This document shows positions 1 through 64,000 of a stretch of 64,000 nt of DNA, in pieces. Positions within the stretch are counted from its first letter, which is position 1; the number at the start of each line of letters is the position of its first letter. A program made the translations under genes and the position numbers. The notes below the pieces were generated by a model. The model worked only from the letters and a program-made list of their open reading frames with translations. It was not told where the DNA came from and searched no databases. This DNA is from Candidatus Gastranaerophilales bacterium (lineage in GTDB: Bacteria > Cyanobacteriota > Vampirovibrionia > Gastranaerophilales > Gastranaerophilaceae): positions 1 to 64,000 of the forward strand of contig CALUPY010000009.1 of the NCBI GenBank assembly GCA_944322755.1. The letters run 5' to 3'.

Positions 1-216
1 TTTTCTATCTTTTTTCAATGGATGGACAAGATTTCATCTTGCCACAACCGGCCTAAGATTACGCTTACGCTATCTTTGGCGGTTCTGATTCGCTCTCGTA
101 CGGCTCGTTACTCGCCTACGACAGCCTATCATCCCGATTTTTTCTATCTTTTTTCAATGGATGGACAAGATTTCATCTTGCCACAACCGGCCTAAGATTA
201 CGCTTACGCTATCTTT
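1..216. repeat. Two direct copies of a 77-bp intergenic repeat
   Basis: Bases 1-77 and 140-216 are identical by eye (period 139 nt) and are separated by a 62-nt GC-richer spacer. Each copy contains a small hairpin, CAAGAT-TTC-ATCTTG (27-41 and 166-180), and ends in a stretch reading ACGCTTACGCTATCTTT. No ORF of note crosses it. The array touches the window edge, so more copies may lie to the left. Its function is unknown: it could be a dispersed intergenic repeat or the 3' end of a small repeat array. Confidence 0.85.
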
Positions 217-368
217 TATATAGCCTAATATCACAATTCACAGACTGTTATATATTCATACGGTTAAGTAATTTGATGAATTTAAATATGAATAAAACAC
301 AACCGATTGTAAATCATTCTTGTATGATTTATTATTTTCATGTTGTCATCGTCAGAAAGGAAAAAAGT

Positions 369-686
369 ATGAAAATAAATTCTGTATCATCTGCATCTTT
401 TGGAAAAACTGCTTATACAAAAAACAATAATGAATACAAAAAAACAAACACATTCAAAATTATCGGAACAAGTGTAGGCATTGCTACTGCTACTTTTACA
501 TTGAGCTTGCCTAAAATTCTTACAAAAATGTTTAATTATCCAATGGAGCGTGCATTTTCTAAGAAATTTTTGTATTTAGATGCAGCAGCAGCATTGATTA
601 TAGGCATAGGCGGCGGTGCTTTGATTGATTATGCAAGAAATAAATCCAGAGCACGTAAAGCCGACCAGCAGACACCAAATATTTAA
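369..686 (+). CDS. Small membrane protein with N-terminal SFGK leader, unknown function
   Basis: A 105-residue protein of unknown function. The start is the ATG at 369, because AGAAAGGA lies just upstream; the reading frame extends to 273 but has no ribosome site there. The N-terminus reads MKINSVSSASFGKTAY. A short leader ending in FG(K) is, from memory, common on uncharacterised proteins of Gastranaerophilales. Two hydrophobic stretches (about residues 36-52 and 74-90, the second glycine rich) suggest two membrane passes, and a basic tail follows. Its stop codon overlaps that of the convergent MFS gene by 4 nt. No catalytic motif is visible. Confidence 0.7.
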   Translation: MKINSVSSASFGKTAYTKNNNEYKKTNTFKIIGTSVGIATATFTLSLPKILTKMFNYPMERAFSKKFLYLDAAAALIIGIGGGALIDYARNKSRARKADQQTPNI

Positions 687-1882
687 TCTTTTTTCTCAGG
701 CAAAAATCTTACGAAATAAGACAGAACAAAAGGTATAAACGAAATTATCAGTAATGTAACTGGTATACCTATACGTTCTGCACTAAAGCCTATTACCGGA
801 AACAAAACACCTATCACACCCCAGCTAAAACCGCCGATAAATCCGGATATCATGCTTTTATACTGCGGCATGACTTTCTGCGCCATAACCATGTTTATGG
901 AAACAGAAAGCATTGCAATAAACCCGATAAGAATAAATACAATAAAAGAAATGACTGTTGTTTTTTCCACAAGATACGCAAAAAATCCAGTCAGAACAAA
1001 CGGCATAATTAGAGAAAATGCAAAAACTTTTTTGTAACCGACATACTTTTCGAATTTTGTACTCAAATATGTACCTAAAGCACCGACGGTCAGAAACAAA
1101 AACATTGCTCCGCCTATTTCATAAGGACTGTATCCGTGGCTTTTCCAGAAAAAAGGCATAAGCACCGTAAAACTCGATGTTGTTAAAGATTTCAGCACAG
1201 ACACCATTATCAAAAGACACATTGTTTTGTTTTTTAAAATATCTGTCAGTGTTTTTTTGAAGGTATTTTCATTTTTAACAAAATTACATTCATCAACCTT
1301 TGGCACGCAAACAAAAACAAGCATTGCAAAAATAATTCCGGCTATGGATGTATATGGCATTGCCTGAAGGCCGAATTTTCCTGTTATGGACGATGAAATC
1401 AAAGGACCAATCGAAAAACCAATAGTGCCTGCAGCAATGAAAATACTCATATCACGTGCTGTATTTTTTCCGCTGTATCTAGGCACAAGTCCTGTTGCTT
1501 GCGGATGATAAAAACCCACCCCCACACTTCCGAGCACAAGACATGCTGCGAGCTGCCAGAAATTAGCCACTATACCCGTCAGTGACAAAAACGTTGAGGC
1601 AATTAATATTCCCCAGAATATGAAAAATCTTTTGCTGCATTTGTCAGCAATAAACCCGAATACCGGCTGCATCATAGAAGAAAACAGTTGTGCAATACTC
1701 AAAGCACATGTCGCAATCCCGAGAGTAATTCCTATATTCGCAGTAATAAAAGGCAATATCGGATTTATAAATCCGGAATAACAATCAGCAACACCATGCC
1801 CGAGCGTCAACCACGCCACTGCCTTTTTGTTCTCTTCTTTGTTATCTTTAATATTTGTATTAATGTTTGAAATGTCTGACAC
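683..1882 (-). CDS. MFS transporter, fosmidomycin-resistance (Fsr)-like
   Basis: A 399-residue major facilitator protein with about 12 hydrophobic segments. The opening GHGVADCYSGFINPILPF segment, with its early His-Gly-x-x-Asp, is typical of the Fsr/fosmidomycin-resistance branch. The FGFIADKCSKRF loop fits the MFS motif A between TM2 and TM3. It would act in the inner membrane as a proton-driven drug or metabolite exporter; the substrate cannot be read from sequence. The start is a GTG lying 23 nt inside the end of purH, so translation is probably coupled to purH. Alternative: another MFS efflux subfamily. Confidence 0.8.
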   Translation of the reverse strand: MSDISNINTNIKDNKEENKKAVAWLTLGHGVADCYSGFINPILPFITANIGITLGIATCALSIAQLFSSMMQPVFGFIADKCSKRFFIFWGILIASTFLSLTGIVANFWQLAACLVLGSVGVGFYHPQATGLVPRYSGKNTARDMSIFIAAGTIGFSIGPLISSSITGKFGLQAMPYTSIAGIIFAMLVFVCVPKVDECNFVKNENTFKKTLTDILKNKTMCLLIMVSVLKSLTTSSFTVLMPFFWKSHGYSPYEIGGAMFLFLTVGALGTYLSTKFEKYVGYKKVFAFSLIMPFVLTGFFAYLVEKTTVISFIVFILIGFIAMLSVSINMVMAQKVMPQYKSMISGFIGGFSWGVIGVLFPVIGFSAERIGIPVTLLIISFIPFVLSYFVRFLPEKKD

Positions 1883-3380
1883 CTGTTGTTACCATTACTA
1901 TATTGTATTTGTCTGCCTGTTCTATTACATCATTGTCTTTTATACTGCCTCCGGGCTGGATTATACCGGCTATTCTGCATTGTGCAGCCGCCTGTATGTT
2001 GTCTATAGCAGGGAAAAATCCGTCTGAGGCTGCGACAGCGTCTTTTGCACCGTCACAGGCTTTGTTCAACGCCGTTTCCATCGCATCGATTCTGCTTGTT
2101 TGACCGCCGCAGATACCGAGAGTTTTAAAATCTTTTGCAATTACTATTGCGTTCGATTTGACATGTTTTGCAACCTTCCATGCAAACACCATATCCTCTA
2201 TCATTTCGGTGGTGGGTTTATTTTTTGTCACTACTTTAAATGTATCTTTGTCCAGTTCTTTATTGTCAACATCCTGCATTAATGTGCCGAACGGAGTAAT
2301 TTTTATTTCTTTATTGATAAGATTTTTGTAAACTCTTAACGGTGTATTCAGTTTTATAATCCTGAGATTTTTCTTTTTAGTCAAAAGTTTAAGCGCTTCA
2401 TCGGTATAATCAGGCGCAATCAAAACTTCTAAAAATATAGATGAAGCATGTTTTGCGATATTTTCATCAACGGTTCTTGAAAATGCTATGATACCGCCAA
2501 ATGCGCTGACAGGGTCTGAGTCAAATGCTTTCAAATACGCTTCATTGAGAGTTTTTCCCAGAGCCACACCGCAAGGTGTTGTGTGTTTTACAACAGCACA
2601 TGCAGGAACATCGTAAAACTCGCTGACAATATTGACCGCAGCTGTGACATCAAGAATATTGTTATAAGACAGTTCTTTGCCGTTTAAGATGTCAAAGTCT
2701 GCAGTGTTTTTGTATTCGTAAATAAATGCTTTCTGATGCGGATTTTCGCCATATCTGAGTTCTTTTTTATTTTTCAGATAAAGTGTTTCATAATCTTTGT
2801 TTTCAGAAAGCTCTTTTAAAATTTCAGAATCATATTTTGATGTAATTTCAAAAGCTTTAAGCGCAAATTCTTTTCTTAAGTCATCTCCCGTCTGACCGTT
2901 ATTTTGTGAAAGATTTTCGAGCAGTTTTTCGTATTCATCGGGGCTTGATACAACGGTTACGTTTTTATTATTTTTTGCAGCTGCTCTAAGCAGCGTAACC
3001 CCGCCTATATCAATATTTTTTATCAGCAAATCTTCGTCATGCTCTTCTTTTGCAACTTTTTCAAACGGGTACAAGTTTACAACAACAATATCGAACGGTT
3101 TTATATTTTTGTCCGTAATTTCTTTGAGTTCTTCGCTGTTTTTAGTATCAGCAAGAATGCCGGCATGAATATTCGGATGCAGGGTTTTTACTTTTCCCGA
3201 AAGCATTTCAGGGAAGCCGGTAATTTCACTGACCTCGATTGCAGGTATACTGTTTTTCTTTAAAAGTTCTGCTGTCTGACCGGTAGATACGATTTCATAA
3301 TCATATTTTTCAACCAGTTCTTTTGCCAGTTCAACGATTCCTGTTTTATCGAATACGCTCAACAATGCCCTTTTTTTCAT
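1860..3380 (-). CDS. purH: Bifunctional AICAR transformylase / IMP cyclohydrolase
   Basis: 506 residues, the full family length. It catalyses the last two steps of de novo IMP synthesis: formylation of AICAR with 10-formyl-THF, then ring closure. The N-terminal cyclohydrolase (MGS-like) domain opens with RALLSVFDKTGI and covers about residues 1-195. The transformylase domain follows and carries the catalytic VKHTTPCG motif near residue 265 and RYGENPHQ near 208. The start at 3380 has a strong GGAGG site. No other pur genes are adjacent; the downstream partner is the overlapping MFS exporter. Confidence 0.97.
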   Translation of the reverse strand: MKKRALLSVFDKTGIVELAKELVEKYDYEIVSTGQTAELLKKNSIPAIEVSEITGFPEMLSGKVKTLHPNIHAGILADTKNSEELKEITDKNIKPFDIVVVNLYPFEKVAKEEHDEDLLIKNIDIGGVTLLRAAAKNNKNVTVVSSPDEYEKLLENLSQNNGQTGDDLRKEFALKAFEITSKYDSEILKELSENKDYETLYLKNKKELRYGENPHQKAFIYEYKNTADFDILNGKELSYNNILDVTAAVNIVSEFYDVPACAVVKHTTPCGVALGKTLNEAYLKAFDSDPVSAFGGIIAFSRTVDENIAKHASSIFLEVLIAPDYTDEALKLLTKKKNLRIIKLNTPLRVYKNLINKEIKITPFGTLMQDVDNKELDKDTFKVVTKNKPTTEMIEDMVFAWKVAKHVKSNAIVIAKDFKTLGICGGQTSRIDAMETALNKACDGAKDAVAASDGFFPAIDNIQAAAQCRIAGIIQPGGSIKDNDVIEQADKYNIVMVTTGVRHFKH

Positions 3381-3527
3381 TTTGCCTCCGGAGGTTATTT
3401 CTTACTTCTTTTAATCTAACACAAAATTGACACCTGTGCTGAGACATATAATAGACTAAAATAATAAGAATAAGAAAAAAAACAAAAGAGCAAAGCCTGT
3501 TTTTTATGTATTACATTTATATTATTA

Positions 3528-5099
3528 TCAGTCTAAAACTCTTTTCAAATCCTCATCAGGATTCGATGTTGTCTTTAAATATCCAAATTTATCAGCAAGA
3601 AAATTGAGCATATTCGGGGTAATAATCTCTGCAGAACACACGGGCAAAAAGATATTTTTAATACCCAAATGTCTCAAGCTAAACAAATGAGAGATAGTAT
3701 GCAAATTACACCTTGTTAGAAAAACCGTTATCGGAAATTCACTAAAATCTATATCCTGTTTTAATTTATCAAGAATTTTATAGATTAAAGATGTATTAAA
3801 AAATGAATTCAAATGTAAAATGTTTTCCCTGTCTGACTCCACAACAGTAGAAATAGCAAAAGTATTTTCCGGAAGCAGATTAATTATCTCTTTAAAATAT
3901 TCGGAAGAAAACATAGTATGATTTATCAGACCGATAATAAACAGATGTTTAATTTTTCCATCTTTAATTTTACTGATAATATTTTCAACCTCACTCATTA
4001 CCATATCTTCATCATATCCTACTTGTATAGAATGATAATCAGTTTCTTCCCTAAAACCTTTTGCTTCTTTAGCAGCTTCAATTATAGGAGTGAAATCGTT
4101 ATTTTCTATTTTAGATATACCTTTTCCGGAGAGTTCGTTTGTGGTAAAAATTCTCCCTCTCATAAGTCTGTCGAGTTTGTGCTGTGAATTTCTTGTAATT
4201 AAAATAGCACCTTTAAACATTTCAAAATCCATTTGCAGATTATCGAGATTCTTCTGGAAATGCCCGACAAGATTTTTATATTTATCAAATTTTGGAAAAG
4301 AATGGGCAACAATAAGACTGTCATGCGTATAAACATTTATTTCTTCATCTTTAAGTGCGTCAAGCAAAAGTTCAAAGTCTTTGAGGTTTTGTCCTGATGC
4401 CAGTATAGCCGGGCCTTTTTTGACATTACAGGATACTTTTTTAAGCCGTATTTTTCCAAAATACTCTTCCCGCGCTTTATGGAGTTTTTGATGTATTTCA
4501 AAATTTATCCTTGCAAAATCATTTATCTTTTTAACCAGCTTTGACGCAGTTATAGATGTAAAGTTCAAATTGTTAAACAGTTTTAAAATTGCAATTTCAT
4601 CATCTCTTATATCTGCAGAATAAGATTTCAGCTCCATAAGGCGCATGCTTGCGCTTTTTAGCAGCTGTAAAATTATTTCAGTCAAATTCTTATTGACGGC
4701 AGAAAGCGTTTTTATTCTAAGAAGAGCCTGTTTTTCTCCTTCGTTAACAAGAGAAGAAAAGTCCGTGGCATCAAGTTTTATAGGTGACTTTAAAATTTGA
4801 CAGTCCAGATTTTTTTCTTCACAGATTTTTATAAAAACCTTCTGAGCATCTTCTTTTTCAAGATGAATATCTCTTATTATATTTTCAAACTCTCTGCGGT
4901 TAAATTCATAACCAACAACAATTAAAGACAGATATTTTATAATTTTGTCATTCAACTGCCGATTCTCATATCCGAGCTCTTGCATTTTTACGACGTAATA
5001 TGTAATCTGTTTTAATTCATACAATAAAACCTCTATAAGCGAATACACAAGAGGATCAACACTGCAGCTTCCCTGCACTGCACAGTCATTATATCTCAT
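3528..5099 (-). CDS. Hybrid cluster protein (Hcp/prismane) homologue lacking the metal ligands
   Basis: 523 residues from the ATG at 5099, which has GGGGAC upstream; a frame start at 5126 has no ribosome site. The C-terminal two thirds align by eye with Hcp: KKGPAILASGQNLKDFE, EINVYTHDSLIVAHSFP, LVGHFQ, KGAILITRNSQ, GRIFTTNE, KIKHLFIIG, LRHLGIKNIFL. Hcp binds a 4Fe-4S and a hybrid Fe-S-O cluster and reduces hydroxylamine or NO. Here the cluster cysteines are replaced: TTNC reads TRNS, GGCDG reads GLINH, the LTxAC site reads STVVE, GQCND reads FFNTS and WxEQK reads TRCNL. The N-terminal CxxC-type cluster site is also not evident. The His of NVYTH remains. The fold is therefore probably kept but the chemistry lost; the function is unknown. 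Confidence 0.8.
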   Translation of the reverse strand: MRYNDCAVQGSCSVDPLVYSLIEVLLYELKQITYYVVKMQELGYENRQLNDKIIKYLSLIVVGYEFNRREFENIIRDIHLEKEDAQKVFIKICEEKNLDCQILKSPIKLDATDFSSLVNEGEKQALLRIKTLSAVNKNLTEIILQLLKSASMRLMELKSYSADIRDDEIAILKLFNNLNFTSITASKLVKKINDFARINFEIHQKLHKAREEYFGKIRLKKVSCNVKKGPAILASGQNLKDFELLLDALKDEEINVYTHDSLIVAHSFPKFDKYKNLVGHFQKNLDNLQMDFEMFKGAILITRNSQHKLDRLMRGRIFTTNELSGKGISKIENNDFTPIIEAAKEAKGFREETDYHSIQVGYDEDMVMSEVENIISKIKDGKIKHLFIIGLINHTMFSSEYFKEIINLLPENTFAISTVVESDRENILHLNSFFNTSLIYKILDKLKQDIDFSEFPITVFLTRCNLHTISHLFSLRHLGIKNIFLPVCSAEIITPNMLNFLADKFGYLKTTSNPDEDLKRVLD

Positions 5100-5270
5100 T
5101 TTGTCCCCGGTAAAATAATTAAACATAAATGTATTCTAAAACCATTAACTCATTGAATCCATTAGATAACAGGCTAATATGGAAATAGCCGGATTCGATG
5201 TATTATAATCCTGATTTTTATATAGTATAATTTTTTATGTAATCAGATTTAACAATACAAAGGGGTTTAT

Positions 5271-7901
5271 ATGAAGCAGTATGGTAAAATATTTTTTTCT
5301 GTTTTTGTTTTTATATTTTTTACATGTGTAAGCGTATTTGCACAGGATTACTCAACCTTCAAACTCGACAACGGACATACGGTTATTATAAAAGAAGTTC
5401 ATGACAACCCGATTGTAACAATAGATACCTGGATAAAAACAGGTTCTATTAATGAAAATGACAAAAACAACGGTGTAGCACATTTTCTTGAGCATTTATT
5501 TTTTAAGGGAACAAAAAAATATCCCACAGGACAGTTTGACAGAATCCTTGAATCAAAAGGTGCTGTCACAAATGCAGCAACGAGTAAGGATTTTACACAC
5601 TATTACATAACTATCCCCTCCAGATACTTTATGACAGCAATGGAGCTTCATGCCGATATGCTGCTTCATCCTTTAATACCGCGAAAAGAACTTGAAAAAG
5701 AAAGAAAAGTTGTATTAGAAGAAATAGCCAAAACTCAAGACTCCACAGAAAGCAGACTTTATGAACAGATGAACGAAAAATTTTATTCAATCCATCCGTA
5801 CAAAAGAAAAGTTATCGGCACAAAACAGGTTATAGAAACAATACCGAGAGAAGAAATTCTTGAGTTTTACAATCAGTGGTACCGCCCTTCGAATATGATT
5901 ACTGTCGTTGTCGGGGATGTAAATACTCAGGACGCCTTAAATATGGTAAAAAAAGAGTTTGTCATGGAAGAAAAAGAAAAGGTAAAACTCCCTGACTACA
6001 AAATGGATAAAAACATAGAAAAACAGCAGGAAATCATTACAAAAGACAACGTAAAAACCGGATATCTTATGATAGGTTTCAGAGGAGTAAAAGCTGCAGA
6101 CAAAAAAGAACAGTATGCTCTTGATGTACTTGCCACCATACTGGGCGACGGACGTTCTTCAAAACTGTATCACGTAATAAAAGACCAAAAACAGCTTGCC
6201 TACAGTATTTCATCCGGTCATTCTTCAATGAAAGATGACAGCATTTTTTACGTTCAGGCAAACTTCAAACCGGAAAATATAGACAAACTAAAAAACAGCA
6301 TTTTCTGTGAAATTGAAAAAATGAGACAGGGCAGTTTTGACGAACAGGATATAAAAACAGCCAAAAGTATCATAGAAAGAGACACTTACTATGCACGCGA
6401 GTCCACCTCGAACGTTGCAAGTGAGCTCGGATATACAACGCTTCTTTATAACAATACTGATTTTTACGATGAATACATTCCAAATATAAAGAAAGTTACA
6501 AAAAACGAAATTGTCAATGCAGCAAAAAAATATCTGAATCCCCAGCATGCAGTAATTTCAATAATTCTGCCTGAATCTGCAAATATACAAAAACAAGAAA
6601 CAAAACCAATTGCAGATGTAAAAAAATCATCAGCACAACTGATTAAACAAAACCAAACAACAAAAGAATACTTGCTCTCAAACGGTGCAACTCTCCTTAT
6701 AAATAACAACAGACTAAATGACATTGTTGCTATTCAAATTTACACTAAAGGCGGTTCTTTCACAGAACAAAAACCCGGTGTTGCATCGATTACCGCAACA
6801 GCAATGCTAAAAGGAACACAAAAATTTTCGGGCATAGATTTATCACGAATAATGGAACAAAACGGAATAAAAATAATACCGACAAACTCTCCGGACAGTT
6901 TTGTTATTTCCGCAAAAACAACTCTGCAGGATTTACCGTTAACAATGGATTTACTCTCCGAAATAATAAATAATGCATCGCTCGAAGAGCAGGACATAGA
7001 AAAAATCAAAACAGAAAAACTCGCAGCTATTGAAAAACAACGCGATGTCCCATCAAATGTAGCCTTTGAAGAGTTCAGAACAGAACTCTGGAAAAACACT
7101 CCCTACGGCAGAACAGGAAAAATTCTCGAAAAAACCATTCCGACAATAACAAGACAGGATGTGATAAATTACTATAAAAGCTTATCTAATCCTCAAAACA
7201 TAGTAATTTCAATAAATGGAAACGTAAATGATAATGACATAATAAATTATTTTGACCCGATGTATTGTAAAAACAAAGGGAAAAAAGTTAATTATTCCGA
7301 TTACAAAACATTATTCAAACCATTACAAAATTCTGTTACAACAAAAACCTCAAAAGATTCAGAAGCCGCATGGGTTGTCGCCGGCTGGCAGACAGACGGG
7401 CTTACAAACATAAAAGACGCGGCAACGCTCCAGATTATTGATGCAATAATGGGCTCCGGTATGAGTTCACGACTTTTCAACAGGCTGCGAGACGAGCAGG
7501 GATTGGCATATCAGGTTGGTTCAATTTACGTTCCAAACGTTAACAGCGGACTATTTGCCGTATTCATAGGTACAAATCCAAAAACAGCACTCCATTCCAA
7601 AAACGAACTGCTCAAACAAATAAATATTCTGAAAAAAGAATTTGTTGCAGACAAAGAACTGAGAGAAGCAAAGGACAAAATTCTCGGCAATTTTATACTC
7701 TCACAGGAAACAAATGCTGAAAAAGCCGCAACTATAGGCTGGTTTGAGGCATCCGGAAGAGGATTCGATTTTATAGATAAATATCCGGCAATAATTGAAT
7801 CTGTTTCCGCCAGTGATATTATTAGAGTTGCAAACAAATACTTTAATAAAAATGCAGTAATCACAATAGTTGCACCGGACAGTTATCTGAAACAATTTTA
7901 A
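5271..7901 (+). CDS. Double-domain M16 family zinc metalloprotease with signal peptide
   Basis: 876 residues: two fused M16 units of about 420 residues. A signal peptide (about residues 1-24, ending VFAQ) sends it to the periplasm. The first unit has the inverted zinc motif HFLEHLFFKGT (HxxEH) near residue 66, with a downstream Glu-rich helix supplying the third ligand. The second unit, from about residue 460, lacks HxxEH and should be the inactive clamshell half, as in the PqqL/YmxG type. The start has AAAGGGG. A TATAAT at 5226-5231 is a plausible promoter. smpB follows 21 bp after the stop, but with its own promoter. Confidence 0.93.
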   Translation: MKQYGKIFFSVFVFIFFTCVSVFAQDYSTFKLDNGHTVIIKEVHDNPIVTIDTWIKTGSINENDKNNGVAHFLEHLFFKGTKKYPTGQFDRILESKGAVTNAATSKDFTHYYITIPSRYFMTAMELHADMLLHPLIPRKELEKERKVVLEEIAKTQDSTESRLYEQMNEKFYSIHPYKRKVIGTKQVIETIPREEILEFYNQWYRPSNMITVVVGDVNTQDALNMVKKEFVMEEKEKVKLPDYKMDKNIEKQQEIITKDNVKTGYLMIGFRGVKAADKKEQYALDVLATILGDGRSSKLYHVIKDQKQLAYSISSGHSSMKDDSIFYVQANFKPENIDKLKNSIFCEIEKMRQGSFDEQDIKTAKSIIERDTYYARESTSNVASELGYTTLLYNNTDFYDEYIPNIKKVTKNEIVNAAKKYLNPQHAVISIILPESANIQKQETKPIADVKKSSAQLIKQNQTTKEYLLSNGATLLINNNRLNDIVAIQIYTKGGSFTEQKPGVASITATAMLKGTQKFSGIDLSRIMEQNGIKIIPTNSPDSFVISAKTTLQDLPLTMDLLSEIINNASLEEQDIEKIKTEKLAAIEKQRDVPSNVAFEEFRTELWKNTPYGRTGKILEKTIPTITRQDVINYYKSLSNPQNIVISINGNVNDNDIINYFDPMYCKNKGKKVNYSDYKTLFKPLQNSVTTKTSKDSEAAWVVAGWQTDGLTNIKDAATLQIIDAIMGSGMSSRLFNRLRDEQGLAYQVGSIYVPNVNSGLFAVFIGTNPKTALHSKNELLKQINILKKEFVADKELREAKDKILGNFILSQETNAEKAATIGWFEASGRGFDFIDKYPAIIESVSASDIIRVANKYFNKNAVITIVAPDSYLKQF

Positions 7902-7910
7902 TTTCTGATG

Positions 7911-7925
7911 TATAATGGCTTTATG
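7911..7925 (+). promoter_or_regulatory. -10 box six nt before smpB ATG (probable leaderless start)
   Basis: TATAAT at 7911-7916 is followed by GGCTTT and then the smpB ATG at 7923. Transcription would begin within a base or two of the start codon, and no Shine-Dalgarno is present. A weak -35 (CTGAAA, 7887-7892) lies 18 nt upstream. Confidence 0.5.
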
Positions 7926-8372
7926 AACAGAAAAGTTATTGCAAACAACAAAAAAGCCTTTCACGACTATACCATTTTTGAAAAATACAATGCAGGTATA
8001 GTCTTGACCGGTACAGAAATTAAATCAATCAGAAAAAATGCGGTAAATCTGAAAGACAGTTTTGTAAAAATAGAAGAAGGTGAAGCGTGGCTTTACAACT
8101 GCCATATAAATCCTTATGAGCAGGGCAATAGATTCAACCACGACCCTGACAGAACAAGAAAGCTTCTTTTAAACAAAAAAGAAATCTTAAAAATGCTCGG
8201 GAAAGTTAAAAAAGAGAGTTATGCAATTATTCCGCTTTCTATGTATCTTGAAAACGGCTGGGCAAAAATCGAAATTGCACTTGCTAAAGGCAAAAAACTT
8301 CACGACAAACGTGAAGATATAGCCAAAAAGTCAATGAACAGAGATATTCAAAGAAATATTAAAATAAGATAA
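7923..8372 (+). CDS. smpB: SsrA-binding protein SmpB
   Basis: 149 residues. SmpB binds tmRNA and delivers it to stalled ribosomes for trans-translation. Hallmarks are the N-terminal [13 protein letters not shown], the [13 protein letters not shown] loop, [19 protein letters not shown], the [16 protein letters not shown] segment, and the basic tail [10 protein letters not shown] that enters the ribosomal A site. The ATG at 7923 was chosen over the in-frame ATG at 7908 because the family begins at this residue and the upstream ATG sits before the -10 box. The tmRNA gene itself is not in the window. Confidence 0.96.
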
Positions 8373-8481
8373 TTTGAGGCAAGAAAAATTTGTATCCCTT
8401 AAAGCGTAATCAATCAGTAGATAAGTTAAATCAAACCTGCTAAAATAAAAATGGATTAAGTATATATTCAGGAGAAAATAT

Positions 8482-8853
8482 ATGGAATTTGTAAGCACCA
8501 AAGCTGATTTATTCACAAATATCCAGACAATAGATAGTTATCTGGCAAAAAAATCCGGTGATGATTTCAATTTTGCATTAGATTTGATTAGAAATGGAAA
8601 GGTCTTTGTTTCAATATCAAAAAAGGAAAGGTATAGTTTTTACCCTAGCCGTTTTATGGGGTATAAAAATAACACCCGGACGTTACATAAACAGAATTCT
8701 AAGAAAAACGGCCTAAATACAAATAAAGAAATCAGAAAAATTTTAGATAAAAACCTGTTTATGGATAAACTTGAATCTGAATATATTAAATATTGCAATT
8801 CTTTAGGAATTTCGCCCAAGAATAATAAAAGATCTTTCTGGATTTTGAATTAA
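8482..8853 (+). CDS. Unrecognised 123-residue protein with PSRF(x)GYKNN motif
   Basis: Not assigned. A good ribosome site (AGGAG, 8471-8475) precedes the ATG. The middle of the protein reads KERYSFYPSRFMGYKNN, followed by a polar linker, a lysine-rich helix and a C-terminal SFWILN. From memory, a PSRFxGYxxN segment occurs in small proteins and domains near HNH or restriction-type nucleases, but no nuclease residues are visible here. It is followed 13 bp later by a zinc-ribbon gene, so the two may form a small operon. Confidence 0.6.
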   Translation: MEFVSTKADLFTNIQTIDSYLAKKSGDDFNFALDLIRNGKVFVSISKKERYSFYPSRFMGYKNNTRTLHKQNSKKNGLNTNKEIRKILDKNLFMDKLESEYIKYCNSLGISPKNNKRSFWILN

Positions 8854-8866
8854 AAGAGTTGGTTTT

Positions 8867-9193
8867 ATGGGTGAATTTTTTAAATATGAATGGAAATGCA
8901 ATAATTTTTGGTGCAGAAATAAATTAACTGGATGTGTTGGATATGATGAGGAAACATTCAAACAAAAAGTTGTTTTCTTTTGCCCTCAATGTAATAACTC
9001 AAAATCAATTGTTTTAAAAATTAGTCCTTTCGTAGATAATGAAACTATAGAAAAAATTAAAGCACCGCATAAAATTTGCGAAAAATGCAAAAATAAAATG
9101 ATTGATTTAGATTATGATACTAATGTAGTGTGTCCTAAATGTCATAAAGGACGTTTAGAAATTTCAAAGACAGAATTGCTGTTTCTGACATAA
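8867..9193 (+). CDS. Small double zinc-ribbon protein, unknown role
   Basis: 108 residues with several cysteine pairs: CNNFWC near residue 12, CPQC near 43, CEKC near 76 and CPKC near 94. The last three are CxxC knuckles, so one or two zinc ribbons are likely. No membrane segment or signal peptide is seen. It is probably co-transcribed with the preceding gene (13-bp gap). The Shine-Dalgarno is weak (GAG about 10 nt upstream). Nothing indicates a partner or a nucleic-acid target. Confidence 0.6.
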   Translation: MGEFFKYEWKCNNFWCRNKLTGCVGYDEETFKQKVVFFCPQCNNSKSIVLKISPFVDNETIEKIKAPHKICEKCKNKMIDLDYDTNVVCPKCHKGRLEISKTELLFLT

Positions 9194-9286
9194 CAAATTG
9201 AGTATATAGATCTTTCAATTTATTAAGTTTTTTATGAGTATATTTTACATTCCGCTAACAATAACGACTCCGAATATTGTTAACAC

Positions 9287-9313
9287 AAAAAAAAGACGCA
9301 AAAAGCTTGCGTC
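9287..9313 (-). terminator. Rho-independent terminator of the flagellar operon
   Basis: The hairpin GACGCAA/TTGCGTC (9295-9301 with 9307-9313) is followed on the minus strand by eight Ts (A-run 9287-9294). It lies 35 bp after the flgL stop. Confidence 0.9.
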
Positions 9314-9347
9314 CATAATTAAAATGGTAAGATTTTACAATATAAAA

Positions 9348-10292
9348 TTACATATAATTCAACAGCGAGTTGTTACTCAGCATTGAAAAAGTCTGCATAG
9401 AAGCCTGGTAGGCATAATTCTGGTTTATTAACTCAGAAATCGCCGAAGGAATGTCTAATTCCACAAGATTAGCTCTCTGCTCTGTTGCAGCAATCTCTAT
9501 ATCCCCTAGAGTAGATTTTGTCATATCCAGTCTCGCAACATATGCACTATACACTGACTGAACTTCTGCCACATGGTCTATTCCCTGCTGTATTCCCTCA
9601 AGCTGTCCTCTTATTGCATCATAATCCGGCGGATCCTGTTCAAGCAGTCTGCTTAAATCACCAAGAGTCTTAAATAGCCCCTCTCCGGTACTTGTATCTG
9701 TCGCCTCATCATAGCTGTAAGAGCCAAACACAGTATCACCAGCAGCATTTACAGCAATTTTTATTCCATCGGATATTTCCACTTTTCTCTGATAAGTAGG
9801 ATCGGTTGACGGAGTTCCGTTATAAACAATATTTCCGTCAGCGTCTTTTTCATAAGCCGGGGTTTCTATTTTTGCCCCTGAAAAAATATACTGATTGTCA
9901 TACTGGGTATTGGCAAGATCTATAACACTGTCTATAAGCTGATTTATTTCTTCTTTTGCAGCATCACGCCCGGTTGTTCCACTGGCGGCGTTAGCAGCCA
10001 GAACTGTCAGCTCATTTATTCTCTGCAGTTTGTCTATAACAGTTGAAAACGTAGAATCCTGAACATTTAGCTGGTTTTTTGTGTTGTCTATTGTAGAATA
10101 ATAGGATTCTATCTTAGCAAGCTGGCTGTTAAGCCCCAATACCGCATTATTATCAATAGGGCTGTCATATATATTATTTATTTTATTGCCGGTACTTATT
10201 TGCTGCTGCAATTCCATCAGTTTATTTTGACCTTGCATAATCTGATTTATCATTGTCTGGCTGTTGTTAAAAGTACCTGTTCTTACTATCAT
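9348..10292 (-). CDS. flgL: Flagellar hook-filament junction protein FlgL
   Basis: 314 residues. FlgL (HAP3) joins the hook-FlgK zone to the flagellin filament. The N-terminal helix (MIVRTGTFNNSQ, then QGQNKLMELQQQISTGNKIN) and the C-terminal helix (RANLVELDIPSAISEL, then YQASMQTFSMLSNNSLLNYM) are flagellin-like coiled-coil termini. It is the last gene of the operon, 21 bp after flgK, and its start has GAGG. The variable middle (about 120-230) is short and rich in Asp and Thr. Confidence 0.93.
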   Translation of the reverse strand: MIVRTGTFNNSQTMINQIMQGQNKLMELQQQISTGNKINNIYDSPIDNNAVLGLNSQLAKIESYYSTIDNTKNQLNVQDSTFSTVIDKLQRINELTVLAANAASGTTGRDAAKEEINQLIDSVIDLANTQYDNQYIFSGAKIETPAYEKDADGNIVYNGTPSTDPTYQRKVEISDGIKIAVNAAGDTVFGSYSYDEATDTSTGEGLFKTLGDLSRLLEQDPPDYDAIRGQLEGIQQGIDHVAEVQSVYSAYVARLDMTKSTLGDIEIAATEQRANLVELDIPSAISELINQNYAYQASMQTFSMLSNNSLLNYM

Positions 10293-10313
10293 ATGTACCT
10301 CAATTCTTTATTT

Positions 10314-11897
10314 TTATTGACCTAAAGTTGTCATCATCTGCATAATTTGTGAAGCAACGTTAAAAACTCTCGCTGCCGCTTCATAGGCTCTCTGGTATTT
10401 AATCAAATCAGCAAGTTCCTCATCCAAATTCACACCGAACAGAGAAGAACGCTGTGCTTCAATCTGGTCTACAACATCACCCTGCGCTTCTATTTTGTCG
10501 TTTATGTCGCTGATTTTTGTACCGATATCGGTAATCATGCTGCCAAGAAAATCTTCAAGTGTTGCGCCTATACCCGTGCCGGCTTTGTCTAACAAATCCA
10601 GCTTCTGTGACTGTAAGTCTAACAGTCTCTGAGAGTTAAGGTTATTGCCGATACCATCTGCATCATATCCCGGAGGATCAGCGTTAGGGTCTATGTTTAC
10701 GGCGGCTGCCGCAATGTGAGACGGATCATCAATTATTGCCTGATTTACTTTAATATTGGCTGCCGTGAAATCAGTACCTGCCGGTGTCGGAATTTCAAAT
10801 ATAGGTTCCGTTGCCGGTGTAAGCTGTCCGTTTTGCAGCGCCATAGGCGTGTATTCAAGACCGTCTTCACCTGTAAAAGTCTGGGTTTGTATTTCGTTAA
10901 CCGCTTCCGCAAAAGCTCTTGCCAAGGTATTTAAGTCGTTTAAAACGCTTGTATACGAAAGTGTTGCATTGTCACTGGTTTCGCCGATTGCGGCAAGAGA
11001 ACCAGAGGTTAATAAATCATTTATATTAGAATCAAATACAGTTCCGTCAGCATTTTCTATACCGAAAATCACAGGCTCATCATAGGAGGTTCCCTGCGTT
11101 GCAGTGAAACGCATTTTCATATCACCGCCCTGTATAATGTTTATATTCCCGAGGTAAATATTCGACGTTCCGTTATCATTTTGGGTAATTGTGACAGGTA
11201 TAATTGAAGAAATCTCATCCAGAAGTAAGTCTTTTTTATCCAACAGAGAAGCATTTTCACCGGTTTCAGAGGAGGACTTTGCAATTTGACCATTTATTTC
11301 TGCGAGCTGTTCAAACTTTGTGTTCAACTCTTCCATAGCCAAATAAGCTTTAGAATTTTGAAAACTGTTCAAGTCACCGAGTTCTCCAACACTTTCATTA
11401 CGTGCGTTAATTAACTGGTTTGCCATCTGATTGAACTGATTCGCTATATCCTGTGCTTCCTGCACAAAACTTATTCTATATGCATTGTTAGTCGGGTCGC
11501 CGTTTAGTTTTGCAACAACAGAGAAAAACTCTGAAAACGCACTCTGCAAACCGCCAGCCTCTTGCATTTCATTCATAATGTTTCCGATAGTACTAGCCAT
11601 GGAACCTATCTGATTATAGAAAGAAGCGTCGCCGCTCTGGTCTCTGTAATAGTTGTCAAGAGCCTGGTCTCTGTTTCTTGTAATAGACGACAACTCCGCA
11701 CCATGCCCGAGTTTCAGATTATTTCCACTTGAACACCAGTTGTAGCATGAATAGCCGTGAAGAGCCGTAAAGACGGCGCTTTGTTTTGAATACCCTTCGG
11801 TATTCATATTAGCTATATTGTTACTTACTATATTCAGTGCATATTGGCTGTTCTGTAATGCCTGTTGCGCAATACTAAAAGAAGAACCGATTGTCAT
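10314..11897 (-). CDS. flgK: Flagellar hook-associated protein FlgK
   Basis: 527 residues, the usual FlgK (HAP1) length. It forms the first junction ring between hook and filament. The N-terminal rod/hook signature NIVSNNIANMNTEGYSKQ (about residues 24-41) and the C-terminal KYQRAYEAAARVFNVASQIM helix are the conserved D0 segments that assemble in the axial tube. The hypervariable outer domain lies between about 200 and 430. Export would be through the flagellar type III apparatus with FlgN as chaperone, and flgN lies immediately upstream. Confidence 0.95.
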   Translation of the reverse strand: MTIGSSFSIAQQALQNSQYALNIVSNNIANMNTEGYSKQSAVFTALHGYSCYNWCSSGNNLKLGHGAELSSITRNRDQALDNYYRDQSGDASFYNQIGSMASTIGNIMNEMQEAGGLQSAFSEFFSVVAKLNGDPTNNAYRISFVQEAQDIANQFNQMANQLINARNESVGELGDLNSFQNSKAYLAMEELNTKFEQLAEINGQIAKSSSETGENASLLDKKDLLLDEISSIIPVTITQNDNGTSNIYLGNINIIQGGDMKMRFTATQGTSYDEPVIFGIENADGTVFDSNINDLLTSGSLAAIGETSDNATLSYTSVLNDLNTLARAFAEAVNEIQTQTFTGEDGLEYTPMALQNGQLTPATEPIFEIPTPAGTDFTAANIKVNQAIIDDPSHIAAAAVNIDPNADPPGYDADGIGNNLNSQRLLDLQSQKLDLLDKAGTGIGATLEDFLGSMITDIGTKISDINDKIEAQGDVVDQIEAQRSSLFGVNLDEELADLIKYQRAYEAAARVFNVASQIMQMMTTLGQ

Positions 11898-11913
11898 ATA
11901 TTTTCCTTTATTT

Positions 11914-12408
11914 TTATGCTTCTTCCACTATAGAGGACATTTCCAGATTTTCTCCGGCAATGTTTTTACCCCGTTTGTCATATTCGTTTGTAGAAATAGT
12001 GACACTTTTCAAAATGGCCTCGAGCGTTTTATTTGTCATATTTATGCCATGTTTTGTCAGCTCGAGATTAAGTTTTTCCAGTTTTGATATCTTTTTAGAC
12101 AGCTCATTTATCTGCTTCTTTTTTTCTTCAAACCGTTCCACTGCAGATGGTTCATTCTGTCTTAAAAATTTTATGATTTCAGACATGTTGGGCTTTTTAA
12201 TATTGAGTTTTGATAAAACACCAACCCTTTTTGTCACCGTGTTATTAACACTTTTAAGGGTTTTAAGAATCAAAGCATCAATATTAAGCAATTCATCGCT
12301 TTTTCCATGAATAAGAATTTCTCTCTTATCCGTATAAAGCTTTTCCATTGTTTGGTATCCACTGATTTCTTCATCGATATATTTTTCCAGTTCAACTATG
12401 TCTGTCAT
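11914..12408 (-). CDS. flgN: FlgN-like flagellar export chaperone
   Basis: 164 residues, almost entirely helical, with heptad-like charged and leucine patterns and no membrane segment. Size, helical character and position directly before flgK support FlgN, the cytoplasmic chaperone that holds FlgK and FlgL before secretion. Sequence conservation in this family is low, so the call leans on context. The gap to flgK is 16 bp. Confidence 0.7.
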   Translation of the reverse strand: MTDIVELEKYIDEEISGYQTMEKLYTDKREILIHGKSDELLNIDALILKTLKSVNNTVTKRVGVLSKLNIKKPNMSEIIKFLRQNEPSAVERFEEKKKQINELSKKISKLEKLNLELTKHGINMTNKTLEAILKSVTISTNEYDKRGKNIAGENLEMSSIVEEA

Positions 12409-12425
12409 TGTTTTTCCTCATATTT

Positions 12426-12698
12426 TTACGCCGAATATTCGACTATTACACTTCTTCCGTATGATAAACCGTATTTTATGTCTTCTTCCGAAAGGTTTGA
12501 TTCACCCATCATTTGTGCATATTTTTTAATTTCATCAATGTTTTGTGATTTCAGAAGGTTATTGTCATTAAGATTCACTCCGGAAGCTGTTTCCGGCTCT
12601 GTCGTTTGTTTTTGCACCGGTGCTGCCGTGTTTTTAAAGGCATTCACCGCATTGAGCAGTTGTACTGCGTTTACGTTAGAATTTATACCGCTAATCAT
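12426..12698 (-). CDS. Small protein at the flgM position (possible anti-sigma-28 factor)
   Basis: 90 residues. Its ATG directly follows the flgJ stop (TAA-ATG), and the GGAG site lies inside the last flgJ codons, so translation is coupled. The N-terminal half is low complexity (Asn, Thr, Pro, Val). The C-terminal half (IDEIKKYAQMMGESN, then DIKYGLSYGRSVI) is helical. FlgM, the inhibitor of sigma-28, usually sits between flgJ and flgN at this size and has a disordered N-terminus. The standard FlgM C-terminal motif is not clear, so the identity is inferred mainly from position. Confidence 0.45.
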   Translation of the reverse strand: MISGINSNVNAVQLLNAVNAFKNTAAPVQKQTTEPETASGVNLNDNNLLKSQNIDEIKKYAQMMGESNLSEEDIKYGLSYGRSVIVEYSA

Positions 12699-13112
12699 TT
12701 ACCATATCTCCTTATCGACGTTTACTGTAATTTTTGTGTTTTTTTCCACCGGAGGTTTGTTAGCTCTCACGACTCCTGTTTCATCCGGAACAAATTTTTC
12801 CATCTGTTCGTATATTTGTTTTGCAAATCCAAAGCTTGTCACAGGATTTTTCGCAATCTGTCTGCCCATTTCATCGAACATATAAGACTTAAATGTGTCT
12901 AAGTATTTTGATTCTTCTCCGAATATTCCGCCTTCTTTGTCAATTGTTTTGTCCATCAAGGTAAGCATTTGGGTTACAAAAATAGATTCAAACTCTTGAG
13001 AAACTTTTTTCAACTGTTCTTTTGACGACTTTTCAGCCTTGATGTTGTTAAATATCTGCGCCTGGTCGTTTATTAAATCCGGTGATAAAATTGTCTGATG
13101 TTTTATATCCAT
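12699..13112 (-). CDS. flgJ: FlgJ-type rod-binding protein (single domain)
   Basis: 137 residues matching only the N-terminal rod-binding domain of FlgJ: VSQEFESIFVTQMLTLMDKT near residue 38 and the MFDEMGRQIAKNPVTSFGFA helix near 88. It caps the growing rod in the periplasm. The muramidase domain found in enterobacterial FlgJ is absent. The operon instead carries a separate transglycosylase at its 5' end (17264-17875), which probably opens the peptidoglycan. The gap from flgI is 11 bp. Confidence 0.9.
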   Translation of the reverse strand: MDIKHQTILSPDLINDQAQIFNNIKAEKSSKEQLKKVSQEFESIFVTQMLTLMDKTIDKEGGIFGEESKYLDTFKSYMFDEMGRQIAKNPVTSFGFAKQIYEQMEKFVPDETGVVRANKPPVEKNTKITVNVDKEIW

Positions 13113-13123
13113 TTTCTTTTTTC

Positions 13124-14236
13124 CTAGATTACTTCAATTTCTGCCTGCAGACTGCCGGCTTCTCTCAGTGCCTGCATAATTGAGATAAGGTCTATCGGAG
13201 CAACTCCTATAGCATTCAGCGCTCTTACAAGGTCGTTTAGGGTGCTGTTTGCCGGCATGGTAACAAGACTTCCTGCTTGTTTATGAATACCGATAGTGCT
13301 GTTTGAGAAGTTTACGGTAGAACCTCCTGAGAACATTTCTGGCTGTGAAACCTGATTTGTTGTCTGGACTGTTACTGTAATATTTCCATGTGCAACGGCT
13401 GCCGGCAGAAGCTTAACCTCGCTTCCGATTACGACTGTTCCTGTTCTCTCGTTTATAACAACTCTGGCTTTATCTCTTGTTGCATCTACCTGCATATTTT
13501 CAATGATTGAAAGAAAGGTGATTCTATCATCGAGAAATTTTGAAGGGATGTTTACTCTTATACAAGAACCGTCAATAGCTTTGGCTGGGCTTACGGACTG
13601 ACTGATTTCCTTTGCAACGCGGGAAGCCATTGTGTAATCGGATTTGTCAAGAGTCAATGTCAATGTCGTTTCTTCACCGATTTGAGTGTTTATATCACGT
13701 TCAACAATACCACCGTTAGGAATACGACCGGTTGTCGTGATAGCTGTTCTTGCGCTGGTGCCGTTAGATTCTTTTGAAACTCCTCCGACGGTTACAGGTC
13801 CCTGACCGATTGCAACTATTTCACCGTTGGGTGCTCTCAATTGTGTTTGAACAAGAACACCGCCTTCGAGGCTTTTTGCGTCTGCGAGGGTGCTGACTGT
13901 AAGGTCTATCTGGTCACCGTTTTTTGCAAACGGAGGAACTGTTGCTGTAACCATAACTGCTGCTGAGGAGCCTTTTTGAATGTAGTTAGACTGCTGAATC
14001 ACCGTACCTAAATTTTGCAGCAGCATCTGGTTTGTAATCTGGGTGGAACGCGAGTTGTCCCCTGTTCCCTGCAGACCTACAACGATACCGTAACCGACAA
14101 GCTGGTTGTTTCTAACCCCTTTGACATGGGCAATATCTTTTATTCTCACGGCAGTTGCACAGGCCGCAAGCTGTGAAAACAGCATGCCTGCTATCATGAT
14201 AGTTATTACTGCTAAATTAAAAATACGCTTTTTCAT
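13124..14236 (-). CDS. flgI: Flagellar P-ring protein FlgI
   Basis: 370 residues from the ATG at 14236. The frame continues upstream into flgH, but this start gives a proper signal peptide (KKRIFNLAVITIMIAGML, cleavage near the LAACATA region). Family signatures include RIKDIAHVKGVRNNQLVGYG, VVGLQGTGDN, QMLLQNLG and the C-terminal LVRALNAIGVAPIDLISIMQ. It forms the periplasmic P-ring bushing around the rod. It lies between flgH and flgJ in the common flgAHIJ order. Confidence 0.96.
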   Translation of the reverse strand: MKKRIFNLAVITIMIAGMLFSQLAACATAVRIKDIAHVKGVRNNQLVGYGIVVGLQGTGDNSRSTQITNQMLLQNLGTVIQQSNYIQKGSSAAVMVTATVPPFAKNGDQIDLTVSTLADAKSLEGGVLVQTQLRAPNGEIVAIGQGPVTVGGVSKESNGTSARTAITTTGRIPNGGIVERDINTQIGEETTLTLTLDKSDYTMASRVAKEISQSVSPAKAIDGSCIRVNIPSKFLDDRITFLSIIENMQVDATRDKARVVINERTGTVVIGSEVKLLPAAVAHGNITVTVQTTNQVSQPEMFSGGSTVNFSNSTIGIHKQAGSLVTMPANSTLNDLVRALNAIGVAPIDLISIMQALREAGSLQAEIEVI

Positions 14237-14258
14237 TTTTGATTTTATTCCTTCATCC

Positions 14259-14897
14259 CTAGAATAGGTATTTAATAAATCTGTTGATAATACCTTCATT
14301 GCCGCCTCTGGAGACTGAACCTTTACCGGCAAGTGCAAATTGAAGGTTCGCAACGTTTTGAGAATTTACTTCGCCGACATCGTTAATCCATCTCGGATCA
14401 ACTACGCCTGAAATCAGTAAATCTACACGTTCATTGCCGTTAACGAGGGTTTTTTTGCCTTGAACCATGAGGTTGCCGTTAGGTAAAAGCTGGACAACCT
14501 GTACTGTTACGGCATCAGTGACAGTCATGCCTCTCTGATTTGCTGTTGAACTTGAAACGGTATTGCTGCCGCCAAACTGGTTAAACTGGTCATTCAGCGG
14601 TTTTCCCGGTAAAATTTTGTTCAGAAAACCGGTAAAACTGTCTTCCGTAACACTGCTTCTGTCTGAAGAATAAGTCAGTGAATCGTTGAAGTTGATTGTT
14701 TCATTCAAAATTATTGTTACCAAATCGCCGACTGAACGTGCTCTCACACTGCCATAGAGTGATTTTGGCTCTGCATAATAAGACTGTGAAGTGCCAAGTA
14801 CGTACAAAGATTCTGCCTGCGTGGCGCACTGACCTATTATCATTGCGGCAGTTAAAACTATTAATCCTTTTGATAAAAATTTCACCCAGTTTTTCAT
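14259..14897 (-). CDS. flgH: Flagellar L-ring protein FlgH
   Basis: 212 residues. FlgH builds the outer-membrane L-ring, so its presence is good evidence for a diderm cell. A signal peptide covers residues 1-29. Family motifs are the SLYGSVRARSVGDLVTI segment, the ETINFNDSLTY region, and GNLMVQGKKTLVNGNER with SGVVDPRWI downstream. Most FlgH proteins are lipoproteins. Here the only cysteine in the leader lies in IIGQC, where Gln at -1 does not fit a lipobox, so lipidation is doubtful. Confidence 0.93.
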   Translation of the reverse strand: MKNWVKFLSKGLIVLTAAMIIGQCATQAESLYVLGTSQSYYAEPKSLYGSVRARSVGDLVTIILNETINFNDSLTYSSDRSSVTEDSFTGFLNKILPGKPLNDQFNQFGGSNTVSSSTANQRGMTVTDAVTVQVVQLLPNGNLMVQGKKTLVNGNERVDLLISGVVDPRWINDVGEVNSQNVANLQFALAGKGSVSRGGNEGIINRFIKYLF

Positions 14898-14915
14898 TAT
14901 AATTTTTTCCTTTGT

Positions 14916-15629
14916 TTATATTTGAATCAGAACTTGATTTTCTCCGACCACTTTACCGGAGTATATTTTGTTATATCTTTTGTTTTTGACCTGTACGAGG
15001 TCGCCTGTGTAACCCGTTGTCATTGCAATTCCTTCCACCGAAACAGTTAAGTCGCTGCCTGTTTTGAAGTTAACTGTGACAGTTGAATTTTTTACAACCT
15101 CGGGTTTTGATTTTGCAAATCTTTTAGAAAGCACTTCTCCGGGATAGAAAACTTTGCCGGCAATCAGCCCTTTTGATATGTCATACATATTTAACGTTGT
15201 GTCCATGCAGGTTATAACATTTTCTTTTTTCAACTCGACTGACTGCATGGGGATTATTTTGTCTCTCGGAATGAGTTCTTTTGCGACAACAGCGTATTTG
15301 TAGGCTTTAATTTCAGCCTGAACATAAAAAGTCTGCTGATACTTGTTGTTTACAAACACATCGATTTTTTTGTATTCTCTGGGAACAAGATTTTTTGAGT
15401 TGGAAGTAACTTTTACCGTAACTTTTCCGTCAGGCAAAACAAGTTTTGCTACGGGAAGTCTGTTCACAACAACTTCGATTTCATCGAGTTCGTAGTTTTT
15501 CAAATCTTCCTGAATTTGTTTAGACACAATTTTCTGAAACTGGGCAAGAGTAAGCTCCTGAGCAAAGCATTCCGCTCCGGTTGAGAGAATTAATAAGCTT
15601 ATTAAAATTGTGCTAAGTAGTTTTTTCAT
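14916..15629 (-). CDS. flgA: P-ring assembly chaperone FlgA
   Basis: 237 residues with an N-terminal signal peptide (about 1-24, ending ECFA). The C-terminal half holds the SAF-type domain of FlgA: VVAKELIPRDKIIPMQSVEL, then LIAGKVFYPGEVLSKRF, and the terminal GSDLTVSVEGIAMTTGYTGD barrel segment. FlgA is a periplasmic chaperone for FlgI assembly. It lies 6 bp after flgG and 18 bp before flgH. Confidence 0.93.
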   Translation of the reverse strand: MKKLLSTILISLLILSTGAECFAQELTLAQFQKIVSKQIQEDLKNYELDEIEVVVNRLPVAKLVLPDGKVTVKVTSNSKNLVPREYKKIDVFVNNKYQQTFYVQAEIKAYKYAVVAKELIPRDKIIPMQSVELKKENVITCMDTTLNMYDISKGLIAGKVFYPGEVLSKRFAKSKPEVVKNSTVTVNFKTGSDLTVSVEGIAMTTGYTGDLVQVKNKRYNKIYSGKVVGENQVLIQI

Positions 15630-15635
15630 TATTTC

Positions 15636-16421
15636 CTATACCATCTGATTTGTTTGTCTGAGAATATCTGATGAAGCTGTGATGATTTTTGAGTTGGATT
15701 CAAAAGATCTTTGAGCTTTAATCAGGTTGATTAACTCGTCTACAATTTGAACGTTTGAACCTTCGAGAAAGTTTTGAAGGATAGAACCGTATCCGTCCTG
15801 TTCTGGAGTGCCAGGTACGGGAGTACCTGATGCCGGTGTTTCTACGTAGAGGTTGTGCCCGATAGACAGAAGACCTGTCGGGTTTTGGAACTTAACGAGC
15901 TGTATCTGTCCGACAATTTGCTGTGTCGGGTCATTGCCGACTTTAACTGATACGTTGCCGTCGGGTGTAATGTTTATTTCCGTAGCGTTTTGAGGAATTG
16001 TAATCTGCGGCTGGAGGAGCAAACCGTCTGATGTACAAAGCTGTCCTACTGCGTCAATCTGGAAAGACCCGTCTCTTGTATAGGCAATTGTTCCGTCCGG
16101 TCTTATAATTTGAAAGAAACCGTCGCCTTCAATTGCAACGTCTAACGGTCTTCCTGTTGCCTGCTGTACGCCTTCTGTAAAGACTTTGGTCGTTGCTGAT
16201 GTTCTGACACCTAGACCGATTTCTATACCGACCGGTTGATATGTGCCTTGGGTAATCATAGCACCCGGTGTTCTTTGAGCAGTAGATATCAAATCCTGAA
16301 ATTCTGCTCTGGATTTTTTAAAACCGGTAGTGTTTACGTTTGCAATGTTGTTAGCAACAATATCCAGGTTTGTTTGCTGTGCTATCATACCGGTTGCGGC
16401 TGTTGTTAGTGCCTTTAACAT
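15636..16421 (-). CDS. flgG: Distal rod protein FlgG
   Basis: 261 residues, the normal length. The opening ALTTAATGMIAQQTNLDIVA and NNIANVNTTGFKKSRAEFQD form the rod-protein signature. The conserved LDVAIEGDGFFQI appears near residue 85. The C-terminal VQIVDELINLIKAQRSFESN helix completes the D0 domain. FlgG forms the distal rod that passes through the P and L rings encoded just downstream. Confidence 0.96.
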   Translation of the reverse strand: MLKALTTAATGMIAQQTNLDIVANNIANVNTTGFKKSRAEFQDLISTAQRTPGAMITQGTYQPVGIEIGLGVRTSATTKVFTEGVQQATGRPLDVAIEGDGFFQIIRPDGTIAYTRDGSFQIDAVGQLCTSDGLLLQPQITIPQNATEINITPDGNVSVKVGNDPTQQIVGQIQLVKFQNPTGLLSIGHNLYVETPASGTPVPGTPEQDGYGSILQNFLEGSNVQIVDELINLIKAQRSFESNSKIITASSDILRQTNQMV

Positions 16422-16451
16422 TTTATTTTATCTCCTCCAAGTAGTTTGTTT

Positions 16452-17267
16452 TTATTGGTTAAGTCTTCCAAGGTTTATTGCTGTCGAAAGTTGTGTTGAT
16501 TCTTCATGCACCAGTTTGCTTAAAGTTTCGTAGTTTCTTGATACATTTATGGAATTTATCATCTCTAAAATTACATTTGAGTTTGAAAGTTCCAGAGCAC
16601 CCTGTTGTACGGAGTATCTTTCAGCAACCAGCTCCGGGTTTGTGGCGGGATCTTTCGGTGCGTATCTCGATGTTCCGAGTGCCATCATGTCTTCTTTATT
16701 GCCAAAATCCCAGATACCTATGGTTTGCAGAGCCGTAGATGTTTCGTTTTTTGTTGCAATAACAGTACCTTCTTCGTTTATGCTTAAGTCTCTCTGCGAA
16801 TTAATGCCGAGTTCTGTAAGATTGATTCTTATGGGATTGTTCAATCTGTCAAGAACGTAGTTTCCTTGTTCGTCAACCAGAAGGTTTTCTGAATTTATCA
16901 TAAAAGCGCCGTTTCTTGTGTATGCAATATCGCCCTGACGGCTTCTTACTTTAAAAAATCCGTCTCCCTCAATTGCCAAGTCAAGAGGTGCTCCTGTTCT
17001 TGATAGTGTACCTTGCGAAAACTCATGAACTAGTTTGTGGGTGACAGACCCCATACTTATTTCACCTACAAGCGTTCTGTCTTGCATTTTGGGATTATTG
17101 TGATGGGCCGGTTCCTCCATAACAGCGTTGTAAACATTTCTGAATGATAAACCTTCGCGTTTGTAGCCTGATGTATTTACATTGGCAAGGTTGTTCGCAA
17201 TAGAGTCCTGATAATCAAGAAGACTCATCATGCCTTTTGCTGCTATATCAATTCCTCTTGAAATCAA
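16452..17267 (-). CDS. flgF: Proximal rod protein FlgF (FlgG-like)
   Basis: 271 residues of the same rod/hook family as its neighbour flgG: DYQDSIANNLANVNTSGYKR at the N-terminus, PLDLAIEGDGFFKVRSRQGD in the centre, and VILEMINSINVSRNYETLSK at the C-terminus. Position before flgG and greater divergence favour FlgF. A second FlgG-like rod protein is the alternative. Its ATG overlaps the stop of the upstream transglycosylase gene (ATGA, 4 nt), so the two are translationally coupled. Confidence 0.88.
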   Translation of the reverse strand: MISRGIDIAAKGMMSLLDYQDSIANNLANVNTSGYKREGLSFRNVYNAVMEEPAHHNNPKMQDRTLVGEISMGSVTHKLVHEFSQGTLSRTGAPLDLAIEGDGFFKVRSRQGDIAYTRNGAFMINSENLLVDEQGNYVLDRLNNPIRINLTELGINSQRDLSINEEGTVIATKNETSTALQTIGIWDFGNKEDMMALGTSRYAPKDPATNPELVAERYSVQQGALELSNSNVILEMINSINVSRNYETLSKLVHEESTQLSTAINLGRLNQ

Positions 17268-17875
17268 TTCTGACCTCCCGTACTGTATTTTTGATAGTTA
17301 CTCAGTACATTTTTTACATAATTTTGTGTTTCTTTGTATGGCGGAATGCCTCCGTATTTGTTTACCGCACCGGGACCGGCATTGTATGCTGCAAGCGCAA
17401 GTTCCATGTTTCCGTCGTATCTGTCCATCAAACCTTTAAGGTACTTTGTTCCTCCTGCAATATTTTGCTCTGCATCATAGGCGTTTTTTACGCCCATAGA
17501 GTTTGCCGTAGAAGGCATAAGCTGCATAAGTCCCATTGCTCCGCAATGAGAAGTTGCGTCGGTTTGAAATCCTGATTCCTGTTTAATAAGTGCTTTAACA
17601 AAATCTTTGTCTAAATTGTTTTTGGCTGAATACGTCGCTATAAGCTCGTCTATTTCCTCGGGCGTTGCGGAATCATATCTGTTTAGGCTTGAAAAAACTT
17701 TATCTTTAAACGGGGTATTATTATCGGCTGATGTCTTGGACATGCTGGCATCAAGCATTTTTTGAAAATCAGATTCAGCACCTTGAAGCTGTGCACCAAA
17801 AGAGGACAGCTCATTGAATCTGTTTTCTATAGCCTGCATACGTCTTAGAGTTATGTCTAATCCTGTGATTTGCAC
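17264..17875 (-). CDS. Lytic transglycosylase (SLT domain) heading the flagellar operon
   Basis: 203 residues. The C-terminal 120 residues are a Slt70-type lysozyme fold: VKALIKQESGFQTDATS with the catalytic Glu near residue 94, then GAMGLMQLMPSTA and ALAAYNAGPGAVNKYGGIPP. It cleaves peptidoglycan to form 1,6-anhydromuropeptides. The N-terminal 75 residues are helical and lack a signal peptide, so it may be exported by the flagellar apparatus like FlgJ. With a single-domain FlgJ in the same operon, it likely supplies the muramidase needed for the rod to cross the wall. Confidence 0.93.
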   Translation of the reverse strand: MQITGLDITLRRMQAIENRFNELSSFGAQLQGAESDFQKMLDASMSKTSADNNTPFKDKVFSSLNRYDSATPEEIDELIATYSAKNNLDKDFVKALIKQESGFQTDATSHCGAMGLMQLMPSTANSMGVKNAYDAEQNIAGGTKYLKGLMDRYDGNMELALAAYNAGPGAVNKYGGIPPYKETQNYVKNVLSNYQKYSTGGQN

Positions 17876-17930
17876 TATTCTAATTCCTGCCCAAGTTTTT
17901 TCTTACCATTTGGCATATAAAATTACTTAT

Positions 17931-17957
17931 ATTATGCCTCATGTATAAATTACTTTA
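17931..17957 (-). promoter_or_regulatory. Candidate promoter of the flagellar operon
   Basis: On the minus strand TAAAGTAA (17957-17950) and GGCATAAT (17938-17931) are 11 nt apart. This resembles the sigma-28 layout (TAAAGTTT-N11-GCCGATAA), but the -10 half is weak. It lies 56 nt upstream of the transglycosylase start. A sigma-70-type promoter in the same AT-rich stretch is equally possible. Confidence 0.3.
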
Positions 17958-18003
17958 TATGCAGTATTTTCTCATCGACCCGATGGTTGAAATTTTTCGG
18001 ATT

Positions 18004-18034
18004 TTTATAGACCACATGGTCTATAAATTTTTTT
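18004..18034 (+). terminator. Perfect 10-bp hairpin followed by T-run
   Basis: TTTATAGACC (18004-18013) pairs with GGTCTATAAA (18018-18027) across the loop ACAT, followed by TTTTTTT on the plus strand. It has the form of a terminator, but no plus-strand gene lies upstream. It may instead serve as an operator between the divergent flagellar operon and the gene at 18102. Confidence 0.5.
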
Positions 18035-18101
18035 ATAAATTTACGTTGCTTTTTGAATAAACGGTATTATATCTATTTATATAGAAAAATAAGAGGTTTG
18101 T

Positions 18102-18464
18102 ATGTTTTTCCGAAAAAAAATAGAATGTTCGCATGACAGAGTTCATCCTGATACAGATGCACAGTATTGTCCTGATTGCGGCAGGTATATAGAGAACAAA
18201 TGGTATCTGACAAGGTGTGCATGTTGTAATGTAAAAAGAAAAACGATTATTAAACATGGCGAAATACAACCACAGAGCCATTATTGTCCTAATTGCGGCG
18301 CAGAGGAGTTTAGAGTTGAACTTGTCGCTCAAATAAATTTTATCGATATAAATTTTGCAGTGCTGGTGAAAAAAATAAACGAAGAAAAATCACACAACAG
18401 ATGCCAATCTTGGGTGGAAAGACAGAGAGAACCCCTGAGGCTTTTGGGACTCAATTTGACTTGA
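18102..18464 (+). CDS. Small zinc-ribbon protein, unknown function
   Basis: 120 residues with CPDC near residue 23, CACC near 39 and CPNC near 59, all CxxC pairs that suggest two zinc-binding knuckles. An additional N-terminal CSHD may complete a ligand set. There is no membrane segment. The gene has AAGAGG about 8 nt before the ATG and lies 63 bp before tpiA. No family could be named. Confidence 0.6.
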   Translation: MFFRKKIECSHDRVHPDTDAQYCPDCGRYIENKWYLTRCACCNVKRKTIIKHGEIQPQSHYCPNCGAEEFRVELVAQINFIDINFAVLVKKINEEKSHNRCQSWVERQREPLRLLGLNLT

Positions 18465-18527
18465 TAATTTGCTTTGTTTCTACTACTATTCCAGTATACA
18501 CAGGTACAAACAAGAGGAGACAAAATT

Positions 18528-19316
18528 ATGTCAAGAAGACCCGTTATTGCAGGAAACTGGAAAATGCACAAACTGCAGTCAGAATCTGCAGAGCTTGCTA
18601 ATGCAGTTATGAAAGAATTGAAAGAAATAGACAAAGCTTTATTGCCGGAAGTCGTTATTGCTCCGGTATTTACGTCTTTGTATGCTGTTAACAAAGCTTT
18701 AACAGACTGCGGCTGCGGAAAAGTTAAGATGGCAGCACAAAATGCTTACTTTGAAACACAAGGTGCTTTCACTGGTGAAGTTTCAGTTGAAATGGTTAAA
18801 GACGCAGGTGCTGAATATGTAATCATCGGACACTCCGAAAGAAGACAGTATTTTGGTGAAACAGATGAAATGATTAACAAAAAAGCAAAAAAAATTCTTG
18901 ATTTAGGCTTAATTCCTATTATATGCTGCGGTGAATCTTTAGAGCAAAGAGAAGCCGGTGTTACAGACTCTCACATTGAGTCTCAAATCAAAGCTGCACT
19001 CAACGGACTGTCTGCAGAAGAAGTTGCTAAATCAATCATAGCTTACGAACCTATCTGGGCTATCGGAACCGGAAAAACATGTGATTCTGATGAAGCAAAC
19101 AGAGTTATCGGTATGATAAGAAACGTTGTTAAAGGAATTGCCGGTGCAAACGCAGCTGATTCTATCAGAATCCTTTACGGCGGCAGTGTTAAACCTAACA
19201 CAATCGAAGAACAGATGTCAAAATCTGACATTGACGGTGCTTTAGTGGGCGGCGCAAGCCTTACTGCTGAAAGTTTCGGTCAGATTGTCAAAGGCGCTAT
19301 GAAACAGACTGTATAA
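18528..19316 (+). CDS. tpiA: Triosephosphate isomerase
   Basis: 262 residues. It interconverts dihydroxyacetone phosphate and glyceraldehyde 3-phosphate in glycolysis. Signatures are VIAGNWKMHK (catalytic Lys), YVIIGHSERR (catalytic His), the AYEPIWAIGTGKTC loop with catalytic Glu, and ILYGGSVKP for phosphate binding. The ATG at 18528 follows AAGAGGAG; the frame extends upstream without support. A terminator follows directly. Confidence 0.98.
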   Translation: MSRRPVIAGNWKMHKLQSESAELANAVMKELKEIDKALLPEVVIAPVFTSLYAVNKALTDCGCGKVKMAAQNAYFETQGAFTGEVSVEMVKDAGAEYVIIGHSERRQYFGETDEMINKKAKKILDLGLIPIICCGESLEQREAGVTDSHIESQIKAALNGLSAEEVAKSIIAYEPIWAIGTGKTCDSDEANRVIGMIRNVVKGIAGANAADSIRILYGGSVKPNTIEEQMSKSDIDGALVGGASLTAESFGQIVKGAMKQTV

Positions 19317-19337
19317 TTAAAAACAAAAAAAAATAAA

Positions 19338-19372
19338 AAACCACTTTTCCCTCACGGGAACGGTGGTTTTTT
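19338..19372. terminator. Terminator between convergent tpiA and gmk
   Basis: CCAC-TT-TTCCC pairs with GGGAA-CG-GTGG (19341-19351 with 19356-19366) around a small loop. The hairpin is flanked by A-runs on the left and TTTTTT on the right, so it can act for tpiA and, in reverse, for gmk. Confidence 0.88.
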
Positions 19373-19428
19373 ATACTCTTTTAAACAACACAAAAACTAT
19401 TTTTAGACGGTTTAATTAAAAAACAAGG

Positions 19429-19992
19429 TCAGCTATATATAATTTTCTTCAGTTCTTCAACAGCCTGCTCAAGATTATCATTCACTATTTTATAGTCATA
19501 TCTTTCAGAACATTCTAGTTCTCTATATGCTTCATGTAGTCTGTTTTGTATGGCTGTTTCATCTTCTGTATTTCTGCCTCTGAGACGATGTTCAAGCTCT
19601 TCAAGTGAAGGGGGCATTATAAAAATCAAAACAGCCTCCGGTTTTTTTTCTTTTATTTGAAAAGCACCCCGCGTTTCTATTTCCAAGATAACATTTTTAC
19701 CCTCTGAGAGTTTTTTTTCTACATAAGCTTCTTTTGTGCCGTAAAAATTTCCGTTAAATTCTGCCCATTCCAAAAATTCGTTATTATCCGCAGCTTTTTT
19801 AAATTCTTCTTTAGTTATAAAAAAGTAATTTACACCATCGAGTTCACCCGGTCTTGGTTTTCTGGTTGTTGCTGATATTGAAAGTTCAATTTGTGGATTT
19901 TTGTCCAGAAAAACTTTCAATAATGTACCTTTACCCACGCCCGAACAGCCGGAAATAACAAATAATTTTCCTTTTTCTTTTCCCTTTTTCAT
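19429..19992 (-). CDS. gmk: Guanylate kinase
   Basis: 187 residues. It phosphorylates GMP to GDP with ATP. The P-loop is SGCSGVGKGT (residues 14-23), followed by the GMP-binding ISATTRKPRPGELDGVNYFF segment and the LEIETRGAFQIK region. RLRGRNTEDE is the lid Arg segment. There is no Shine-Dalgarno; TATAAT lies 8 nt before the ATG, suggesting a leaderless or nearly leaderless mRNA. Confidence 0.96.
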   Translation of the reverse strand: MKKGKEKGKLFVISGCSGVGKGTLLKVFLDKNPQIELSISATTRKPRPGELDGVNYFFITKEEFKKAADNNEFLEWAEFNGNFYGTKEAYVEKKLSEGKNVILEIETRGAFQIKEKKPEAVLIFIMPPSLEELEHRLRGRNTEDETAIQNRLHEAYRELECSERYDYKIVNDNLEQAVEELKKIIYS

Positions 19993-20000
19993 AATTAAAA

Positions 20001-20029
20001 ATTATACAATAATAAGAAAAAATATCCAA
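20001..20029 (-). promoter_or_regulatory. gmk promoter adjoining the start codon
   Basis: On the minus strand TTGGAT (20029-20024), a 17-nt spacer and TATAAT (20006-20001) precede the gmk ATG by 8 nt. The predicted transcript begins one or two bases before the ATG. Confidence 0.5.
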
Positions 20030-20222
20030 AACGGAAAAAAGAAAAATCTTTAACTGCATACTATACGTAGATTTTTCCTGTATTTTTAAAACAACATTAT
20101 AAATATTAATAAATAAAAAAGTCTAAACGGAAATATCATTAATATTTTTTTTAAACAAATCTGTTATAGTTGGAAATTGTTAAGAACCTAATAAAGAAAA
20201 AACAATAAGGGAAAGCACAGAC

Positions 20223-20636
20223 ATGATTATAGAAACAAAGACAACAACCGAACACTTTACAGATTTGAACAAAACATTATTAAAAATAATAAAAGAATTA
20301 TATCCGGATATAAAAAACAAAAAAATACTCCTGAACACTTCTTTTGACCACAACATTTTCGTAAATATTGAAGAAGAAAAACTTGAACAGCTTTTACCCG
20401 CTGCTTTTCGCTGGCTAATCAACTTGTCTCCGGAAAAAAGTCATATTGTTATTAATACAGACACAACAGAAAACAATCATATTCTAAAAATCAAAAACAA
20501 CCGGATAAAAGAAAAAATATCAACAGATGACTTTAACATTGCAAACAAGGACTTCATTGAGAAAAAAGAGATTAATCTAATAGAAAATAACAAAATCGGG
20601 AATTATATAGAACTGTCTTTCCCTTTGATTAATTAA
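20223..20636 (+). CDS. Hypothetical 137-residue protein, possibly a degenerate HATPase fold
   Basis: Not recognised with confidence. AAGGGA lies upstream of the ATG. The centre (VNIEEEKLEQLLPAAFRWLI, then a short beta pair and LKIKNN) loosely resembles the N-box helix and following strands of histidine-kinase-type ATP-binding domains. The G boxes are missing and the conserved Asn is not in place. It is Lys-, Asn- and Ile-rich, like its surroundings. It lies between gmk and rpmI with about 120 bp of leader before rpmI. Confidence 0.5.
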   Translation: MIIETKTTTEHFTDLNKTLLKIIKELYPDIKNKKILLNTSFDHNIFVNIEEEKLEQLLPAAFRWLINLSPEKSHIVINTDTTENNHILKIKNNRIKEKISTDDFNIANKDFIEKKEINLIENNKIGNYIELSFPLIN

Positions 20637-20639
20637 TAA

Positions 20640-20758
20640 AAATTAACATGCCTTGCATGAAAACCTTTAGGGTTGTACAATACATGTGCTATGGACATAC
20701 TATGGACGGCATGTCATAGGTGTTCTTAAATTCTAACTAGTAAAAAGGAGAATAAACT
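20640..20758 (+). promoter_or_regulatory. Candidate structured leader of rpmI-rplT
   Basis: About 120 nt precede rpmI. They contain AACC/GGTT (around 20663-20674) and a second imperfect hairpin CTATGGACAT with ATGTCATAG (20689-20698 with 20711-20719). Ribosomal L20 leaders occur at this place in many bacteria as an autoregulatory RNA. infC is not next to the pair here. The structure is a reading by eye only. Confidence 0.35.
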
Positions 20759-20968
20759 ATGCCAAAAATGAAAACACACCGCGCAGCGGCTAAACGCTAC
20801 AAAGTGACTGCCAGCGGCAAAATTATGCGTCAGAGCGCAGGCAAAAAACACTTGCTTCAACACAAGTCTATCAGCAGAAAAAGAAGACTGACAGGTATGA
20901 CTGAAGTGTCATCATGCAATTTAGATTTGATATCTAAAGAGTTACCTTACAAGAAGTATTCAAGATAG
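20759..20968 (+). CDS. rpmI: 50S ribosomal protein L35
   Basis: 69 residues, very basic. The signature [20 protein letters not shown] and the KKHLLQHKS stretch identify L35 (bL35). AAAAGGAG precedes the ATG. It is followed 14 bp later by rplT, the usual bacterial pairing, but infC, normally first in this operon, is absent from the window. Confidence 0.97.
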
Positions 20969-20982
20969 GAAAGGGTTGAACA

Positions 20983-21339
20983 ATGAGAGTAAAACGCGGT
21001 AATGTCTTAAGAAAAAGACACAAAAAAATATTAAAACTAGCTAAAGGCTTTAAAGGCGCAAGAAGTAGAATATTCAAGGTTGCTAACACAGCCGTAATGA
21101 AAAAACTGAAATATCAGTACAGAGACAGACGTCATCTGAAAAGAAATATGCGCCGTCTCTGGATTGTAAGAATAAATGCAGCTGTCAGAGCATATGGTTT
21201 GAGCTATTCAAAATTCATGAATGCTTTGAAAAAATCAGAAATTGCTGTTAACAGAAAAATGTTAGCAGAAATGGCAGTTAATGAGCCTGATGCATTTTCA
21301 GTTATTGTAGAAACAGCTAAAGCAAAAATTTCTGCATAA
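20983..21339 (+). CDS. rplT: 50S ribosomal protein L20
   Basis: 118 residues, the standard length. L20 (bL20) binds 23S rRNA early in large-subunit assembly and in many species represses its own operon. Signatures are [20 protein letters not shown] near the start, then [29 protein letters not shown], and [17 protein letters not shown] strong terminator follows. Confidence 0.98.
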
Positions 21340-21358
21340 TTACAAAAAATCAATAAAA

Positions 21359-21387
21359 AGCCTCTGTCCAAAACAGGGGCTTTTTTG
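21359..21387 (+). terminator. rplT terminator
   Basis: GCCTCTGT (21360-21367) pairs with ACAGGGGC (21373-21380), followed by six Ts. The next gene's -10 box begins one base after the T-run. Confidence 0.9.
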
Positions 21388-21402
21388 TATAATGTATATA
21401 TG
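21388..21402 (+). promoter_or_regulatory. -10 box six nt before ATG (probable leaderless start)
   Basis: TATAAT at 21388-21393 follows the rplT terminator T-run and precedes the ATG at 21400 by six bases (GTATAT). There is no Shine-Dalgarno and only a poor -35 (TGTCCA). Confidence 0.45.
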
Positions 21403-21936
21403 AAAAAATTATTTTTGTTTTTTATTTTAAATATGATGTTTATTCTGCCGGTCTGTTCAATGACACTGACTGGCAGCGCCGAGTATAATGTTGAAAGTGC
21501 AAAAACAGAAGCATTTCACGGTGTAAGATATTCTATCAGTAGAAATGATCTTTCAAATTTTTTAAAAGACCCAAATTACATACAGAATTACACATATGTA
21601 CTCAGAGGAAAAACAAAAATTCAAGACAGAACACTTGCTTCTTTTTCTGATGGAACTTATGGTGTAAGATATGACAACGATCCTTATCACAACTATTATT
21701 ATGACAACCGCGGAAACCTCTTTAAGGTAGATGTTCTGGACAAGCCGCAAAATGAATACCCGCACAGGTCAGTTGCATACAATGAAAAAGGGAATATCAT
21801 TAATTCAACTTTTGTTGTCTCTAAAGATGAGCAGTATATTTTCAATTCTCAAAGAAAACTTGTCGGTCATTGGGTCGGGAAATACTGTTACGACGCAAAC
21901 AATCGTATTCAAATGACAAGAGAATACTCAAAATAA
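21400..21936 (+). CDS. Secreted protein of unknown function
   Basis: 178 residues from the ATG at 21400. The N-terminus (KKLFLFFILNMMFILPVCS) is a clear signal peptide, possibly cleaved after CS. The body is rich in Tyr, Asn and Asp, with repeated short strands such as YNEKGNIINS and FNSQRKLVG. This is faintly like antitoxin- or Rhs-type repeat strands, but not enough to name a family. The stop overlaps the birA ATG by one base (TAATG), so birA translation is probably coupled. Confidence 0.65.
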   Translation: MKKLFLFFILNMMFILPVCSMTLTGSAEYNVESAKTEAFHGVRYSISRNDLSNFLKDPNYIQNYTYVLRGKTKIQDRTLASFSDGTYGVRYDNDPYHNYYYDNRGNLFKVDVLDKPQNEYPHRSVAYNEKGNIINSTFVVSKDEQYIFNSQRKLVGHWVGKYCYDANNRIQMTREYSK

Positions 21937-22646
21937 TGTATAAATTAATAGAACTAGAAACAGTAAATTCGACAAATAATTTCGCAAAAGAAAACATAAA
22001 CCAGCTTTCAGACAAAACCATAATTTCAGCAAAAACCCAAACCAATGGATACGGCAGGTTTCGAAGAAAATGGATATCAGATATTCCGGAAAACATTTAC
22101 CTTTCAATTATTTTAAAACCGGCAGACACAAAGAACATAATAAACTTGACCCAGTATTTATGCGTTATTCTTTGCAAAACACTGGAGGATTATGAAATAA
22201 AACCTGAAATAAAATGGCCGAACGACGTTCTGGTTAACGGGAAAAAAATCTCAGGGGTTTTGTGTGAATGCGTTAACAAAAATAATATAATACTCGGCAT
22301 GGGCGTAAATTTAAATATAGAACAAAAAAATATTGAACAAATATCACAGCCAGCTACATCACTAAATCTAGAAATAGGCAAAAAAGTAAACAAAAAAATT
22401 TTTCAGAAAAAACTTTTGAACAATTTTTTTACAAAATATGAAACTTTTCTTAAAGAGGGTTTTGTTTTTATAAAAAATGATTACGTAAAAAGGACATGTT
22501 TTCTTGGAAAAACTATTTTTGTCAGCAACAAACAAGACAAAAAGACAGAATACTTTGCAAAATCAATTGACCACGATGGTGCACTTGTTGTTTTAGATAA
22601 ACTAAAAAAAGAACTAAAAATTCTTTCCGGAGACATTACATATTAA
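21936..22646 (+). CDS. birA: Biotin-protein ligase (catalytic domain only)
   Basis: 236 residues. It joins biotin via biotinyl-AMP to the carrier lysine of acetyl-CoA carboxylase. The core motifs are STNNFAKE, GYGRFRRKWISD (the biotin-binding GRGRxGRxW loop, here with variation), IKWPNDVLVNGKKISGVLCE and ILGMGVNLN. There is no N-terminal HTH, so this is a class I ligase without repressor function. The start ATG at 21936 overlaps the upstream stop. It runs convergently into the ABC ATPase gene with a 4-nt overlap. Confidence 0.92.
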   Translation: MYKLIELETVNSTNNFAKENINQLSDKTIISAKTQTNGYGRFRRKWISDIPENIYLSIILKPADTKNIINLTQYLCVILCKTLEDYEIKPEIKWPNDVLVNGKKISGVLCECVNKNNIILGMGVNLNIEQKNIEQISQPATSLNLEIGKKVNKKIFQKKLLNNFFTKYETFLKEGFVFIKNDYVKRTCFLGKTIFVSNKQDKKTEYFAKSIDHDGALVVLDKLKKELKILSGDITY

Positions 22647-23596
22647 TATAACCAGCAGTCCGCAGTCGAACCATCCGTAAAAGCTTTTCTCTGGGGATAT
22701 TTTTTTTGACAAACATCCATAGACTTCTTGCATCTAGGATAAAAAGGACAGCCTGAAATTATTTCTGTTAAAGAAGGAGGCTGCCCCTCTATTGTTTCTA
22801 TGTGATTAGAATTTATGTCCAGTATAACCTTTAGCAATGCCTGAGTATATGGATGTTTGGGATTTTTAAACAACGTTTCTTTTGCTGCAAATTCAACAAT
22901 ATGACCTGCATACATAACAGCAATTTTATCAGCATATTGGGATACTATACCTAAATCGTGCGTAATCAAAATCATAGACAGATTGTTTTTTTCTTTTACT
23001 TCTTTTAACAAATCCATAATCTGCGCCTGAACAGTAACGTCCAGTGCAGTTGTTGGCTCATCTGCTATTATTATTTCAGCCCTGCAGGCAAGTGCCATAG
23101 CAATAATCACACGCTGTTTCATTCCTCCAGAAAACTCATGAGGATACGCTTTTAGTTTCTCCTTTGCATCCGGTATTTTTACCATCTCCAGCGCATCTAC
23201 CGCCAGTCTTTCAGCTTCTTTTCCTTTAACTCCCTGATGAAGCTCAATAATCTCTAAAAGCTGATTACCAACTGTATACAATGGGTTTAGAGATGTCATC
23301 GGGTCCTGTGGGATTAAAGCTATTTTTTTTCCCCTGATTTTTTGCATTTGTTTTTCTGTCAAATTTAGCAAATTCTGACCGTCATAATAAACTTCACCTG
23401 AAGTTATTTTGCTATTTTCAGGAAGAAGCCTTAAGACAGACATAGTAGAAATTGTCTTACCGCATCCTGACTCTCCGACAATAGAAAGTGTTTCCCCTTT
23501 TTTAAGTTCAAAAGAAACATCATGCACTGCCTCAACAAAACCGTCAAGAAAATTAAAACCAATACTTAAATTTTTTACTTTTAAAATAGAACTCAC
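22643..23596 (-). CDS. Oligopeptide/dipeptide ABC transporter ATPase (OppD/DppD type)
   Basis: 317 residues. Walker A is GESGCGKT, the Q-loop is LIPQDPMTSLNP, the signature is FSGGMKQRVIIAMAL, Walker B is IIIADEPTTALD, and the H-loop is ILITHD. The C-terminal oligopeptide_HPY region (Cys-rich, GCPFYPRCKK and CQKKYP) is diagnostic of the OppD/DppD/NikD group. Permease, OppF and binding-protein genes are not adjacent, so the transporter is split or the gene has been recruited. It starts with GTG, overlapping the dapF stop by one base (TAGTG). Confidence 0.93.
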   Translation of the reverse strand: MSSILKVKNLSIGFNFLDGFVEAVHDVSFELKKGETLSIVGESGCGKTISTMSVLRLLPENSKITSGEVYYDGQNLLNLTEKQMQKIRGKKIALIPQDPMTSLNPLYTVGNQLLEIIELHQGVKGKEAERLAVDALEMVKIPDAKEKLKAYPHEFSGGMKQRVIIAMALACRAEIIIADEPTTALDVTVQAQIMDLLKEVKEKNNLSMILITHDLGIVSQYADKIAVMYAGHIVEFAAKETLFKNPKHPYTQALLKVILDINSNHIETIEGQPPSLTEIISGCPFYPRCKKSMDVCQKKYPQRKAFTDGSTADCWLY

Positions 23597-24441
23597 TAGA
23601 CAGAAACCACACCTTCAAATGAATAATCTGCACTACCTGTCATAAATACATCAAAATTTGAGTTTTGTGAATTACCTTCCCATTCAATTGTCAAACATCC
23701 ACCCGGAAGATGCACTTTTACTGTCTTATCACAAAATCCGTTTAATATAGCAGCCACAGCACTCGCACAGGCTCCTGTTCCACAGGCAAGCGTAATACCG
23801 CAGCCTCTCTCCCATACATCAACGGTTATTTCGTTTTTTGACAAAATTTTCACAAATTCTACATTTGTTTTTTCAGGAAAAAGTTCATGGTGCTCAAGAG
23901 CATATCCGTATTCAAGAGCTTCTGTTTTTGCATCACCATCAGTAAAAATCACACAATGAGGATTGCCCATGCTGACAGCATTAACAACAAACTCTTTATT
24001 TTTTGCAGAAAGCTTACAGTTTAAACTCTTCTCTCCTTTGAACGGAATTTTTGAGGGTTCAAGAACAGGCTTTGACATATTCACTTTAACCTGATTATCC
24101 TCTAAAAGTTCAGGAACTATTATACCTGCACCTGTTTTTACAGAAAATTTCTTTTTATCAACAAGTTTGTTATCATAAACAAATCTGGCAAAACATCTCA
24201 TGCCATTTCCGCACATCTGCGCAGTTGAACCGTCAGACTGATAAAACAACCAGCCCAAATCAGAATCAGTTTCATTTTTAGTCGGAATAAATATCCCGTC
24301 AGCACCTATTCCAAAACGTCTGTCGCAAAGCTTTACAGCCATTTGTGGAAATTTATCTTTAACTTTTTCAAACTCTTCAGGCGTAACTAGAATAAAATCA
24401 TTACCCAGTCCCTGCATTTTTGTAAATTTTATTTTTGGCAT
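23596..24441 (-). CDS. dapF: Diaminopimelate epimerase
   Basis: 281 residues. It converts LL- to meso-diaminopimelate for lysine and peptidoglycan. The two catalytic cysteines are in AQMCGNGMRCFARF (near residue 77) and TLACGTGACASAV (near 216). The N-terminus KFTKMQGLGNDFILV and GNPHCVIF also match. It is followed directly by the ABC ATPase gene. meso-DAP cross-linked peptidoglycan is implied. Confidence 0.97.
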   Translation of the reverse strand: MPKIKFTKMQGLGNDFILVTPEEFEKVKDKFPQMAVKLCDRRFGIGADGIFIPTKNETDSDLGWLFYQSDGSTAQMCGNGMRCFARFVYDNKLVDKKKFSVKTGAGIIVPELLEDNQVKVNMSKPVLEPSKIPFKGEKSLNCKLSAKNKEFVVNAVSMGNPHCVIFTDGDAKTEALEYGYALEHHELFPEKTNVEFVKILSKNEITVDVWERGCGITLACGTGACASAVAAILNGFCDKTVKVHLPGGCLTIEWEGNSQNSNFDVFMTGSADYSFEGVVSV

Positions 24442-24479
24442 AACAAACCTCTTGATTTTTTATTCATTATTTTAGCACA

Positions 24480-24503
24480 AAATCAGGCACAAAGCCTGAT
24501 TTT
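24480..24503 (-). terminator. glnA/dapF intergenic hairpin
   Basis: AAATCAGGC (24480-24488) pairs with GCCTGATTT (24494-24502) across a 5-nt loop. On the minus strand it is followed by a short T-rich stretch. It lies just after the glnA stop on the plus-strand side, upstream of dapF. The T-run is weak, so this may be an inverted repeat in the dapF leader rather than a strong terminator. Confidence 0.5.
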
Positions 24504-24525
24504 ATACATATTACGAAAAAGAAGA

Positions 24526-25893
24526 TTAGTATCGTTCAAGATATTTATCCAGCTCCCACTGTGAAACGAAAATTCTAAAATCATCCCACTCTTTGTATTT
24601 TGATGTTAAAAATTCGTGGAAAATATGTTCTCCGAGTGCTGATTTTACTACATCATTTTTTTCCATACACTGTAAAGCTTCGAGCAAACTTCCGGGAAGC
24701 GTATCTATTTTGTTTCTTTTTCTTTCTTTATCTGTCATATCATAAATATTATGTTCAACAGGAAGCACCGGTTCTTTTCTGTTTTTTACGCCGTCAATAG
24801 CTGACTGAAGAATAACAGCAAGTGCAAGATAGGGATTGCAGCTCGGATCAGGAGAACGTAACTCAACTCTTGTTGCGTTTCCTCTTTTTGCCGGAACACG
24901 AATCAAAGCGCTTCTGTTTGCATTAGACCACGCAAGATACACAGGTGCTTCATATCCCGGAACCAGTCTTTTATAGCTGTTTACCAGAGGATTTGTGACA
25001 GCAGTAAATGCTTTCACATTATCAAGCAATCCTCCAATAACCCAAAGAGCCTCTTGAGAAAGCTGATATGTTCTTGTTTCGTCAAAAAATACATTTTTAC
25101 CATCTTTAAATAGTGAAATATTGCAATGCATACCAGAACCATTTATACCAAAAACGGGTTTGGGCATAAACGTTGCATGCAAACCGTATTTTGCTGCCAC
25201 AGCTTTAACTGCATAACGGAAAGAAACAACATTATCTGCAGTTGTCAATGTATCAGCATATTTGAAATCAATTTCATGTTGCCCCTGAGCTACTTCATGG
25301 TGGCTTGCTTCTATTTCAAACCCCATATTCTGCAGTGTATGAACAATATCACTTCTAATATCTTCACCCAAATCATCCGGCCCTACGTCATAATAACCGG
25401 CTTTGTCATGAGTAAGAGTAGTCGCCTTGCTGTCTTCATCTCTTTTAAATAAGAAAAATTCAGCTTCGGGGCCTACGTTCATGATAAAACCCAAGTCCTG
25501 TGCTTCTTTTATAACTCTTTTAAGATTACATCTCGGGCAGCCTTCAAAAGGTGTTCCGTCTGCATTGTGAATATCACAGATAATTCTTGCAACATTGCTT
25601 CCATCATCTTTGCTTCTCCATGGCAAAATAGAAAAAGTTTTTCTGTCCGGGTAAAAATACATATCAGATGTTTCTATATTTCTAAATCCTTTTATTGATG
25701 AACCGTCAAGCATCAGTTCATTGTTCAAAACTTTATCAATCTGCACTGATGGTACGGCCATATTTTTTACCTGACCGTTAATATCGACAAACTGCAGACG
25801 TATAAACTGTACATTGTTCTCTTTTACCAGTCTTTTTATCTCTTCTTTTGAAAGTTCTTTTGCATGTTCCGGAATGTAATTTACAGGGCTCAT
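24526..25893 (-). CDS. glnA: Glutamine synthetase, type I
   Basis: 455 residues. It forms glutamine from glutamate, ammonia and ATP as a dodecamer. The N-terminal beta-grasp reads VQFIRLQFVDINGQVKNMAV, and the latch and active-site segments include LDGSSIKGF, GPEAEFFLF, NGSGMHCNIS and RSALIRVPA. The length and the C-terminal NIYDMTDKERKR segment fit the GSI-alpha type, without the NLYDLP adenylylation site, so control is more likely by feedback or transcription. The start is the ATG at 25893, with GAGG five bases upstream. Confidence 0.97.
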   Translation of the reverse strand: MSPVNYIPEHAKELSKEEIKRLVKENNVQFIRLQFVDINGQVKNMAVPSVQIDKVLNNELMLDGSSIKGFRNIETSDMYFYPDRKTFSILPWRSKDDGSNVARIICDIHNADGTPFEGCPRCNLKRVIKEAQDLGFIMNVGPEAEFFLFKRDEDSKATTLTHDKAGYYDVGPDDLGEDIRSDIVHTLQNMGFEIEASHHEVAQGQHEIDFKYADTLTTADNVVSFRYAVKAVAAKYGLHATFMPKPVFGINGSGMHCNISLFKDGKNVFFDETRTYQLSQEALWVIGGLLDNVKAFTAVTNPLVNSYKRLVPGYEAPVYLAWSNANRSALIRVPAKRGNATRVELRSPDPSCNPYLALAVILQSAIDGVKNRKEPVLPVEHNIYDMTDKERKRNKIDTLPGSLLEALQCMEKNDVVKSALGEHIFHEFLTSKYKEWDDFRIFVSQWELDKYLERY

Positions 25894-26005
25894 CAAATCC
25901 TCGCTATTCTTTTATGTAATGACTAACTAATATATAAAACTATTATCGAATTTTTGGTTTTTAAAGTCAAACATAACAGTATTTCGACACAAACAGCCGT
26001 TGAAA

Positions 26006-26050
26006 AAATTTAAACAAAAACATAAAAAGCTTTTGTTTTTGTTTAAATTT
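26006..26050. promoter_or_regulatory. 16-bp perfect inverted repeat upstream of glnA
   Basis: AAATTTAAACAAAAAC (26006-26021) is exactly complementary to GTTTTTGTTTAAATTT (26035-26050), with a 13-nt loop. It lies 113 bp upstream of glnA and about 100 bp beyond the stop of the small membrane gene at 26149. On the minus strand a short T-run follows, so it may terminate the membrane gene or act as an AT-rich operator for glnA. The 250 bp around it hold no gene. Confidence 0.6.
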
Positions 26051-26148
26051 CTTTTTTAGAATATATTTTTTTAACGTGTAATAAAAAAATTTTTATAAAA
26101 AAATACAAAACTTTTATTTAAAAAATTTTTCTTTACAAACTTAATATA

Positions 26149-26430
26149 TCAATTTTTTTCTTTTCTCATATAACAAAAACATCTCAAATATTCCAGTTGT
26201 ATTGCAATTGCCGGAATCAAAAAGAAAAAAACAGCAATCATTTTTATGGTCACATAACTCTGAAAAATAACGAGTCTTGCTTGCTCCGGAGTAACCTTAA
26301 AAATAACCTGGCACAAATCTGTAATTGCATCAGTATTAAAATAATAAATAACGTGACCGATTATCATAAACAAAAGCGTAAATAAAAAACATTTAAACAA
26401 TATATTTCGTACACGTTTTGCCTGTTCCAT
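26149..26430 (-). CDS. Small two-pass membrane protein, unknown
   Basis: 93 residues with two strongly hydrophobic segments (about 13-31 and 62-82), separated by a polar loop containing TDLCQVIFKVTPEQAR, and a basic C-terminus. AAGGA lies before the ATG. No family was recognised. It lies between atpC and glnA on the same strand. Given the neighbouring F1 genes an association with ATP synthase is conceivable, but nothing in the sequence supports it. Confidence 0.6.
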   Translation of the reverse strand: MEQAKRVRNILFKCFLFTLLFMIIGHVIYYFNTDAITDLCQVIFKVTPEQARLVIFQSYVTIKMIAVFFFLIPAIAIQLEYLRCFCYMRKEKN

Positions 26431-26502
26431 AATAAAAATCCTTTTTTTTAGTTTTATTATGTATTATGACAAAATTTCAAAACAAAAAAATTGTCCGAAA
26501 TA

Positions 26503-26907
26503 CTAATGTTTCATTGCAGCTTTAAGTCTTGCCATTGCTTTTGCCAGAGCGATTTGGGCACGGGCTGTATCAACTTCTACATCATGAGAGCCGAGTCTGG
26601 CTTCCGCTCTTTCTTTTGCTGCCTTTGCTCTGGTAACATCAATATCAGAACCTCGTTCAGCCATGTCAGTCAAAATTATTGCCTGATTGTCTTTAAACTG
26701 AAAAATTCCGCCCATTGTTGCAAAAAGTTCTGACTCTCCGTCTTTTTCTATTTTAGTAACTCCTATATCAAGAGCACTCATAAAAGGCTGGTGGTCAGGC
26801 AAAATACCAAATTCACCATCAACGCTTCTTGAATAAATAGCGTCAACATCTTCATTCAGAACTTCTTTTTCGTGTGTAATAATTTTCAGATTTATTTTTT
26901 TTGACAT
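26503..26907 (-). CDS. atpC: F1F0 ATP synthase epsilon subunit
   Basis: 134 residues. The N-terminal beta-sandwich is recognisable: LKIITHEKEVLNEDVDAIY, GEFGILPDHQPFMSALDIG, and GGIFQFKDNQAIILTDMAER. The C-terminal helical hairpin is Ala-rich (ARAQIALAKAMARLKAAMKH). Epsilon couples the gamma stalk to the c-ring and can inhibit hydrolysis. It lies 24 bp after atpD, with GGAGAG before the start. Confidence 0.95.
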   Translation of the reverse strand: MSKKINLKIITHEKEVLNEDVDAIYSRSVDGEFGILPDHQPFMSALDIGVTKIEKDGESELFATMGGIFQFKDNQAIILTDMAERGSDIDVTRAKAAKERAEARLGSHDVEVDTARAQIALAKAMARLKAAMKH

Positions 26908-26931
26908 ATTTTTTTATCTCTCCGGATTTTA

Positions 26932-28356
<1,425 letters not shown>

Positions 28357-28549
28357 CTATTTGAATAATAATAATTATTATACATTTGTAATAATTTTTA
28401 TACAAATATAAAAATTTTCAATGATACAAAAAGAGGATAAAATATTTTATCTTTCTAATGTTGCTTATACGCCAGCTCACTCAAAATACCGGAGCCCAGT
28501 CAGTCTTGCTTTTCACCTCGAAATTCTGTAAATATTTTTTATAAAAAAA

Positions 28550-29479
28550 TTATTCAAGAATAACAGCACCATTTTCTTCAACATCAAGTGTATAGATTTG
28601 AGATTTTACATTCAAATCCAGCCATGTTTTGGAAATAATTTCTTTTATTTTATTTAAATTATTACCATAAGAGACAACAAGTAACGATGGCCCTGCTCCG
28701 CTCAAAACACATCCGAGAACATTTTCTTCATGTTTTAGTGCATCTTTAATCTCTTTCATACCCGGAACAAGCTTTTCTCTGTATGGCTGATGAAGTTTGT
28801 CATTCAGAGCAAATTTCATCAATTCTTTATCCTGTGAATTAACAGCCTCAACGAGCATTGCAGAATGTTTTAGATTAAAAATTGCATCCTTTAGCGGAAT
28901 ATCCTTTGGTATAACAGAACGGGCAATGTCTGTTGCAAGTTCATAGTCAGGAATGCAAACTGTTATTTTCCAATCTTTTGGCCATGGAAGTTTTCTATAA
29001 ATAACACTTCCGTCTTCTTCAAACGATGCAATAACAAAACCGCCTACAATAGCAGGAGTAACATTATCCGGATGCCCCTCAATTTCGGACGCAATTGACA
29101 AAAGAGCAGCTTCATCTGCAGGAGAACCTAGCAGTTTATTTGCAGCAAGCAAACCACCAACCACAACTGCAGCAGAACTGCCCAGACCTCTGGCAATAGG
29201 TATATGTGTATTAATAGTTATCTTTAATTCATCAGGTGTTTGGCCTATAGAGTTGTACAAAAGTTCAATTGCTTTATAAACAATATTATTTTCATCTGTA
29301 GGAATAGAAATAATATCCTGTTCATTTGTTTCATCAATAATATTTATTTCAATTCCTGTACCCGGCATAATTGTTTCTTCAACAGTAATTGTATTATATA
29401 TAGGAAGAGCCAGACCCAAACAATCAAATCCAGGGCCTAAATTCGCTGTAGTAGCCGGAACTTTCACGCTAACTTTCAT
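28550..29479 (-). CDS. thrB: Homoserine kinase
   Basis: 309 residues of the GHMP kinase family. It phosphorylates L-homoserine in threonine synthesis. The N-terminus VKVPATTANLGPGFDCLGLA and the ATP-binding PIARGLGSSAAVVVGGLLAA loop identify it, and the C-terminal GCVLSGAGPSLLVV is the third GHMP motif. AAGGA lies upstream of the ATG. It sits 22 bp after dnaN on the same strand, an unusual pairing that may reflect read-through rather than function. Confidence 0.96.
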   Translation of the reverse strand: MKVSVKVPATTANLGPGFDCLGLALPIYNTITVEETIMPGTGIEINIIDETNEQDIISIPTDENNIVYKAIELLYNSIGQTPDELKITINTHIPIARGLGSSAAVVVGGLLAANKLLGSPADEAALLSIASEIEGHPDNVTPAIVGGFVIASFEEDGSVIYRKLPWPKDWKITVCIPDYELATDIARSVIPKDIPLKDAIFNLKHSAMLVEAVNSQDKELMKFALNDKLHQPYREKLVPGMKEIKDALKHEENVLGCVLSGAGPSLLVVSYGNNLNKIKEIISKTWLDLNVKSQIYTLDVEENGAVILE

Positions 29480-29501
29480 ACTAAAATCCTTGTATAAATC
29501 T

Positions 29502-30623
29502 CTATCTAATTTGTATCGGCATTATCAAACACAAATAATCTTCTTCACTGTCCGGTCTGAACAATGTAGCTGAAAGACTTCCCCCCAGGCCTATTTTTAT
29601 TTTTTCTGATTCCATTATTTTTAAAGAATCCAAAACATATCTGTAATTAAAAGCAATCGTCAATTCTTCATCTGTATATTCAACTGAAATAGAATCTTCA
29701 CCCAAACCGGCATCAGGTGTATCTGCTTTTAAGAACAGAGTATTTTCTCCGAATATAAATTTAACTATATTAGTTCTTTCATTAACCATAACAGCTACAC
29801 GTTCAAGAGCATTAATCATTTCTTCTCTTGAAACAACTGCATTTTTTTCACAAGTCTGTGGAATAAGCTGTTTGTATGGAGGATATTCTCCTTCAAGAAG
29901 TCTTGAAGACATGATTAAACTAGATGTTTTAAATATAATTTTTGTTTTTTCAACAAAAAGAGAAATTTTTTCTTCTCCAAGATAAGGAGCAATTCTCAAA
30001 AATTCCTGCAATGTTTTTGACGGAATTACACAACTTATATCTGTATCTTTTTCATTTTTTATATTTTCAATAATTCTGGTCAATCTGTTTCCGTCGGTAG
30101 CAGCCATTTCCAAAGCATCTTTAGATATTGAACAAAAAACACCGCTTATTATATTTCTGTTTTCATAATTTGCCGCAGAAAATGCTGTATATTTTATTGA
30201 TTTTATAAAAGGATTCAAATCAATTTCCACAAATTCTTTTTCTTTTAGTTCTTCTTCTGTAATAACAGGAGGAAATTCGTCTGCACTAATACCAATCAGT
30301 TCAAACTTTGAATTTCCGCAAGATATATTAACAACATTTGTTGTTTCGTTCAAAGAAAAAAGAACAGGCTTGTTGCTTAATTTCGATGCAATTTCTGATA
30401 ATTTTTTTGCAGGCAATGTAATTTTTCCTGCTGTCTGAACAGAAGCGACTGTCGTTGATGAAATATTTATATCCAAATCTGTTGCACTGAATTTTATGTG
30501 ATTATTTTCATCAGCTTCGATTAAAATATTAGAAAGTACAGGTTGTATACCTCTTGCAACTGTAGTTTTTTCTACAATTTTTAAATTTGTTGCTAAAAGT
30601 TCTTTTTCAATTGTGAATTCCAT
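29502..30623 (-). CDS. dnaN: DNA polymerase III beta sliding clamp
   Basis: 373 residues, full length. It is the ring-shaped processivity factor of the replicase, with three repeated domains (about 1-120, 121-245, 246-373). The N-terminus MEFTIEKELLATNLKIVEK, the central TAATDGNRLTRI-type segment (AATDGNRLTRI) and the C-terminal YLCLIMPIQIR match. CTGGAG precedes the start. dnaA and recF are not adjacent. The upstream 370 bp are exceptionally AT-rich (see the next entry). Confidence 0.97.
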   Translation of the reverse strand: MEFTIEKELLATNLKIVEKTTVARGIQPVLSNILIEADENNHIKFSATDLDINISSTTVASVQTAGKITLPAKKLSEIASKLSNKPVLFSLNETTNVVNISCGNSKFELIGISADEFPPVITEEELKEKEFVEIDLNPFIKSIKYTAFSAANYENRNIISGVFCSISKDALEMAATDGNRLTRIIENIKNEKDTDISCVIPSKTLQEFLRIAPYLGEEKISLFVEKTKIIFKTSSLIMSSRLLEGEYPPYKQLIPQTCEKNAVVSREEMINALERVAVMVNERTNIVKFIFGENTLFLKADTPDAGLGEDSISVEYTDEELTIAFNYRYVLDSLKIMESEKIKIGLGGSLSATLFRPDSEEDYLCLIMPIQIR

Positions 30624-30996
30624 TTTTACTCCAGAGATTTTTTGTTTTGTTATTTTACATTTTTGTAAGTTTAATTTTTTGTTCTTCTTATATTATTTAA
30701 TTTAATAAATAATATATTTAAATAATAATATTTAGTAAAGAAATAAAAAACTGTATAAAACTATTATAAAGCAAACATATATTTGAAACAAAGTTGTTCA
30801 AAATTATGTAAAATTTTTGTTTAAAACTCATAAAAATTTTTGAACAATATTTTTTTATTTTTATTTTTATTTTTTGAACAGAATTTTTGATAATGTTTTT
30901 TACAACAAAAACAAAGGTTTTCTACAAGTTTTCTACAATAAAATTTTTGCATGATATTACAAATAAAAGTCATGGAAACATGCTCTGCACAAAAGT
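30624..30996. other. Very AT-rich gene-free region upstream of dnaN, candidate origin or control region
   Basis: About 370 bp with almost no G or C and no credible gene. It contains a perfect 11-bp tandem repeat GTTTTCTACAA (30917-30938). The core TTTTCTACA differs from the DnaA box TTATCCACA at two positions. TTTTGAACA occurs three times (30838-30846, 30872-30880 and inverted at 30795-30803). AT-rich DNA with DnaA-like repeats near dnaN is typical of origins, but no classical DnaA box was found, so this is a weak suggestion. The repeats could also regulate dnaN. Confidence 0.35.
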
Positions 30997-31296
30997 TTAA
31001 CAATTTTTAAAATCATTTGGTTTTTTGTTATGAAGCCATCTTGCAAGTTCTTGCTGTTCAAAACTCAAAGCAAAATTATACAGGCTTTTTATAAGATTTC
31101 TTCCTGATGGTGATTTTCCGATTAACAAAAAATCACCGGCTTTGTTTTTTGCTATGTAAATTTCTTTTTGAATAATTTTATCTACATTATTTTTTGCAGG
31201 TGATTCAATTTTTGTTTTTAACCAGAAGAAAAGAAGAGAAACCGGAGGCTTCTCTTTGTTTTCTTTTAAAAAATCTGAAAATTCTTTTATTATCAT
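30997..31296 (-). CDS. Hypothetical 99-residue protein
   Basis: Not recognised. A mixed alpha/beta protein with Lys-rich stretches; the centre reads KNKAGDFLLIGKSPSGRNLI and the C-terminal part FEQQELARWLHNKKPND. Its start overlaps the stop of the hydrolase gene by one base, so it is translationally coupled to it and likely real. It has no membrane segment or cysteine motif. Confidence 0.5.
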   Translation of the reverse strand: MIIKEFSDFLKENKEKPPVSLLFFWLKTKIESPAKNNVDKIIQKEIYIAKNKAGDFLLIGKSPSGRNLIKSLYNFALSFEQQELARWLHNKKPNDFKNC

Positions 31297-31826
31297 TATT
31301 TTATTAAAGCCTGTACTAGTTTAAACTGAGGATGTTTTGAGGTTTTTAACATTTCAAAAAGAACTATTTCTGTAGTCATAATTGTTGCACCTAGTTTTTC
31401 CATAAGATTTATTCCTGCTTTAAATTCATCAGTTTCTCTCGATGCACATGCGTCTTTTATTACGTAAACATTAAAACCTTTTTCTAACAATGCTTTTACT
31501 GTTTGATAAACACAAATATGTGTCTCAATTCCGCAAACAAAAATATTTTCTTTTTCTTTTATTGTTTCGAAAAGACCTTCTGTCTCTAAAGCATTAAATG
31601 CTGTTTTTTCAAATGTTTTGTCACTATCTTTTTTAGATATTGAATCTATTGTGGAGCCGAGTCCTTTGGGGTATTGTTCAGTAAATATTTTCTCAATTCC
31701 CAGGATATTTGCCATTTCTGATAAAATATATGTTTTTTTTGTTATTTTATCTTTTTTGAGCATTTGAACTAATTTTTCTTGAATATCAATAAAAAGAAAT
31801 GCTGTATTTTTTTCATTTATTGTCAT
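31296..31826 (-). CDS. Isochorismatase-family cysteine hydrolase
   Basis: 176 residues. The catalytic triad of the family is visible: Asp in FLFIDIQEKL, a Lys in the middle, and Cys in GIETHICVYQTVKAL with the preceding cis-peptide region. Members hydrolyse isochorismate, nicotinamide or N-carbamoyl amides, and the substrate cannot be told here. AAGGA lies before the ATG. It is in a three-gene minus-strand run with a sugar-isomerase-like gene upstream and a small unknown gene downstream. Confidence 0.88.
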   Translation of the reverse strand: MTINEKNTAFLFIDIQEKLVQMLKKDKITKKTYILSEMANILGIEKIFTEQYPKGLGSTIDSISKKDSDKTFEKTAFNALETEGLFETIKEKENIFVCGIETHICVYQTVKALLEKGFNVYVIKDACASRETDEFKAGINLMEKLGATIMTTEIVLFEMLKTSKHPQFKLVQALIK

Positions 31827-31836
31827 TTGTTTTTCC

Positions 31837-32631
31837 TTATTTTTTTATTTCTGTTTTAAAACATTCGTCAAAAAATTGAAGACTTTCTTTCAGTTCTTCT
31901 TTTTCAAAAATTTCAAAAACCATTTTGGGATTTAATTTTAAATCCTTTATTGTATTAAAAACCTCCTGAACATTTATTGTTCCTTTTAACAGAGTGTTGT
32001 GCGAGTCGTCTTTACCGTAGTTATTATGCAGGTGCATATGATATAGATGTTTGTTGTATGTTTGTATCCATTCGACTACAGGTACTTTTGAATGAATATT
32101 AACATGTCCTATGTCGAGTGATATTTTTAAATTTGGCGAGTTTACCTCTTTTATTACATCGAGGATAAAATCAGGTGTTTTTTCCTGAACATTTTCTATA
32201 ACTGCAGTTATTCCAGTATATTCAAATTGTTTTACAAAAGTTTTCCAAAACGCAATAAATTTTTCTTTGAACATTAATTGATACATGCTGTGATTTAAAA
32301 AAGCATTAAAACCTGTGTGATAAACTACTGTTTTTGCGCCGAGATATTTAGCTGCATCTAAAGACTGTTGAAATCTTTTTATTGATATGTCTCTTATTAA
32401 TGGATCTAAACTTACGACGGACAGGTCAAAAAGAAATCCGTGAAGACTTGTTTCTCCTTTAAAATTAAATAAAGCTTTTTTCATTGCTTCAATTCTTTTT
32501 ATAAGAGTTGTGTCAATGTCGTCTAAATTCGGAGCAAATCTGCTGATTTCGAGATTGCAGCCCAAATCTTTTGCTATGCTAACGGCTTGTTCAAAATTTT
32601 TTGAAATAGATGATGATATGAATTTTTGCAT
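31837..32631 (-). CDS. Sugar phosphate isomerase/epimerase-like TIM barrel
   Basis: 264 residues of the AP-endonuclease-2/xylose-isomerase-like superfamily. The metal-binding signatures VVYHTGFNAF, AVIENVQE, ISLDIGHVN, HMHLHNNYGKDDSH and MVFEIF are in order around the barrel, supplying His, Glu and Asp ligands. It could be a sugar isomerase or an endonuclease IV relative; the loop lengths favour the isomerase/epimerase side. It lies 10 bp before the hydrolase gene. Confidence 0.8.
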   Translation of the reverse strand: MQKFISSSISKNFEQAVSIAKDLGCNLEISRFAPNLDDIDTTLIKRIEAMKKALFNFKGETSLHGFLFDLSVVSLDPLIRDISIKRFQQSLDAAKYLGAKTVVYHTGFNAFLNHSMYQLMFKEKFIAFWKTFVKQFEYTGITAVIENVQEKTPDFILDVIKEVNSPNLKISLDIGHVNIHSKVPVVEWIQTYNKHLYHMHLHNNYGKDDSHNTLLKGTINVQEVFNTIKDLKLNPKMVFEIFEKEELKESLQFFDECFKTEIKK

Positions 32632-32668
32632 AATAGATAATCTTTTTTTCTACAGCAACATGATAGCA

Positions 32669-33913
32669 TTAAAAAATTTTGTTTTGAAATTCTTTTATAA
32701 AACAGTCTAAAAGAGCACCGAGTTTTGTTGTTGTCATTTCTGAAATATCTAAAGAAAGTCTTTTGTTGCTAATATTTTCATATTCTTTTTCATGAGAAAT
32801 ATCTATATTGATTTTAGTGTATCCGGGATAAGAAAGCTCAAAGATGCTTTTCTTTTCTTCATTTTCAAGCATGAAATAACATTCATTTTCTTCTGTTTTG
32901 TATTGAATAGAAGTTTTGAACAATTTTTCTTCAATTCTTTTTTGTGTTTGATAGAATAGCGGAGCGACAATGCATTCTATTTTTTTATGGAAAGCTTGTT
33001 TGAATAGTTTGAAATTTTTGATTATAGGTTTTTGCTGTTTTGGTGTTACTGTTTCTGAAACAGGATGTGTTCTGGCAACAAGAAAAGAATTTCCTTTCAA
33101 AAGAGCCTTTGCAAGAAATTTATTTGCCTGTTTTTCTGCTTCTTCAAACGGTGTGTCATTTATTTCTACTATTCCTGCGCTTATTGTGCAGTTTTTGGGG
33201 AGCTCATTTTTGATTTTAGAAAAAATTGTTGTTGTGTCTTTTGCTTTTGTTTTGTCTAACCATAAATAAAGTTTAAAGTCATTAGAAAAACCAATTATAT
33301 CAGTTGTTCTGATGTTCTTTTTTATAATCGATGCCAGATGTTTGGGAGATAGAATATTTCTTGTGTTTACATCAGGGGCAACAGCAGCAAAAGCTCCTTT
33401 AGCGTGTTCACTTTTTGTTTTTATTATTTTATTTATATAGTTTTTTGTATATAAACCATTTTCTGTATCTACTATATCAAGCTGAGCAAGAATTTGTTTT
33501 TTTGTTTCTATGTTTTTCTGCATTTCTTTTTTTTGCAGCGCCCATAAAACTCTCAGTGTGAATTCTGTATCAGTTGATTTTATATTTATAAAATCAGAAA
33601 TACCCAGTTCAAAAGCATTGCATAACATATCGTCATTTTGTTTTGAAAAAACCGGGATTATCTGGCATTGAATCAGGTCTTCATTCTGGTGAATTTTGTT
33701 TATAAAATTAATAAACTCTGTTTCCCGCTTTTTGCCTTTATCTAAATAATAAAACACAATACATGGTTTTTCTTTTTTTATCACAGAAAAAGCTTTTTCA
33801 TATTTTGCAGCAGAAAATTTATCTATATTTCTTAATAGAAGAAGTTTATTTTTTATTAAATCCGAGACGATACTATTGTCTGTTACTAATAAAATGTTAT
33901 TTTCTGTGTTCAT
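32669..33913 (-). CDS. Degenerate receiver plus GGDEF-like signalling protein
   Basis: 414 residues. The N-terminal 125 residues look like a CheY receiver (NNILLVTDNSIVSDLIKNKL, then CIVFYYLDKG, then ELGISDFI), but the phosphoacceptor Asp is not in the usual place. Residues about 150-280 resemble a diguanylate cyclase fold (TENGLYTKNYINKII, then CTISAGIVEI and the FLAKALLKGNSF helix) with no GGDEF loop. The C-terminal 120 residues are unassigned. It may bind rather than make a signal molecule. It is divergent from flagellin, which suggests a motility link. Confidence 0.6.
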   Translation of the reverse strand: MNTENNILLVTDNSIVSDLIKNKLLLLRNIDKFSAAKYEKAFSVIKKEKPCIVFYYLDKGKKRETEFINFINKIHQNEDLIQCQIIPVFSKQNDDMLCNAFELGISDFINIKSTDTEFTLRVLWALQKKEMQKNIETKKQILAQLDIVDTENGLYTKNYINKIIKTKSEHAKGAFAAVAPDVNTRNILSPKHLASIIKKNIRTTDIIGFSNDFKLYLWLDKTKAKDTTTIFSKIKNELPKNCTISAGIVEINDTPFEEAEKQANKFLAKALLKGNSFLVARTHPVSETVTPKQQKPIIKNFKLFKQAFHKKIECIVAPLFYQTQKRIEEKLFKTSIQYKTEENECYFMLENEEKKSIFELSYPGYTKINIDISHEKEYENISNKRLSLDISEMTTTKLGALLDCFIKEFQNKIF

Positions 33914-33973
33914 TTTTTCTCACAACAATTTTTAATTATATTTTATCTCAAATTATAAATCCGGTAAATTTTT

Positions 33974-33998
33974 CATGCCGTTTTGGGCATGTTTTTTT
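33974..33998 (+). terminator. Plus-strand terminator upstream of flagellin
   Basis: CATGCC (33974-33979) pairs with GGCATG (33986-33991), followed by seven Ts. No annotated plus-strand gene ends here, so it may terminate an antisense or small RNA running out of the 32669-33913 gene, or shield the flagellin promoter. Confidence 0.75.
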
Positions 33999-34052
33999 AC
34001 TTTTTTAAAAAAGTTCATACTTTAGTTTGGAATTTTTCCAACTAAATAAGCA

Positions 34053-34080
34053 TAAAGAAGCTTTGAAAAAGACCGTAATA
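34053..34080 (+). promoter_or_regulatory. Candidate sigma-28 promoter of flagellin
   Basis: TAAAGAAG (34053-34060), 11 nt, then ACCGTAAT (34072-34079). The -35 and the CCG core fit the sigma-28 consensus TAAAGTTT-N11-GCCGATAA. It predicts a leader of about 135 nt. Confidence 0.5.
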
Positions 34081-34084
34081 TAAG

Positions 34085-34220
34085 AATGTAAGAAACAAAA
34101 GTCATCACAAACTCAATAATTGTAAGGCTAAGCGAGTAGCAGGGTTTTGTATACCCTTACCTGTCTTGCCTTTGAGAGTACAAGGAAGTACATTAATTTT
34201 CTCATGAAAGGAGAACAACT
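34085..34220 (+). promoter_or_regulatory. Long structured 5' leader of flagellin
   Basis: The predicted 135-nt leader has GTAAGG and CCTTAC arms enclosing an inner AGGG/CCCT hairpin (about 34121-34167). It also has GGA motifs in AAGGAAG (near 34190) and in the Shine-Dalgarno AAAGGAGAA. Flagellin leaders with GGA sites in and near the ribosome site are CsrA targets in many bacteria. That control is inference here. Confidence 0.45.
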
Positions 34221-35096
34221 ATGCCTATTATTGTAAACACAAACATGTCTGCTATCAGAACACAGAGAAACCTGACAAATGCAACAAATGACCTGAACGA
34301 AGCACTAACCAGAATGTCTACAGGTTTAAGAGTAAATTCTTCAGCTGACGATGCTGCCGGTATGTTCGTTGCATCTACGTTAGATACTCAAATTAGAGGT
34401 TCAAAAGTTGCACAGGATAACGTTGCGACAGGTATAAATGTATTGCAGACTGTTGAAGGTGATATATCAGTAATCGAAGATAACCTTTTACGTATCAGAG
34501 ACCTGGCAACACAGGCCGCAAACGGAATATATAGTGAAGAATCCATGCAGGCAATGCAGAACGAAGTAGATGCACGTATTGCAGAAATTAACAGAATTGC
34601 AAATGCTTCAAACTTTAACGGTTTGAATCTTTTGAACGGCAACGAAGCTTTTAAAAACGGTTTGAGACTGCAAGTTGGTGCAAACTCTGAAAAAGAAACG
34701 AACTGCGTTGTTGTTCCGGCTGAGGTTTTTGCAAACGCAGAAGCTTCATCACTAGGACTTATTGCCAAGAATGGAACTCAATTCCAAACAACAGAAGAAA
34801 TCTTTTCTAGTGCATCAAATGCAGCAATGTTTATTGCAGATGTTGATAAAGCTTTGACGAAAATGAATGAACACAAAGCTACAATCGGTGCTATTCAAAA
34901 CAGGCTGGAGTCTGCTAATGATTCGCTGACAACAATGATAGAAAACGCGACTGCCGCAAAATCAACCATTATGGATGCTGATATAGCGGAAGAAAGTGCT
35001 AATTATACAAGAGCGCAAATTCTTCAGCAAACTTCATCAACTCTTCTTGTGCAAGCAAACTCGCTGCCTCAAATAGCTTTAACTTTATTACAATAA
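34221..35096 (+). CDS. fliC: Flagellin
   Basis: 291 residues, a short flagellin. The N-terminal D0/D1 (IVNTNMSAIRTQRNLTNATN, LTRMSTGLRVNSSADDAAGM, then VLQTVEGDISVIEDNLLRIR) and the C-terminal D1/D0 (IGAIQNRLESANDSLTTMIE, then ANYTRAQILQQTSSTLLVQA and QIALTLLQ) are both well kept. The variable surface domain is only about 60 residues, so the filament should be thin-surfaced. It is monocistronic with its own promoter, leader and terminator. Confidence 0.97.
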   Translation: MPIIVNTNMSAIRTQRNLTNATNDLNEALTRMSTGLRVNSSADDAAGMFVASTLDTQIRGSKVAQDNVATGINVLQTVEGDISVIEDNLLRIRDLATQAANGIYSEESMQAMQNEVDARIAEINRIANASNFNGLNLLNGNEAFKNGLRLQVGANSEKETNCVVVPAEVFANAEASSLGLIAKNGTQFQTTEEIFSSASNAAMFIADVDKALTKMNEHKATIGAIQNRLESANDSLTTMIENATAAKSTIMDADIAEESANYTRAQILQQTSSTLLVQANSLPQIALTLLQ

Positions 35097-35115
35097 TAGA
35101 TAGTTGATGACAAAT

Positions 35116-35147
35116 GCCCGGATTTGGTTTTATCCGGGCTTTTTTTC
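35116..35147 (+). terminator. Flagellin terminator
   Basis: GCCCGGAT (35116-35123) pairs with ATCCGGGC (35132-35139), followed by eight Ts. It is strong and 20 bp after the stop. Confidence 0.95.
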
Positions 35148-35162
35148 ATGTAAAAACATTTT

Positions 35163-36371
35163 TTATTTTAAAGCTGTTGCGCAAATATAACCCGTTGACC
35201 AGCAGTTTTGCAGATTAAATCCGCCTGTCAGCCCGTCTATATCGAGAACTTCTCCGCAAAAATAAAGATTCTTAATTATTTTTGATTCCATTGTTTTCGG
35301 GTTAACTTCATTTAAATCCACTCCACCGGCCGTTACTATTTCTTCTCCGTTTTTTACAGCCGTTACATTCATTTTAAATTCCGTAAAATTTTTTACTATT
35401 TTTTTTCTGTCTTCTTTTTTTAACTGACCGCTTTTTGTTTTTGGATTTATTTTGTTTTTTAATAATATCTTTTCTGCAAGTCCGCGCGGAATGTATGTGT
35501 CCACGACATTTAAAATATCTTTTTGCGGGTTTGTTTTTATTGATTCAATTAAAACTTCTTCAAAATTTTTCAGATTTGTAAGATTAATTTTTATGTTTAG
35601 AGGTTTTGCTTTGGAAAAATTCATGTAAGCACAGTAAGATGATATTTTATAACTCAAAGGACCCGAGATTCCAAAATGAGTGAAAAGTAAATCCCCTTCC
35701 TGTTCTGTAACTTTTTTGTTTTCAAAAGAAACTTCCGCAAAAAGATTTTTAATTGTCATACCTGACAGGTCGTAAAAATCCATCTCTTCCGTCTTTAATG
35801 CACAAAGAGCGGGTTTTATGGGAATAATGTTGTGTCCGAGTTTTTTTGCAAGCTTTTGCCCGATACCTCTGCCGCCTGTGGAAATAACAAGATTGTCAAC
35901 AAAAATATCCCTGTTTTTCGTTTTTATTATAAATTTTCCGTTTTTGATTTCTGTATCTGTAACTTCTTCTTTTATTATTTTTATGTTTTGTTTTTTTATT
36001 TTATCTAAAAGCTTGTTTCTGACATCAGAAGAAGAATTGGACTCCGGGAATATACGAAAATCCTCCTGCATATAGGTTTTTACTCCAATTTTTTCAAAAA
36101 ATTCAAGTGTATCTGCTGTTGAAAATTTTGAAAAAACAGAGAGTAAAAATTTTTCACCCCGTGGATAATATTTTACGAGTTCTCGAAAATCAAATTCTCC
36201 ATAAGCAAGGTTGCATCTTCCTCCGCCTGTCGGGATAAGGGTTTTTAGGATATCTTGTTTATCTATAATTAAAATCTCGTTATCCGGATTTTCTGATGCA
36301 AAAACAGCAGTAAATATTCCCGCCGGCCCGCCTCCTATTATTCCTATTTTTGATTTTTGTTTAGACTTCAT
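35163..36371 (-). CDS. HI0933/BaiN-like flavoprotein
   Basis: 402 residues from the ATG at 36371, chosen because GGAAC precedes it and the FAD motif follows. The N-terminal Rossmann motif is IGIIGGGPAGIFTAVFA. The family signatures TGGGRCNLAYGEF, VISTGGRGIGQKLAKKLGH, and the C-terminal TGGFNLQNCWSTGYICA identify the HI0933/YhiN group of FAD-dependent, probably NAD(P)H-using oxidoreductases. The substrate is unknown in most members. The start overlaps folK by 11 bp, implying coupling. Confidence 0.9.
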   Translation of the reverse strand: MKSKQKSKIGIIGGGPAGIFTAVFASENPDNEILIIDKQDILKTLIPTGGGRCNLAYGEFDFRELVKYYPRGEKFLLSVFSKFSTADTLEFFEKIGVKTYMQEDFRIFPESNSSSDVRNKLLDKIKKQNIKIIKEEVTDTEIKNGKFIIKTKNRDIFVDNLVISTGGRGIGQKLAKKLGHNIIPIKPALCALKTEEMDFYDLSGMTIKNLFAEVSFENKKVTEQEGDLLFTHFGISGPLSYKISSYCAYMNFSKAKPLNIKINLTNLKNFEEVLIESIKTNPQKDILNVVDTYIPRGLAEKILLKNKINPKTKSGQLKKEDRKKIVKNFTEFKMNVTAVKNGEEIVTAGGVDLNEVNPKTMESKIIKNLYFCGEVLDIDGLTGGFNLQNCWSTGYICATALK

Positions 36372-36870
36372 GTATTTTTGTTCCGAAAAGATAGACTTCT
36401 TCAACTTCTTCCAGTTCATCATAAAGCTCTGTTACTGTTTTTTCAAGTTTCGGATGCTTAAAATCAGGGATGAGTTCAAGCAGAGGTACAAGAACAAAAG
36501 CTCTTTTATGTAAATAAGGATGGGGAACAATTAAAAAATCTTTTTCAATAATTTCATTGTCGTAAAAAAGAATATCTATGTCTATGGGACGTTCTCCCCA
36601 GTGTTTTTTTTTAGTTCTGTCTAACCCCAGAAGTTCTTCTATTTTCTGGCATCTTAAAAGCAAATCAACAGGTGAAAGTTTTGTTTTAAGTTCAACAGCA
36701 ATATTTAAAAACCAGTTTTGATTTTTTTCACCCCAGGGTTCTGTTTCATAAATTGCTGAGGTTCTGATTATTTTTGTATCATCAGACAGGTTAAAAAGGT
36801 TTACAGCTTGATTTATCAGTTGAAACCTGTCGCCCATATTTGATCCTAAACACAAATAAACAATAGCCAT
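36361..36870 (-). CDS. folK: 2-amino-4-hydroxy-6-hydroxymethyldihydropteridine pyrophosphokinase
   Basis: 169 residues. It transfers pyrophosphate from ATP to the pterin in folate synthesis. Motifs are VYLCLGSNMGDR, SAIYETEPWG, WFLNIAVELKT, the HWGERPIDIDILFYDN signature, and PHPYLHKRAFVLVPL. The start is the ATG at 36870, which begins the conserved strand; the frame extends upstream to 36909. TACAAT lies six bases before this ATG with no Shine-Dalgarno, so the mRNA may be leaderless. Confidence 0.95.
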   Translation of the reverse strand: MAIVYLCLGSNMGDRFQLINQAVNLFNLSDDTKIIRTSAIYETEPWGEKNQNWFLNIAVELKTKLSPVDLLLRCQKIEELLGLDRTKKKHWGERPIDIDILFYDNEIIEKDFLIVPHPYLHKRAFVLVPLLELIPDFKHPKLEKTVTELYDELEEVEEVYLFGTKIHEV

Positions 36871-36882
36871 AAAAATATTGTA
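36868..36882 (-). promoter_or_regulatory. -10 box six nt before folK ATG
   Basis: On the minus strand TACAAT (36882-36877), then ATTTTT, then ATG (36870-36868). The layout is the same as at smpB and the genes at 21400 and 46811. Confidence 0.4.
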
Positions 36883-36987
36883 TATTTTTTTGTTAATTTT
36901 TACAAACAAGGGATTCTATTATATCTTTATTTTGTTGTTTTTAATTAAATTTTGTTTTTAGATAGAATCAGAAAAAAGAGTTTGAGT

Positions 36988-38646
36988 ATGATAAAAAAAA
37001 TACTGGTTATAATTTTATTTTTGATGTTTTTCATGCCGCTTCAGGCGCAGGCAATAAAAGCGGATAACGGAAAACTTGTAAGGGTAGGTATTAGCGACAA
37101 TTCTTTTGTTAACTATTATATTTCTTCCGCAAAAATATCTGCAACAGACGAATTTAAAATTGTTGATAAAACATCAGGTACTGAAATAGGTGTTTTTCCT
37201 GCAAACAAGATTATAACAGCTGAGATGAAAGATAATTTTTTTGTTATAAGCGAAGATGCTACTGTCATCGCTGAAAAAATATCAGGGCCGGTTGTTGTTT
37301 CATCAGAGAAAGGTTTTGTTTATGTTGAAGGTTTGAAAAGAGCCGGCAAACAGGCATTGTATCGTGGAACATTTGAACTGACAAAAGTTGAGGCAAAAAA
37401 TAATTTATTTAGCATAATAAATGTACTTGACCTTACCTCTTATTTAAGAGGTGTTGTTCCCAATGAAATGCCGTCTTATTTTGGTCTGGAAGCCTTGAAG
37501 GCACAAACAGTTACCGCAAGAAACTATGTTCTAAGACCACGAGACAAGAATTTTTATAACTTTGATGTCTGTGATTCTGTGGCATGTCAGGTTTATTTTG
37601 GGGCAAACACAGAGGACGAACTTGCTGATGAGGCAATTCTTGAAACAAATAACATAGTTGCTCTTTATAACGGTGAACTTATTCTCGCTTTATACAGTTC
37701 AACAGCGGGCGGATATACGGAAAGTTATGAAAATGCATTCTCAGACCCGGGTACAAAAAATTTTCCGGCAGTGTCTTTGCCATATTTAAAGGGCGTGCCG
37801 GACAATAAGAGTTTTCTTCCGTTAACGAAAGAAGAAGATGCGGCAAAGTTTTATAAATCAGAACCGTCTACTTTTGATAACAAATCTTCTTATTTTAGAT
37901 GGACAAAGGAATGGACACAGCAGGAACTCTCTGATTCTTTAAAACAGAACCTGAAAAAACAGTCAGCGACAGGTTTTGTATTTCCGGCACTTAAAAACGA
38001 AGAAGATTTCGGACTTGTTCAAGACATACAGGTCACAAAAAGAGGTGTTTCGGGAAAAATTGTTTCTATGAACATAGTAACCGACAAGGGTGTTTTTACT
38101 GCTCAAAAAGAACTTGTAATACGCCGCAGTTTCTGTAAAGACGGAAAAGCCCTGCCGTCTGCGAATGTAGTTTTTGAATTTCAAAAAGATGATAAAGGTA
38201 ATATAGAAAAAATAACAGCTTATGGCGGAGGATATGGTCATGGCGTCGGCATGAGCCAGTGGGGTGCCGGCATGATGAACACGCTTGGATATTCATATGA
38301 TGAAATTTTGCAGCACTACTATTCAGGTGTTACCATCGGAACTTATCCCGTGACATTAACTAACAGCCCAAATCAAGATACAGCTTCACAGTCTTTTTAT
38401 ACGAAAGAAAAAAATGCATCTTTAATTGTTGAAAACAAATTCCAGTTTACTGACCTGATTGTTGTTATTAATTCACAGGAGCTTAAACTTGAGATATCTC
38501 CGCATTTGTTTAACAAAGTAAAAGTTGACTTAAGCCCATATCTTGTTTCCGGTATAAACAATATTACATACATAATGCCCTATCGTGATACAAATAACAA
38601 ATCAATAAAAATGTATGTTGAACTGAAAGAGGCTGTGAATGAGTAA
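36988..38646 (+). CDS. SpoIID/LytB-domain protein
   Basis: 552 residues from the ATG at 36988, which begins a signal peptide (IKKILVIILFLMFFMPLQ, cleaved near AQA). The SpoIID domain spans about 130-440: LTSYLRGVVPNEMPSYFGLE, ALKAQTVTARNY, STAGGYTES, and the closing GYGHGVGMSQWGAGMMNTLG with YYSGVTI. In Bacillus SpoIID is a glycan-strand lytic enzyme and LytB stimulates amidase. In non-sporulating bacteria the domain is linked to cell wall turnover. The 100-residue C-terminal tail is unassigned. Its stop overlaps murJ by 8 nt. Confidence 0.9.
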   Translation: MIKKILVIILFLMFFMPLQAQAIKADNGKLVRVGISDNSFVNYYISSAKISATDEFKIVDKTSGTEIGVFPANKIITAEMKDNFFVISEDATVIAEKISGPVVVSSEKGFVYVEGLKRAGKQALYRGTFELTKVEAKNNLFSIINVLDLTSYLRGVVPNEMPSYFGLEALKAQTVTARNYVLRPRDKNFYNFDVCDSVACQVYFGANTEDELADEAILETNNIVALYNGELILALYSSTAGGYTESYENAFSDPGTKNFPAVSLPYLKGVPDNKSFLPLTKEEDAAKFYKSEPSTFDNKSSYFRWTKEWTQQELSDSLKQNLKKQSATGFVFPALKNEEDFGLVQDIQVTKRGVSGKIVSMNIVTDKGVFTAQKELVIRRSFCKDGKALPSANVVFEFQKDDKGNIEKITAYGGGYGHGVGMSQWGAGMMNTLGYSYDEILQHYYSGVTIGTYPVTLTNSPNQDTASQSFYTKEKNASLIVENKFQFTDLIVVINSQELKLEISPHLFNKVKVDLSPYLVSGINNITYIMPYRDTNNKSIKMYVELKEAVNE

Positions 38647-40207
38647 AACACAGAGTCTTTTAAAAGCAGCTTGGATTATTGCTTTTGTTACTGTTATCAG
38701 CAAGCTTATCGGTTTTTTAAGAGATGTTGTGATTGCAAATTATTATGGGGCTGGAATGGTTTCTGATGCGTATTTTTATGCATACCAGATTCCGGCACTT
38801 GCTATTGTGTTGCTTGGCGGAATAGGCGGACCTTTTCACAGTGCGGTTGTTTCTGTTTTTTCAAAAATAATTCCTGACCTTGACGAAAAAGCACCGCCGG
38901 TTGTAAACAAACTTTTTAACACCTTTTTAACCTCGACATTTCTTGTATTTTTGGGCCTTGCTGTTTTATGTTTTGTTTTTTCTGATGTGATAATGGGGTT
39001 AATTATCTCAAACGGCAGTTCTGAACTCATTCACCTTGCCGGACTTCATTTAAAAATAATGTCGCCGGCACTTGTTGTCGGCGGTGTCGTTGGTATTTAT
39101 TACGGTATTTTAATTACTTATAAAGAATTTTTAATACCGAATATTTCACCGATGCTTATGAGTATTGCAATAATTGCCATAATCTCTCTTGTAAAAAATG
39201 ATAGTACAGGTGTTATCCTTGCCGGAGCGACGACAGTCGGAGCATTATGCCAGTTTGTCTATCAGCTTCCAAAACTAAAATCGCTCGGTTTTTCGTTTAA
39301 ACCGAATTTTGATATAAAACACAATGAAAACTTTAAAAACCTTCTTGAACTTTTATTTCCTGCTATTTTGAGTTCTACGGTCGGGCAGATTTATATTTAT
39401 GTAGACATGTTTTTTGCATCGCAGCTGCAGGAGGGTGCATGGTCTGCTGTCGGGTATGCAAACAGACTGTTTCAGTTTCCTGTTGGTATTCTTGTCACTG
39501 CTTTTCTTGTGCCGTTGTTTCCTATTTTTTCAAAACTGGTCGGTGAAAAAAATTATGATGATATAAGGTATTATTTTAATAAAGGGGTCGGACTGCTTAA
39601 TTTTGTAGCTTTTCCGATTCTTGTTTTGATTATACTTCTTGCCTCAAACGCTGTACAGCTTGTGTTTCAAAGGGGAGCTTTTGATGCAACAGCGACGATG
39701 ATGGTATCAGAAGCGTTATGTTACCTGTCGATTGCTATTATTCCCTATGTGTTTAGAGATTCTATAACCCGTGTTTTTTATGCGTTTAATGATTCAAGAA
39801 CTCCGTTTTTCGTGGCTTTATCTTCGGTTGTTATTAAGTTTGTTTTGAACTATTTCTTTGTCAGCAGACTCGGGATAGGCGGTATTACTCTGTCAACTTC
39901 TCTTGTTACACTGATTAACGGTTTATGGCTCGGACTTTTAATAAAGAAAAAAATGTCTATGAATTACGGTTTGTATTTTAAAAATATAATGAAAATGACG
40001 GTGATATCTCTATTTACATATTTTGTCTGCCTGCAGGTTTATAAACTGTGGGACAAATTCTTCCTGCCTTCTATGGCAGCGTTGATATTCAAAATTATTT
40101 TGATAACATTTGTTTGTGCTGTTGTTTACAGCCTTCTTGCTGCATTATTCAGGATTCCTTACGTGTTTGAACTTTACGGAAGGGTGAAAGGAAAGATAAT
40201 AAAATAA
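38639..40207 (+). CDS. murJ: Lipid II flippase MurJ
   Basis: 522 residues with about 14 membrane segments, MOP superfamily. Signatures: ITVISKLIGFLRDVVIANYY-type N-terminus (VISKLIGFLRDVVIANYYGA), SDAYFYAYQIP, NRLFQFPVGILVTAFLVPLF, FQRGAFDA and RVFYAFNDSRTPF. It flips lipid II to the periplasmic face for peptidoglycan synthesis. It is coupled to the SpoIID-like wall gene upstream (8-nt overlap) and to the next gene by TAATG. Confidence 0.95.
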   Translation: MSKTQSLLKAAWIIAFVTVISKLIGFLRDVVIANYYGAGMVSDAYFYAYQIPALAIVLLGGIGGPFHSAVVSVFSKIIPDLDEKAPPVVNKLFNTFLTSTFLVFLGLAVLCFVFSDVIMGLIISNGSSELIHLAGLHLKIMSPALVVGGVVGIYYGILITYKEFLIPNISPMLMSIAIIAIISLVKNDSTGVILAGATTVGALCQFVYQLPKLKSLGFSFKPNFDIKHNENFKNLLELLFPAILSSTVGQIYIYVDMFFASQLQEGAWSAVGYANRLFQFPVGILVTAFLVPLFPIFSKLVGEKNYDDIRYYFNKGVGLLNFVAFPILVLIILLASNAVQLVFQRGAFDATATMMVSEALCYLSIAIIPYVFRDSITRVFYAFNDSRTPFFVALSSVVIKFVLNYFFVSRLGIGGITLSTSLVTLINGLWLGLLIKKKMSMNYGLYFKNIMKMTVISLFTYFVCLQVYKLWDKFFLPSMAALIFKIILITFVCAVVYSLLAALFRIPYVFELYGRVKGKIIK

Positions 40208-40803
40208 TGGAAATTTTTAATGACAAAGATTTTGTAAAAGAACTGAATAAAAAGTTGAAAAACGGCGGTGTTGTTTCTTTTGTTACCGATACGGTATGGG
40301 GAGTCGGATGTTTGCCGGATTCAGAAAAAGGTGTTGACAATATCTATGAGTTAAAGGGCAGAGACAGGACAAAACCGCTTATTCTTATGTCAGACAGTGT
40401 GGCACATCTGCTGCCTTACGTAAAAAATATACCGGATAAAGCTAGCGAGCTTATGGATAAATATTTTCCGGGTGCATTAACGTTGATTTTTGAAAGAACG
40501 GAGAAGACCCCGCTTTTTGTTACTTCACAAAAAGAGACTGTTGGTCTCAGAGTTCCGGATAATGCTGTTTTTAAAAGGTTATGCGAGGTTGTAGACGGGC
40601 ATGTACTTGCTACAACCAGTGCAAATATCTCGAATCAGCCATCGGCCAAAAGTTACATTGAAGCTGAAAAAAATATCGGAAAATATGTTGATTTTGTTTT
40701 TCAGGATTACGGACACAGTGCAAAAGGTCTTGAGTCTACGGTTGCTCTGGCTGTTAATAATGAAATAAAAGTTTTGAGGCAGGGCGAGATAAAAATTTTA
40801 TAA
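40207..40803 (+). CDS. L-threonylcarbamoyladenylate synthase (Sua5/YwlC/YrdC)
   Basis: 198 residues. It makes threonylcarbamoyl-AMP for the t6A37 modification of tRNA. The YrdC fold motifs are GGVVSFVTDTVWGVGC, KGRDRTKPLILM, PGALTLIFER, VGLRVPD, and TTSANISNQPSA. The C-terminal Sua5 extension is absent, so this is the short TsaC-like form. The ATG overlaps the murJ stop (TAATG). Two other tRNA or translation genes, asnS and mnmE, follow. Confidence 0.94.
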   Translation: MEIFNDKDFVKELNKKLKNGGVVSFVTDTVWGVGCLPDSEKGVDNIYELKGRDRTKPLILMSDSVAHLLPYVKNIPDKASELMDKYFPGALTLIFERTEKTPLFVTSQKETVGLRVPDNAVFKRLCEVVDGHVLATTSANISNQPSAKSYIEAEKNIGKYVDFVFQDYGHSAKGLESTVALAVNNEIKVLRQGEIKIL

Positions 40804-40861
40804 ATTATCATTTTTTAAATATAATAATAATCAAATACTCAAATAGATAAGCGAGGGAAGT

Positions 40862-42142
40862 ATGAAAATTTACATCGAAGACATTGCGAAATACGAAGGT
40901 CAGACTATTACACTTCAAGCATGGCTTTACAACAAGCGCTCAAGCGGAAAGCTGCATTTTTTACAGTTAAGAGACGGAACCGGAGAAATTCAGGCGGTTG
41001 TATTTAAAGGCAATGTTTCTGATGAAGTTTTTGAACTTTCCGACAAAATTACACAAGAATCTTCTGTCGAAGTCACAGGAACCGTAAAAAAACACGATCG
41101 TTCAAAAATCGGTTATGAAATAAATGCAACAGATGTTAAAGTAATAGGCGAATCTGTAGATTATCCGATTACTCCCAAAGAACACGGAACTCATTTTCTT
41201 ATGGAACACAGACATCTTTGGCTGCGTTCTTTGAGACAAAAAGCGATTTTAAGAGTTCGTCACAGAATTATTAAATCAGTCCGTGATTTCTTTGACAATA
41301 AAGGATTTACTCTTGTTGATGCGCCTATTTTTACACCAAACGCATGTGAAGGGACGACAAACCTTTTCAAGGTTGATTATTTTGATGAAAATGCATATTT
41401 GACCCAGAGCGGTCAGCTTTATATGGAAGCCGCAGCAATGGCTGTTGGCAAGGCTTATTGCTTTGGTCCTACTTTCCGTGCTGAAAAATCAAAAACAAGA
41501 CGCCATTTAACAGAGTTCTGGATGGTTGAACCTGAGGTTGCCTTCTTTGATATTTACGACGATATGGATTTGGCAGAAGAATTTGTTGAATACATAGTTC
41601 AGGAAGTTGTTAAACATAACAGAGCAGATTTGGAAGTTCTTGAAAGAGATATTTCAAAACTCGAAAAAATAAAACGTCCGTTCCCGAGAATTTCTTACGA
41701 TGAAGCAATTGAAATACTAAAGAAAAAAGGCAATGACACAGAATGGGGTGCAGATTTCGGCGGTGATGAAGAAACTCTCATCTCTGAGGAATTTGACAAA
41801 CCAGTTATGATTCACCATTATCCAATGGCGATAAAAGCTTTCTATATGAAACAGGAAGGTGACAAGGCTGCATGTGTTGATATGATTGCGCCTGAGGGAT
41901 ACGGTGAAATAATCGGTGGTGGCCAAAGAGAAGAAGATATAGAAAAACTTAAAGCAAAAATAAAAGAACAAGGTCTGCCGGAGGAAGTTTTCGACTGGTA
42001 TCTTGATGTAAGAAGATACGGAAGCTGTAAACACGCCGGATTTGGACTTGGTATAGAAAGAACGGTTTCGTGGATTTGCGGATTGCACCATGTTCGTGAA
42101 ACTATTCCGTTCCCGAGACTTATGGACAGATTAAAACCGTAA
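40862..42142 (+). CDS. asnS: Asparaginyl-tRNA synthetase
   Basis: 426 residues, class IIb. An N-terminal OB fold (about 1-105: [20 protein letters not shown]) binds the anticodon. The catalytic domain shows motif 2 ([20 protein letters not shown]) and motif 3 ([15 protein letters not shown]). ARDs: the ETIPFPR end is typical of AsnRS/AspRS, and absence of the AspRS insertion domain favours Asn. GCGAGGGAAG precedes the start. Its stop overlaps the mnmE ATG (TAATG). Confidence 0.95.
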
Positions 42143-43479
42143 TGAATATAAGTTATGAATTTGAAACTATAGCTGCAATTGCGACTCCCCTTGGTATGGG
42201 CGGGGTTGGTATTGTTCGTATTTCAGGCGAAAAAGCTTTTGAAATTGTGCAAAAAATTTTTCAGGGCAAAATTTTTGTACCCGGAAGAATTTGTCATGGT
42301 TGGATTACAGAGAATGGTAAGAAGATTGACGAAGTTGTTGTTTTGCCTTTTAGGCACCCGCACAGCTATACAGGAGAAGATGTTGTAGAAATTCAAGGGC
42401 ATGGCGGCTTGAAGGTTGTCAATAAAATCCTTGAACTGGTTTTGAAAAACGGCGCAAGGATGGCACAGAAAGGCGAATTTACAAAACGTGCTTTTTTGAA
42501 TCATAGGATGGATTTGTCTCAGGCAGAGGCGGTTTTGGATTTAATACATGCAAAAACTGACAATTTTGCTCAAAAGAGTGCGAACAATTTGTCGGGTGCT
42601 TTGACTGATGAAATAAATAAAATAAAGCAAAATATTTTTGATTTAATGTCCAGAATTATTGCTGCTGTTGATTTTCCTGATGAGGTGATGGAACCTTCAT
42701 ACGGCTCCTTGAATGATGGTATTTTAGCTAGCATAAAAAGGATTGAAAACGTATTGGATGGTGCAAAAAATTCCAATATAATGCGTCAGGGTATAAAAGT
42801 AGCTATAGCCGGATGCCCTAACGCGGGAAAGTCATCGCTTTTCAATTCGTTGTTGAATCTTGAGAGGGCTATTGTTACGGAAATACCCGGCACAACCCGT
42901 GATATTATACAAGAGACTCTGGATATTGACGGTATCCCTGTGACTCTGATAGATACGGCAGGAATTAGAGATGACGCGGAGATTGATAAAGTAGAGGCCA
43001 TCGGGATTGATTACACAAAAAAATGTGTAAATGAAGCTGATTTGATACTGTTTCTTTTTGATTCTTCTGTTGGCATGACTGAAAATGACAGAAAAATTTT
43101 TGAAATAATAAAAGAAAAACCTTATATTAAAATTGCCTCAAAAGCTGATATTGCCGGACAAAAAATAGAAGATGCCCTGTATATTTCTTCAAAAAGTGGG
43201 GAAAATATAAATGAGTTGAAAAAAAGAATAAGAGAAGTTGTTTTGGATAAAAATTCTGTTGAGTCAGATTTTACAACAAACAAACGTCAGGAAGAGTGTT
43301 TATTCAATGCAAAGCTGGCACTTGAAAATGCTCTACTGGCGACAGAAAAAGGGGAACTTCAGGATTTGATTTCAATCGATATAAAGTCTGCGCTTATTGC
43401 GCTGGGAGAAGTTACCGGAGAGGTTATAACGGATGACATATTGAATAATATATTCGATAATTTCTGTATAGGTAAATAA
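42142..43479 (+). CDS. mnmE: tRNA modification GTPase MnmE
   Basis: 445 residues. With MnmG it installs the 5-carboxymethylaminomethyl group on U34. The N-terminal domain ([20 protein letters not shown]) binds formyl-THF. The helical domain carries a G domain: [12 protein letters not shown] (G1), GTTRD (G2), DTAGIRD (G3) and SKAD (G4). The protein ends in FCIGK, keeping the conserved C-terminal CxGK cysteine. mnmG is not in the window. Confidence 0.97.
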
Positions 43480-43535
43480 TTGCAATAGAATAAATAAAAA
43501 GTTATAATCGATATATTATATCTAAAAATTAGAAA

Positions 43536-43970
43536 ATGGAGTTTATTATGGAATATTGGCAGCTTTGGTGTCTTATAAGTATCATTTTCTTTATTGTGGA
43601 AATGTTTACACCTGTTAATTTTTTTCTCAATCTCGGACTGGCGTGTTTGATATCCGCGATTGCTGCATATTTTAATGCAACTTTTACAATGCAGATGATT
43701 CTTTTTACCGTATTTAGTGCATTATTTCTTATCTTTTTACGTCCTTTTCTTGTTTATAAGAAAAAGAGTGAAAAAGACGATGAGTTTGATGAAAAGTATA
43801 AAGGTAAGACTGCCGTTGTGACCGAAAAAATAACACCTGAATCTGGCAGAATTGCAATTTATGGTGAAACATGGCAGGCAAAAACAGAAAGCGATGAAGA
43901 AATAGAAGAAGGTTCACAGGTAAAAATAGTTAAAATAGACAGCATTGTAATGTATGTAGAAAAGGTATAG
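43536..43970 (+). CDS. NfeD-like membrane protein
   Basis: 144 residues of the short NfeD type: two to three N-terminal membrane segments (about 5-72), then an OB-fold domain (KGKTAVVTEKITPESGRIAI, then YGETWQAKTESDEEIEEGSQ). NfeD proteins are partners of SPFH/slipin proteins, and the gene is followed nine bases later by one, making the standard NfeD-slipin operon. ATGGAG precedes the start. Confidence 0.92.
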   Translation: MEFIMEYWQLWCLISIIFFIVEMFTPVNFFLNLGLACLISAIAAYFNATFTMQMILFTVFSALFLIFLRPFLVYKKKSEKDDEFDEKYKGKTAVVTEKITPESGRIAIYGETWQAKTESDEEIEEGSQVKIVKIDSIVMYVEKV

Positions 43971-43979
43971 GAGAAAAAA

Positions 43980-44951
43980 ATGATTATTTTAATTGCACTT
44001 GCAGTACTGGTTATTATCTTTTTTGTTAAAGGTATTAAGATTGTACAACAACAGGAGGTTATGATTATAGAACGTCTGGGAAAATTTGACAGAGTTCTTG
44101 ATTCAGGGTTTCATTATATATTCCCGTTTCTTGAAGTTCCGAGAACAATTTCTTGGAAAGAAACAACTAAAGGTCCTGACGGACGCTCATATTCATATTA
44201 TCTACAAAAAACAAGAATTGATATGAGAGAATCAGTTTATGATTTTCCACGTCAAAATGTAATTACAAAAGACAACGTATCTATTGCCATTAACGCTCTT
44301 ATTTACTTCCAGATTATGGATGCCAAAAGTGCGGTATACCAGATTCAAAATTTGCCCGAAGCAATTGAAAAACTTACACAGACTACTTTAAGAAATATCA
44401 TCGGTGAGCTTGACCTTGATGAAACGCTTGTATCAAGAGACACAATCAACGCAAAATTGAGAACAATTCTTGATGAAGCATCTAATAAATGGGGTGTAAA
44501 AGTTAACAGAGTAGAGCTGCAGGATATTATTCCTCCAACTGATATTCAGAACTCTATGGAAAAACAGATGAAAGCTGAGCGTGACAGACGTGCTGCAATA
44601 CTTGAAGCTGAAGGTCTTAAAAAATCAGCTATCCTGAAAGCAGAAGGTGAAAAAGAAGCGCAGATAAACAAAGCCGAAGGTGAAAAACAGGCCGCTATCC
44701 TTGTTGCAGAAGGTCTTGCTGCAGCAAGAATCAAACAGGCCGAAGCAGAAGCTGCAGCAATTCAAAAAACCATTGAGGCTATACAAAATCACGGACAACC
44801 GGATAAATATCTTATCGCCGTAAGATATCTCGATACTTTGAAACAAATGGTTGAAGGCAAAGACAATAAAGTTGTTTACATGCCGTATGAAGCGACAGGT
44901 ATTTTGAGTTCTGTTGATGGTATAAAACAGATGCTTGATGCAAATAAATAG
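43980..44951 (+). CDS. SPFH/band-7 slipin (stomatin-like, QmcA type)
   Basis: 323 residues. One N-terminal membrane helix (1-20) is followed by the band-7 domain (GIKIVQQQEVMIIERLGKFD, then DSGFHYIFPFLE and RNIIGELDLDETLVSRDTIN). A coiled-coil helix made of repeated EAEGLKKSAILKAEGEKEAQ-type heptads follows at about 195-255. It forms large membrane-associated rings and scaffolds. It pairs with NfeD upstream, and the operon ends in a strong terminator. Confidence 0.95.
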   Translation: MIILIALAVLVIIFFVKGIKIVQQQEVMIIERLGKFDRVLDSGFHYIFPFLEVPRTISWKETTKGPDGRSYSYYLQKTRIDMRESVYDFPRQNVITKDNVSIAINALIYFQIMDAKSAVYQIQNLPEAIEKLTQTTLRNIIGELDLDETLVSRDTINAKLRTILDEASNKWGVKVNRVELQDIIPPTDIQNSMEKQMKAERDRRAAILEAEGLKKSAILKAEGEKEAQINKAEGEKQAAILVAEGLAAARIKQAEAEAAAIQKTIEAIQNHGQPDKYLIAVRYLDTLKQMVEGKDNKVVYMPYEATGILSSVDGIKQMLDANK

Positions 44952-44973
44952 TCGTTGAAAATTCAAATGATTG

Positions 44974-45003
44974 AAGCCTGATAGATTTCTATCAGGCTTT
45001 TTT
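44974..45003 (+). terminator. Terminator after the nfeD-slipin operon
   Basis: AAGCCTGATAG pairs with CTATCAGGCTT (44974-44984 with 44989-44999), followed by a T-run. It is strong. Confidence 0.95.
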
Positions 45004-45327
45004 GCATAAAGAAAAAGCTATAAACTAGGGGTTCATAGCTTGTTAGATTAGGGATATGCGTATCGTCGTCTTCTAAGGAGTATAGTGTTATTGTACATAT
45101 ACTTTGGTTGTAGAAAATCATACATAATTATGAATAATTCCTTTTTGGTTCATTCATTTATTTGAAAAAGGCATGACTTTTTTCTTACTATCATTAAAAA
45201 GCATGGTATACAGGGGTTTTTTAAAGTTGGGTCAAACGGATGATTTTCTGATTTTTTATTAAACTTAAAAACTCTCCTGCCGATAAATCCGATAGGGCTA
45301 ATAATATGACTTTCAAAGGGTGACAAG
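45004..45327. other. Gene-free 324-bp region with inverted repeats
   Basis: No coding frame of credit. It holds AAGCTAT/ATAGCTT arms (45015-45021 with 45035-45041), CCTTTTT/AAAAAGG arms around 45142-45173, and at its right end the sigma-28 promoter listed separately. No known RNA family was recognised. Confidence 0.5.
45260..45286 (+). promoter_or_regulatory. Near-consensus sigma-28 (FliA) promoter
   Basis: TAAACTTA (45260-45267), exactly 11 nt, then GCCGATAA (45279-45286). The -10 half is a perfect match to the sigma-28 consensus. It lies 42 nt upstream of the TPR gene start and implies that gene belongs to the late flagellar regulon. Confidence 0.8.
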
Positions 45328-46803
45328 TTGTACAACAGTATTTATCCGATAAACATAAAACCGTATGTTCCTCCGCAAAATAAAAATGCGGTTACGAATA
45401 ATGCCGAGGAGGAGTCGGCAGGTTCTCACCTGCAAAGAGAAAACAGAGCCCTGCAGCAGTCTGACAGAAAAACACAAAACAGAGATACGTTCCAAAGACA
45501 GCAGTACCCTAACGGTCAGCAGACCACAATCGACTATTCAAAGTCACAGGTAAATATTGCTCAGATAATAACAGATTTTAAAAACACCTCTCTTGCTATC
45601 GGTACTCCTGATGATATATCTGAGAGAGTAAATCAGTATTTGTCTTTTGCTGAGATGCAGTCCAAGGAAGAAGTACCCGATAAAGAGTTTATAAAAAACA
45701 GTCTCCGCTCTGCTTCAAAAATATTAGACAACTATATAACCCAGACCCTTAACAAAGAATCGAAAGTCGTTGAGAATTGGGTGGAGGCGCTGTTTTTACA
45801 GCATGTAAATTACAAATCAGATCCGACAAGTATAAATCCTGATTTTCTTGTTAAATTGCCCGAAAAAACACAAGCCTCACAGCCGAAAGAGTCACAATTT
45901 GTTCAAGAGCAGCCGGCTGCAACTGATGATTTGCAGCAGCCTGTTCAAAACGAATCTCAGCTGCTGTCTGTAGATAAGCCGGTAACAGTTTCACAACAGG
46001 AACCTGTTGAATATCAAAAAGACTCCACAGTTAAGGTATACGTACCGCAGGATAGAGAGCTTAAAGAATATTTTATTCAAGGTAAAAAATATTTAGAAAA
46101 AAATGATACAAAAAGCGCCCTGAACGCTTTTATGTCTTCGCTTGAGAGAGCAAATATAACCGGAGACAAAGAAGCTGCAGGCATGGTTTGTTATGAAATC
46201 GGACAAATCCATGACAAAGAAGACCACCTTACAGACGCCCTAAACTACTACCACGACACGATAGAGTTTTCCACAAATAATAATCTGAAGGCAAAAGCTT
46301 ATTATGCAATGGGTCAGATTTACGATGATGTTGTGTATTTTGACCCGGCGGTTGAGCATTATTATGCCTCTGTTTCTTATGCCGGTGAAGCGGAAAACCT
46401 AAAAGCGCAGACAAAAGCCCTTGGTAATATTGCAAACATGTTTGCGGAACGCTATGACAAAGAAAACACATATACATATCTGGATGTTGCAAAACAGATA
46501 GCCGCAGAGACAAAAGATAACAAAACAATGGGCGCTGTCTATTCAAAATCTGGTGACACACTCAGTATAATAAATGAAGATGTTAACGCTCTAAAAGACT
46601 ATAAGCAGTCCGCAATGTTCTACCATGATGCGGAATCTCCTATAAAAATGGCAAGAAATTTTGAAAAAGCTTCTGAAATTATGCTTAAACTCGGTAATAA
46701 AACTAAAGCAAAATCTCTGTTAGAGAAGGCTTATTCTCTTTCTATTGATGCAAATGACAGAGAATATACAAAAACGCTCTCAAAAAAACTTTTGAGTGTA
46801 TAA
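45328..46803 (+). CDS. TPR-repeat protein under sigma-28 control, unknown function
   Basis: 491 residues. The start is a TTG at 45328 with AAAGGG seven bases before it; the nearest ATG (45305) is closed by a stop. The N-terminal 60 residues (NSIYPINIKPYVPPQNK, then Gln-rich) are low complexity. Residues about 60-165 are helical, and a Pro/Gln/Glu linker runs to about 235. The C-terminal half has six or so TPR units (YFIQGKKYLEKNDTKSALNA, YEIGQIHDKEDHLTDALNYY, AYYAMGQIYDDVVYFDPAVE). There is no signal peptide. It is likely a motility- or chemotaxis-linked scaffold. Confidence 0.75.
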   Translation: MYNSIYPINIKPYVPPQNKNAVTNNAEEESAGSHLQRENRALQQSDRKTQNRDTFQRQQYPNGQQTTIDYSKSQVNIAQIITDFKNTSLAIGTPDDISERVNQYLSFAEMQSKEEVPDKEFIKNSLRSASKILDNYITQTLNKESKVVENWVEALFLQHVNYKSDPTSINPDFLVKLPEKTQASQPKESQFVQEQPAATDDLQQPVQNESQLLSVDKPVTVSQQEPVEYQKDSTVKVYVPQDRELKEYFIQGKKYLEKNDTKSALNAFMSSLERANITGDKEAAGMVCYEIGQIHDKEDHLTDALNYYHDTIEFSTNNNLKAKAYYAMGQIYDDVVYFDPAVEHYYASVSYAGEAENLKAQTKALGNIANMFAERYDKENTYTYLDVAKQIAAETKDNKTMGAVYSKSGDTLSIINEDVNALKDYKQSAMFYHDAESPIKMARNFEKASEIMLKLGNKTKAKSLLEKAYSLSIDANDREYTKTLSKKLLSV

Positions 46804-46813
46804 TTGATTTATG
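46799..46813 (+). promoter_or_regulatory. -10 box six nt before the glycosyltransferase ATG
   Basis: TATAAT (46799-46804) overlaps the stop codon of the TPR gene and precedes the ATG at 46811 by TGATTT. There is no Shine-Dalgarno and no clear -35. Confidence 0.4.
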
Positions 46814-48265
46814 TCGGATAGAGCAAAGAATTTTATTTTTTATATTGCCATTTTGGGTTTAGTTGTTTTTGGCATATATTTGCGTATTCTTTTTTTCTCA
46901 TACGACAGACCTTTTTGGAATGACGAATCCGCGCTTGCTTTGAATATTATTCATCGTTCTTTTTCACAGCTGTTTGGTATTTTGGACTATGAACAGGTTT
47001 CGCCGCCTTTGTATGTTGTTGTTGCAAAATTTTTCGGGCTTTTTATAAAAAAATACGAGTTTGCATACAGGCTTCCTGCTTTGATATGTTCAATTCTTTC
47101 GCTGCCAGTGTTTTTTGTCTTTTGCAAAAAATTTTTGGAGAAAAAAATCAGCATAGTTTTTGCGATGATGCTTTTTGTATTAAACTATCAGCTGATATAT
47201 TACGGGCAGGAGTTGAAACAGTACAGTGCCGATGTTCTTGTTTATCTTTTAATATTGCTTTCTTATTGTTATATCGATATCGAAAAAACAAAAAAATGGC
47301 TTTTGGGTTTGATTGGCTGTATTTTTGCCATTTCAATATGGTTTAGTTATACAGCTTTATTTGGTATTTTTTGTCTTGGTTGTGCACTAATCGTTAAAAA
47401 TTACAGACAATGGAAACGATTACTGATTTTATTTTTTCCTTTTTTTGTTTCTTTTATTTTGTTCTGGGTATTCAGGCATGATTTGAGTTCAAGTGATTAT
47501 TTGCATTTGTTCTGGCAAAAAGGATTTATTACAAAGAATTTTTCTAACTTTTTTCAGATTATAAGTGATAATTTACATTTTTATTTTTTGAATTTTACTC
47601 ATAAACTTTTTCTTTATCTTTTAGTAATTTTCGGTACGGTCTCTGTGTTAAAAAAGATTAAAGAGCAGAAATATCTTATACTTGTTGTCCCTTTTGCTCT
47701 GGCGTTTTTACTTTCTTATTTTAATATTTACCCGTTATTAGACAGAGTTTCTATTTATCTTGCGTCTTTGTGGTTTGTGGTGATGGCAAAGACGTTTGAT
47801 TTGTTCAACTTTAATGCAAAAGGAAAATGTTTTTTTTATATGTTATCTGTTTTTCTGTTTTGGCATGTCGGGTTAAATTGTGTTTGGATGGTAAAATCCG
47901 TAATTATAAACAAAGGCTACTATGTGGAGCGGACCCCGGAATTTTTAAAACTTGCAGAATCAAAAATGCAAAAAGATGACGTGCTTTATGTTTCGGCAAT
48001 GACCCATATAAACTACAAAATGTATAAAGATACAGTGAATATAAAAAATGTTATTATTGAGACTGTTCCTGCTTATGATTTAAAAGAATATTCAACTGTT
48101 TTTAATAATTTAAAAAGCGGAACGACTTATTATTTATTATTAACCCATTCCGGTGATAAAATACTGGAATATGAAAATCTGAAACAGATAATGCAGACAG
48201 AAAAAGATGTAGTGCTTATGAATGACGATAAGTACAACCTGCTTATTAAATTTACAAAATCATAA
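46811..48265 (+). CDS. Membrane glycosyltransferase, PMT/ArnT-like (GT39/GT83 type)
   Basis: 484 residues with about ten membrane segments in the first 360 and a soluble C-terminal domain. The first periplasmic loop has the diagnostic acidic motif FWNDESALALNII (Asp-Glu), followed by QVSPPLYVVVAKFFG. These are features of enzymes that move sugars from polyprenyl phosphate to protein or lipid. The acceptor is unknown. Placement beside a sigma-28-controlled gene makes a surface or flagellar target conceivable, but that is inference. Confidence 0.8.
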   Translation: MSDRAKNFIFYIAILGLVVFGIYLRILFFSYDRPFWNDESALALNIIHRSFSQLFGILDYEQVSPPLYVVVAKFFGLFIKKYEFAYRLPALICSILSLPVFFVFCKKFLEKKISIVFAMMLFVLNYQLIYYGQELKQYSADVLVYLLILLSYCYIDIEKTKKWLLGLIGCIFAISIWFSYTALFGIFCLGCALIVKNYRQWKRLLILFFPFFVSFILFWVFRHDLSSSDYLHLFWQKGFITKNFSNFFQIISDNLHFYFLNFTHKLFLYLLVIFGTVSVLKKIKEQKYLILVVPFALAFLLSYFNIYPLLDRVSIYLASLWFVVMAKTFDLFNFNAKGKCFFYMLSVFLFWHVGLNCVWMVKSVIINKGYYVERTPEFLKLAESKMQKDDVLYVSAMTHINYKMYKDTVNIKNVIIETVPAYDLKEYSTVFNNLKSGTTYYLLLTHSGDKILEYENLKQIMQTEKDVVLMNDDKYNLLIKFTKS

Positions 48266-48332
48266 CAATGCGAATTGCTCAATCTTTTTCTTATATAATA
48301 GTAACAATATAACTCCAAAGAAAGGACAAGAC

Positions 48333-49106
48333 ATGGATGACAAAGTCAAAGAGGCTCTGACTCTCTTTAAAAGCGAAAAATACGAAGATGCATTGAAAAT
48401 ATTTTTTGAACTGCAGGAAGAAGATAAGCTCAATCCTCACGTATACAGCAATATCGGACTTTGTTATTCAAAGATGGGACAGGATGAAAGGGCTGAGGAA
48501 AACTATCTCAAAGCTCTGTCTATAGACGCAGGTCTTGCCCAGACTTATATAAACCTTGCGGATTTGTATTACAAAGAAGGCAGAATAGCTGACGCTTTGG
48601 AGCTTTTGCAGCAGGGAGCATATGAATTACCGGAAAATGTAGGAGTTTTGCATTATTTGGCTCGTTTTTTTATAGAGGACAAACGGTATACTGATGCAAT
48701 TGACGTTCTTGATAAAATTCTTGACCTTTCTCCTGAGAATCCTGATGCATATTGGGATTTGGGAATGGTTTATTTTGAACTAGGTGATTGGAATAGTGCT
48801 ATAGCAAATTTTGAAGAAGTTCTTGAAAAACTTGATAATAATGAGCTGGCATATTTTCAGACAGCTCTTGCTTATGAAGCGAATGATGAGATTGACAAAG
48901 CTATTTCGAATTATCTTAAAGCTATTGCTGTTAATGACAAATTTATTCCGGCTTACAAAAAAGCCGCAACACTCTTTATGGCAAGAGGAGATATTGATGA
49001 TGCCATAGAGTATTTTGAAGATTATTTAAAATTTGATATTCCTGATGAAGAAAAAAATTCGACAGAAGAAATACTGGTTTCTTTAAGAAAGAAAAAACAA
49101 GCTTAG
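48333..49106 (+). CDS. TPR-repeat protein
   Basis: 257 residues from the ATG at 48333, which follows AAAGAAAGGACAAG. It consists almost entirely of about seven TPR units: EKYEDALKIFFELQEEDKLN, VYSNIGLCYSKMGQDERAEE, TYINLADLYYKEGRIADALE, and DAYWDLGMVYFELGDWNSAI among them. No signal peptide or other domain is present. It is a cytoplasmic protein-protein adaptor of unknown partner. Its stop overlaps the convergent mutS stop by 4 nt. Confidence 0.85.
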   Translation: MDDKVKEALTLFKSEKYEDALKIFFELQEEDKLNPHVYSNIGLCYSKMGQDERAEENYLKALSIDAGLAQTYINLADLYYKEGRIADALELLQQGAYELPENVGVLHYLARFFIEDKRYTDAIDVLDKILDLSPENPDAYWDLGMVYFELGDWNSAIANFEEVLEKLDNNELAYFQTALAYEANDEIDKAISNYLKAIAVNDKFIPAYKKAATLFMARGDIDDAIEYFEDYLKFDIPDEEKNSTEEILVSLRKKKQA

Positions 49107-51703
49107 GAATTATTTTCATTGTTAAACAGTAATGAAAGCTGTGGAACATCAGCCTGTATTGTTTTTTGTTTTCGTTTATTTGCTGACAGATCCTGTGAGT
49201 AATCCACCTGCATTTTTGTCATCAATTCTTCTGCTTTTTTTACTACTGACTGAGGTAGACCTGCCATTTTTGCGACCTGTATACCATAGCTTTTGCTTGC
49301 AGAGCCTTCTATTACTTTTCTCAGGAAAATGATTTCTCCTTCATTTTCAGAAATAGTTACCCTGTAATTTTTGATTTGAGGGAACATCGAGCTCATTACA
49401 TTCAGTTCATGATAGTGGGTTGCAAATATAGTACGGGCTTTAATTTTTGTGGCTATGTATTCCGCAACACTCCAAGCTATAGCAACACCGTCATAGGTGC
49501 TGGTTCCTCTGCCTATTTCGTCAAGAAGGATTAAACTTTTTTCTGTTGCAGAGTTTAGAATATATGATGTTTCGTTCATTTCTACCATAAATGTAGATTG
49601 TCCTAAAGATAAATCATCTACTGCACCTACTCTGGTAAAGATTTTGTCAACTACACCTATCTGTGCATAGTCGCAGGGAACATAGCTTCCAATTTGTGCC
49701 ATAATTACAATCAGCGCATTTTGGCGCATATATGTCGATTTTCCGGCCATGTTCGGCCCGGTTAAAATCATAAACTGCGGGTATTTTGGATTGTTGTTAT
49801 TGCCGATTAATATTAAATTGTTAGAAACATACTGCCCCATAGGAAGAATTTTTTCCAGTACGGGATGCCTGCCTTCTCTTATGTCCAGTTCGCAAGAGTC
49901 TGTGATTTCCGGTTTTACATATTTGTTTTCAATTGCGCAAACGGCAAAGGAAACAAAAACATCCAGCGTTGCCAGGGCGTCTGCTATTTTTCTTACCGGT
50001 TCAACAAATTCTTTAGAATATTCTCTTAAATCAGTAAAGATTTTGTATTCAAGTTCTGTTGATTTTGATTGAGCCGAAAGTACTTCTGATTCGTGTTTTT
50101 TTAGAGCTTCGGTTACGAATCTTTCTCCGGTGGTCAGAGTCTGGCGTCTTATGTAGTTGTCGGGAACCATAGAAAGGTTTGAGTTTGCTACTTCAATATA
50201 GTATCCAAACGTTTTACTGAAGCCTACTTTTAAAAATTTAATTCCTGTTTTTGCTTTTTGTTTTGCCTCAAAATCTATAAGCCAGTTTTTTCCGCCATTC
50301 AGCAAGTCTTTATAATGATCAAGGTCTTCAGACACACCAGGTTTTATTATATTGCCTTCCTTTATTGTTATCGGAGCTTCTTCAGAAATTGTTCTGTCTA
50401 TTATGTCAGCAAACTCAAGCAATGCTTTGTTTTCTTCCTTAAGTGCAGATAATTTATTAGTTTTAAAAGTTTTAAGAATTTGTGAAAATTCTGGAAGAAG
50501 CTTTATTGTATCCTTTAGAGCAAGAAAGTCTCTCGGGTTTGCACTGTTGTTGCTTAGTTTTGTGGAAAGTCTTTGTATATCGTATATTTGTTCTAAAAGA
50601 TTTATTAACGAAATTCTTGAGCCGGTATTTTGTATAAGCTCTTCTACTGTATTTTGGCGTTCTTTGATATCATCTATATTTTTAAGAGGCTGATGAATCC
50701 ATTTTTTAAGAAGTCTTGCACCCATGTTGGATTTTGTTCTGTCAATTGCCCAAAGGAGACTTCCGTATTTTTGTTTGTCACGGGAGGTTTCTGTAAGCTC
50801 CAGATTGCGTCTTGTGTTGCTGTCCATGGAAACGAATTCAGATATTTCATATGTGTCTATCGTTTCAAACTTTGGTAAATTTTCTTTCTGTGTTTTAAAC
50901 AGATAATCGATAATGGCTCCTGCAGCGCAAAAACCTGTTTTGCAGTTTTCAAAACCAAACGGGGCAAGTGATTTTACTTTAAAAATTTGTTTCAAATTTT
51001 CTTCTGCTCTGTTAACATCAAAAGAATTGTATGACATTTTTGAGCAGTTGTAATTGTTTGTAATTTCGTCAGGAAGGTCAATCTTTTCATCTGGAACGAT
51101 TTGAAACGGCAGTACTTTTTGGGTAAGTTTTGGCACTACAATTTCAGAGGGTTTTATTCTGGAAAGTTCACTAAGCAGCTGGTTAAATGATGTTTGTGTA
51201 ACTTTAAACTCACCTGTGGATATATCCGTGTATGCCAGTCCGTATAAGTCTGACTTTTTGTCTTTTAGTATTGCTGCAAGATAGTTGTTTGAATTTGACT
51301 GCAAGAGGTTTGATTCTGTGATTGTTCCGGCTGTTATAGTACGGACAATTTCTCTGTTTACAAGACCTTTTGCAAGTGCAGGATCTTCCATCTGTTCACA
51401 AATAGAGACTTTGTGGCCTTTTTCAAGCAGCTTGGGTAAATAGTTGTCAATTGCTTTTATCGGAATACCGGCCATCGGAATACGTCCCAGAGATCCACCT
51501 TCTCTGCCGGTAAGAGTAATTTCCAAATCACGGGAGAGCGTAAGTGCGTCTTCAAAAAATGTTTCGTAAAAATCACCCATACGATACAGGAGAAGTACGT
51601 CCTGGTTTTCTCTTTTTATTTCCAAAAATTGCCTGAGCATTGGAGTTGCTTCATTGATATCCACGTCCATGCTGTTTATAAAGTTCAATTCCTGTTTAGA
51701 CAT
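49103..51703 (-). CDS. mutS: DNA mismatch repair protein MutS
   Basis: 866 residues, full length. The N-terminal mismatch-binding domain has MLRQFLEIKRENQDVLLLYR and the GDFYETFFEDA segment with Phe-x-Glu. The core and lever domains follow. The ATPase has Walker A GPNMAGKSTYMRQ, the Walker B region LILLDEIGRGTSTYDG and the IFATHYHEL motif. It ends with a helix-turn-helix and a short tail. GAGGG precedes the start. mutL is not adjacent. Confidence 0.98.
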   Translation of the reverse strand: MSKQELNFINSMDVDINEATPMLRQFLEIKRENQDVLLLYRMGDFYETFFEDALTLSRDLEITLTGREGGSLGRIPMAGIPIKAIDNYLPKLLEKGHKVSICEQMEDPALAKGLVNREIVRTITAGTITESNLLQSNSNNYLAAILKDKKSDLYGLAYTDISTGEFKVTQTSFNQLLSELSRIKPSEIVVPKLTQKVLPFQIVPDEKIDLPDEITNNYNCSKMSYNSFDVNRAEENLKQIFKVKSLAPFGFENCKTGFCAAGAIIDYLFKTQKENLPKFETIDTYEISEFVSMDSNTRRNLELTETSRDKQKYGSLLWAIDRTKSNMGARLLKKWIHQPLKNIDDIKERQNTVEELIQNTGSRISLINLLEQIYDIQRLSTKLSNNSANPRDFLALKDTIKLLPEFSQILKTFKTNKLSALKEENKALLEFADIIDRTISEEAPITIKEGNIIKPGVSEDLDHYKDLLNGGKNWLIDFEAKQKAKTGIKFLKVGFSKTFGYYIEVANSNLSMVPDNYIRRQTLTTGERFVTEALKKHESEVLSAQSKSTELEYKIFTDLREYSKEFVEPVRKIADALATLDVFVSFAVCAIENKYVKPEITDSCELDIREGRHPVLEKILPMGQYVSNNLILIGNNNNPKYPQFMILTGPNMAGKSTYMRQNALIVIMAQIGSYVPCDYAQIGVVDKIFTRVGAVDDLSLGQSTFMVEMNETSYILNSATEKSLILLDEIGRGTSTYDGVAIAWSVAEYIATKIKARTIFATHYHELNVMSSMFPQIKNYRVTISENEGEIIFLRKVIEGSASKSYGIQVAKMAGLPQSVVKKAEELMTKMQVDYSQDLSANKRKQKTIQADVPQLSLLFNNENNS

Positions 51704-51825
51704 TTTTACCCTCTTTTTTTTAAAATTTACTATAAATAATAGTCTTTTTCAAATATTAAAATAATAAGTTGACATAAAATCATGCTTTAGATAATATTAA
51801 TTCTACAGAGACAAGGTCTACGTAG

Positions 51826-51901
51826 GCTCCCATCGTCTAGAGGCCTAGGACACATCCCTTTCACGGATGCGACAGGGGTTCAAATCCCCTTGGGAGTACC
51901 A
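51826..51901 (+). tRNA. tRNA-Glu (anticodon TTC)
   Basis: A 76-nt cloverleaf with encoded CCA. The acceptor stem is GCTCCCA/TGGGAGT, the anticodon stem CATCC/GGATG encloses CTTTCAC, and the T arm is AGGGG-TTCAAAT-CCCCT. The 3' end marks the junction with the accessory region and is a usual att site for integrative elements. No second copy of the 3' end is seen before the window ends. Confidence 0.95.
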
Positions 51902-51905
51902 TTTT

Positions 51906-51929
51906 AAAAGAGCCGAAAGGCTCTTTTTT
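51906..51929 (+). terminator. tRNA-Glu terminator
   Basis: AAAAGAGCC (51906-51914) pairs with GGCTCTTTT (51919-51927) over a GAAA tetraloop, with a T-run overlapping the stem. Confidence 0.9.
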
Positions 51930-52035
51930 ATTGCGTTTTCAGTGGTCGAGTTTTTGACAAAAATATTTTTTCCCATTTTTATCCCACTAAATCCCGAAAA
52001 CTCCCAACAATACAGAACAAACAGGAACAACAAAA

Positions 52036-53214
52036 ATGAAAGTTGCAGACAAACGTATATTATACTTGATTATTGATGCTCTCTTTAATCAACAGCAAGA
52101 AAAAAAATACCTTATTGAACTTGATTGTATAAAAGATTTTTTGTCTTTAGATGAACAAAAAATCCTGTACACAAAGGATTATTCAACAACAGATTGGGAT
52201 AAAATTTCTGAATACAGAAGAAAAATTGTCGACATTTTAGACACATTGCGGTTGAATTTTGGTTGTGAAGTCTCTTTGAATATAAAGACGGATTTTATTG
52301 AGGCGACAACTCAAGAAATCGGTATGGGATTTTTAGCAGCAGAGGCTTATCAATCAATAATTGAGGATTGTCAAAGACTTTCCGATACGGACTCAATTTT
52401 AAATGTTTTTATAAAGTACCGTTCGTCATTGTTTGCAAAAGATACTGACCAAAATGATATGCCTGATACTTTGATAAAAACAGCTGATAAACTTTTTCTT
52501 CAAAGAACATCTGTAAATATTTATTTATCTGAACCCAAAATTCTTGAACAAAAATTAACCAGTTATGCTGAAGCATATGAAAACAACAGCTTAGACAGAA
52601 TTGTTCATTATGATGAAAAAGAACATTTTTCTGTAATTAATAAAATTTTGAAGCTTGCCTTCAAAAATTCAGAAGGTTTTCCTTTCAGTATTTTAAATTT
52701 GAATAAAAGTATAGAAAAACCCGAAGATTATAATTTGCCTGTTTTTCTTTGGTTGTCAAAAAAACGTCTAAAATTAGATATACGAAATATTGATTGTGAG
52801 ATGTCAACAAGCCCATTCAGAATTACAAAATTTGATGTTACTGTAGGCAAAGTAAAAAGAAAAAATCTTAAAATTACAGACAAAAAGACTGATTTTTATA
52901 ATGATGATTTTATACATTTTGAAATGTATTCAGATGATAAAATTAAACAAATTGTTTACGAAAATCAAATTATTCAACTAACTTATAATCAGTTGTTTGT
53001 TATACATACTCTTTGCAATAAATCTAAAAATGATGATGTTATGCAGAAAATCAAAAATGTGTACAAAACACATGGTTCATTAAGAAAGATGAAAAGTGAT
53101 ATAAATAAAGCTTTTTTAAGAGCCGGAGTTTATGACTTTTTAGAGTCCAGCGGTCAAAAAGATAACTATAGACTGGATATAACGACCGCATATAAAATAG
53201 AAAAACATAAATAA
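52036..53214 (+). CDS. Unrecognised 392-residue protein, possible C-terminal winged helix
   Basis: First gene of the accessory region, 134 bp after the tRNA. No family was recognised. It is soluble and rich in Lys, Asp and Ile. The first 60 residues are helical (RILYLIIDALFNQQQEKKYL). The last 90 residues (IIQLTYNQLFVIHTLCNKSK, then KTHGSLRKMKSDINKAFLRA and DNYRLDI) read like a winged-helix DNA-binding domain similar to response-regulator outputs. It may be the element's master regulator. AGGAAC precedes the ATG. Confidence 0.6.
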   Translation: MKVADKRILYLIIDALFNQQQEKKYLIELDCIKDFLSLDEQKILYTKDYSTTDWDKISEYRRKIVDILDTLRLNFGCEVSLNIKTDFIEATTQEIGMGFLAAEAYQSIIEDCQRLSDTDSILNVFIKYRSSLFAKDTDQNDMPDTLIKTADKLFLQRTSVNIYLSEPKILEQKLTSYAEAYENNSLDRIVHYDEKEHFSVINKILKLAFKNSEGFPFSILNLNKSIEKPEDYNLPVFLWLSKKRLKLDIRNIDCEMSTSPFRITKFDVTVGKVKRKNLKITDKKTDFYNDDFIHFEMYSDDKIKQIVYENQIIQLTYNQLFVIHTLCNKSKNDDVMQKIKNVYKTHGSLRKMKSDINKAFLRAGVYDFLESSGQKDNYRLDITTAYKIEKHK

Positions 53215-53335
53215 ACGGGTTATGTTAATTCTTTTAACATCAGACTCACAGTTGAGTAACAACACGTTCTTTTTTTAATATTTGTCGTTTGATCTTTTGT
53301 AAACTCTTTTATTATCAAATGAAAGGAGACACAAA

Positions 53336-53560
53336 ATGAAAACTGATGAATTTAAGGAAAGTGTGGAAAAAAAGTATGGTCGTTACATCCTACTTACAGA
53401 CTGGAACAAATATTTTGATTATCCAAAATTGGGGACATTGCGCTCGCTTGTTTTTAATGCACACAAAAACGGCTTCAACAAAGTAATCCGTAGGATAGGC
53501 AACAGGATAGTAATTAATGTTGATAAGTTTTATGTTTGGCTGGATAAGTACGGACAATAA
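53336..53560 (+). CDS. AlpA/excisionase-like small DNA-binding protein
   Basis: 74 residues with a strong GGAG site. The pattern LGTLRSLVFNAHKNGFNKVI, then RRIGNRIVINVDKFYVWLDK, fits the winged-helix excisionase/AlpA type: a helix reading the target, an Arg-rich turn, then a beta hairpin ending in a W-L. Such proteins bend att DNA or activate integrase. It lies in the middle of the replication-side genes with 120-bp non-coding stretches on both sides. Confidence 0.6.
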   Translation: MKTDEFKESVEKKYGRYILLTDWNKYFDYPKLGTLRSLVFNAHKNGFNKVIRRIGNRIVINVDKFYVWLDKYGQ

Positions 53561-53576
53561 CAACAAAAAAACTATA

Positions 53577-53647
53577 TTGAATGACCAATCGATATGAGGG
53601 TATAACGCACGGTGCCTGCTTTATATCTATTATAACCAATCATTCAA
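53577..53647. repeat. 71-nt stem-loop upstream of the Rep gene, candidate replication origin
   Basis: TTGAATGA (53577-53584) pairs with TCATTCAA (53640-53647). Inside, GGTATAA faces TTATAACC with one extra base. The loop contains the GC-richer ACGCACGGTGCCTGC. It sits 39 bp before the initiator gene, the usual place of a double-strand origin for rolling-circle replication. Confidence 0.45.
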
Positions 53648-53686
53648 AAAACAATCATAGGATAAGAAAAATAAGGAGAAAAAATA

Positions 53687-54445
53687 ATGATTACGCTCGA
53701 CAGAGTTCGTTTACTGGTGCCAGAAAATAAGGTCACAGAGGTAAATGAAAATGACTTTGACACTTTCAGTAATAAAATCACTGTAAAAAAAGAAATTTTA
53801 AGTAACATAGTCGGTGTACGTGAAATCTCATATATAAACAATTCATTCCTTTTGGACGTCAGCGGAAAAATCACTGCAGACAAGGGCTACTTAGGTTTAA
53901 TCCATAAAAATAATATAAAAGAGGTCTTTGAAAAAATAGACAACACGGGAATCTTAAGGTTTAACAGTTCACCTGTTGAAACTTCTCAGGTTCTTTACCT
54001 TGATGTGACAAAAGATGTCGAAGTGGAAAATCCTCTTGAAACCCTGACAGCTATTGAACTTTTTGCCACTCAAAGAAAACATAAAAATAAAATTTTACCA
54101 TTCAAAAACTCAGGATTAATCATAAAACCTCACGCAAAAAGCGTGTCTGACAGTTTAGGTATTTACCTGAAATACAAAGAAATAATCCAAAACAAGTCAC
54201 CGAAAAACCGGCTATATATTGAAAAAATAGGTATTGAAACGATTGAAAAGATTAAAAAGACTGTTCGTTTGGAGCGTCATTTAGGAACTTTTAAAGATAT
54301 AAGAAAGGCTTTCAAAACTAACAGTAAAAAAATTAGATTGAAAGAAATTCTTCACTCAAAAAAAAATCCTGTTAAAGACAAATTCTGTGAAATTACATCA
54401 AGCCACGAGGATGACTGGTTTACAGCAGGGAATGAGGTGTTTTGA
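53687..54445 (+). CDS. Probable phage/plasmid replication initiator (gene II/X-like)
   Basis: 252 residues. AAGGAG precedes the ATG. The N-terminus ITLDRVRLLVPENKV, the middle VLYLDVTKDVEVENPLETLT and YLKYKEI, and VRLERHLGTFKDIRKAF resemble the rolling-circle initiators related to filamentous-phage gene II/X proteins. The catalytic Tyr cannot be fixed by eye; Tyr residues in GIYLKYKEI and NRLYIEKIG are candidates. It ends TGATG into the next gene, so translation is coupled. Assignment is moderate. Confidence 0.45.
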   Translation: MITLDRVRLLVPENKVTEVNENDFDTFSNKITVKKEILSNIVGVREISYINNSFLLDVSGKITADKGYLGLIHKNNIKEVFEKIDNTGILRFNSSPVETSQVLYLDVTKDVEVENPLETLTAIELFATQRKHKNKILPFKNSGLIIKPHAKSVSDSLGIYLKYKEIIQNKSPKNRLYIEKIGIETIEKIKKTVRLERHLGTFKDIRKAFKTNSKKIRLKEILHSKKNPVKDKFCEITSSHEDDWFTAGNEVF

Positions 54446-54690
54446 TGAAAATTAAAATTCAAAAATTTTTGAAAAAAGTTGGGATGAGGACAATTTTGAC
54501 CAATTTTGACGATGACATAAGTGCTGTTAGAAAAATGTTAAAACTCGAGTGTGAATTTTCCTCACCCAGCACACTAAACACGGTGATAGCCTCATTTAAA
54601 AAGGAACTGAAAGAAAAAATATCTAAAAATAAAAATTTTTTCAGGTATCAAAAAATTGTACAGGATTTAATTAAAAAGATTGGAGAATAA
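54445..54690 (+). CDS. Small basic protein coupled to Rep and ATPase genes
   Basis: 81 residues, helical and Lys-rich (KIKIQKFLKKVGMRTILTNF, then DISAVRKMLKLECEF). The ATG at 54445 overlaps the Rep stop (TGATG). It ends two bases before the next start, whose Shine-Dalgarno lies in its last codons. No family was recognised. Its place inside the replication cluster suggests an accessory DNA-binding or loading role. Confidence 0.6.
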   Translation: MKIKIQKFLKKVGMRTILTNFDDDISAVRKMLKLECEFSSPSTLNTVIASFKKELKEKISKNKNFFRYQKIVQDLIKKIGE

Positions 54691-54691
54691 A

Positions 54692-56110
54692 ATGAACATG
54701 CCTAAAACACCTATTATTATTGAAAAAACCACAAATTTTCTTTTAACTTTACAGCCAAATTTGTATTCCAAAGCCGCATTACTGCTGACTATTGTTAAAT
54801 TTATGCAGGCTTTAAGTTACAAAAGGCTTAGATTTAACACCTGCTTTGGGACAAGAATAACAAATATTTTCGCACTTGTTTTTCTCCCAAGCGGTGGAGG
54901 AAAAGACCTCGCCTGCAAAAATCTTGAAAATTTTATTCTTAACTCAATTTTTGAAGAGTTCAGCGAAAAATCAAAAGCTGAATATAAAAAGGACTACGAC
55001 AAGCTACAGCAGATGTACATGGGCAAAAAAATACCAAAATCAGAGCTTAACAAAATATTTCCCATCGCATTGGAGTCACAGAATGCAACTCCTGAGGGGC
55101 TAAAAAAAATTGCAGATTTCCTAAATACTAAAGACTTCGGCGGTATTTTCCTGTTTGTTTCTGAATTAGCATATATTTTTTCAGGCAGTAAGGGGGTTGA
55201 GCTGTTGTATTATCTTTTAGGATGTTATGACGGTAAAATCGCAGGGAAGTCTATTAAAGCTGACAATCAAGGTGAGGCTGTTAAAAACATCTCTATCAGT
55301 TTTTTAGGCTTTTCTGACCCTGAACGGTTTTTCAACAACACAAACGTAAACTTTAACGCTCTATTAGCGACAGGACTGGCAAGAAGAACTTTTTTAATTT
55401 TCCAACCAACACTACCCAAAAATCAATTTCTCCAAGCTGAAAGAAATTTAATAAAACACGCAAAAGACAAGGCAGAAAGGCTTTCAAAGGAAGTCAAAGA
55501 TATTATTGATAAGTTACCGTACGAGGGGGTTTTTAATGTTTCAAACACAGCCTACGACAACATATTTGTTGAATACAAACAGAACTGCTTACAAAAATCA
55601 GAAACAATGGAAAATCCTCACCTGCAAAAAGAGATAAAAGACAGACCTTTAAAGGTGTTAAATATAGCTTCCCTCTACGCGGTTTTAAATCATCCGACAG
55701 AAAATGTTGTTACAGAAACAGACTTAAAACAAGCAATTGAGACGGTAGAATACTTAAGTACTGACCTTGAAAAATTTATTAACTACACACCGCAAAAATA
55801 TGACCAGTACCAGCAGTTCTTTGAGTTTTTGAAACGAAACAAAAATAAAGCTTTTGCCAAAACAGAACTCATCACAAAATATTATTCAGAAACGGGATTT
55901 AGCAGAAAAATATTAAGAAAAGATTTTGATGAGATAGTTTCTGTTGTCAAAGAAATAGCTGATATGAACGGTTTTACAGTCTTATCAAATTTCTTCCATA
56001 ACAACATCGGACAGAAAATAACATTAAAGGATAAGGTTCAACCTGTTGAAAACTGTAAAATTTCTCATATTTCCCCTGTTGATAACACGGAAAACGTTTA
56101 TGTTAGTTGA
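54692..56110 (+). CDS. DUF3987-like P-loop ATPase (primase/helicase type)
   Basis: 472 residues from the ATG at 54692, after TGGAG. LVFLPSGGGKDLACKNLENF (about 63-82) is a Walker-A-like loop in which GGGKD replaces GxGKS/T. GIFLFVSELAYIFSG (near 155) supplies a Walker-B-like strand with Glu, and the ATGLARRTFLIF segment has a possible Arg finger. The layout matches the DUF3987 proteins of phages and plasmids, thought to be replicative ATPases. The C-terminal 100 residues look like a winged helix. It ends the Rep operon. Confidence 0.6.
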   Translation: MNMPKTPIIIEKTTNFLLTLQPNLYSKAALLLTIVKFMQALSYKRLRFNTCFGTRITNIFALVFLPSGGGKDLACKNLENFILNSIFEEFSEKSKAEYKKDYDKLQQMYMGKKIPKSELNKIFPIALESQNATPEGLKKIADFLNTKDFGGIFLFVSELAYIFSGSKGVELLYYLLGCYDGKIAGKSIKADNQGEAVKNISISFLGFSDPERFFNNTNVNFNALLATGLARRTFLIFQPTLPKNQFLQAERNLIKHAKDKAERLSKEVKDIIDKLPYEGVFNVSNTAYDNIFVEYKQNCLQKSETMENPHLQKEIKDRPLKVLNIASLYAVLNHPTENVVTETDLKQAIETVEYLSTDLEKFINYTPQKYDQYQQFFEFLKRNKNKAFAKTELITKYYSETGFSRKILRKDFDEIVSVVKEIADMNGFTVLSNFFHNNIGQKITLKDKVQPVENCKISHISPVDNTENVYVS

Positions 56111-56170
56111 AATTTCATAAATTTTCGATATTTCACACGCTTTAAAAAGATTTTTTTGAAAATCTCCTCC

Positions 56171-56195
56171 CCCGTCTTTTCAGACGGGTTTTCTT
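56171..56195 (+). terminator. Terminator of the Rep-ATPase operon
   Basis: CCCGTCT (56171-56177) pairs with AGACGGG (56182-56188), followed by TTTTCTTT, 60 bp after the ATPase stop. Confidence 0.88.
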
Positions 56196-56325
56196 TATAT
56201 GCGGTTTTAACAAACGGAAATGTCAGAGAGCATCGTAACCTGTATAAAGAACACAAAACTCCTCATAACTCGCTTGCTATCGAGGTTTATGACTGTTTTT
56301 ATATTAAAATAAAGGAGAAAATCAA

Positions 56326-56553
56326 GTGGATAATTCACAACAAATTGTCAACATACAAAATCAGATAGATCAAGAACAAACCCGTCACCATAATCGCATG
56401 CAAGCACTAAAGAAAAGTCTTGAAAACGCAAGGCAGGCAAACGAAAAAGTTTTGTTTTATCAAAGATTGTATGAAAAATTTGACCGTAAAGGTATGACAA
56501 CGGCTCAAATTATTCGTTGTCTTGATATTCTTATGAGTGAGTACGGATATTAG
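56326..56553 (+). CDS. Small coiled-coil protein
   Basis: 75 residues from a GTG at 56326 with AAAGGAG eight bases upstream. The first 50 residues are a long amphipathic helix with Gln, Arg and Leu heptads (QIDQEQTRHHNRMQALKKSL). The last 25 (GMTTAQIIRCLDILMSEYGY) may be a small helical cap. Function unknown. Its stop overlaps that of the convergent WG-repeat gene. Confidence 0.55.
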   Translation: MDNSQQIVNIQNQIDQEQTRHHNRMQALKKSLENARQANEKVLFYQRLYEKFDRKGMTTAQIIRCLDILMSEYGY

Positions 56554-57536
56554 TATTGTTGTTTTGGTATTGACCAGACAAACTCACCTTTTGTGTTTAT
56601 ATATCCTTCACGAGTATTAGAAACAACATAAGCTAGATCATTTACAAGATATGCTGAACCAAAACTTGAATAATCTAAACTTTGATTTGAAAAGCTTTGT
56701 GCATACTCAAGAGTTGGTTTAACAATATATTCCCCTTTTTTATTTATGTAACCGAACTTTCCGTTCAATTTTACAAGAGCTACACCATTAGCAAAATCAG
56801 GACTCCAGTAACTAAATCCCGGAGGTGGGCATTCATAAATTGGCTCTTTAATTATTTTGCCGTCTTCTGTTATGTATCCATATTTTGTTGTATCACTGTT
56901 ATCAAATCTTTTTACACCTTCATGGTATGGATACTCTCCGAGAGAAAGTGATGGTGAAGTGTTTAGCGATGATTCAGGCTCTTGATAAGGAATCTTTTCA
57001 CCTTTTATAGTTATGTAAAATTGTTCGGCTATATCATCATCGATATTTCTGTCGCTATTTGCAATTGTAATAAATGCTTTCCCTCCGATAAAGACTGGAG
57101 TTGATGTTCCTTCCATTGGAATAAAATTTTTAAAAGGTTTTAGTCTCATTACTTGATTTCCATTGGTATCAAATATTGTGTACTGAATTATATCGGGAGT
57201 ATTGAACTCATCATCTAGTGTGGTAAGTGCTTTGCCTAAAAAAGCATACCCTTCGTTAAATTCTCCAATTATAACATATTCTTTTTTATCCACTTCAAAT
57301 ACAGGTTTTCCGTATTTATTTATAAATACAACTTTGTCTTTTTTCATTTTATATACAGGATACAACTTATTTTCTTGTATTTTTTTTGAGTCAGTAGATA
57401 AAAATTCAACAAAGTTATTTTTTTTGTTTTCTGTTTTTTTCGTATTAATAATGTCTGTTAACAGTACAAAATCAAAAATTAAAAAAATTAATGCTAAAAC
57501 AATTAATACAAGATTTTTCAATTTTATTTTAATCAT
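56550..57536 (-). CDS. Membrane-anchored WG-repeat protein
   Basis: 328 residues from the ATG at 57536 (GAGGA precedes it). An N-terminal membrane helix (LKNLVLIVLALIFLIFDFVL) anchors it, and the rest is extracytoplasmic. It has repeated WG-type units: KVVFINKYGKPVFEVDKKEY, KYGYITEDGKIIKEPIYE, GKFGYINKKGEYIVKPTLEY, and EGYINTKGEFVWSI. WG repeats form a beta-rich surface often used for protein binding at the envelope. Last gene of the four-gene minus-strand cargo block, 4 bp after its neighbour. Confidence 0.8.
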   Translation of the reverse strand: MIKIKLKNLVLIVLALIFLIFDFVLLTDIINTKKTENKKNNFVEFLSTDSKKIQENKLYPVYKMKKDKVVFINKYGKPVFEVDKKEYVIIGEFNEGYAFLGKALTTLDDEFNTPDIIQYTIFDTNGNQVMRLKPFKNFIPMEGTSTPVFIGGKAFITIANSDRNIDDDIAEQFYITIKGEKIPYQEPESSLNTSPSLSLGEYPYHEGVKRFDNSDTTKYGYITEDGKIIKEPIYECPPPGFSYWSPDFANGVALVKLNGKFGYINKKGEYIVKPTLEYAQSFSNQSLDYSSFGSAYLVNDLAYVVSNTREGYINTKGEFVWSIPKQQY

Positions 57537-57540
57537 ATTT

Positions 57541-58311
57541 TTAATCCTCATAGTTTTTGTTTAATTGGTAATACTTTTGGTATGAACTCTCATTTCGACC
57601 TTCCTTTTTACAAGAATTTATATTTGCCGAAATAGAATAACATTCTGAAAAGTTACCTGTACAAGTAAATATTTCATATTCAACAGGACAGATTAATTTA
57701 GTAAAAGCACGGTCTTTAATTGAGAAAATAATATCAGCTTTACAATAATAATGAGAAATGTCTTTATTCAAAGTTTCAATATTTGTAATTGTTTTGCCTA
57801 TTATATCAGGATAAATCCCCATAGTTGTTTCAAAAACTCTTAAGTATTTATGATACTTCGCTGCTTTAACATAGGAATCATAATCTTCTTGTTTTACTCC
57901 TGCGGTATCAAGGTAATTATTTAGGACAAAAAATTTAATTAAATTTCCATCACAGGGTGAAACGGATATTTTTACGTTTGAAACTGTTTTGTTTTTTCTG
58001 TCATATTGATAATAAAATAATGGAGGGTGTTCATCTCCAGTATTATAAACAAATGCACTGCACATTAAAGCGTCACTTGTCGAAAAAATTTGTTCTGTAT
58101 TGTTAAAAACAAGGTTTTTATCTAAAAGTATTGAGTACTGATTTTTTAAAGCAATGGCTAAAGAGTTTTGAACTTTTTCTGATGAACAACTTTCAACAGA
58201 AGAAAGACCAAAATCTATAAGCACAAGACACAGGTAAAATATCACAGGTGCGGAAATTAAAGCAAAAAACACAATTATAATTATATTTTTCTTTTTATGA
58301 TTAGAAATCAT
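57541..58311 (-). CDS. Membrane-anchored extracytoplasmic protein, unknown
   Basis: 256 residues from the ATG at 58311 (GAAGGT upstream). One N-terminal membrane helix (KNIIIIVFFALISAPVIFYL) is followed by an extracytoplasmic domain with six or more cysteines (SVESCSSEKV, SPCDGNL, SHYYCKAD, KLICPVEY, CTGNFSECYS, NSCKKEG), enough for disulphides. No family was recognised. It sits between the immunity-type gene and the WG-repeat gene with very short spacers, so it is part of the same operon. Confidence 0.65.
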   Translation of the reverse strand: MISNHKKKNIIIIVFFALISAPVIFYLCLVLIDFGLSSVESCSSEKVQNSLAIALKNQYSILLDKNLVFNNTEQIFSTSDALMCSAFVYNTGDEHPPLFYYQYDRKNKTVSNVKISVSPCDGNLIKFFVLNNYLDTAGVKQEDYDSYVKAAKYHKYLRVFETTMGIYPDIIGKTITNIETLNKDISHYYCKADIIFSIKDRAFTKLICPVEYEIFTCTGNFSECYSISANINSCKKEGRNESSYQKYYQLNKNYED

Positions 58312-58318
58312 ATTAAAA

Positions 58319-58825
58319 TTACCTTCTGCCACCTGATAACGCCCAAATTAAAGCAATTACCCAACCAATTAAACTCCAACCAAAAAATAAATTAACAACA
58401 AAGATAGCTGTTGTTGACGGATTGTTTCTTATTTCTGCAATCCAAGCAGGAATAAAATATATCCATAAAATAAAAACTATAGCTAATGACATTAAAAATG
58501 CAGTAAACCCGTCCTGTAAAGCACTGTTTAAGATACCTAAAGAACTCAAAAAAACAATTATGGACAAAATTGTATAACACCCAAGAGGAGTATCTCTTTC
58601 TAACCATTCGCCACATTTCGGACATTTCTTTGCATGTCTAGGGACTGGAGAATAACAATACGGACATTTTATCATACTTTCGTTATTCTCATCGTCTCTG
58701 TATTCGTTAACATCAGATTGTATTATATTTTTTTCTGTGTCTTGTAATTCAACTAACTTGTTGCCACAATTTTTACAAAATTTGTCAGTTTCCGTACACT
58801 CAAAACCACATTTTGGACAATACAT
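58319..58825 (-). CDS. Zinc-ribbon protein with superinfection-immunity-type membrane domain
   Basis: 168 residues from the ATG at 58825 (AGCAGGT upstream). Two zinc ribbons (MYCPKCGFE with CKNCGNK, and IKCPYCYSPV with CPKCGEW) are followed by three membrane segments. The last 60 residues, IYFIPAWIAEIRNNPSTTAI and VNLFFGWSLIGWVIALIWAL, match the superinfection immunity (Imm) family by the FLPxxxA, FxxNLxxGWTxxGWxxALxWA pattern. T4 Imm blocks DNA injection by related phage. Whether this one does is inference; the domain is also widespread in bacteria. Confidence 0.75.
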   Translation of the reverse strand: MYCPKCGFECTETDKFCKNCGNKLVELQDTEKNIIQSDVNEYRDDENNESMIKCPYCYSPVPRHAKKCPKCGEWLERDTPLGCYTILSIIVFLSSLGILNSALQDGFTAFLMSLAIVFILWIYFIPAWIAEIRNNPSTTAIFVVNLFFGWSLIGWVIALIWALSGGRR

Positions 58826-58848
58826 ATTTACCTGCTTTCTTTTTATTT

Positions 58849-59337
58849 TTAATTCCTCATACTTTCGCAAACCTGTTTTTGTTGTTCGTAATAACCGCTG
58901 TTTTTTAAATTTTCTTTTCTCCATTTCACACGTTCGAGATGTTGTTTGTAGGCAGTATTTTGGTCATACCCCATAGTTCGGTAATAACATTTTTCAATAT
59001 CTGAGCCAATATCAGAAATTGTCAGACCTTTTTGTACTCGTTGAAATATAATGTAACAGGGTCTAATATTCCCGCATATATGGTCACATGCCTGTTTAGA
59101 TTTTTGAGCGGAAAAATCATCATAAGAAAGAACAACCTTTAACAATTTTAATTCATCAAAGCATGCCTGTTTTTGGGATTTTGGTTCTATTGTTTTTTGA
59201 GGTCGAGTATGTTCCTGATATTCTGTGTTGTAATTTCTCAAAGGCATATTCAAGCCCTCTATCTCAACTTCATAGTAAGCAAATACAGCCTTTTGAAGCA
59301 GTAGAGTTATAAATAACAGGATAAGTATTTTTTTCAT
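58849..59337 (-). CDS. Secreted cysteine-containing protein, unknown
   Basis: 162 residues with a clear signal peptide (KKILILLFITLLLQKAVFA). The mature part is polar and has cysteines at ACFDEL, ACDHICGNIRPCY, KCYYRTMGY and QVCESM, compatible with disulphides. It is the first gene of the minus-strand cargo block and starts with AAGG upstream. It is transcribed away from the XRE regulator, so the regulator may control it. No family was recognised. Confidence 0.6.
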   Translation of the reverse strand: MKKILILLFITLLLQKAVFAYYEVEIEGLNMPLRNYNTEYQEHTRPQKTIEPKSQKQACFDELKLLKVVLSYDDFSAQKSKQACDHICGNIRPCYIIFQRVQKGLTISDIGSDIEKCYYRTMGYDQNTAYKQHLERVKWRKENLKNSGYYEQQKQVCESMRN

Positions 59338-59396
59338 TTATCAACCTTTTTATTAGGGAAACAACAAAAACAAATAATATTTTATACGTTTTACTA

Positions 59397-59425
59397 TTTT
59401 ATTATACATATAACGCATAATAAAA
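59397..59425. promoter_or_regulatory. Candidate operator between cargo block and XRE regulator
   Basis: TTTTATTA (59397-59404) and TAATAAAA (59418-59425) are exact inverted arms 13 nt apart, in the 160-bp gap between divergent genes. This is a plausible binding site for the adjacent XRE repressor, although AT-richness makes chance possible. Confidence 0.4.
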
Positions 59426-59497
59426 CATCATATTTATACAGTAGACTATATTCTTGTGTAACAGTTTGTCCGATAGCATGAGAGAAAAGGAGCAGTT

Positions 59498-59818
59498 ATG
59501 TCATCGGGCAACAAAGTATTCGGAAAACGTATAAAAGAACTCAGGGAGAGGAAAAAACTTACACAGGAAAAACTAGCTGAAAAAGTAGGACTGGATTTAC
59601 AAACAATAAGTCGTATAGAAACAGGATATTACTTCACGAGTTTTGAAAACCTTGAAAAACTGGCAAACGCTCTTGATGTCACAATGGCTGATTTATTTAA
59701 CTTCGGACACTTAAAGACAAAAGAAGAATTGATAAAAGAAATCAACACAGAACTTTCAACCTCATCAGAAAAAGATGTTCAAAGAATACACAAGCTTATT
59801 TTCGGGTATTTGAAGTAA
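59498..59818 (+). CDS. XRE-family transcriptional regulator
   Basis: 106 residues. An N-terminal lambda-repressor-type HTH (FGKRIKELRERKKLTQEKLA, EKVGLDLQTISRIETGYYFT, SFENLEKLANALDVTMADLF) is followed by a short helical tail that may dimerise. AAAAGGAG precedes the ATG. It is divergent from the cargo block and convergent with the HNH gene, from which a two-way terminator separates it. Confidence 0.92.
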   Translation: MSSGNKVFGKRIKELRERKKLTQEKLAEKVGLDLQTISRIETGYYFTSFENLEKLANALDVTMADLFNFGHLKTKEELIKEINTELSTSSEKDVQRIHKLIFGYLK

Positions 59819-59820
59819 AA

Positions 59821-59850
59821 AATAAGCCCTGTAAAAACACAGGGCTTATT
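59821..59850. terminator. Bidirectional terminator between XRE and HNH genes
   Basis: AATAAGCCCTGT (59821-59832) is exactly complementary to ACAGGGCTTATT (59839-59850), with a 6-nt loop. It lies between convergent stops. Confidence 0.88.
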
Positions 59851-59855
59851 CTTCA

Positions 59856-60176
59856 TTAGTAACAAATTCTTTTTTTTATGTTTTTGTTACCTTCTGAAGA
59901 AACAGATGTGCAGTAATGTGGATAATCATCACCTTTTGTACAATTATTTTCCCATTGTAGCGGTTGAAGATTCCCTAGATAATCAGAACCGCCTTGACTT
60001 TCAGGGACTATATGATCTATTTCCCAGCCATAGTCTGAATCTCTATTTCCGTATTGGTTATAGTTTATCCAAGCCCCTGATTTGTCTTTGCGCCATACAT
60101 TAGGGTCTGCCACATAAACTACATTACCTTTTTTCCATACTGCATCAATTGTTTCTGAATTAAAATATTTGGACAT
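59856..60176 (-). CDS. HNH endonuclease
   Basis: 106 residues from the ATG at 60176, chosen because AGGAG precedes it; a longer frame to 60224 lacks a site. The HNH core is GWEIDHIVPESQGGSDYLGN, followed by LQPLQWENNCTKGD: Asp-His, then the conserved Asn, then Asn with Lys. No DNA-binding domain is attached. It could be a homing-like or defence nuclease, or a phage terminase partner, although no terminase gene is seen nearby. Confidence 0.85.
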   Translation of the reverse strand: MSKYFNSETIDAVWKKGNVVYVADPNVWRKDKSGAWINYNQYGNRDSDYGWEIDHIVPESQGGSDYLGNLQPLQWENNCTKGDDYPHYCTSVSSEGNKNIKKRICY

Positions 60177-60224
60177 AATTTTATTTTCTCCTTTTGTTTT
60201 GTTGTACAAAATTGAACAAGACAA

Positions 60225-60643
60225 ATAAGCCTTGAGAGTCGTTACTAGGCATACTTCTCCTATTCATTTCTCCCATGACTCTCTCTAATTGTGTGTTTTC
60301 ATTACCTATCCTCCGTGTTCTTTATCTATGAGAGCACGGACAAAACAATTGACTTAAATAGTTCCGGTGTGGTAAATTAGTGTTGAAGATATAATTTACG
60401 CTGGTAGGACAATTGTTTTGCCAGCCCTTTTTCTATATATAATCGTAATTGCATGACTTTTTAAAAGTCAAGTCTCTTAACAAAAATTAACAAAAAATAT
60501 TGTTTTTTATTTCTTTTCTATGTCAGCATAATATAATGATTTATACATTAAGCTGCATAAAAAAAATTAATGCCAGCATGTGTAAATTTACTCACGGACA
60601 TATAAATATTTATAATTAATGTATTGTTGAGGTATATCTTTCT
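60225..60643. other. Gene-free 420-bp region with nested inverted repeats
   Basis: No coding frame. One hairpin is CCGTGTTCT with AGAGCACGG (60313-60321 with 60331-60339, one G-U). A second, nested structure has an outer perfect 11-bp stem CAAAACAATTG/CAATTGTTTTG (60341-60351 with 60410-60420) and an inner stem GTAAATTA/TAATTTAC (60372-60379 with 60392-60399). It is a candidate structured RNA or a second (single-strand) origin of the element. Confidence 0.6.
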
Positions 60644-61330
60644 ATGAAAAAATATAATGCAACTTTAGGGTTTTCTAATATGGTTAATTCTTCTTTGGAA
60701 TCAATGAATTCTATATTAAATATTTCAGAGCATAAATTTATCAGTCGCAGATTAGCTAATGATGATGTCAAGCCATTAAAAATAAATAAAAAATTAATTG
60801 CAAAATTGGGTATTGAAACAGCTTGCATATATTCTGAATTATTATCTATACAGATTGAATCTTTAAAATCTGGAAATTATGAATTAATAAATAATAAGCC
60901 TTATTTTAATTTGTCTATTGAGCATTTATTAAATAATTTTGGATTATCTGCTCATAAACAACGTTCGGTATTAACTAATCTTCAAAATTATGGATTGATT
61001 CAAGTTTATTACGATTCTAATAATGTTAGAATGATATACGTTGAAGATGATTATCAAAAAATATCAGATTTATTGAATCCACCTGAAGAAATTTATAATT
61101 ATTGGCAAAAAAATATTAGTATAGGTTTATCTAATTTAAAAGAATATATTGCTAAAAATTTTATAAATGTTCAAAATTTAAATATTGCGTCTAATAATGA
61201 TGATTTCGAAGAGTTTCTTAAGTCTCAGCTGATAACAACCAATTCTAGTTTTGAAAGAAAAATTTTCCAATTATTTATTGATGATGAGGTGAAAGAAGAA
61301 TTTGCTTCATATAACAAAATTTTGAAATAA
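60644..61330 (+). CDS. Winged-helix protein, possible plasmid-type replication initiator
   Basis: 228 residues. No family was named with confidence. Residues about 50-145 read as a winged helix of the DnaD/Rep N-terminal kind: NKKLIAKLGIETACIYSELL, YFNLSIEHLLNNFGLSAHKQ, RSVLTNLQNYGLIQVYYDSN. The C-terminal 80 residues are helical. The Shine-Dalgarno is weak (GAGG 10 nt upstream). It follows the structured non-coding region, as a Rep gene follows its origin. Confidence 0.55.
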   Translation: MKKYNATLGFSNMVNSSLESMNSILNISEHKFISRRLANDDVKPLKINKKLIAKLGIETACIYSELLSIQIESLKSGNYELINNKPYFNLSIEHLLNNFGLSAHKQRSVLTNLQNYGLIQVYYDSNNVRMIYVEDDYQKISDLLNPPEEIYNYWQKNISIGLSNLKEYIAKNFINVQNLNIASNNDDFEEFLKSQLITTNSSFERKIFQLFIDDEVKEEFASYNKILK

Positions 61331-61522
61331 TATTTAAATTTAAACCGTTCGTTTACATTGTATGAATTCCTACAGTAAAAACGAGTGAGTTTTAGTGTAT
61401 GGATTTATATAATAAAAATAAGATTTATACGTATTTATAGGATAATATATATTTTTCGTTTACAGGCAGTTAATTTTTTAATTGCCTTGTTTTTACACGT
61501 CAAAAAAATGAAAGGACAGCCT

Positions 61523-62113
61523 ATGACCGTTTTTGCTTACCTCCGTGTCAGTACTTTAGAACAGGACACTGAAAAGAACAAACTCGAGATTTTAAAGTTC
61601 GCCAATGACAAAAGGTTAGGGAATATTGAGTTTATTGAGGAAAAAGTTACAGGCAAGCTGCATTTCCGTAAGCGTGAGTTGGGGTTATTGATTGAGAGAA
61701 TGGGTATTAATGATGTTTTGATTGTGCCTGAATTATCGAGGCTTGCGAGGTCGATTACACAGATTTTGGAAATACTGAACTTGTCGAAAGAAAAAGGTTT
61801 TGTTTTGTATTCGTTAAAAGAAAATTTTTCGAGTAATGACAAAAGTATTACTGCGGTTATAACTTCGACAATATTTGCCTTAGTCGCTCAATTAGAGAGG
61901 GATTTAATCAGCTTGAGAACAAAAGAAGCTTTACAGGCAAAGAAAGCAAGCGGGGTAAAGTTAGGTCGTCCAAAAGGTAAGAAAGGGAAGTCAAAGCTTG
62001 ATGTTTACAGGGAAAAAATACTGTATTTAGTGGGTTTGAACGTACCCAAAACAGTTATTGCGAGGGAGTGTCAAACAAGCACAGGTAATTTATATCGTTA
62101 TTTAAAAACCTGA
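61523..62113 (+). CDS. Serine recombinase (resolvase/invertase family)
   Basis: 196 residues from the ATG at 61523 (AAAGGAC precedes it). The nucleophile is the Ser in VFAYLRVSTLEQD (residue 10). The conserved Arg-rich LIVPELSRLARSITQILEIL and the long dimer helix IFALVAQLERDLISLRTKEA follow. The C-terminal GVKLGRPKGKKGK hinge leads to a short HTH (NVPKTVIARECQTSTGNLYR). The length fits small resolvase/invertases, so it more likely resolves multimers or inverts DNA than integrates at the tRNA. Confidence 0.93.
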   Translation: MTVFAYLRVSTLEQDTEKNKLEILKFANDKRLGNIEFIEEKVTGKLHFRKRELGLLIERMGINDVLIVPELSRLARSITQILEILNLSKEKGFVLYSLKENFSSNDKSITAVITSTIFALVAQLERDLISLRTKEALQAKKASGVKLGRPKGKKGKSKLDVYREKILYLVGLNVPKTVIARECQTSTGNLYRYLKT

Positions 62114-62192
62114 TGTAAGTTTCTTTCATCGGTGATATTCCTTTCCTGTCGGGTGAATATATCTTTAAAGGTATAAAAATAGGATAAGAGCG

Positions 62193-63008
62193 ATGAAAGA
62201 CAAACGGGTTAACATACCAAAGGAATTTAACAGGTTATTACATGAGGTTGATACCTCAAAATCAATGTCAGAAATTTTTAATGATTTTTTGACGTTATCA
62301 ATTTACTCAATAGCCCAACCTTTTTACAGGTCACAAATTATTGAAGAAAAATATTTAAACACGGCTAAAAAATATTCCAGAAAACAGCTTGATTACTTTG
62401 CTGCAATGAACGCTTACACTTTGATTTCACTTGATATGGGAATGAAAGATTTTTTAGGTGAAATGTTTAATATGAACGGTCTTGGAGAACACAGAAAAGG
62501 TCAATTCTGCTTGGGGGCTCGCGATAAACGGCGTTACGGGAAAGACTCAACGTCTTCCCCTTCAGCCTCTGCTCGCCTCCGCTTCACACCATACCATGTC
62601 AGTAAACTAATGGGGAGACTACACTGCATAAATCTAAAGGTAGATATTGAAAACAAAGATTTTATCACAATGTGTGAACCGTGTTGTGGTAGTGGCGGTA
62701 TGGTTATTGCCTTTGCGGATTGCATGAAAGAGGAAGGAATAAACTTTCAACAGAAATTATATGTAGAGGCAACGGATATTGAAGAAATATGTTATAAAAT
62801 GGCTTATTTACAGCTGTCTTTGTTGGGAATAGCCGCAAAAGTCCAACTTGGAGACAGTTTAACACTGAAGGTAAAAGAAAGATTATACACACCGATGTTT
62901 TTTATCAATGGGTTTTACAGACGACTCAAAGAATTTAAAGAAATTGAAGAAGTACAAAGTGGTGAACCCGTACAATTAAGGTTAATTGATGAGGAAATCA
63001 GAATTTAA
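62193..63008 (+). CDS. N-6 adenine methylase-like protein with a 25-codon insertion
   Basis: 271 residues. FTPYHVSKLMGRLHC and ITMCEPCCGSGGMVIAFADC are methylase motifs X and I (SAM binding), and VEATDIEEICYKMAYLQLSL is motif II/III. The catalytic NPPY/F motif IV is not present: where it is expected, after LGDSL, the sequence reads PMFFINGFYRR. Activity is therefore doubtful. Between GQF and FTP, residues 106-130 are a GC-rich insertion not expected in the family. AGGATAAG precedes the ATG. Confidence 0.7.
   Translation: MKDKRVNIPKEFNRLLHEVDTSKSMSEIFNDFLTLSIYSIAQPFYRSQIIEEKYLNTAKKYSRKQLDYFAAMNAYTLISLDMGMKDFLGEMFNMNGLGEHRKGQFCLGARDKRRYGKDSTSSPSASARLRFTPYHVSKLMGRLHCINLKVDIENKDFITMCEPCCGSGGMVIAFADCMKEEGINFQQKLYVEATDIEEICYKMAYLQLSLLGIAAKVQLGDSLTLKVKERLYTPMFFINGFYRRLKEFKEIEEVQSGEPVQLRLIDEEIRI
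62508..62582. repeat. GC-rich 75-nt in-frame insertion with internal hairpin
   Basis: These 75 nt (46 of 75 are G or C, 61%) split the expected GQF-FTP junction of the methylase without changing frame. A TTC codon stands on each side. The hairpin GGGAA-A-GAC/GTCTTCCC lies inside at 62538-62559. This resembles protein-coding palindromic elements such as those of Rickettsia. Confidence 0.5.
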
Positions 63009-63507
63009 GATAAACAAAAGTAGTTTTGAATTAAACAAACTCATTACAACAAGCAGAATGTTTTCAAAGGTTAAGCTTTCAACATCAGCTAAGCTTGTAT
63101 TGAGATGTATTGTTGACTTTTGGAATAATAAACTTGGTTATGCTTATCCGACACAAAGGACAATATCGGAATGTACGGGGTTGAGTAATGTTTCTGTTTT
63201 TCAGGCTATCAAAGAACTTGAGAGAAGTGGATTTATAAAAAAGAATAAAAAATATAAACGTTTAAGGTATGAATTTACTCTAAAATTGTGTTGTCACTTA
63301 AGTATAGGTGGGAATAATTCTTACGCACAAACAGTAGAAGAATTACAGAATAATATGAAAGAAACTGCCGATAATAATATATTAATAAATAAAGAAAATA
63401 ACGAGGATGTAAAAAAAGAAGTAGCAGGCATAATCATTAAAAATTTAGGTAGTAATCCTATTTTTAAACATAAAATAGAAGAATTAAAAGAAATAATAAA
63501 ACAATAA
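62989..63507 (+). CDS. Winged-helix DNA-binding protein (HTH_36-like)
   Basis: 172 residues from the ATG at 62989. It overlaps the end of the methylase-like gene by 20 nt, so the two are coupled. The domain at about 25-105 reads KLSTSAKLVLRCIVDFWNNK, YAYPTQRTISECTGLSNVSV, FQAIKELERSGFIKKNKKYK, the pattern of replication- or transcription-associated winged helices of plasmids and phages. The C-terminal third is Lys/Asn-rich and probably disordered. Confidence 0.8.
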   Translation: MRKSEFKINKSSFELNKLITTSRMFSKVKLSTSAKLVLRCIVDFWNNKLGYAYPTQRTISECTGLSNVSVFQAIKELERSGFIKKNKKYKRLRYEFTLKLCCHLSIGGNNSYAQTVEELQNNMKETADNNILINKENNEDVKKEVAGIIIKNLGSNPIFKHKIEELKEIIKQ

Positions 63508-63633
63508 AAAAGGTCCAAAAAATATTGAGTTTTTATTTTTCATTACTTATAATAATATTATTTCATTAATTTAATATTTATGTAAATATTCTTTAATATA
63601 TAAGCAATTATAGACTTTAATCTTTCATTTATA

Positions 63634-63671
63634 TGTCGTATAATTGTAAATATAAGTGTCGTATTTTTGTA
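63634..63671 (+). promoter_or_regulatory. Promoter and direct-repeat operator of the antitoxin gene
   Basis: TGTCGTATAATTGTA (63634-63648) and TGTCGTATTTTTGTA (63657-63671) match at 13 of 15 positions, 23 nt apart, about two helical turns. The first contains a TATAAT -10 box. The arrangement fits autoregulation by the antitoxin encoded 11 bp downstream. Confidence 0.55.
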
Positions 63672-63682
63672 GAAAATTAGTT

Positions 63683-64000
63683 ATGATTATTTCTCCAACA
63701 TTAGAAAAGAAAATACAATACAGAATTAAGAAGTCAAAGGCTTCTGTGTTTATGCTGAAAGATTTTCTTGATTTATCAGACAGGGATCAAATAATCAGGG
63801 CATTAAGAAAATTAATTAAAAAAAATTTAATAATAAAAACAGGTAAAGGGGTCTATGTTAAAGCAAGGATTTCTCAATTTAGCGGAGAAATTATTCCTGT
63901 TATTAATATTACAGAAATTGCAAAAATAGTCGCTCAAAAAACGAACAACACTGTTATCCCTAACAAGTATGAGATGTGGTATAATGAAGGGAAATCCACA
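63683..64000 (+). CDS. AbiEi/DUF6088-type antitoxin, N-terminal part (cut by window edge)
   Basis: 106 codons are present, open at the right edge. The N-terminal winged helix (KKIQYRIKKSKASVFMLKDF, LDLSDRDQIIRALRKLIKKN, LIIKTGKGVYVKA) matches the AbiEi/DUF6088 antitoxin pattern (I-x2-RI, VF-x3-DF, GxY). It is followed by the usual start of the second domain. In this type IV system AbiEi represses its operon and counteracts AbiEii, a nucleotidyltransferase toxin that aborts phage infection. The partner should lie directly beyond 64000. Confidence 0.75.
   Translation, partial: MIISPTLEKKIQYRIKKSKASVFMLKDFLDLSDRDQIIRALRKLIKKNLIIKTGKGVYVKARISQFSGEIIPVINITEIAKIVAQKTNNTVIPNKYEMWYNEGKST

Follow-up and report, generated by a model that had tools for sequence, protein, structure and literature searches.

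Hybrid cluster proteins (Hcps), enzymes of nitric-oxide chemistry, are regarded as defined by their hybrid cluster. The open reading frame (ORF) studied here lies in a stretch of 64,000 nucleotides from a Candidatus Gastranaerophilales bacterium (the window), and it raises the question of what an Hcp homologue may be kept for when the residues expected to hold that cluster are gone. The ORF is a full-length Hcp homologue, with similarity far above chance. It matched the full hybrid_clust profile (TIGR01703) at 6.1e-70, where 236.2 bits stay under the cut-off of 360.8, and Pfam Prismane (PF03063) at 1.7e-37, where 129.7 bits against a gathering cut-off of 27 pass the superfamily threshold. The score against the equivalog NF003658 was 237.6, below the cut-off of 367, and a PDB search gave the Hcp 8cnr at 1.2e-39, covering residues 1-531 of the ligand-less protein, hereafter pseudo-Hcp. 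A preliminary description, made from the letters of the window, had called the protein collinear with Hcp; this is borne out by end-to-end matches in Prismane, hybrid_clust and the solved Hcps, and the similarity by profile search is significant in both families. The same description reported an intact ORF of 523 codons. The frame is indeed open, but that length was counted from the inner ATG and the frame reaches further upstream (Table 1). From the outer start, which is conserved across the family, the N-terminus reads MFNYF..C15..C21 with the spacing of Hcp (MFCYQC..C..C); the inner ATG is preceded by a Shine-Dalgarno-like GGGGAC. Either of the two may be the true start. In the region 5099-5140 a TAGAAT box stands immediately before the outer ATG, and both this box and the GGGGAC are kept in same-genus relatives.

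Table 1. Features of the pseudo-Hcp gene, in window positions; counts refer to clade members
Feature	Position	Strand	Remarks
Pseudo-Hcp ORF	3528..5126	minus	532 aa; 523 aa from the inner ATG at 5099
Stretch formerly holding the seven hybrid-cluster ligands	3705..4391	minus	Q246, S270, S314, L400/I401, V429, about 443, N474
C15 (5082-5084) and C21 (5064-5066)	5064..5084	minus	Two cysteines still kept from the earlier [4Fe-4S] motif
C102	4821..4823	minus	New conserved Cys, N-terminal helical domain; 52/60; mostly missing in true Hcps
C473	3708..3710	minus	New conserved Cys beside the former Glu494 ligand; 56/60
C497	3636..3638	minus	New conserved Cys, loop after the next strand; 56/60

Ligand positions were read from alignments to five solved Hcps and from a family-wide alignment, and are given in D. 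vulgaris numbering. At H244, E268, C312, C406, C434, C459 and E494 the window protein has Q, S, S, L or I, V, no cysteine and N, respectively, the exact column being uncertain at C406, C434 and C459 in the pseudo-Hcp alignments. All seven hybrid-cluster ligands (one histidine, two glutamates and four cysteines), which are conserved in all three recognised Hcp classes (PMC10502027), are replaced. The only cysteines of the protein are residues 15, 21, 102, 109, 233, 473 and 497; the whole sequence was read and no cysteine was found between residues 234 and 472, therefore no alignment can restore the four cluster cysteines. The Fe-S-O active site has been lost. In the N-terminal [4Fe-4S] motif, C3 has become N and C6 has become T, and C15 and C21 are kept, so two of the four cysteines remain; across the clade, cysteine stands at C15 in 51 of 60 members and at C21 in 53. 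The earlier claim that each hybrid-cluster cysteine and glutamate had been replaced was upheld by both the gap in cysteines and the alignment with structurally known Hcps, which places no cysteine at these positions. The N-terminal cysteines, said not to be evident, are partly present, with just C3 and C6 missing, and the statement that both Fe-S sites are lost is probably right for function, although C15 and C21 still mark the [4Fe-4S] motif.

The preliminary description also proposed that the fold be predicted, and the prediction returned that of Hcp. The AlphaFold2 model (26 aligned sequences) had a pLDDT of 86.4 and a pTM of 0.87, with a poorly defined N-terminus (residues 1-15 below 50). 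The best structural match was D. vulgaris Hcp 1e1d (Z 31.4, rmsd 3.9, 508 residues, 20% identity), Foldseek of the model gave 8cnr at 1.1e-26, and a second family member (L129) was modelled with nearly identical secondary structure. The window protein is thus predicted to keep the Hcp fold over the whole chain. Its closest likeness is to class I Hcps (D. vulgaris 1e1d, M. thermolithotrophicus 8cnr; TIGR01703/NF003658), with which it agrees in length, in the order of its domains, in predicted fold and in the spacing of C15/C21, and with which it has many glycines and the NVYTH, LVGxF, RIFTT and LGIKNI blocks in common. It differs from them in lacking the seven hybrid-cluster ligands and C3/C6, in having gained C102, C473 and C497, in scoring under the family cut-off, and in that its relatives adjoin glutaredoxin rather than ferredoxin genes. 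In class III Hcp (M. marburgensis 7e0l), a C67Y variant without the [4Fe-4S] cluster still folds its HCP domain (PMC10502027); unlike the pseudo-Hcp, class III Hcp has a middle region about 100 residues shorter and keeps all hybrid-cluster ligands. The Ni,Fe-CO dehydrogenases and CooS-V are distant fold relatives, with structural matches at Z about 15-16, well under those of the Hcps, and they differ from the pseudo-Hcp in their longer chains, their cluster ligands and the absence of such a thiol set.

That the ORF is a decaying pseudogene, or an artefact of assembly or alignment, is hardly credible. Divergence of the pseudo-Hcps between genera is high (about 30% identity), as decay would have it, but in about 60 loci, drawn from many metagenome-assembled genomes, almost every frame is intact, dN/dS is low and cysteines are conserved; moreover, the missing cysteines between 234 and 472 do not depend on any alignment. 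On the intact frames, the low dN/dS and the conserved cysteines this explanation was rejected. Within the genus, the NG86 dN/dS is about 0.04-0.07, a rough figure since dS is saturated, and dN of pseudo-Hcp and true Hcp in the same genomes was 0.091 against 0.092 and 0.123 against 0.123. Between genera the pseudo-Hcp evolves faster: the window genome (G000) and G008 share 57% identity in the pseudo-Hcp and 80% in the true Hcp. Pseudo-Hcps change fast between genera and are held by purifying selection within the genus. The earlier view of an Hcp-family pseudoenzyme kept under selection, for which the Ka/Ks ratio within the clade had been named as a check, agrees with the predicted fold, the clade-wide ligand loss, the low dN/dS and the dN equal to that of true Hcp.

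How far does this loss extend? We sampled 60 genomes of the window's family (order Gastranaerophilales), the window's own and 59 relatives. A ligand-less Hcp was present in 57 of these and a complete true Hcp in 27, with fragments only in two more. In a quick maximum-likelihood tree the ligand-less sequences all fall into one clade (SH-aLRT 100); because of long branches and the quick method, finer detail of the ancestry is tentative. The search of relatives for the same ligand losses, suggested beforehand, thus found the loss common to the whole clade, and its scope is larger than was first held, since the clade occurs in nearly all sampled family genomes. Six loci of the phylum outside the family were read; five have every ligand and the sixth, partly masked, has those that are readable, so that by sequence all six are true Hcps. 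The distribution also bears on the proposal that the pseudo-Hcp serves a true Hcp as regulatory or scaffold partner, for example in a heteromer. The window genome encodes both, its true Hcp (G000:C1) having all ligands, and the fold is common to the two. However, about half of the pseudo-Hcp genomes have no complete true Hcp, which argues against a partner role, the true Hcp is absent from the closest relative (G003, protein 89% identical), and the two genes were unlinked in every locus examined. Such a role is quite improbable, and as an obligate one it is ruled out by the distribution; as a general role, the earlier suggestion of a partner Hcp elsewhere in the genome is not supported, the recurring genomic partner being a glutaredoxin. 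One genome (G048) has two complete true Hcps (C5:89522-91045 and C7:99689-101215) beside a pseudo-Hcp.

Outside the window's family, several relatives have lost ligands in part. L090 (family f7) keeps all four [4Fe-4S] cysteines, E268, C312 and C406, so that this protein has lost hybrid-cluster ligands but still has the [4Fe-4S] cysteines; L106 and L107 keep C15, C21, E268 and C312, and L094 and L102 have lost nearly all ligands. L090, L106 and L107 may record intermediate steps. The L090 protein (L090:803-2446) scores 367.2 with NF003658, barely over the cut-off of 367, despite missing H244, C434, C459 and E494, and is likely to be misnamed hydroxylamine reductase, which is a warning of misannotation at that cut-off. 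A family of large ORFs (1145-1291 aa, cluster 37) adjoins the partial-loss Hcps of f7 (L090:2580-6014 and the neighbours of L106 and L107).

The loss of ligands is accompanied by newly conserved cysteines, and the columns of C102, C473 and C497 hardly vary although the family evolves fast. C473 and C497 follow an all-or-none pattern: both are present in 56 of 60 members, neither in four, and one alone in none. On the tree each changes twice, in two independent double losses, too few events for significance by independent pairs. In Mm HCP, the regions around Glu434 and Trp461 shift by more than 5 Angstrom upon loss of the [4Fe-4S] domain (PMC10502027). The C473 and C497 regions match these two, and by this analogy we infer that C473/C497 are near the expected place of C15/C21. 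A further set of conserved residues (D300, Y410, N435, H275 and R323) suggests that a pocket may be maintained, which would suit a sensor or binding protein for NO or another small molecule that uses the emptied cavity, with cysteines of structural value only. This is improbable, as there is neither a regulatory domain nor a consistent regulator neighbour, and both the paired cysteines and the glutaredoxin linkage would be left unexplained. In a sub-clade of eight loci (L083, L084, L087, L091, L092, L095, L097 and L099), the pseudo-Hcps are mostly shorter (about 480-535 aa) and most are gapped around the C434 position; they have no glutaredoxin neighbours, and C473/C497 occur in all eight.

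In 25 loci the pseudo-Hcp gene is directly preceded on its own strand by a glutaredoxin ORF, at -8 to 30 bp in 24 and at 63 bp in one. Among non-tandem same-strand upstream neighbours within 30 bp, 24 of 24 were glutaredoxins, and the remaining tight upstream neighbours are tandem pseudo-Hcp copies (L050, L051, L053). The linked glutaredoxins carry a CP[YF][CS] active site and have domain scores above the cut-off (PF00462, 22.9 bits) in two families, of 76 aa (41 bits) and 88 aa (58-67 bits). They are normal members of the glutaredoxin and GST-N-like redoxins (PF00462, PF13417), with CPYC or CPYS and the VP motif, and differ from the usual redoxins by their tight operon with a pseudo-Hcp. The linkage occurs in two sub-clades. 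Pseudo-Hcps linked to the 76-aa type keep C15 and C21, whereas of those linked to the 88-aa type all five are without C15, most are without C21, and C473/C497 are missing too in two. Many linked loci share rpsL-rpsG-wecB synteny and so are not independent; at L063, L065, L075, L077, L080 and L089, the flanks are altered and the pairing of pseudo-Hcp with glutaredoxin is kept. 76-aa glutaredoxin genes that are not next to a pseudo-Hcp lack close neighbours on their strand, with the exception of one suspect overlapping ORF. Upstream of true Hcps in this order there are ferredoxin and/or Rrf2 regulator genes, and the true Hcp of the window genome sits after an Rrf2 regulator gene. At the pseudo-Hcp locus of the window's own lineage there is no adjacent glutaredoxin, and the specific 76-aa type is missing from this lineage, which has a distant homologue only; hence the partner was invisible in the preliminary description. 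The window gene is flanked by a divergent M16 peptidase gene 144 bp upstream and by purH about 150 bp downstream, and homologues of the glutathione synthesis genes gshA and gshB stand side by side in its genome. A literature search found no paper on a tight glutaredoxin/pseudo-Hcp operon, as far as the titles and abstracts of papers naming both Hcp and glutaredoxin tell, and none that links Hcp with a pseudoenzyme or with Gastranaerophilales.

Since the fold is kept, the Fe-S site lost, new cysteines gained and glutaredoxin frequently paired, an Fe-S enzyme seems to have been put to another use in Gastranaerophilales. The explanation that we tentatively favour, at somewhat less than an even chance, is that a former Fe-S-O enzyme is kept as a cysteine-based redox protein served by glutaredoxin and glutathione. 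An Hcp paralogue would have lost its active site early in the order, with its scaffold retained and its clusters replaced by the thiols C15/C21, C102 and C473/C497. C15/C21 would be a remnant of the [4Fe-4S] site, and C473/C497, beside the emptied active site, probably form either a disulfide with redox activity or a pair of shared ligands. For this thiol mechanism, which we infer, resetting would come from glutathione and glutaredoxin instead of ferredoxin or Hcp reductase, and the role may lie in nitrosative or oxidative stress. The pseudo-Hcps linked to the 88-aa glutaredoxin deviate, so that one set of cysteines cannot account for every member.

The chief rival is a new metal site, [2Fe-2S] or Zn/Fe(Cys)4, built from C15, C21, C473 and C497 across the former interface between the [4Fe-4S] and active-site domains, to which glutaredoxin would deliver a cluster or from which it would remove one. 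Of the N-terminal [4Fe-4S] cysteines exactly two survive, and the two gained ones stand in loops which, in Mm HCP, pack close to the [4Fe-4S] domain (PMC10502027), and several linked glutaredoxins have the single-thiol CPYS. We consider this site unlikely, as the four cysteines are not lost together: C473/C497 are kept in members that have C12 only, and L067 has C15/C21 but neither C473 nor C497. The N-terminus of the model is, in addition, of low confidence. A broader proposal, that a metalloenzyme fold was turned wholesale into a thiol-redox or new cysteine-metal protein, giving up the hybrid cluster and half of the [4Fe-4S] site and gaining the C473/C497 pair, and that glutaredoxins of different families replaced ferredoxin at least twice, is rather doubtful. 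If true, this conversion would represent a near-universal and so far undescribed redox system of Gastranaerophilales. The existence of a large clade lacking every ligand shows that the Hcp scaffold is useful apart from its cluster.

Some genomes carry pseudo-Hcps in tandem. Pairs with overlapping stop and start codons occur in G053 and G018 (L050:1015-4217; L051:429-3685), and G014 has three copies at 10-17 bp spacing (L053:5020-9882), each with a different N-terminal cysteine pattern.

Follow-up and report, generated by a model that had tools for sequence, protein, structure and literature searches.

An exchangeable envelope-protein operon with an Imm_superinfect domain in a putative satellite-like element of Gastranaerophilales

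Known exclusion proteins, satellites and cargo hotspots

During lytic infection, the Imm protein of phage T4 prevents translocation of the genome (PMC11436027, PMC6832632). In a 64,000-nt stretch of a Gastranaerophilales contig (hereafter, the window), we analysed an operon that encodes a protein comparable to Imm in two respects: it has an Imm_superinfect domain scoring above the Pfam cut-off, and it is a small predicted membrane protein carried by a mobile element. However, T4 Imm is a small stand-alone protein of a lytic phage, whereas the window protein consists of 168 aa, contains two zinc ribbons and belongs to an integrative element. Moreover, its gene sits in an operon divergent from an XRE regulator, where the neighbouring genes encode secreted or anchored partners, and no phage structural genes were detected on the element. 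P22 SieA, an inner-membrane exclusion protein of an integrated element, is a functional analogue only, with no sequence relation claimed (PMC10883804, PMC11436027).

The element itself is best compared with PICMI and other phage satellites (PMC10803314, PMC13376191), with which it has in common an integrase, a DUF3987 primase, att repeats, a size within 7-20 kb and a lack of detected structural genes. PICMI integrates beside fis, whereas the window element occupies tRNA-Glu; PICMI encodes an AlpA / HTH_17 regulator, whereas no AlpA-type domain was detected in the window gene at 53336-53560. The two also differ in host order, and the window element has several cargo slots. In the latter respect it resembles the anti-phage hotspots of P2 and P4 (PMC9122126), where conserved anchors likewise surround variable cargo, and PARIS is represented in one sibling of the window element. 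Unlike those hotspots, the putative anti-phage arrangement described here has an XRE anchor with a slot on either side, one of the slots being apparently specialised for envelope proteins.

The element in tRNA-Glu

Approximately 14.0 kb of DNA lies between two att repeats, the left one of which includes the 3' part of tRNA-Glu. The right end falls outside the 64,000-nt window, and positions above 64000 are contig coordinates read through L028. The features of the element outside the operon and its regulator are as follows; slots A and B are the variable segments described below.

51826..51901, plus strand: tRNA-Glu (TTC), integration site
51879..51912, plus strand: left att repeat, 34 bp, an exact direct repeat of contig 65888-65921 (L028:1888-1921)
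52036..53214, plus strand: 392-aa element gene of no family, 97% identical in L024
53336..53560, plus strand: 74-aa gene at the position taken elsewhere by the excisionase/AlpA-like HTH gene
53687..54445, plus strand: 252-aa core gene with a weak, sub-cut-off match to a G2P-type replication protein
54680..56110, plus strand: core replication gene, DUF3987 / PHROG 'DNA primase' (PF13148, 28.0 bits vs cut-off 27)
56326..56553, plus strand: 75-aa core gene adjoining slot B
59856..60224, minus strand: HNH-nuclease-like protein, slot A, identical in L023
60644..61330, plus strand: 228-aa protein with weak DnaD/replication-initiator similarity, slot A, identical in L023
61526..62113, plus strand: resolvase-type serine recombinase, core
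62193..63008, plus strand: N6-methylase-like core gene
62986..63507, plus strand: HTH_36 / RepL-like core gene
contig 64130-65206 (L028:130-1206), minus strand: tyrosine integrase, close to where the element ends on the right (PF00589, 1.4e-33)

The 74-aa gene has no Pfam match, and its counterpart in L111 matches HTH_17 below the cut-off; it is 35-46% identical to genes located immediately upstream of the primase in L105, L109 and L122. An MNT-type nucleotidyltransferase gene is found near the right end (contig 65379-65711, L028:1379-1711), the L024 version of which adjoins a HEPN gene; no HEPN gene is among those listed for the window element. In the methylase-like gene, approx. 76 bp at 62507-62582 are absent from L022-L025 (271 vs 246 aa).

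The earlier note had interpreted the block as a possible case of lysogenic conversion. Pfam and PHROG scans detected no phage structural genes among the element ORFs scanned, and prophage identity was rejected on this ground; conversion by a phage is thus not upheld, since the gene content resembles that of a satellite or integrative element. The best reading of the sequence is a satellite-like integrative element of Gastranaerophilales.

The block is thus cargo of an element, as the earlier note had proposed, and the mobility of this element is shown by the att repeat at tRNA-Glu, the integrase and the comparison of the element with its flanks. In G180, which belongs to another genus, the left 7.9 kb of the element is 97.6% identical to the window and the adjoining chromosome (the mutS-side flank) 74.5%; in G064, of the same genus, the left 2.8 kb is 91.6% identical and the flank 83%. 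In both genomes the element is more similar than the neighbouring chromosome, as a result of horizontal transfer. An unoccupied tRNA-Glu site was not found among same-genus contigs, which either end there or carry the element there. Relatives of the primase were identified in 32 of 288 family genomes, representing 16 of 41 genera. They are usually accompanied by genes for an integrase and a small HTH protein, and often by an XRE of the window type. Given this wide occurrence with integrase and small HTH genes, the element belongs to a broad satellite-like family. The loci L103-L122 are DUF3987-primase integrative elements of Gastranaerophilales with varied cargo, often located beside an XRE gene.

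The four-gene block

The block spans 56550-59337 and consists of four minus-strand ORFs:

58849..59337, minus strand: secreted Cys protein, 162 aa, predicted to be secreted, part of the anchor, encoded by each of the six siblings found
58319..58825, minus strand: cargo 2, double-zinc-ribbon protein of 168 aa that contains membrane helices and, C-terminally, an Imm_superinfect domain (Pfam, PHROG)
57541..58311, minus strand: cargo 3, Cys-rich protein with an N-terminal anchor ('263 family')
56550..57536, minus strand: cargo 4, WG-repeat protein with an N-terminal anchor (Pfam WG_beta_rep)

With start codons chosen at ATG 59337 (secreted protein), ATG 58825 (Imm), ATG 58311 (263 family) and ATG 57536 (WG), the intergenic gaps amount to 23, 7 and 4 bp. 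The coordinates, gaps and products of a tight four-gene operon divergent from an XRE gene, as first described from the sequence, are thereby confirmed, as is the Imm-type domain: Imm_superinfect (PF14373) covers residues 155-196 of a longer, 201-aa ORF, with an E value of 4.9e-16 and 58.8 bits vs a cut-off of 27.9. The same protein matches the Pfam double zinc ribbon DZR (3.5e-9) and PHROG 1039, 'immunity to superinfection' (E 1.3e-18), and the WG protein matches WG_beta_rep (Pfam, E 1e-10). No Pfam family was found for the secreted Cys protein or for the 263-family protein.

Compared with L026, the four genes have dN/dS values of 0.18, 0.19, 0.11 and 0.21. Purifying selection thus acts on all four, which are real genes and not chance ORFs.

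Structure prediction was not informative. AlphaFold models of the 263-family protein reached a mean pLDDT of 62.7 (3 sequences) and gave no PDB match with E <1e-3, TM-scores being approx. 0.3 at most; a hint of NTF2/cystatin-like domains was set aside in view of the poor model and the lack of a usable fold match. The model of the secreted Cys protein is also poor (pLDDT 48). No PADLOC model matched the Imm or WG protein, the two proteins scanned. A pattern search of IMG/VR found no relatives of the secreted protein or of the element primase, and phage records yielded none of the 263 protein. Promoter-like sites were no more frequent than in shuffled sequences, and no RNA family was matched except the tRNA.

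The XRE regulator and the intergenic palindrome

Two features lie on the upstream side of the operon:

59397..59425, no strand: imperfectly conserved palindrome between XRE and the operon, 9-bp arms and 11-bp spacer, candidate operator
59498..59818, plus strand: XRE-family regulator, 106 aa, divergent from the cargo, part of the anchor (Pfam HTH_3, E 1.6e-17)

The XRE gene is the most constrained of those compared, with a dN/dS of 0.03 against L026 (0.11-0.21 for the block genes). The palindrome noted earlier as a possible XRE-binding site is present at exactly the position given, but its role fared less well. An equally good palindrome arose in 20 of 500 shuffles of the AT-rich XRE/operon intergenic region, and the site is truncated in L024 and disrupted in L025. 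The signal thus exceeds chance only weakly and is not kept intact throughout the siblings; it is a candidate XRE operator with weak support from the sequence.

Two exchangeable slots around an anchor

The sibling elements L022-L026 have core genes in common with the window element. In each, the XRE gene and the gene for the secreted protein (96-100% and 85-100% identity between siblings, respectively), together with the intergenic region between them, form an anchor, which is flanked by slots A and B, whose contents vary. L024, located at the tRNA-Glu site in another genus, is 97% identical to the window through slot B and the anchor but differs in slot A; conversely, L023 is 97% identical through the anchor and slot A but differs in slot B. 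Since the two siblings match opposite slots, the slots have been exchanged independently, which would be most simply explained by homologous recombination in the conserved flanks. These comparisons show a modular organisation of the cargo.

All four genes are found together in slot B of the window, of L024 in genome G180 (approx. 100% identical) and of L026 in G237 (approx. 80%), i.e., in 3 of 288 family genomes, and their order is conserved at 80% identity. Co-occurrence in other elements, which the earlier note had proposed to look for, is therefore observed, but a fixed combination is not: slot B of L022 and L023 contains only the secreted and WG genes, and that of L025 contains genes for the secreted protein, Imm, a TPR protein, a zinc-ribbon-263 protein and a TonB-type protein. 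Because slot B contents differ between siblings, the block is better described as a recurrent but variable cargo set. In L025, the 263 protein is fused to an N-terminal zinc ribbon, suggesting that the zinc-ribbon and 263 parts work together. Among the 288 family genomes, 6 encode the secreted protein, and 4 of these 6 also have an intact 263 gene, which does not occur in genomes that lack the secreted protein. In a more distant element, L030, the XRE, a small secreted protein, a zinc-ribbon Imm protein (47% identity), the resolvase and HTH_36 have been kept.

In slot A, L024 carries an AriA/AriB (PARIS-like) pair (L024:7221-9516), and L025 a 1020-aa protein composed of SIR2, an nSTAND NTPase and TPR (L025:6377-9439); with these, the setting can be called rich in anti-phage genes. 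The slot A genes of L026 and L022 encode large P-loop proteins with no firm defence assignment. A third variable site, empty in the window, is located in the gap between the resolvase and methylase genes, where L022 (4459-7116), L025 (3031-5493) and L023 (4617-7228) contain 2.4-2.7 kb of extra sequence with some genes for secreted proteins.

Imm-domain proteins in the family

The Imm_superinfect domain occurs in 65 of the 288 family genomes, which represent 20 of the 41 genera, but the three other genomes of the same genus lack it; homologues are present in >1,400 phage records. Two forms can be distinguished in the clade. The short standalone proteins occupy fixed chromosomal positions in genera g22 and g36 (loci with constant neighbourhoods are L086, L090, L096, L098 and L099, as well as L085 and L097), whereas the zinc-ribbon form occurs in operons, is patchy and is associated with mobile elements. 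A housekeeping distribution, which the earlier note had regarded as evidence against its reading, thus appears to apply to the former and not to the latter; given the standalone proteins, the name of the domain is in itself no proof of phage exclusion.

A divergent XRE gene lies within 5 kb upstream of the zinc-ribbon Imm gene in 12 of 18 loci, four of the 12 being siblings of the window element. By chance, approx. 0.02 per locus would be expected from the density of HTH_3 genes (median 16 per roughly 2-Mb genome). A large part of the block recurs in L071, with very different sequences: here, the genes divergent from XRE encode a WG protein, an anchored protein of 203 aa, a small secreted protein and three membrane proteins with zinc ribbons, of which one has TM2 and another Imm. 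L070 has a similar gene set. Both operons (L071:6959-10538, L070:6118-9748) are larger and include WG, TM2 and three membrane proteins with zinc ribbons, among them an Imm protein. Genes near zinc-ribbon Imm operons include type II restriction-modification and Vsr (L071), HamB of Hachiman and DarT (L072), LmuB of Lamassu (L078) and AbiLi (L030). Such neighbours support a defence role, although they are no proof of it, as this co-location would be expected for any cargo of these elements. XRE genes of the same type also diverge from pilin-like genes (L085:9456-12338, L099:8978-10639).

Possible functions of the block

The block is most plausibly slot-B cargo of the 14-kb satellite-like element in tRNA-Glu, with an envelope-acting role in phage exclusion that we consider probable at middling confidence. 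As siblings carry anti-phage systems in the adjacent slot, the block genes may keep other viruses out. On the topology and regulation that we infer, XRE would hold the operon at a low level until a signal relieves this control; the zinc-ribbon Imm protein would reside in the inner membrane with its ribbons facing the cytoplasm, and the 263 and WG proteins would display periplasmic or outer domains. Jointly, the products might interfere with the entry of genomes from competing phages or elements, in the manner of superinfection exclusion by T4 Imm or P22 SieA. Exclusion is favoured because of the analogy with T4 Imm and the recurring link to defence cargo (cf. the P2/P4 hotspots).

It is less likely, but possible, that the operon is general envelope-fitness cargo under XRE (stress sensing, surface adhesion or nutrient handling) with no phage role, and that Imm is a common two-helix membrane module. 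The standalone Imm genes at constant loci in g22 and g36 do look like housekeeping genes, XREs of the same type adjoin pilin-like genes in L085 and L099, slot B of L025 carries TPR and TonB-type proteins, and neither the WG nor the TM2 proteins are annotated as defence proteins. However, the patchy zinc-ribbon form on mobile elements, with known defence genes in the adjacent slot or nearby, is at variance with this explanation.

We find it unlikely that the operon serves the element itself, either by excluding a second copy or by changing the envelope so that a helper phage or conjugative plasmid can more easily take it up or release it. A satellite-like gene content would need a helper (PMC10803314, PMC13376191), and the secreted anchor protein is conserved in every sibling; nevertheless, slot B varies while the core is constant, unlike a function that the element needs. 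Finally, degenerate or recently gained passenger genes without selected function, which the differing slot B sets of close siblings might suggest, are highly improbable and largely refuted by the dN/dS values of 0.11-0.21 for all four genes, together with the gene order conserved between divergent copies.

Returning to exclusion, a broader idea can be put forward, albeit with considerable doubt: the XRE-divergent zinc-ribbon Imm operons, with their WG, TM2 or secreted partners, in several unrelated backgrounds within Gastranaerophilales, might together constitute a single, hitherto undescribed envelope defence system of several components, which would block genome entry and whose zinc-ribbon proteins would link a sensor in the membrane or periplasm to the cytoplasm. 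No publication joining Gastranaerophilales, phage and defense systems was found in the paper library searched. The recurring XRE / zinc-ribbon Imm operon is a concrete candidate for membrane-level defence, and the element family gives Gastranaerophilales a defined set of swappable, putative anti-phage cargo, more of which may be found by means of the anchor.
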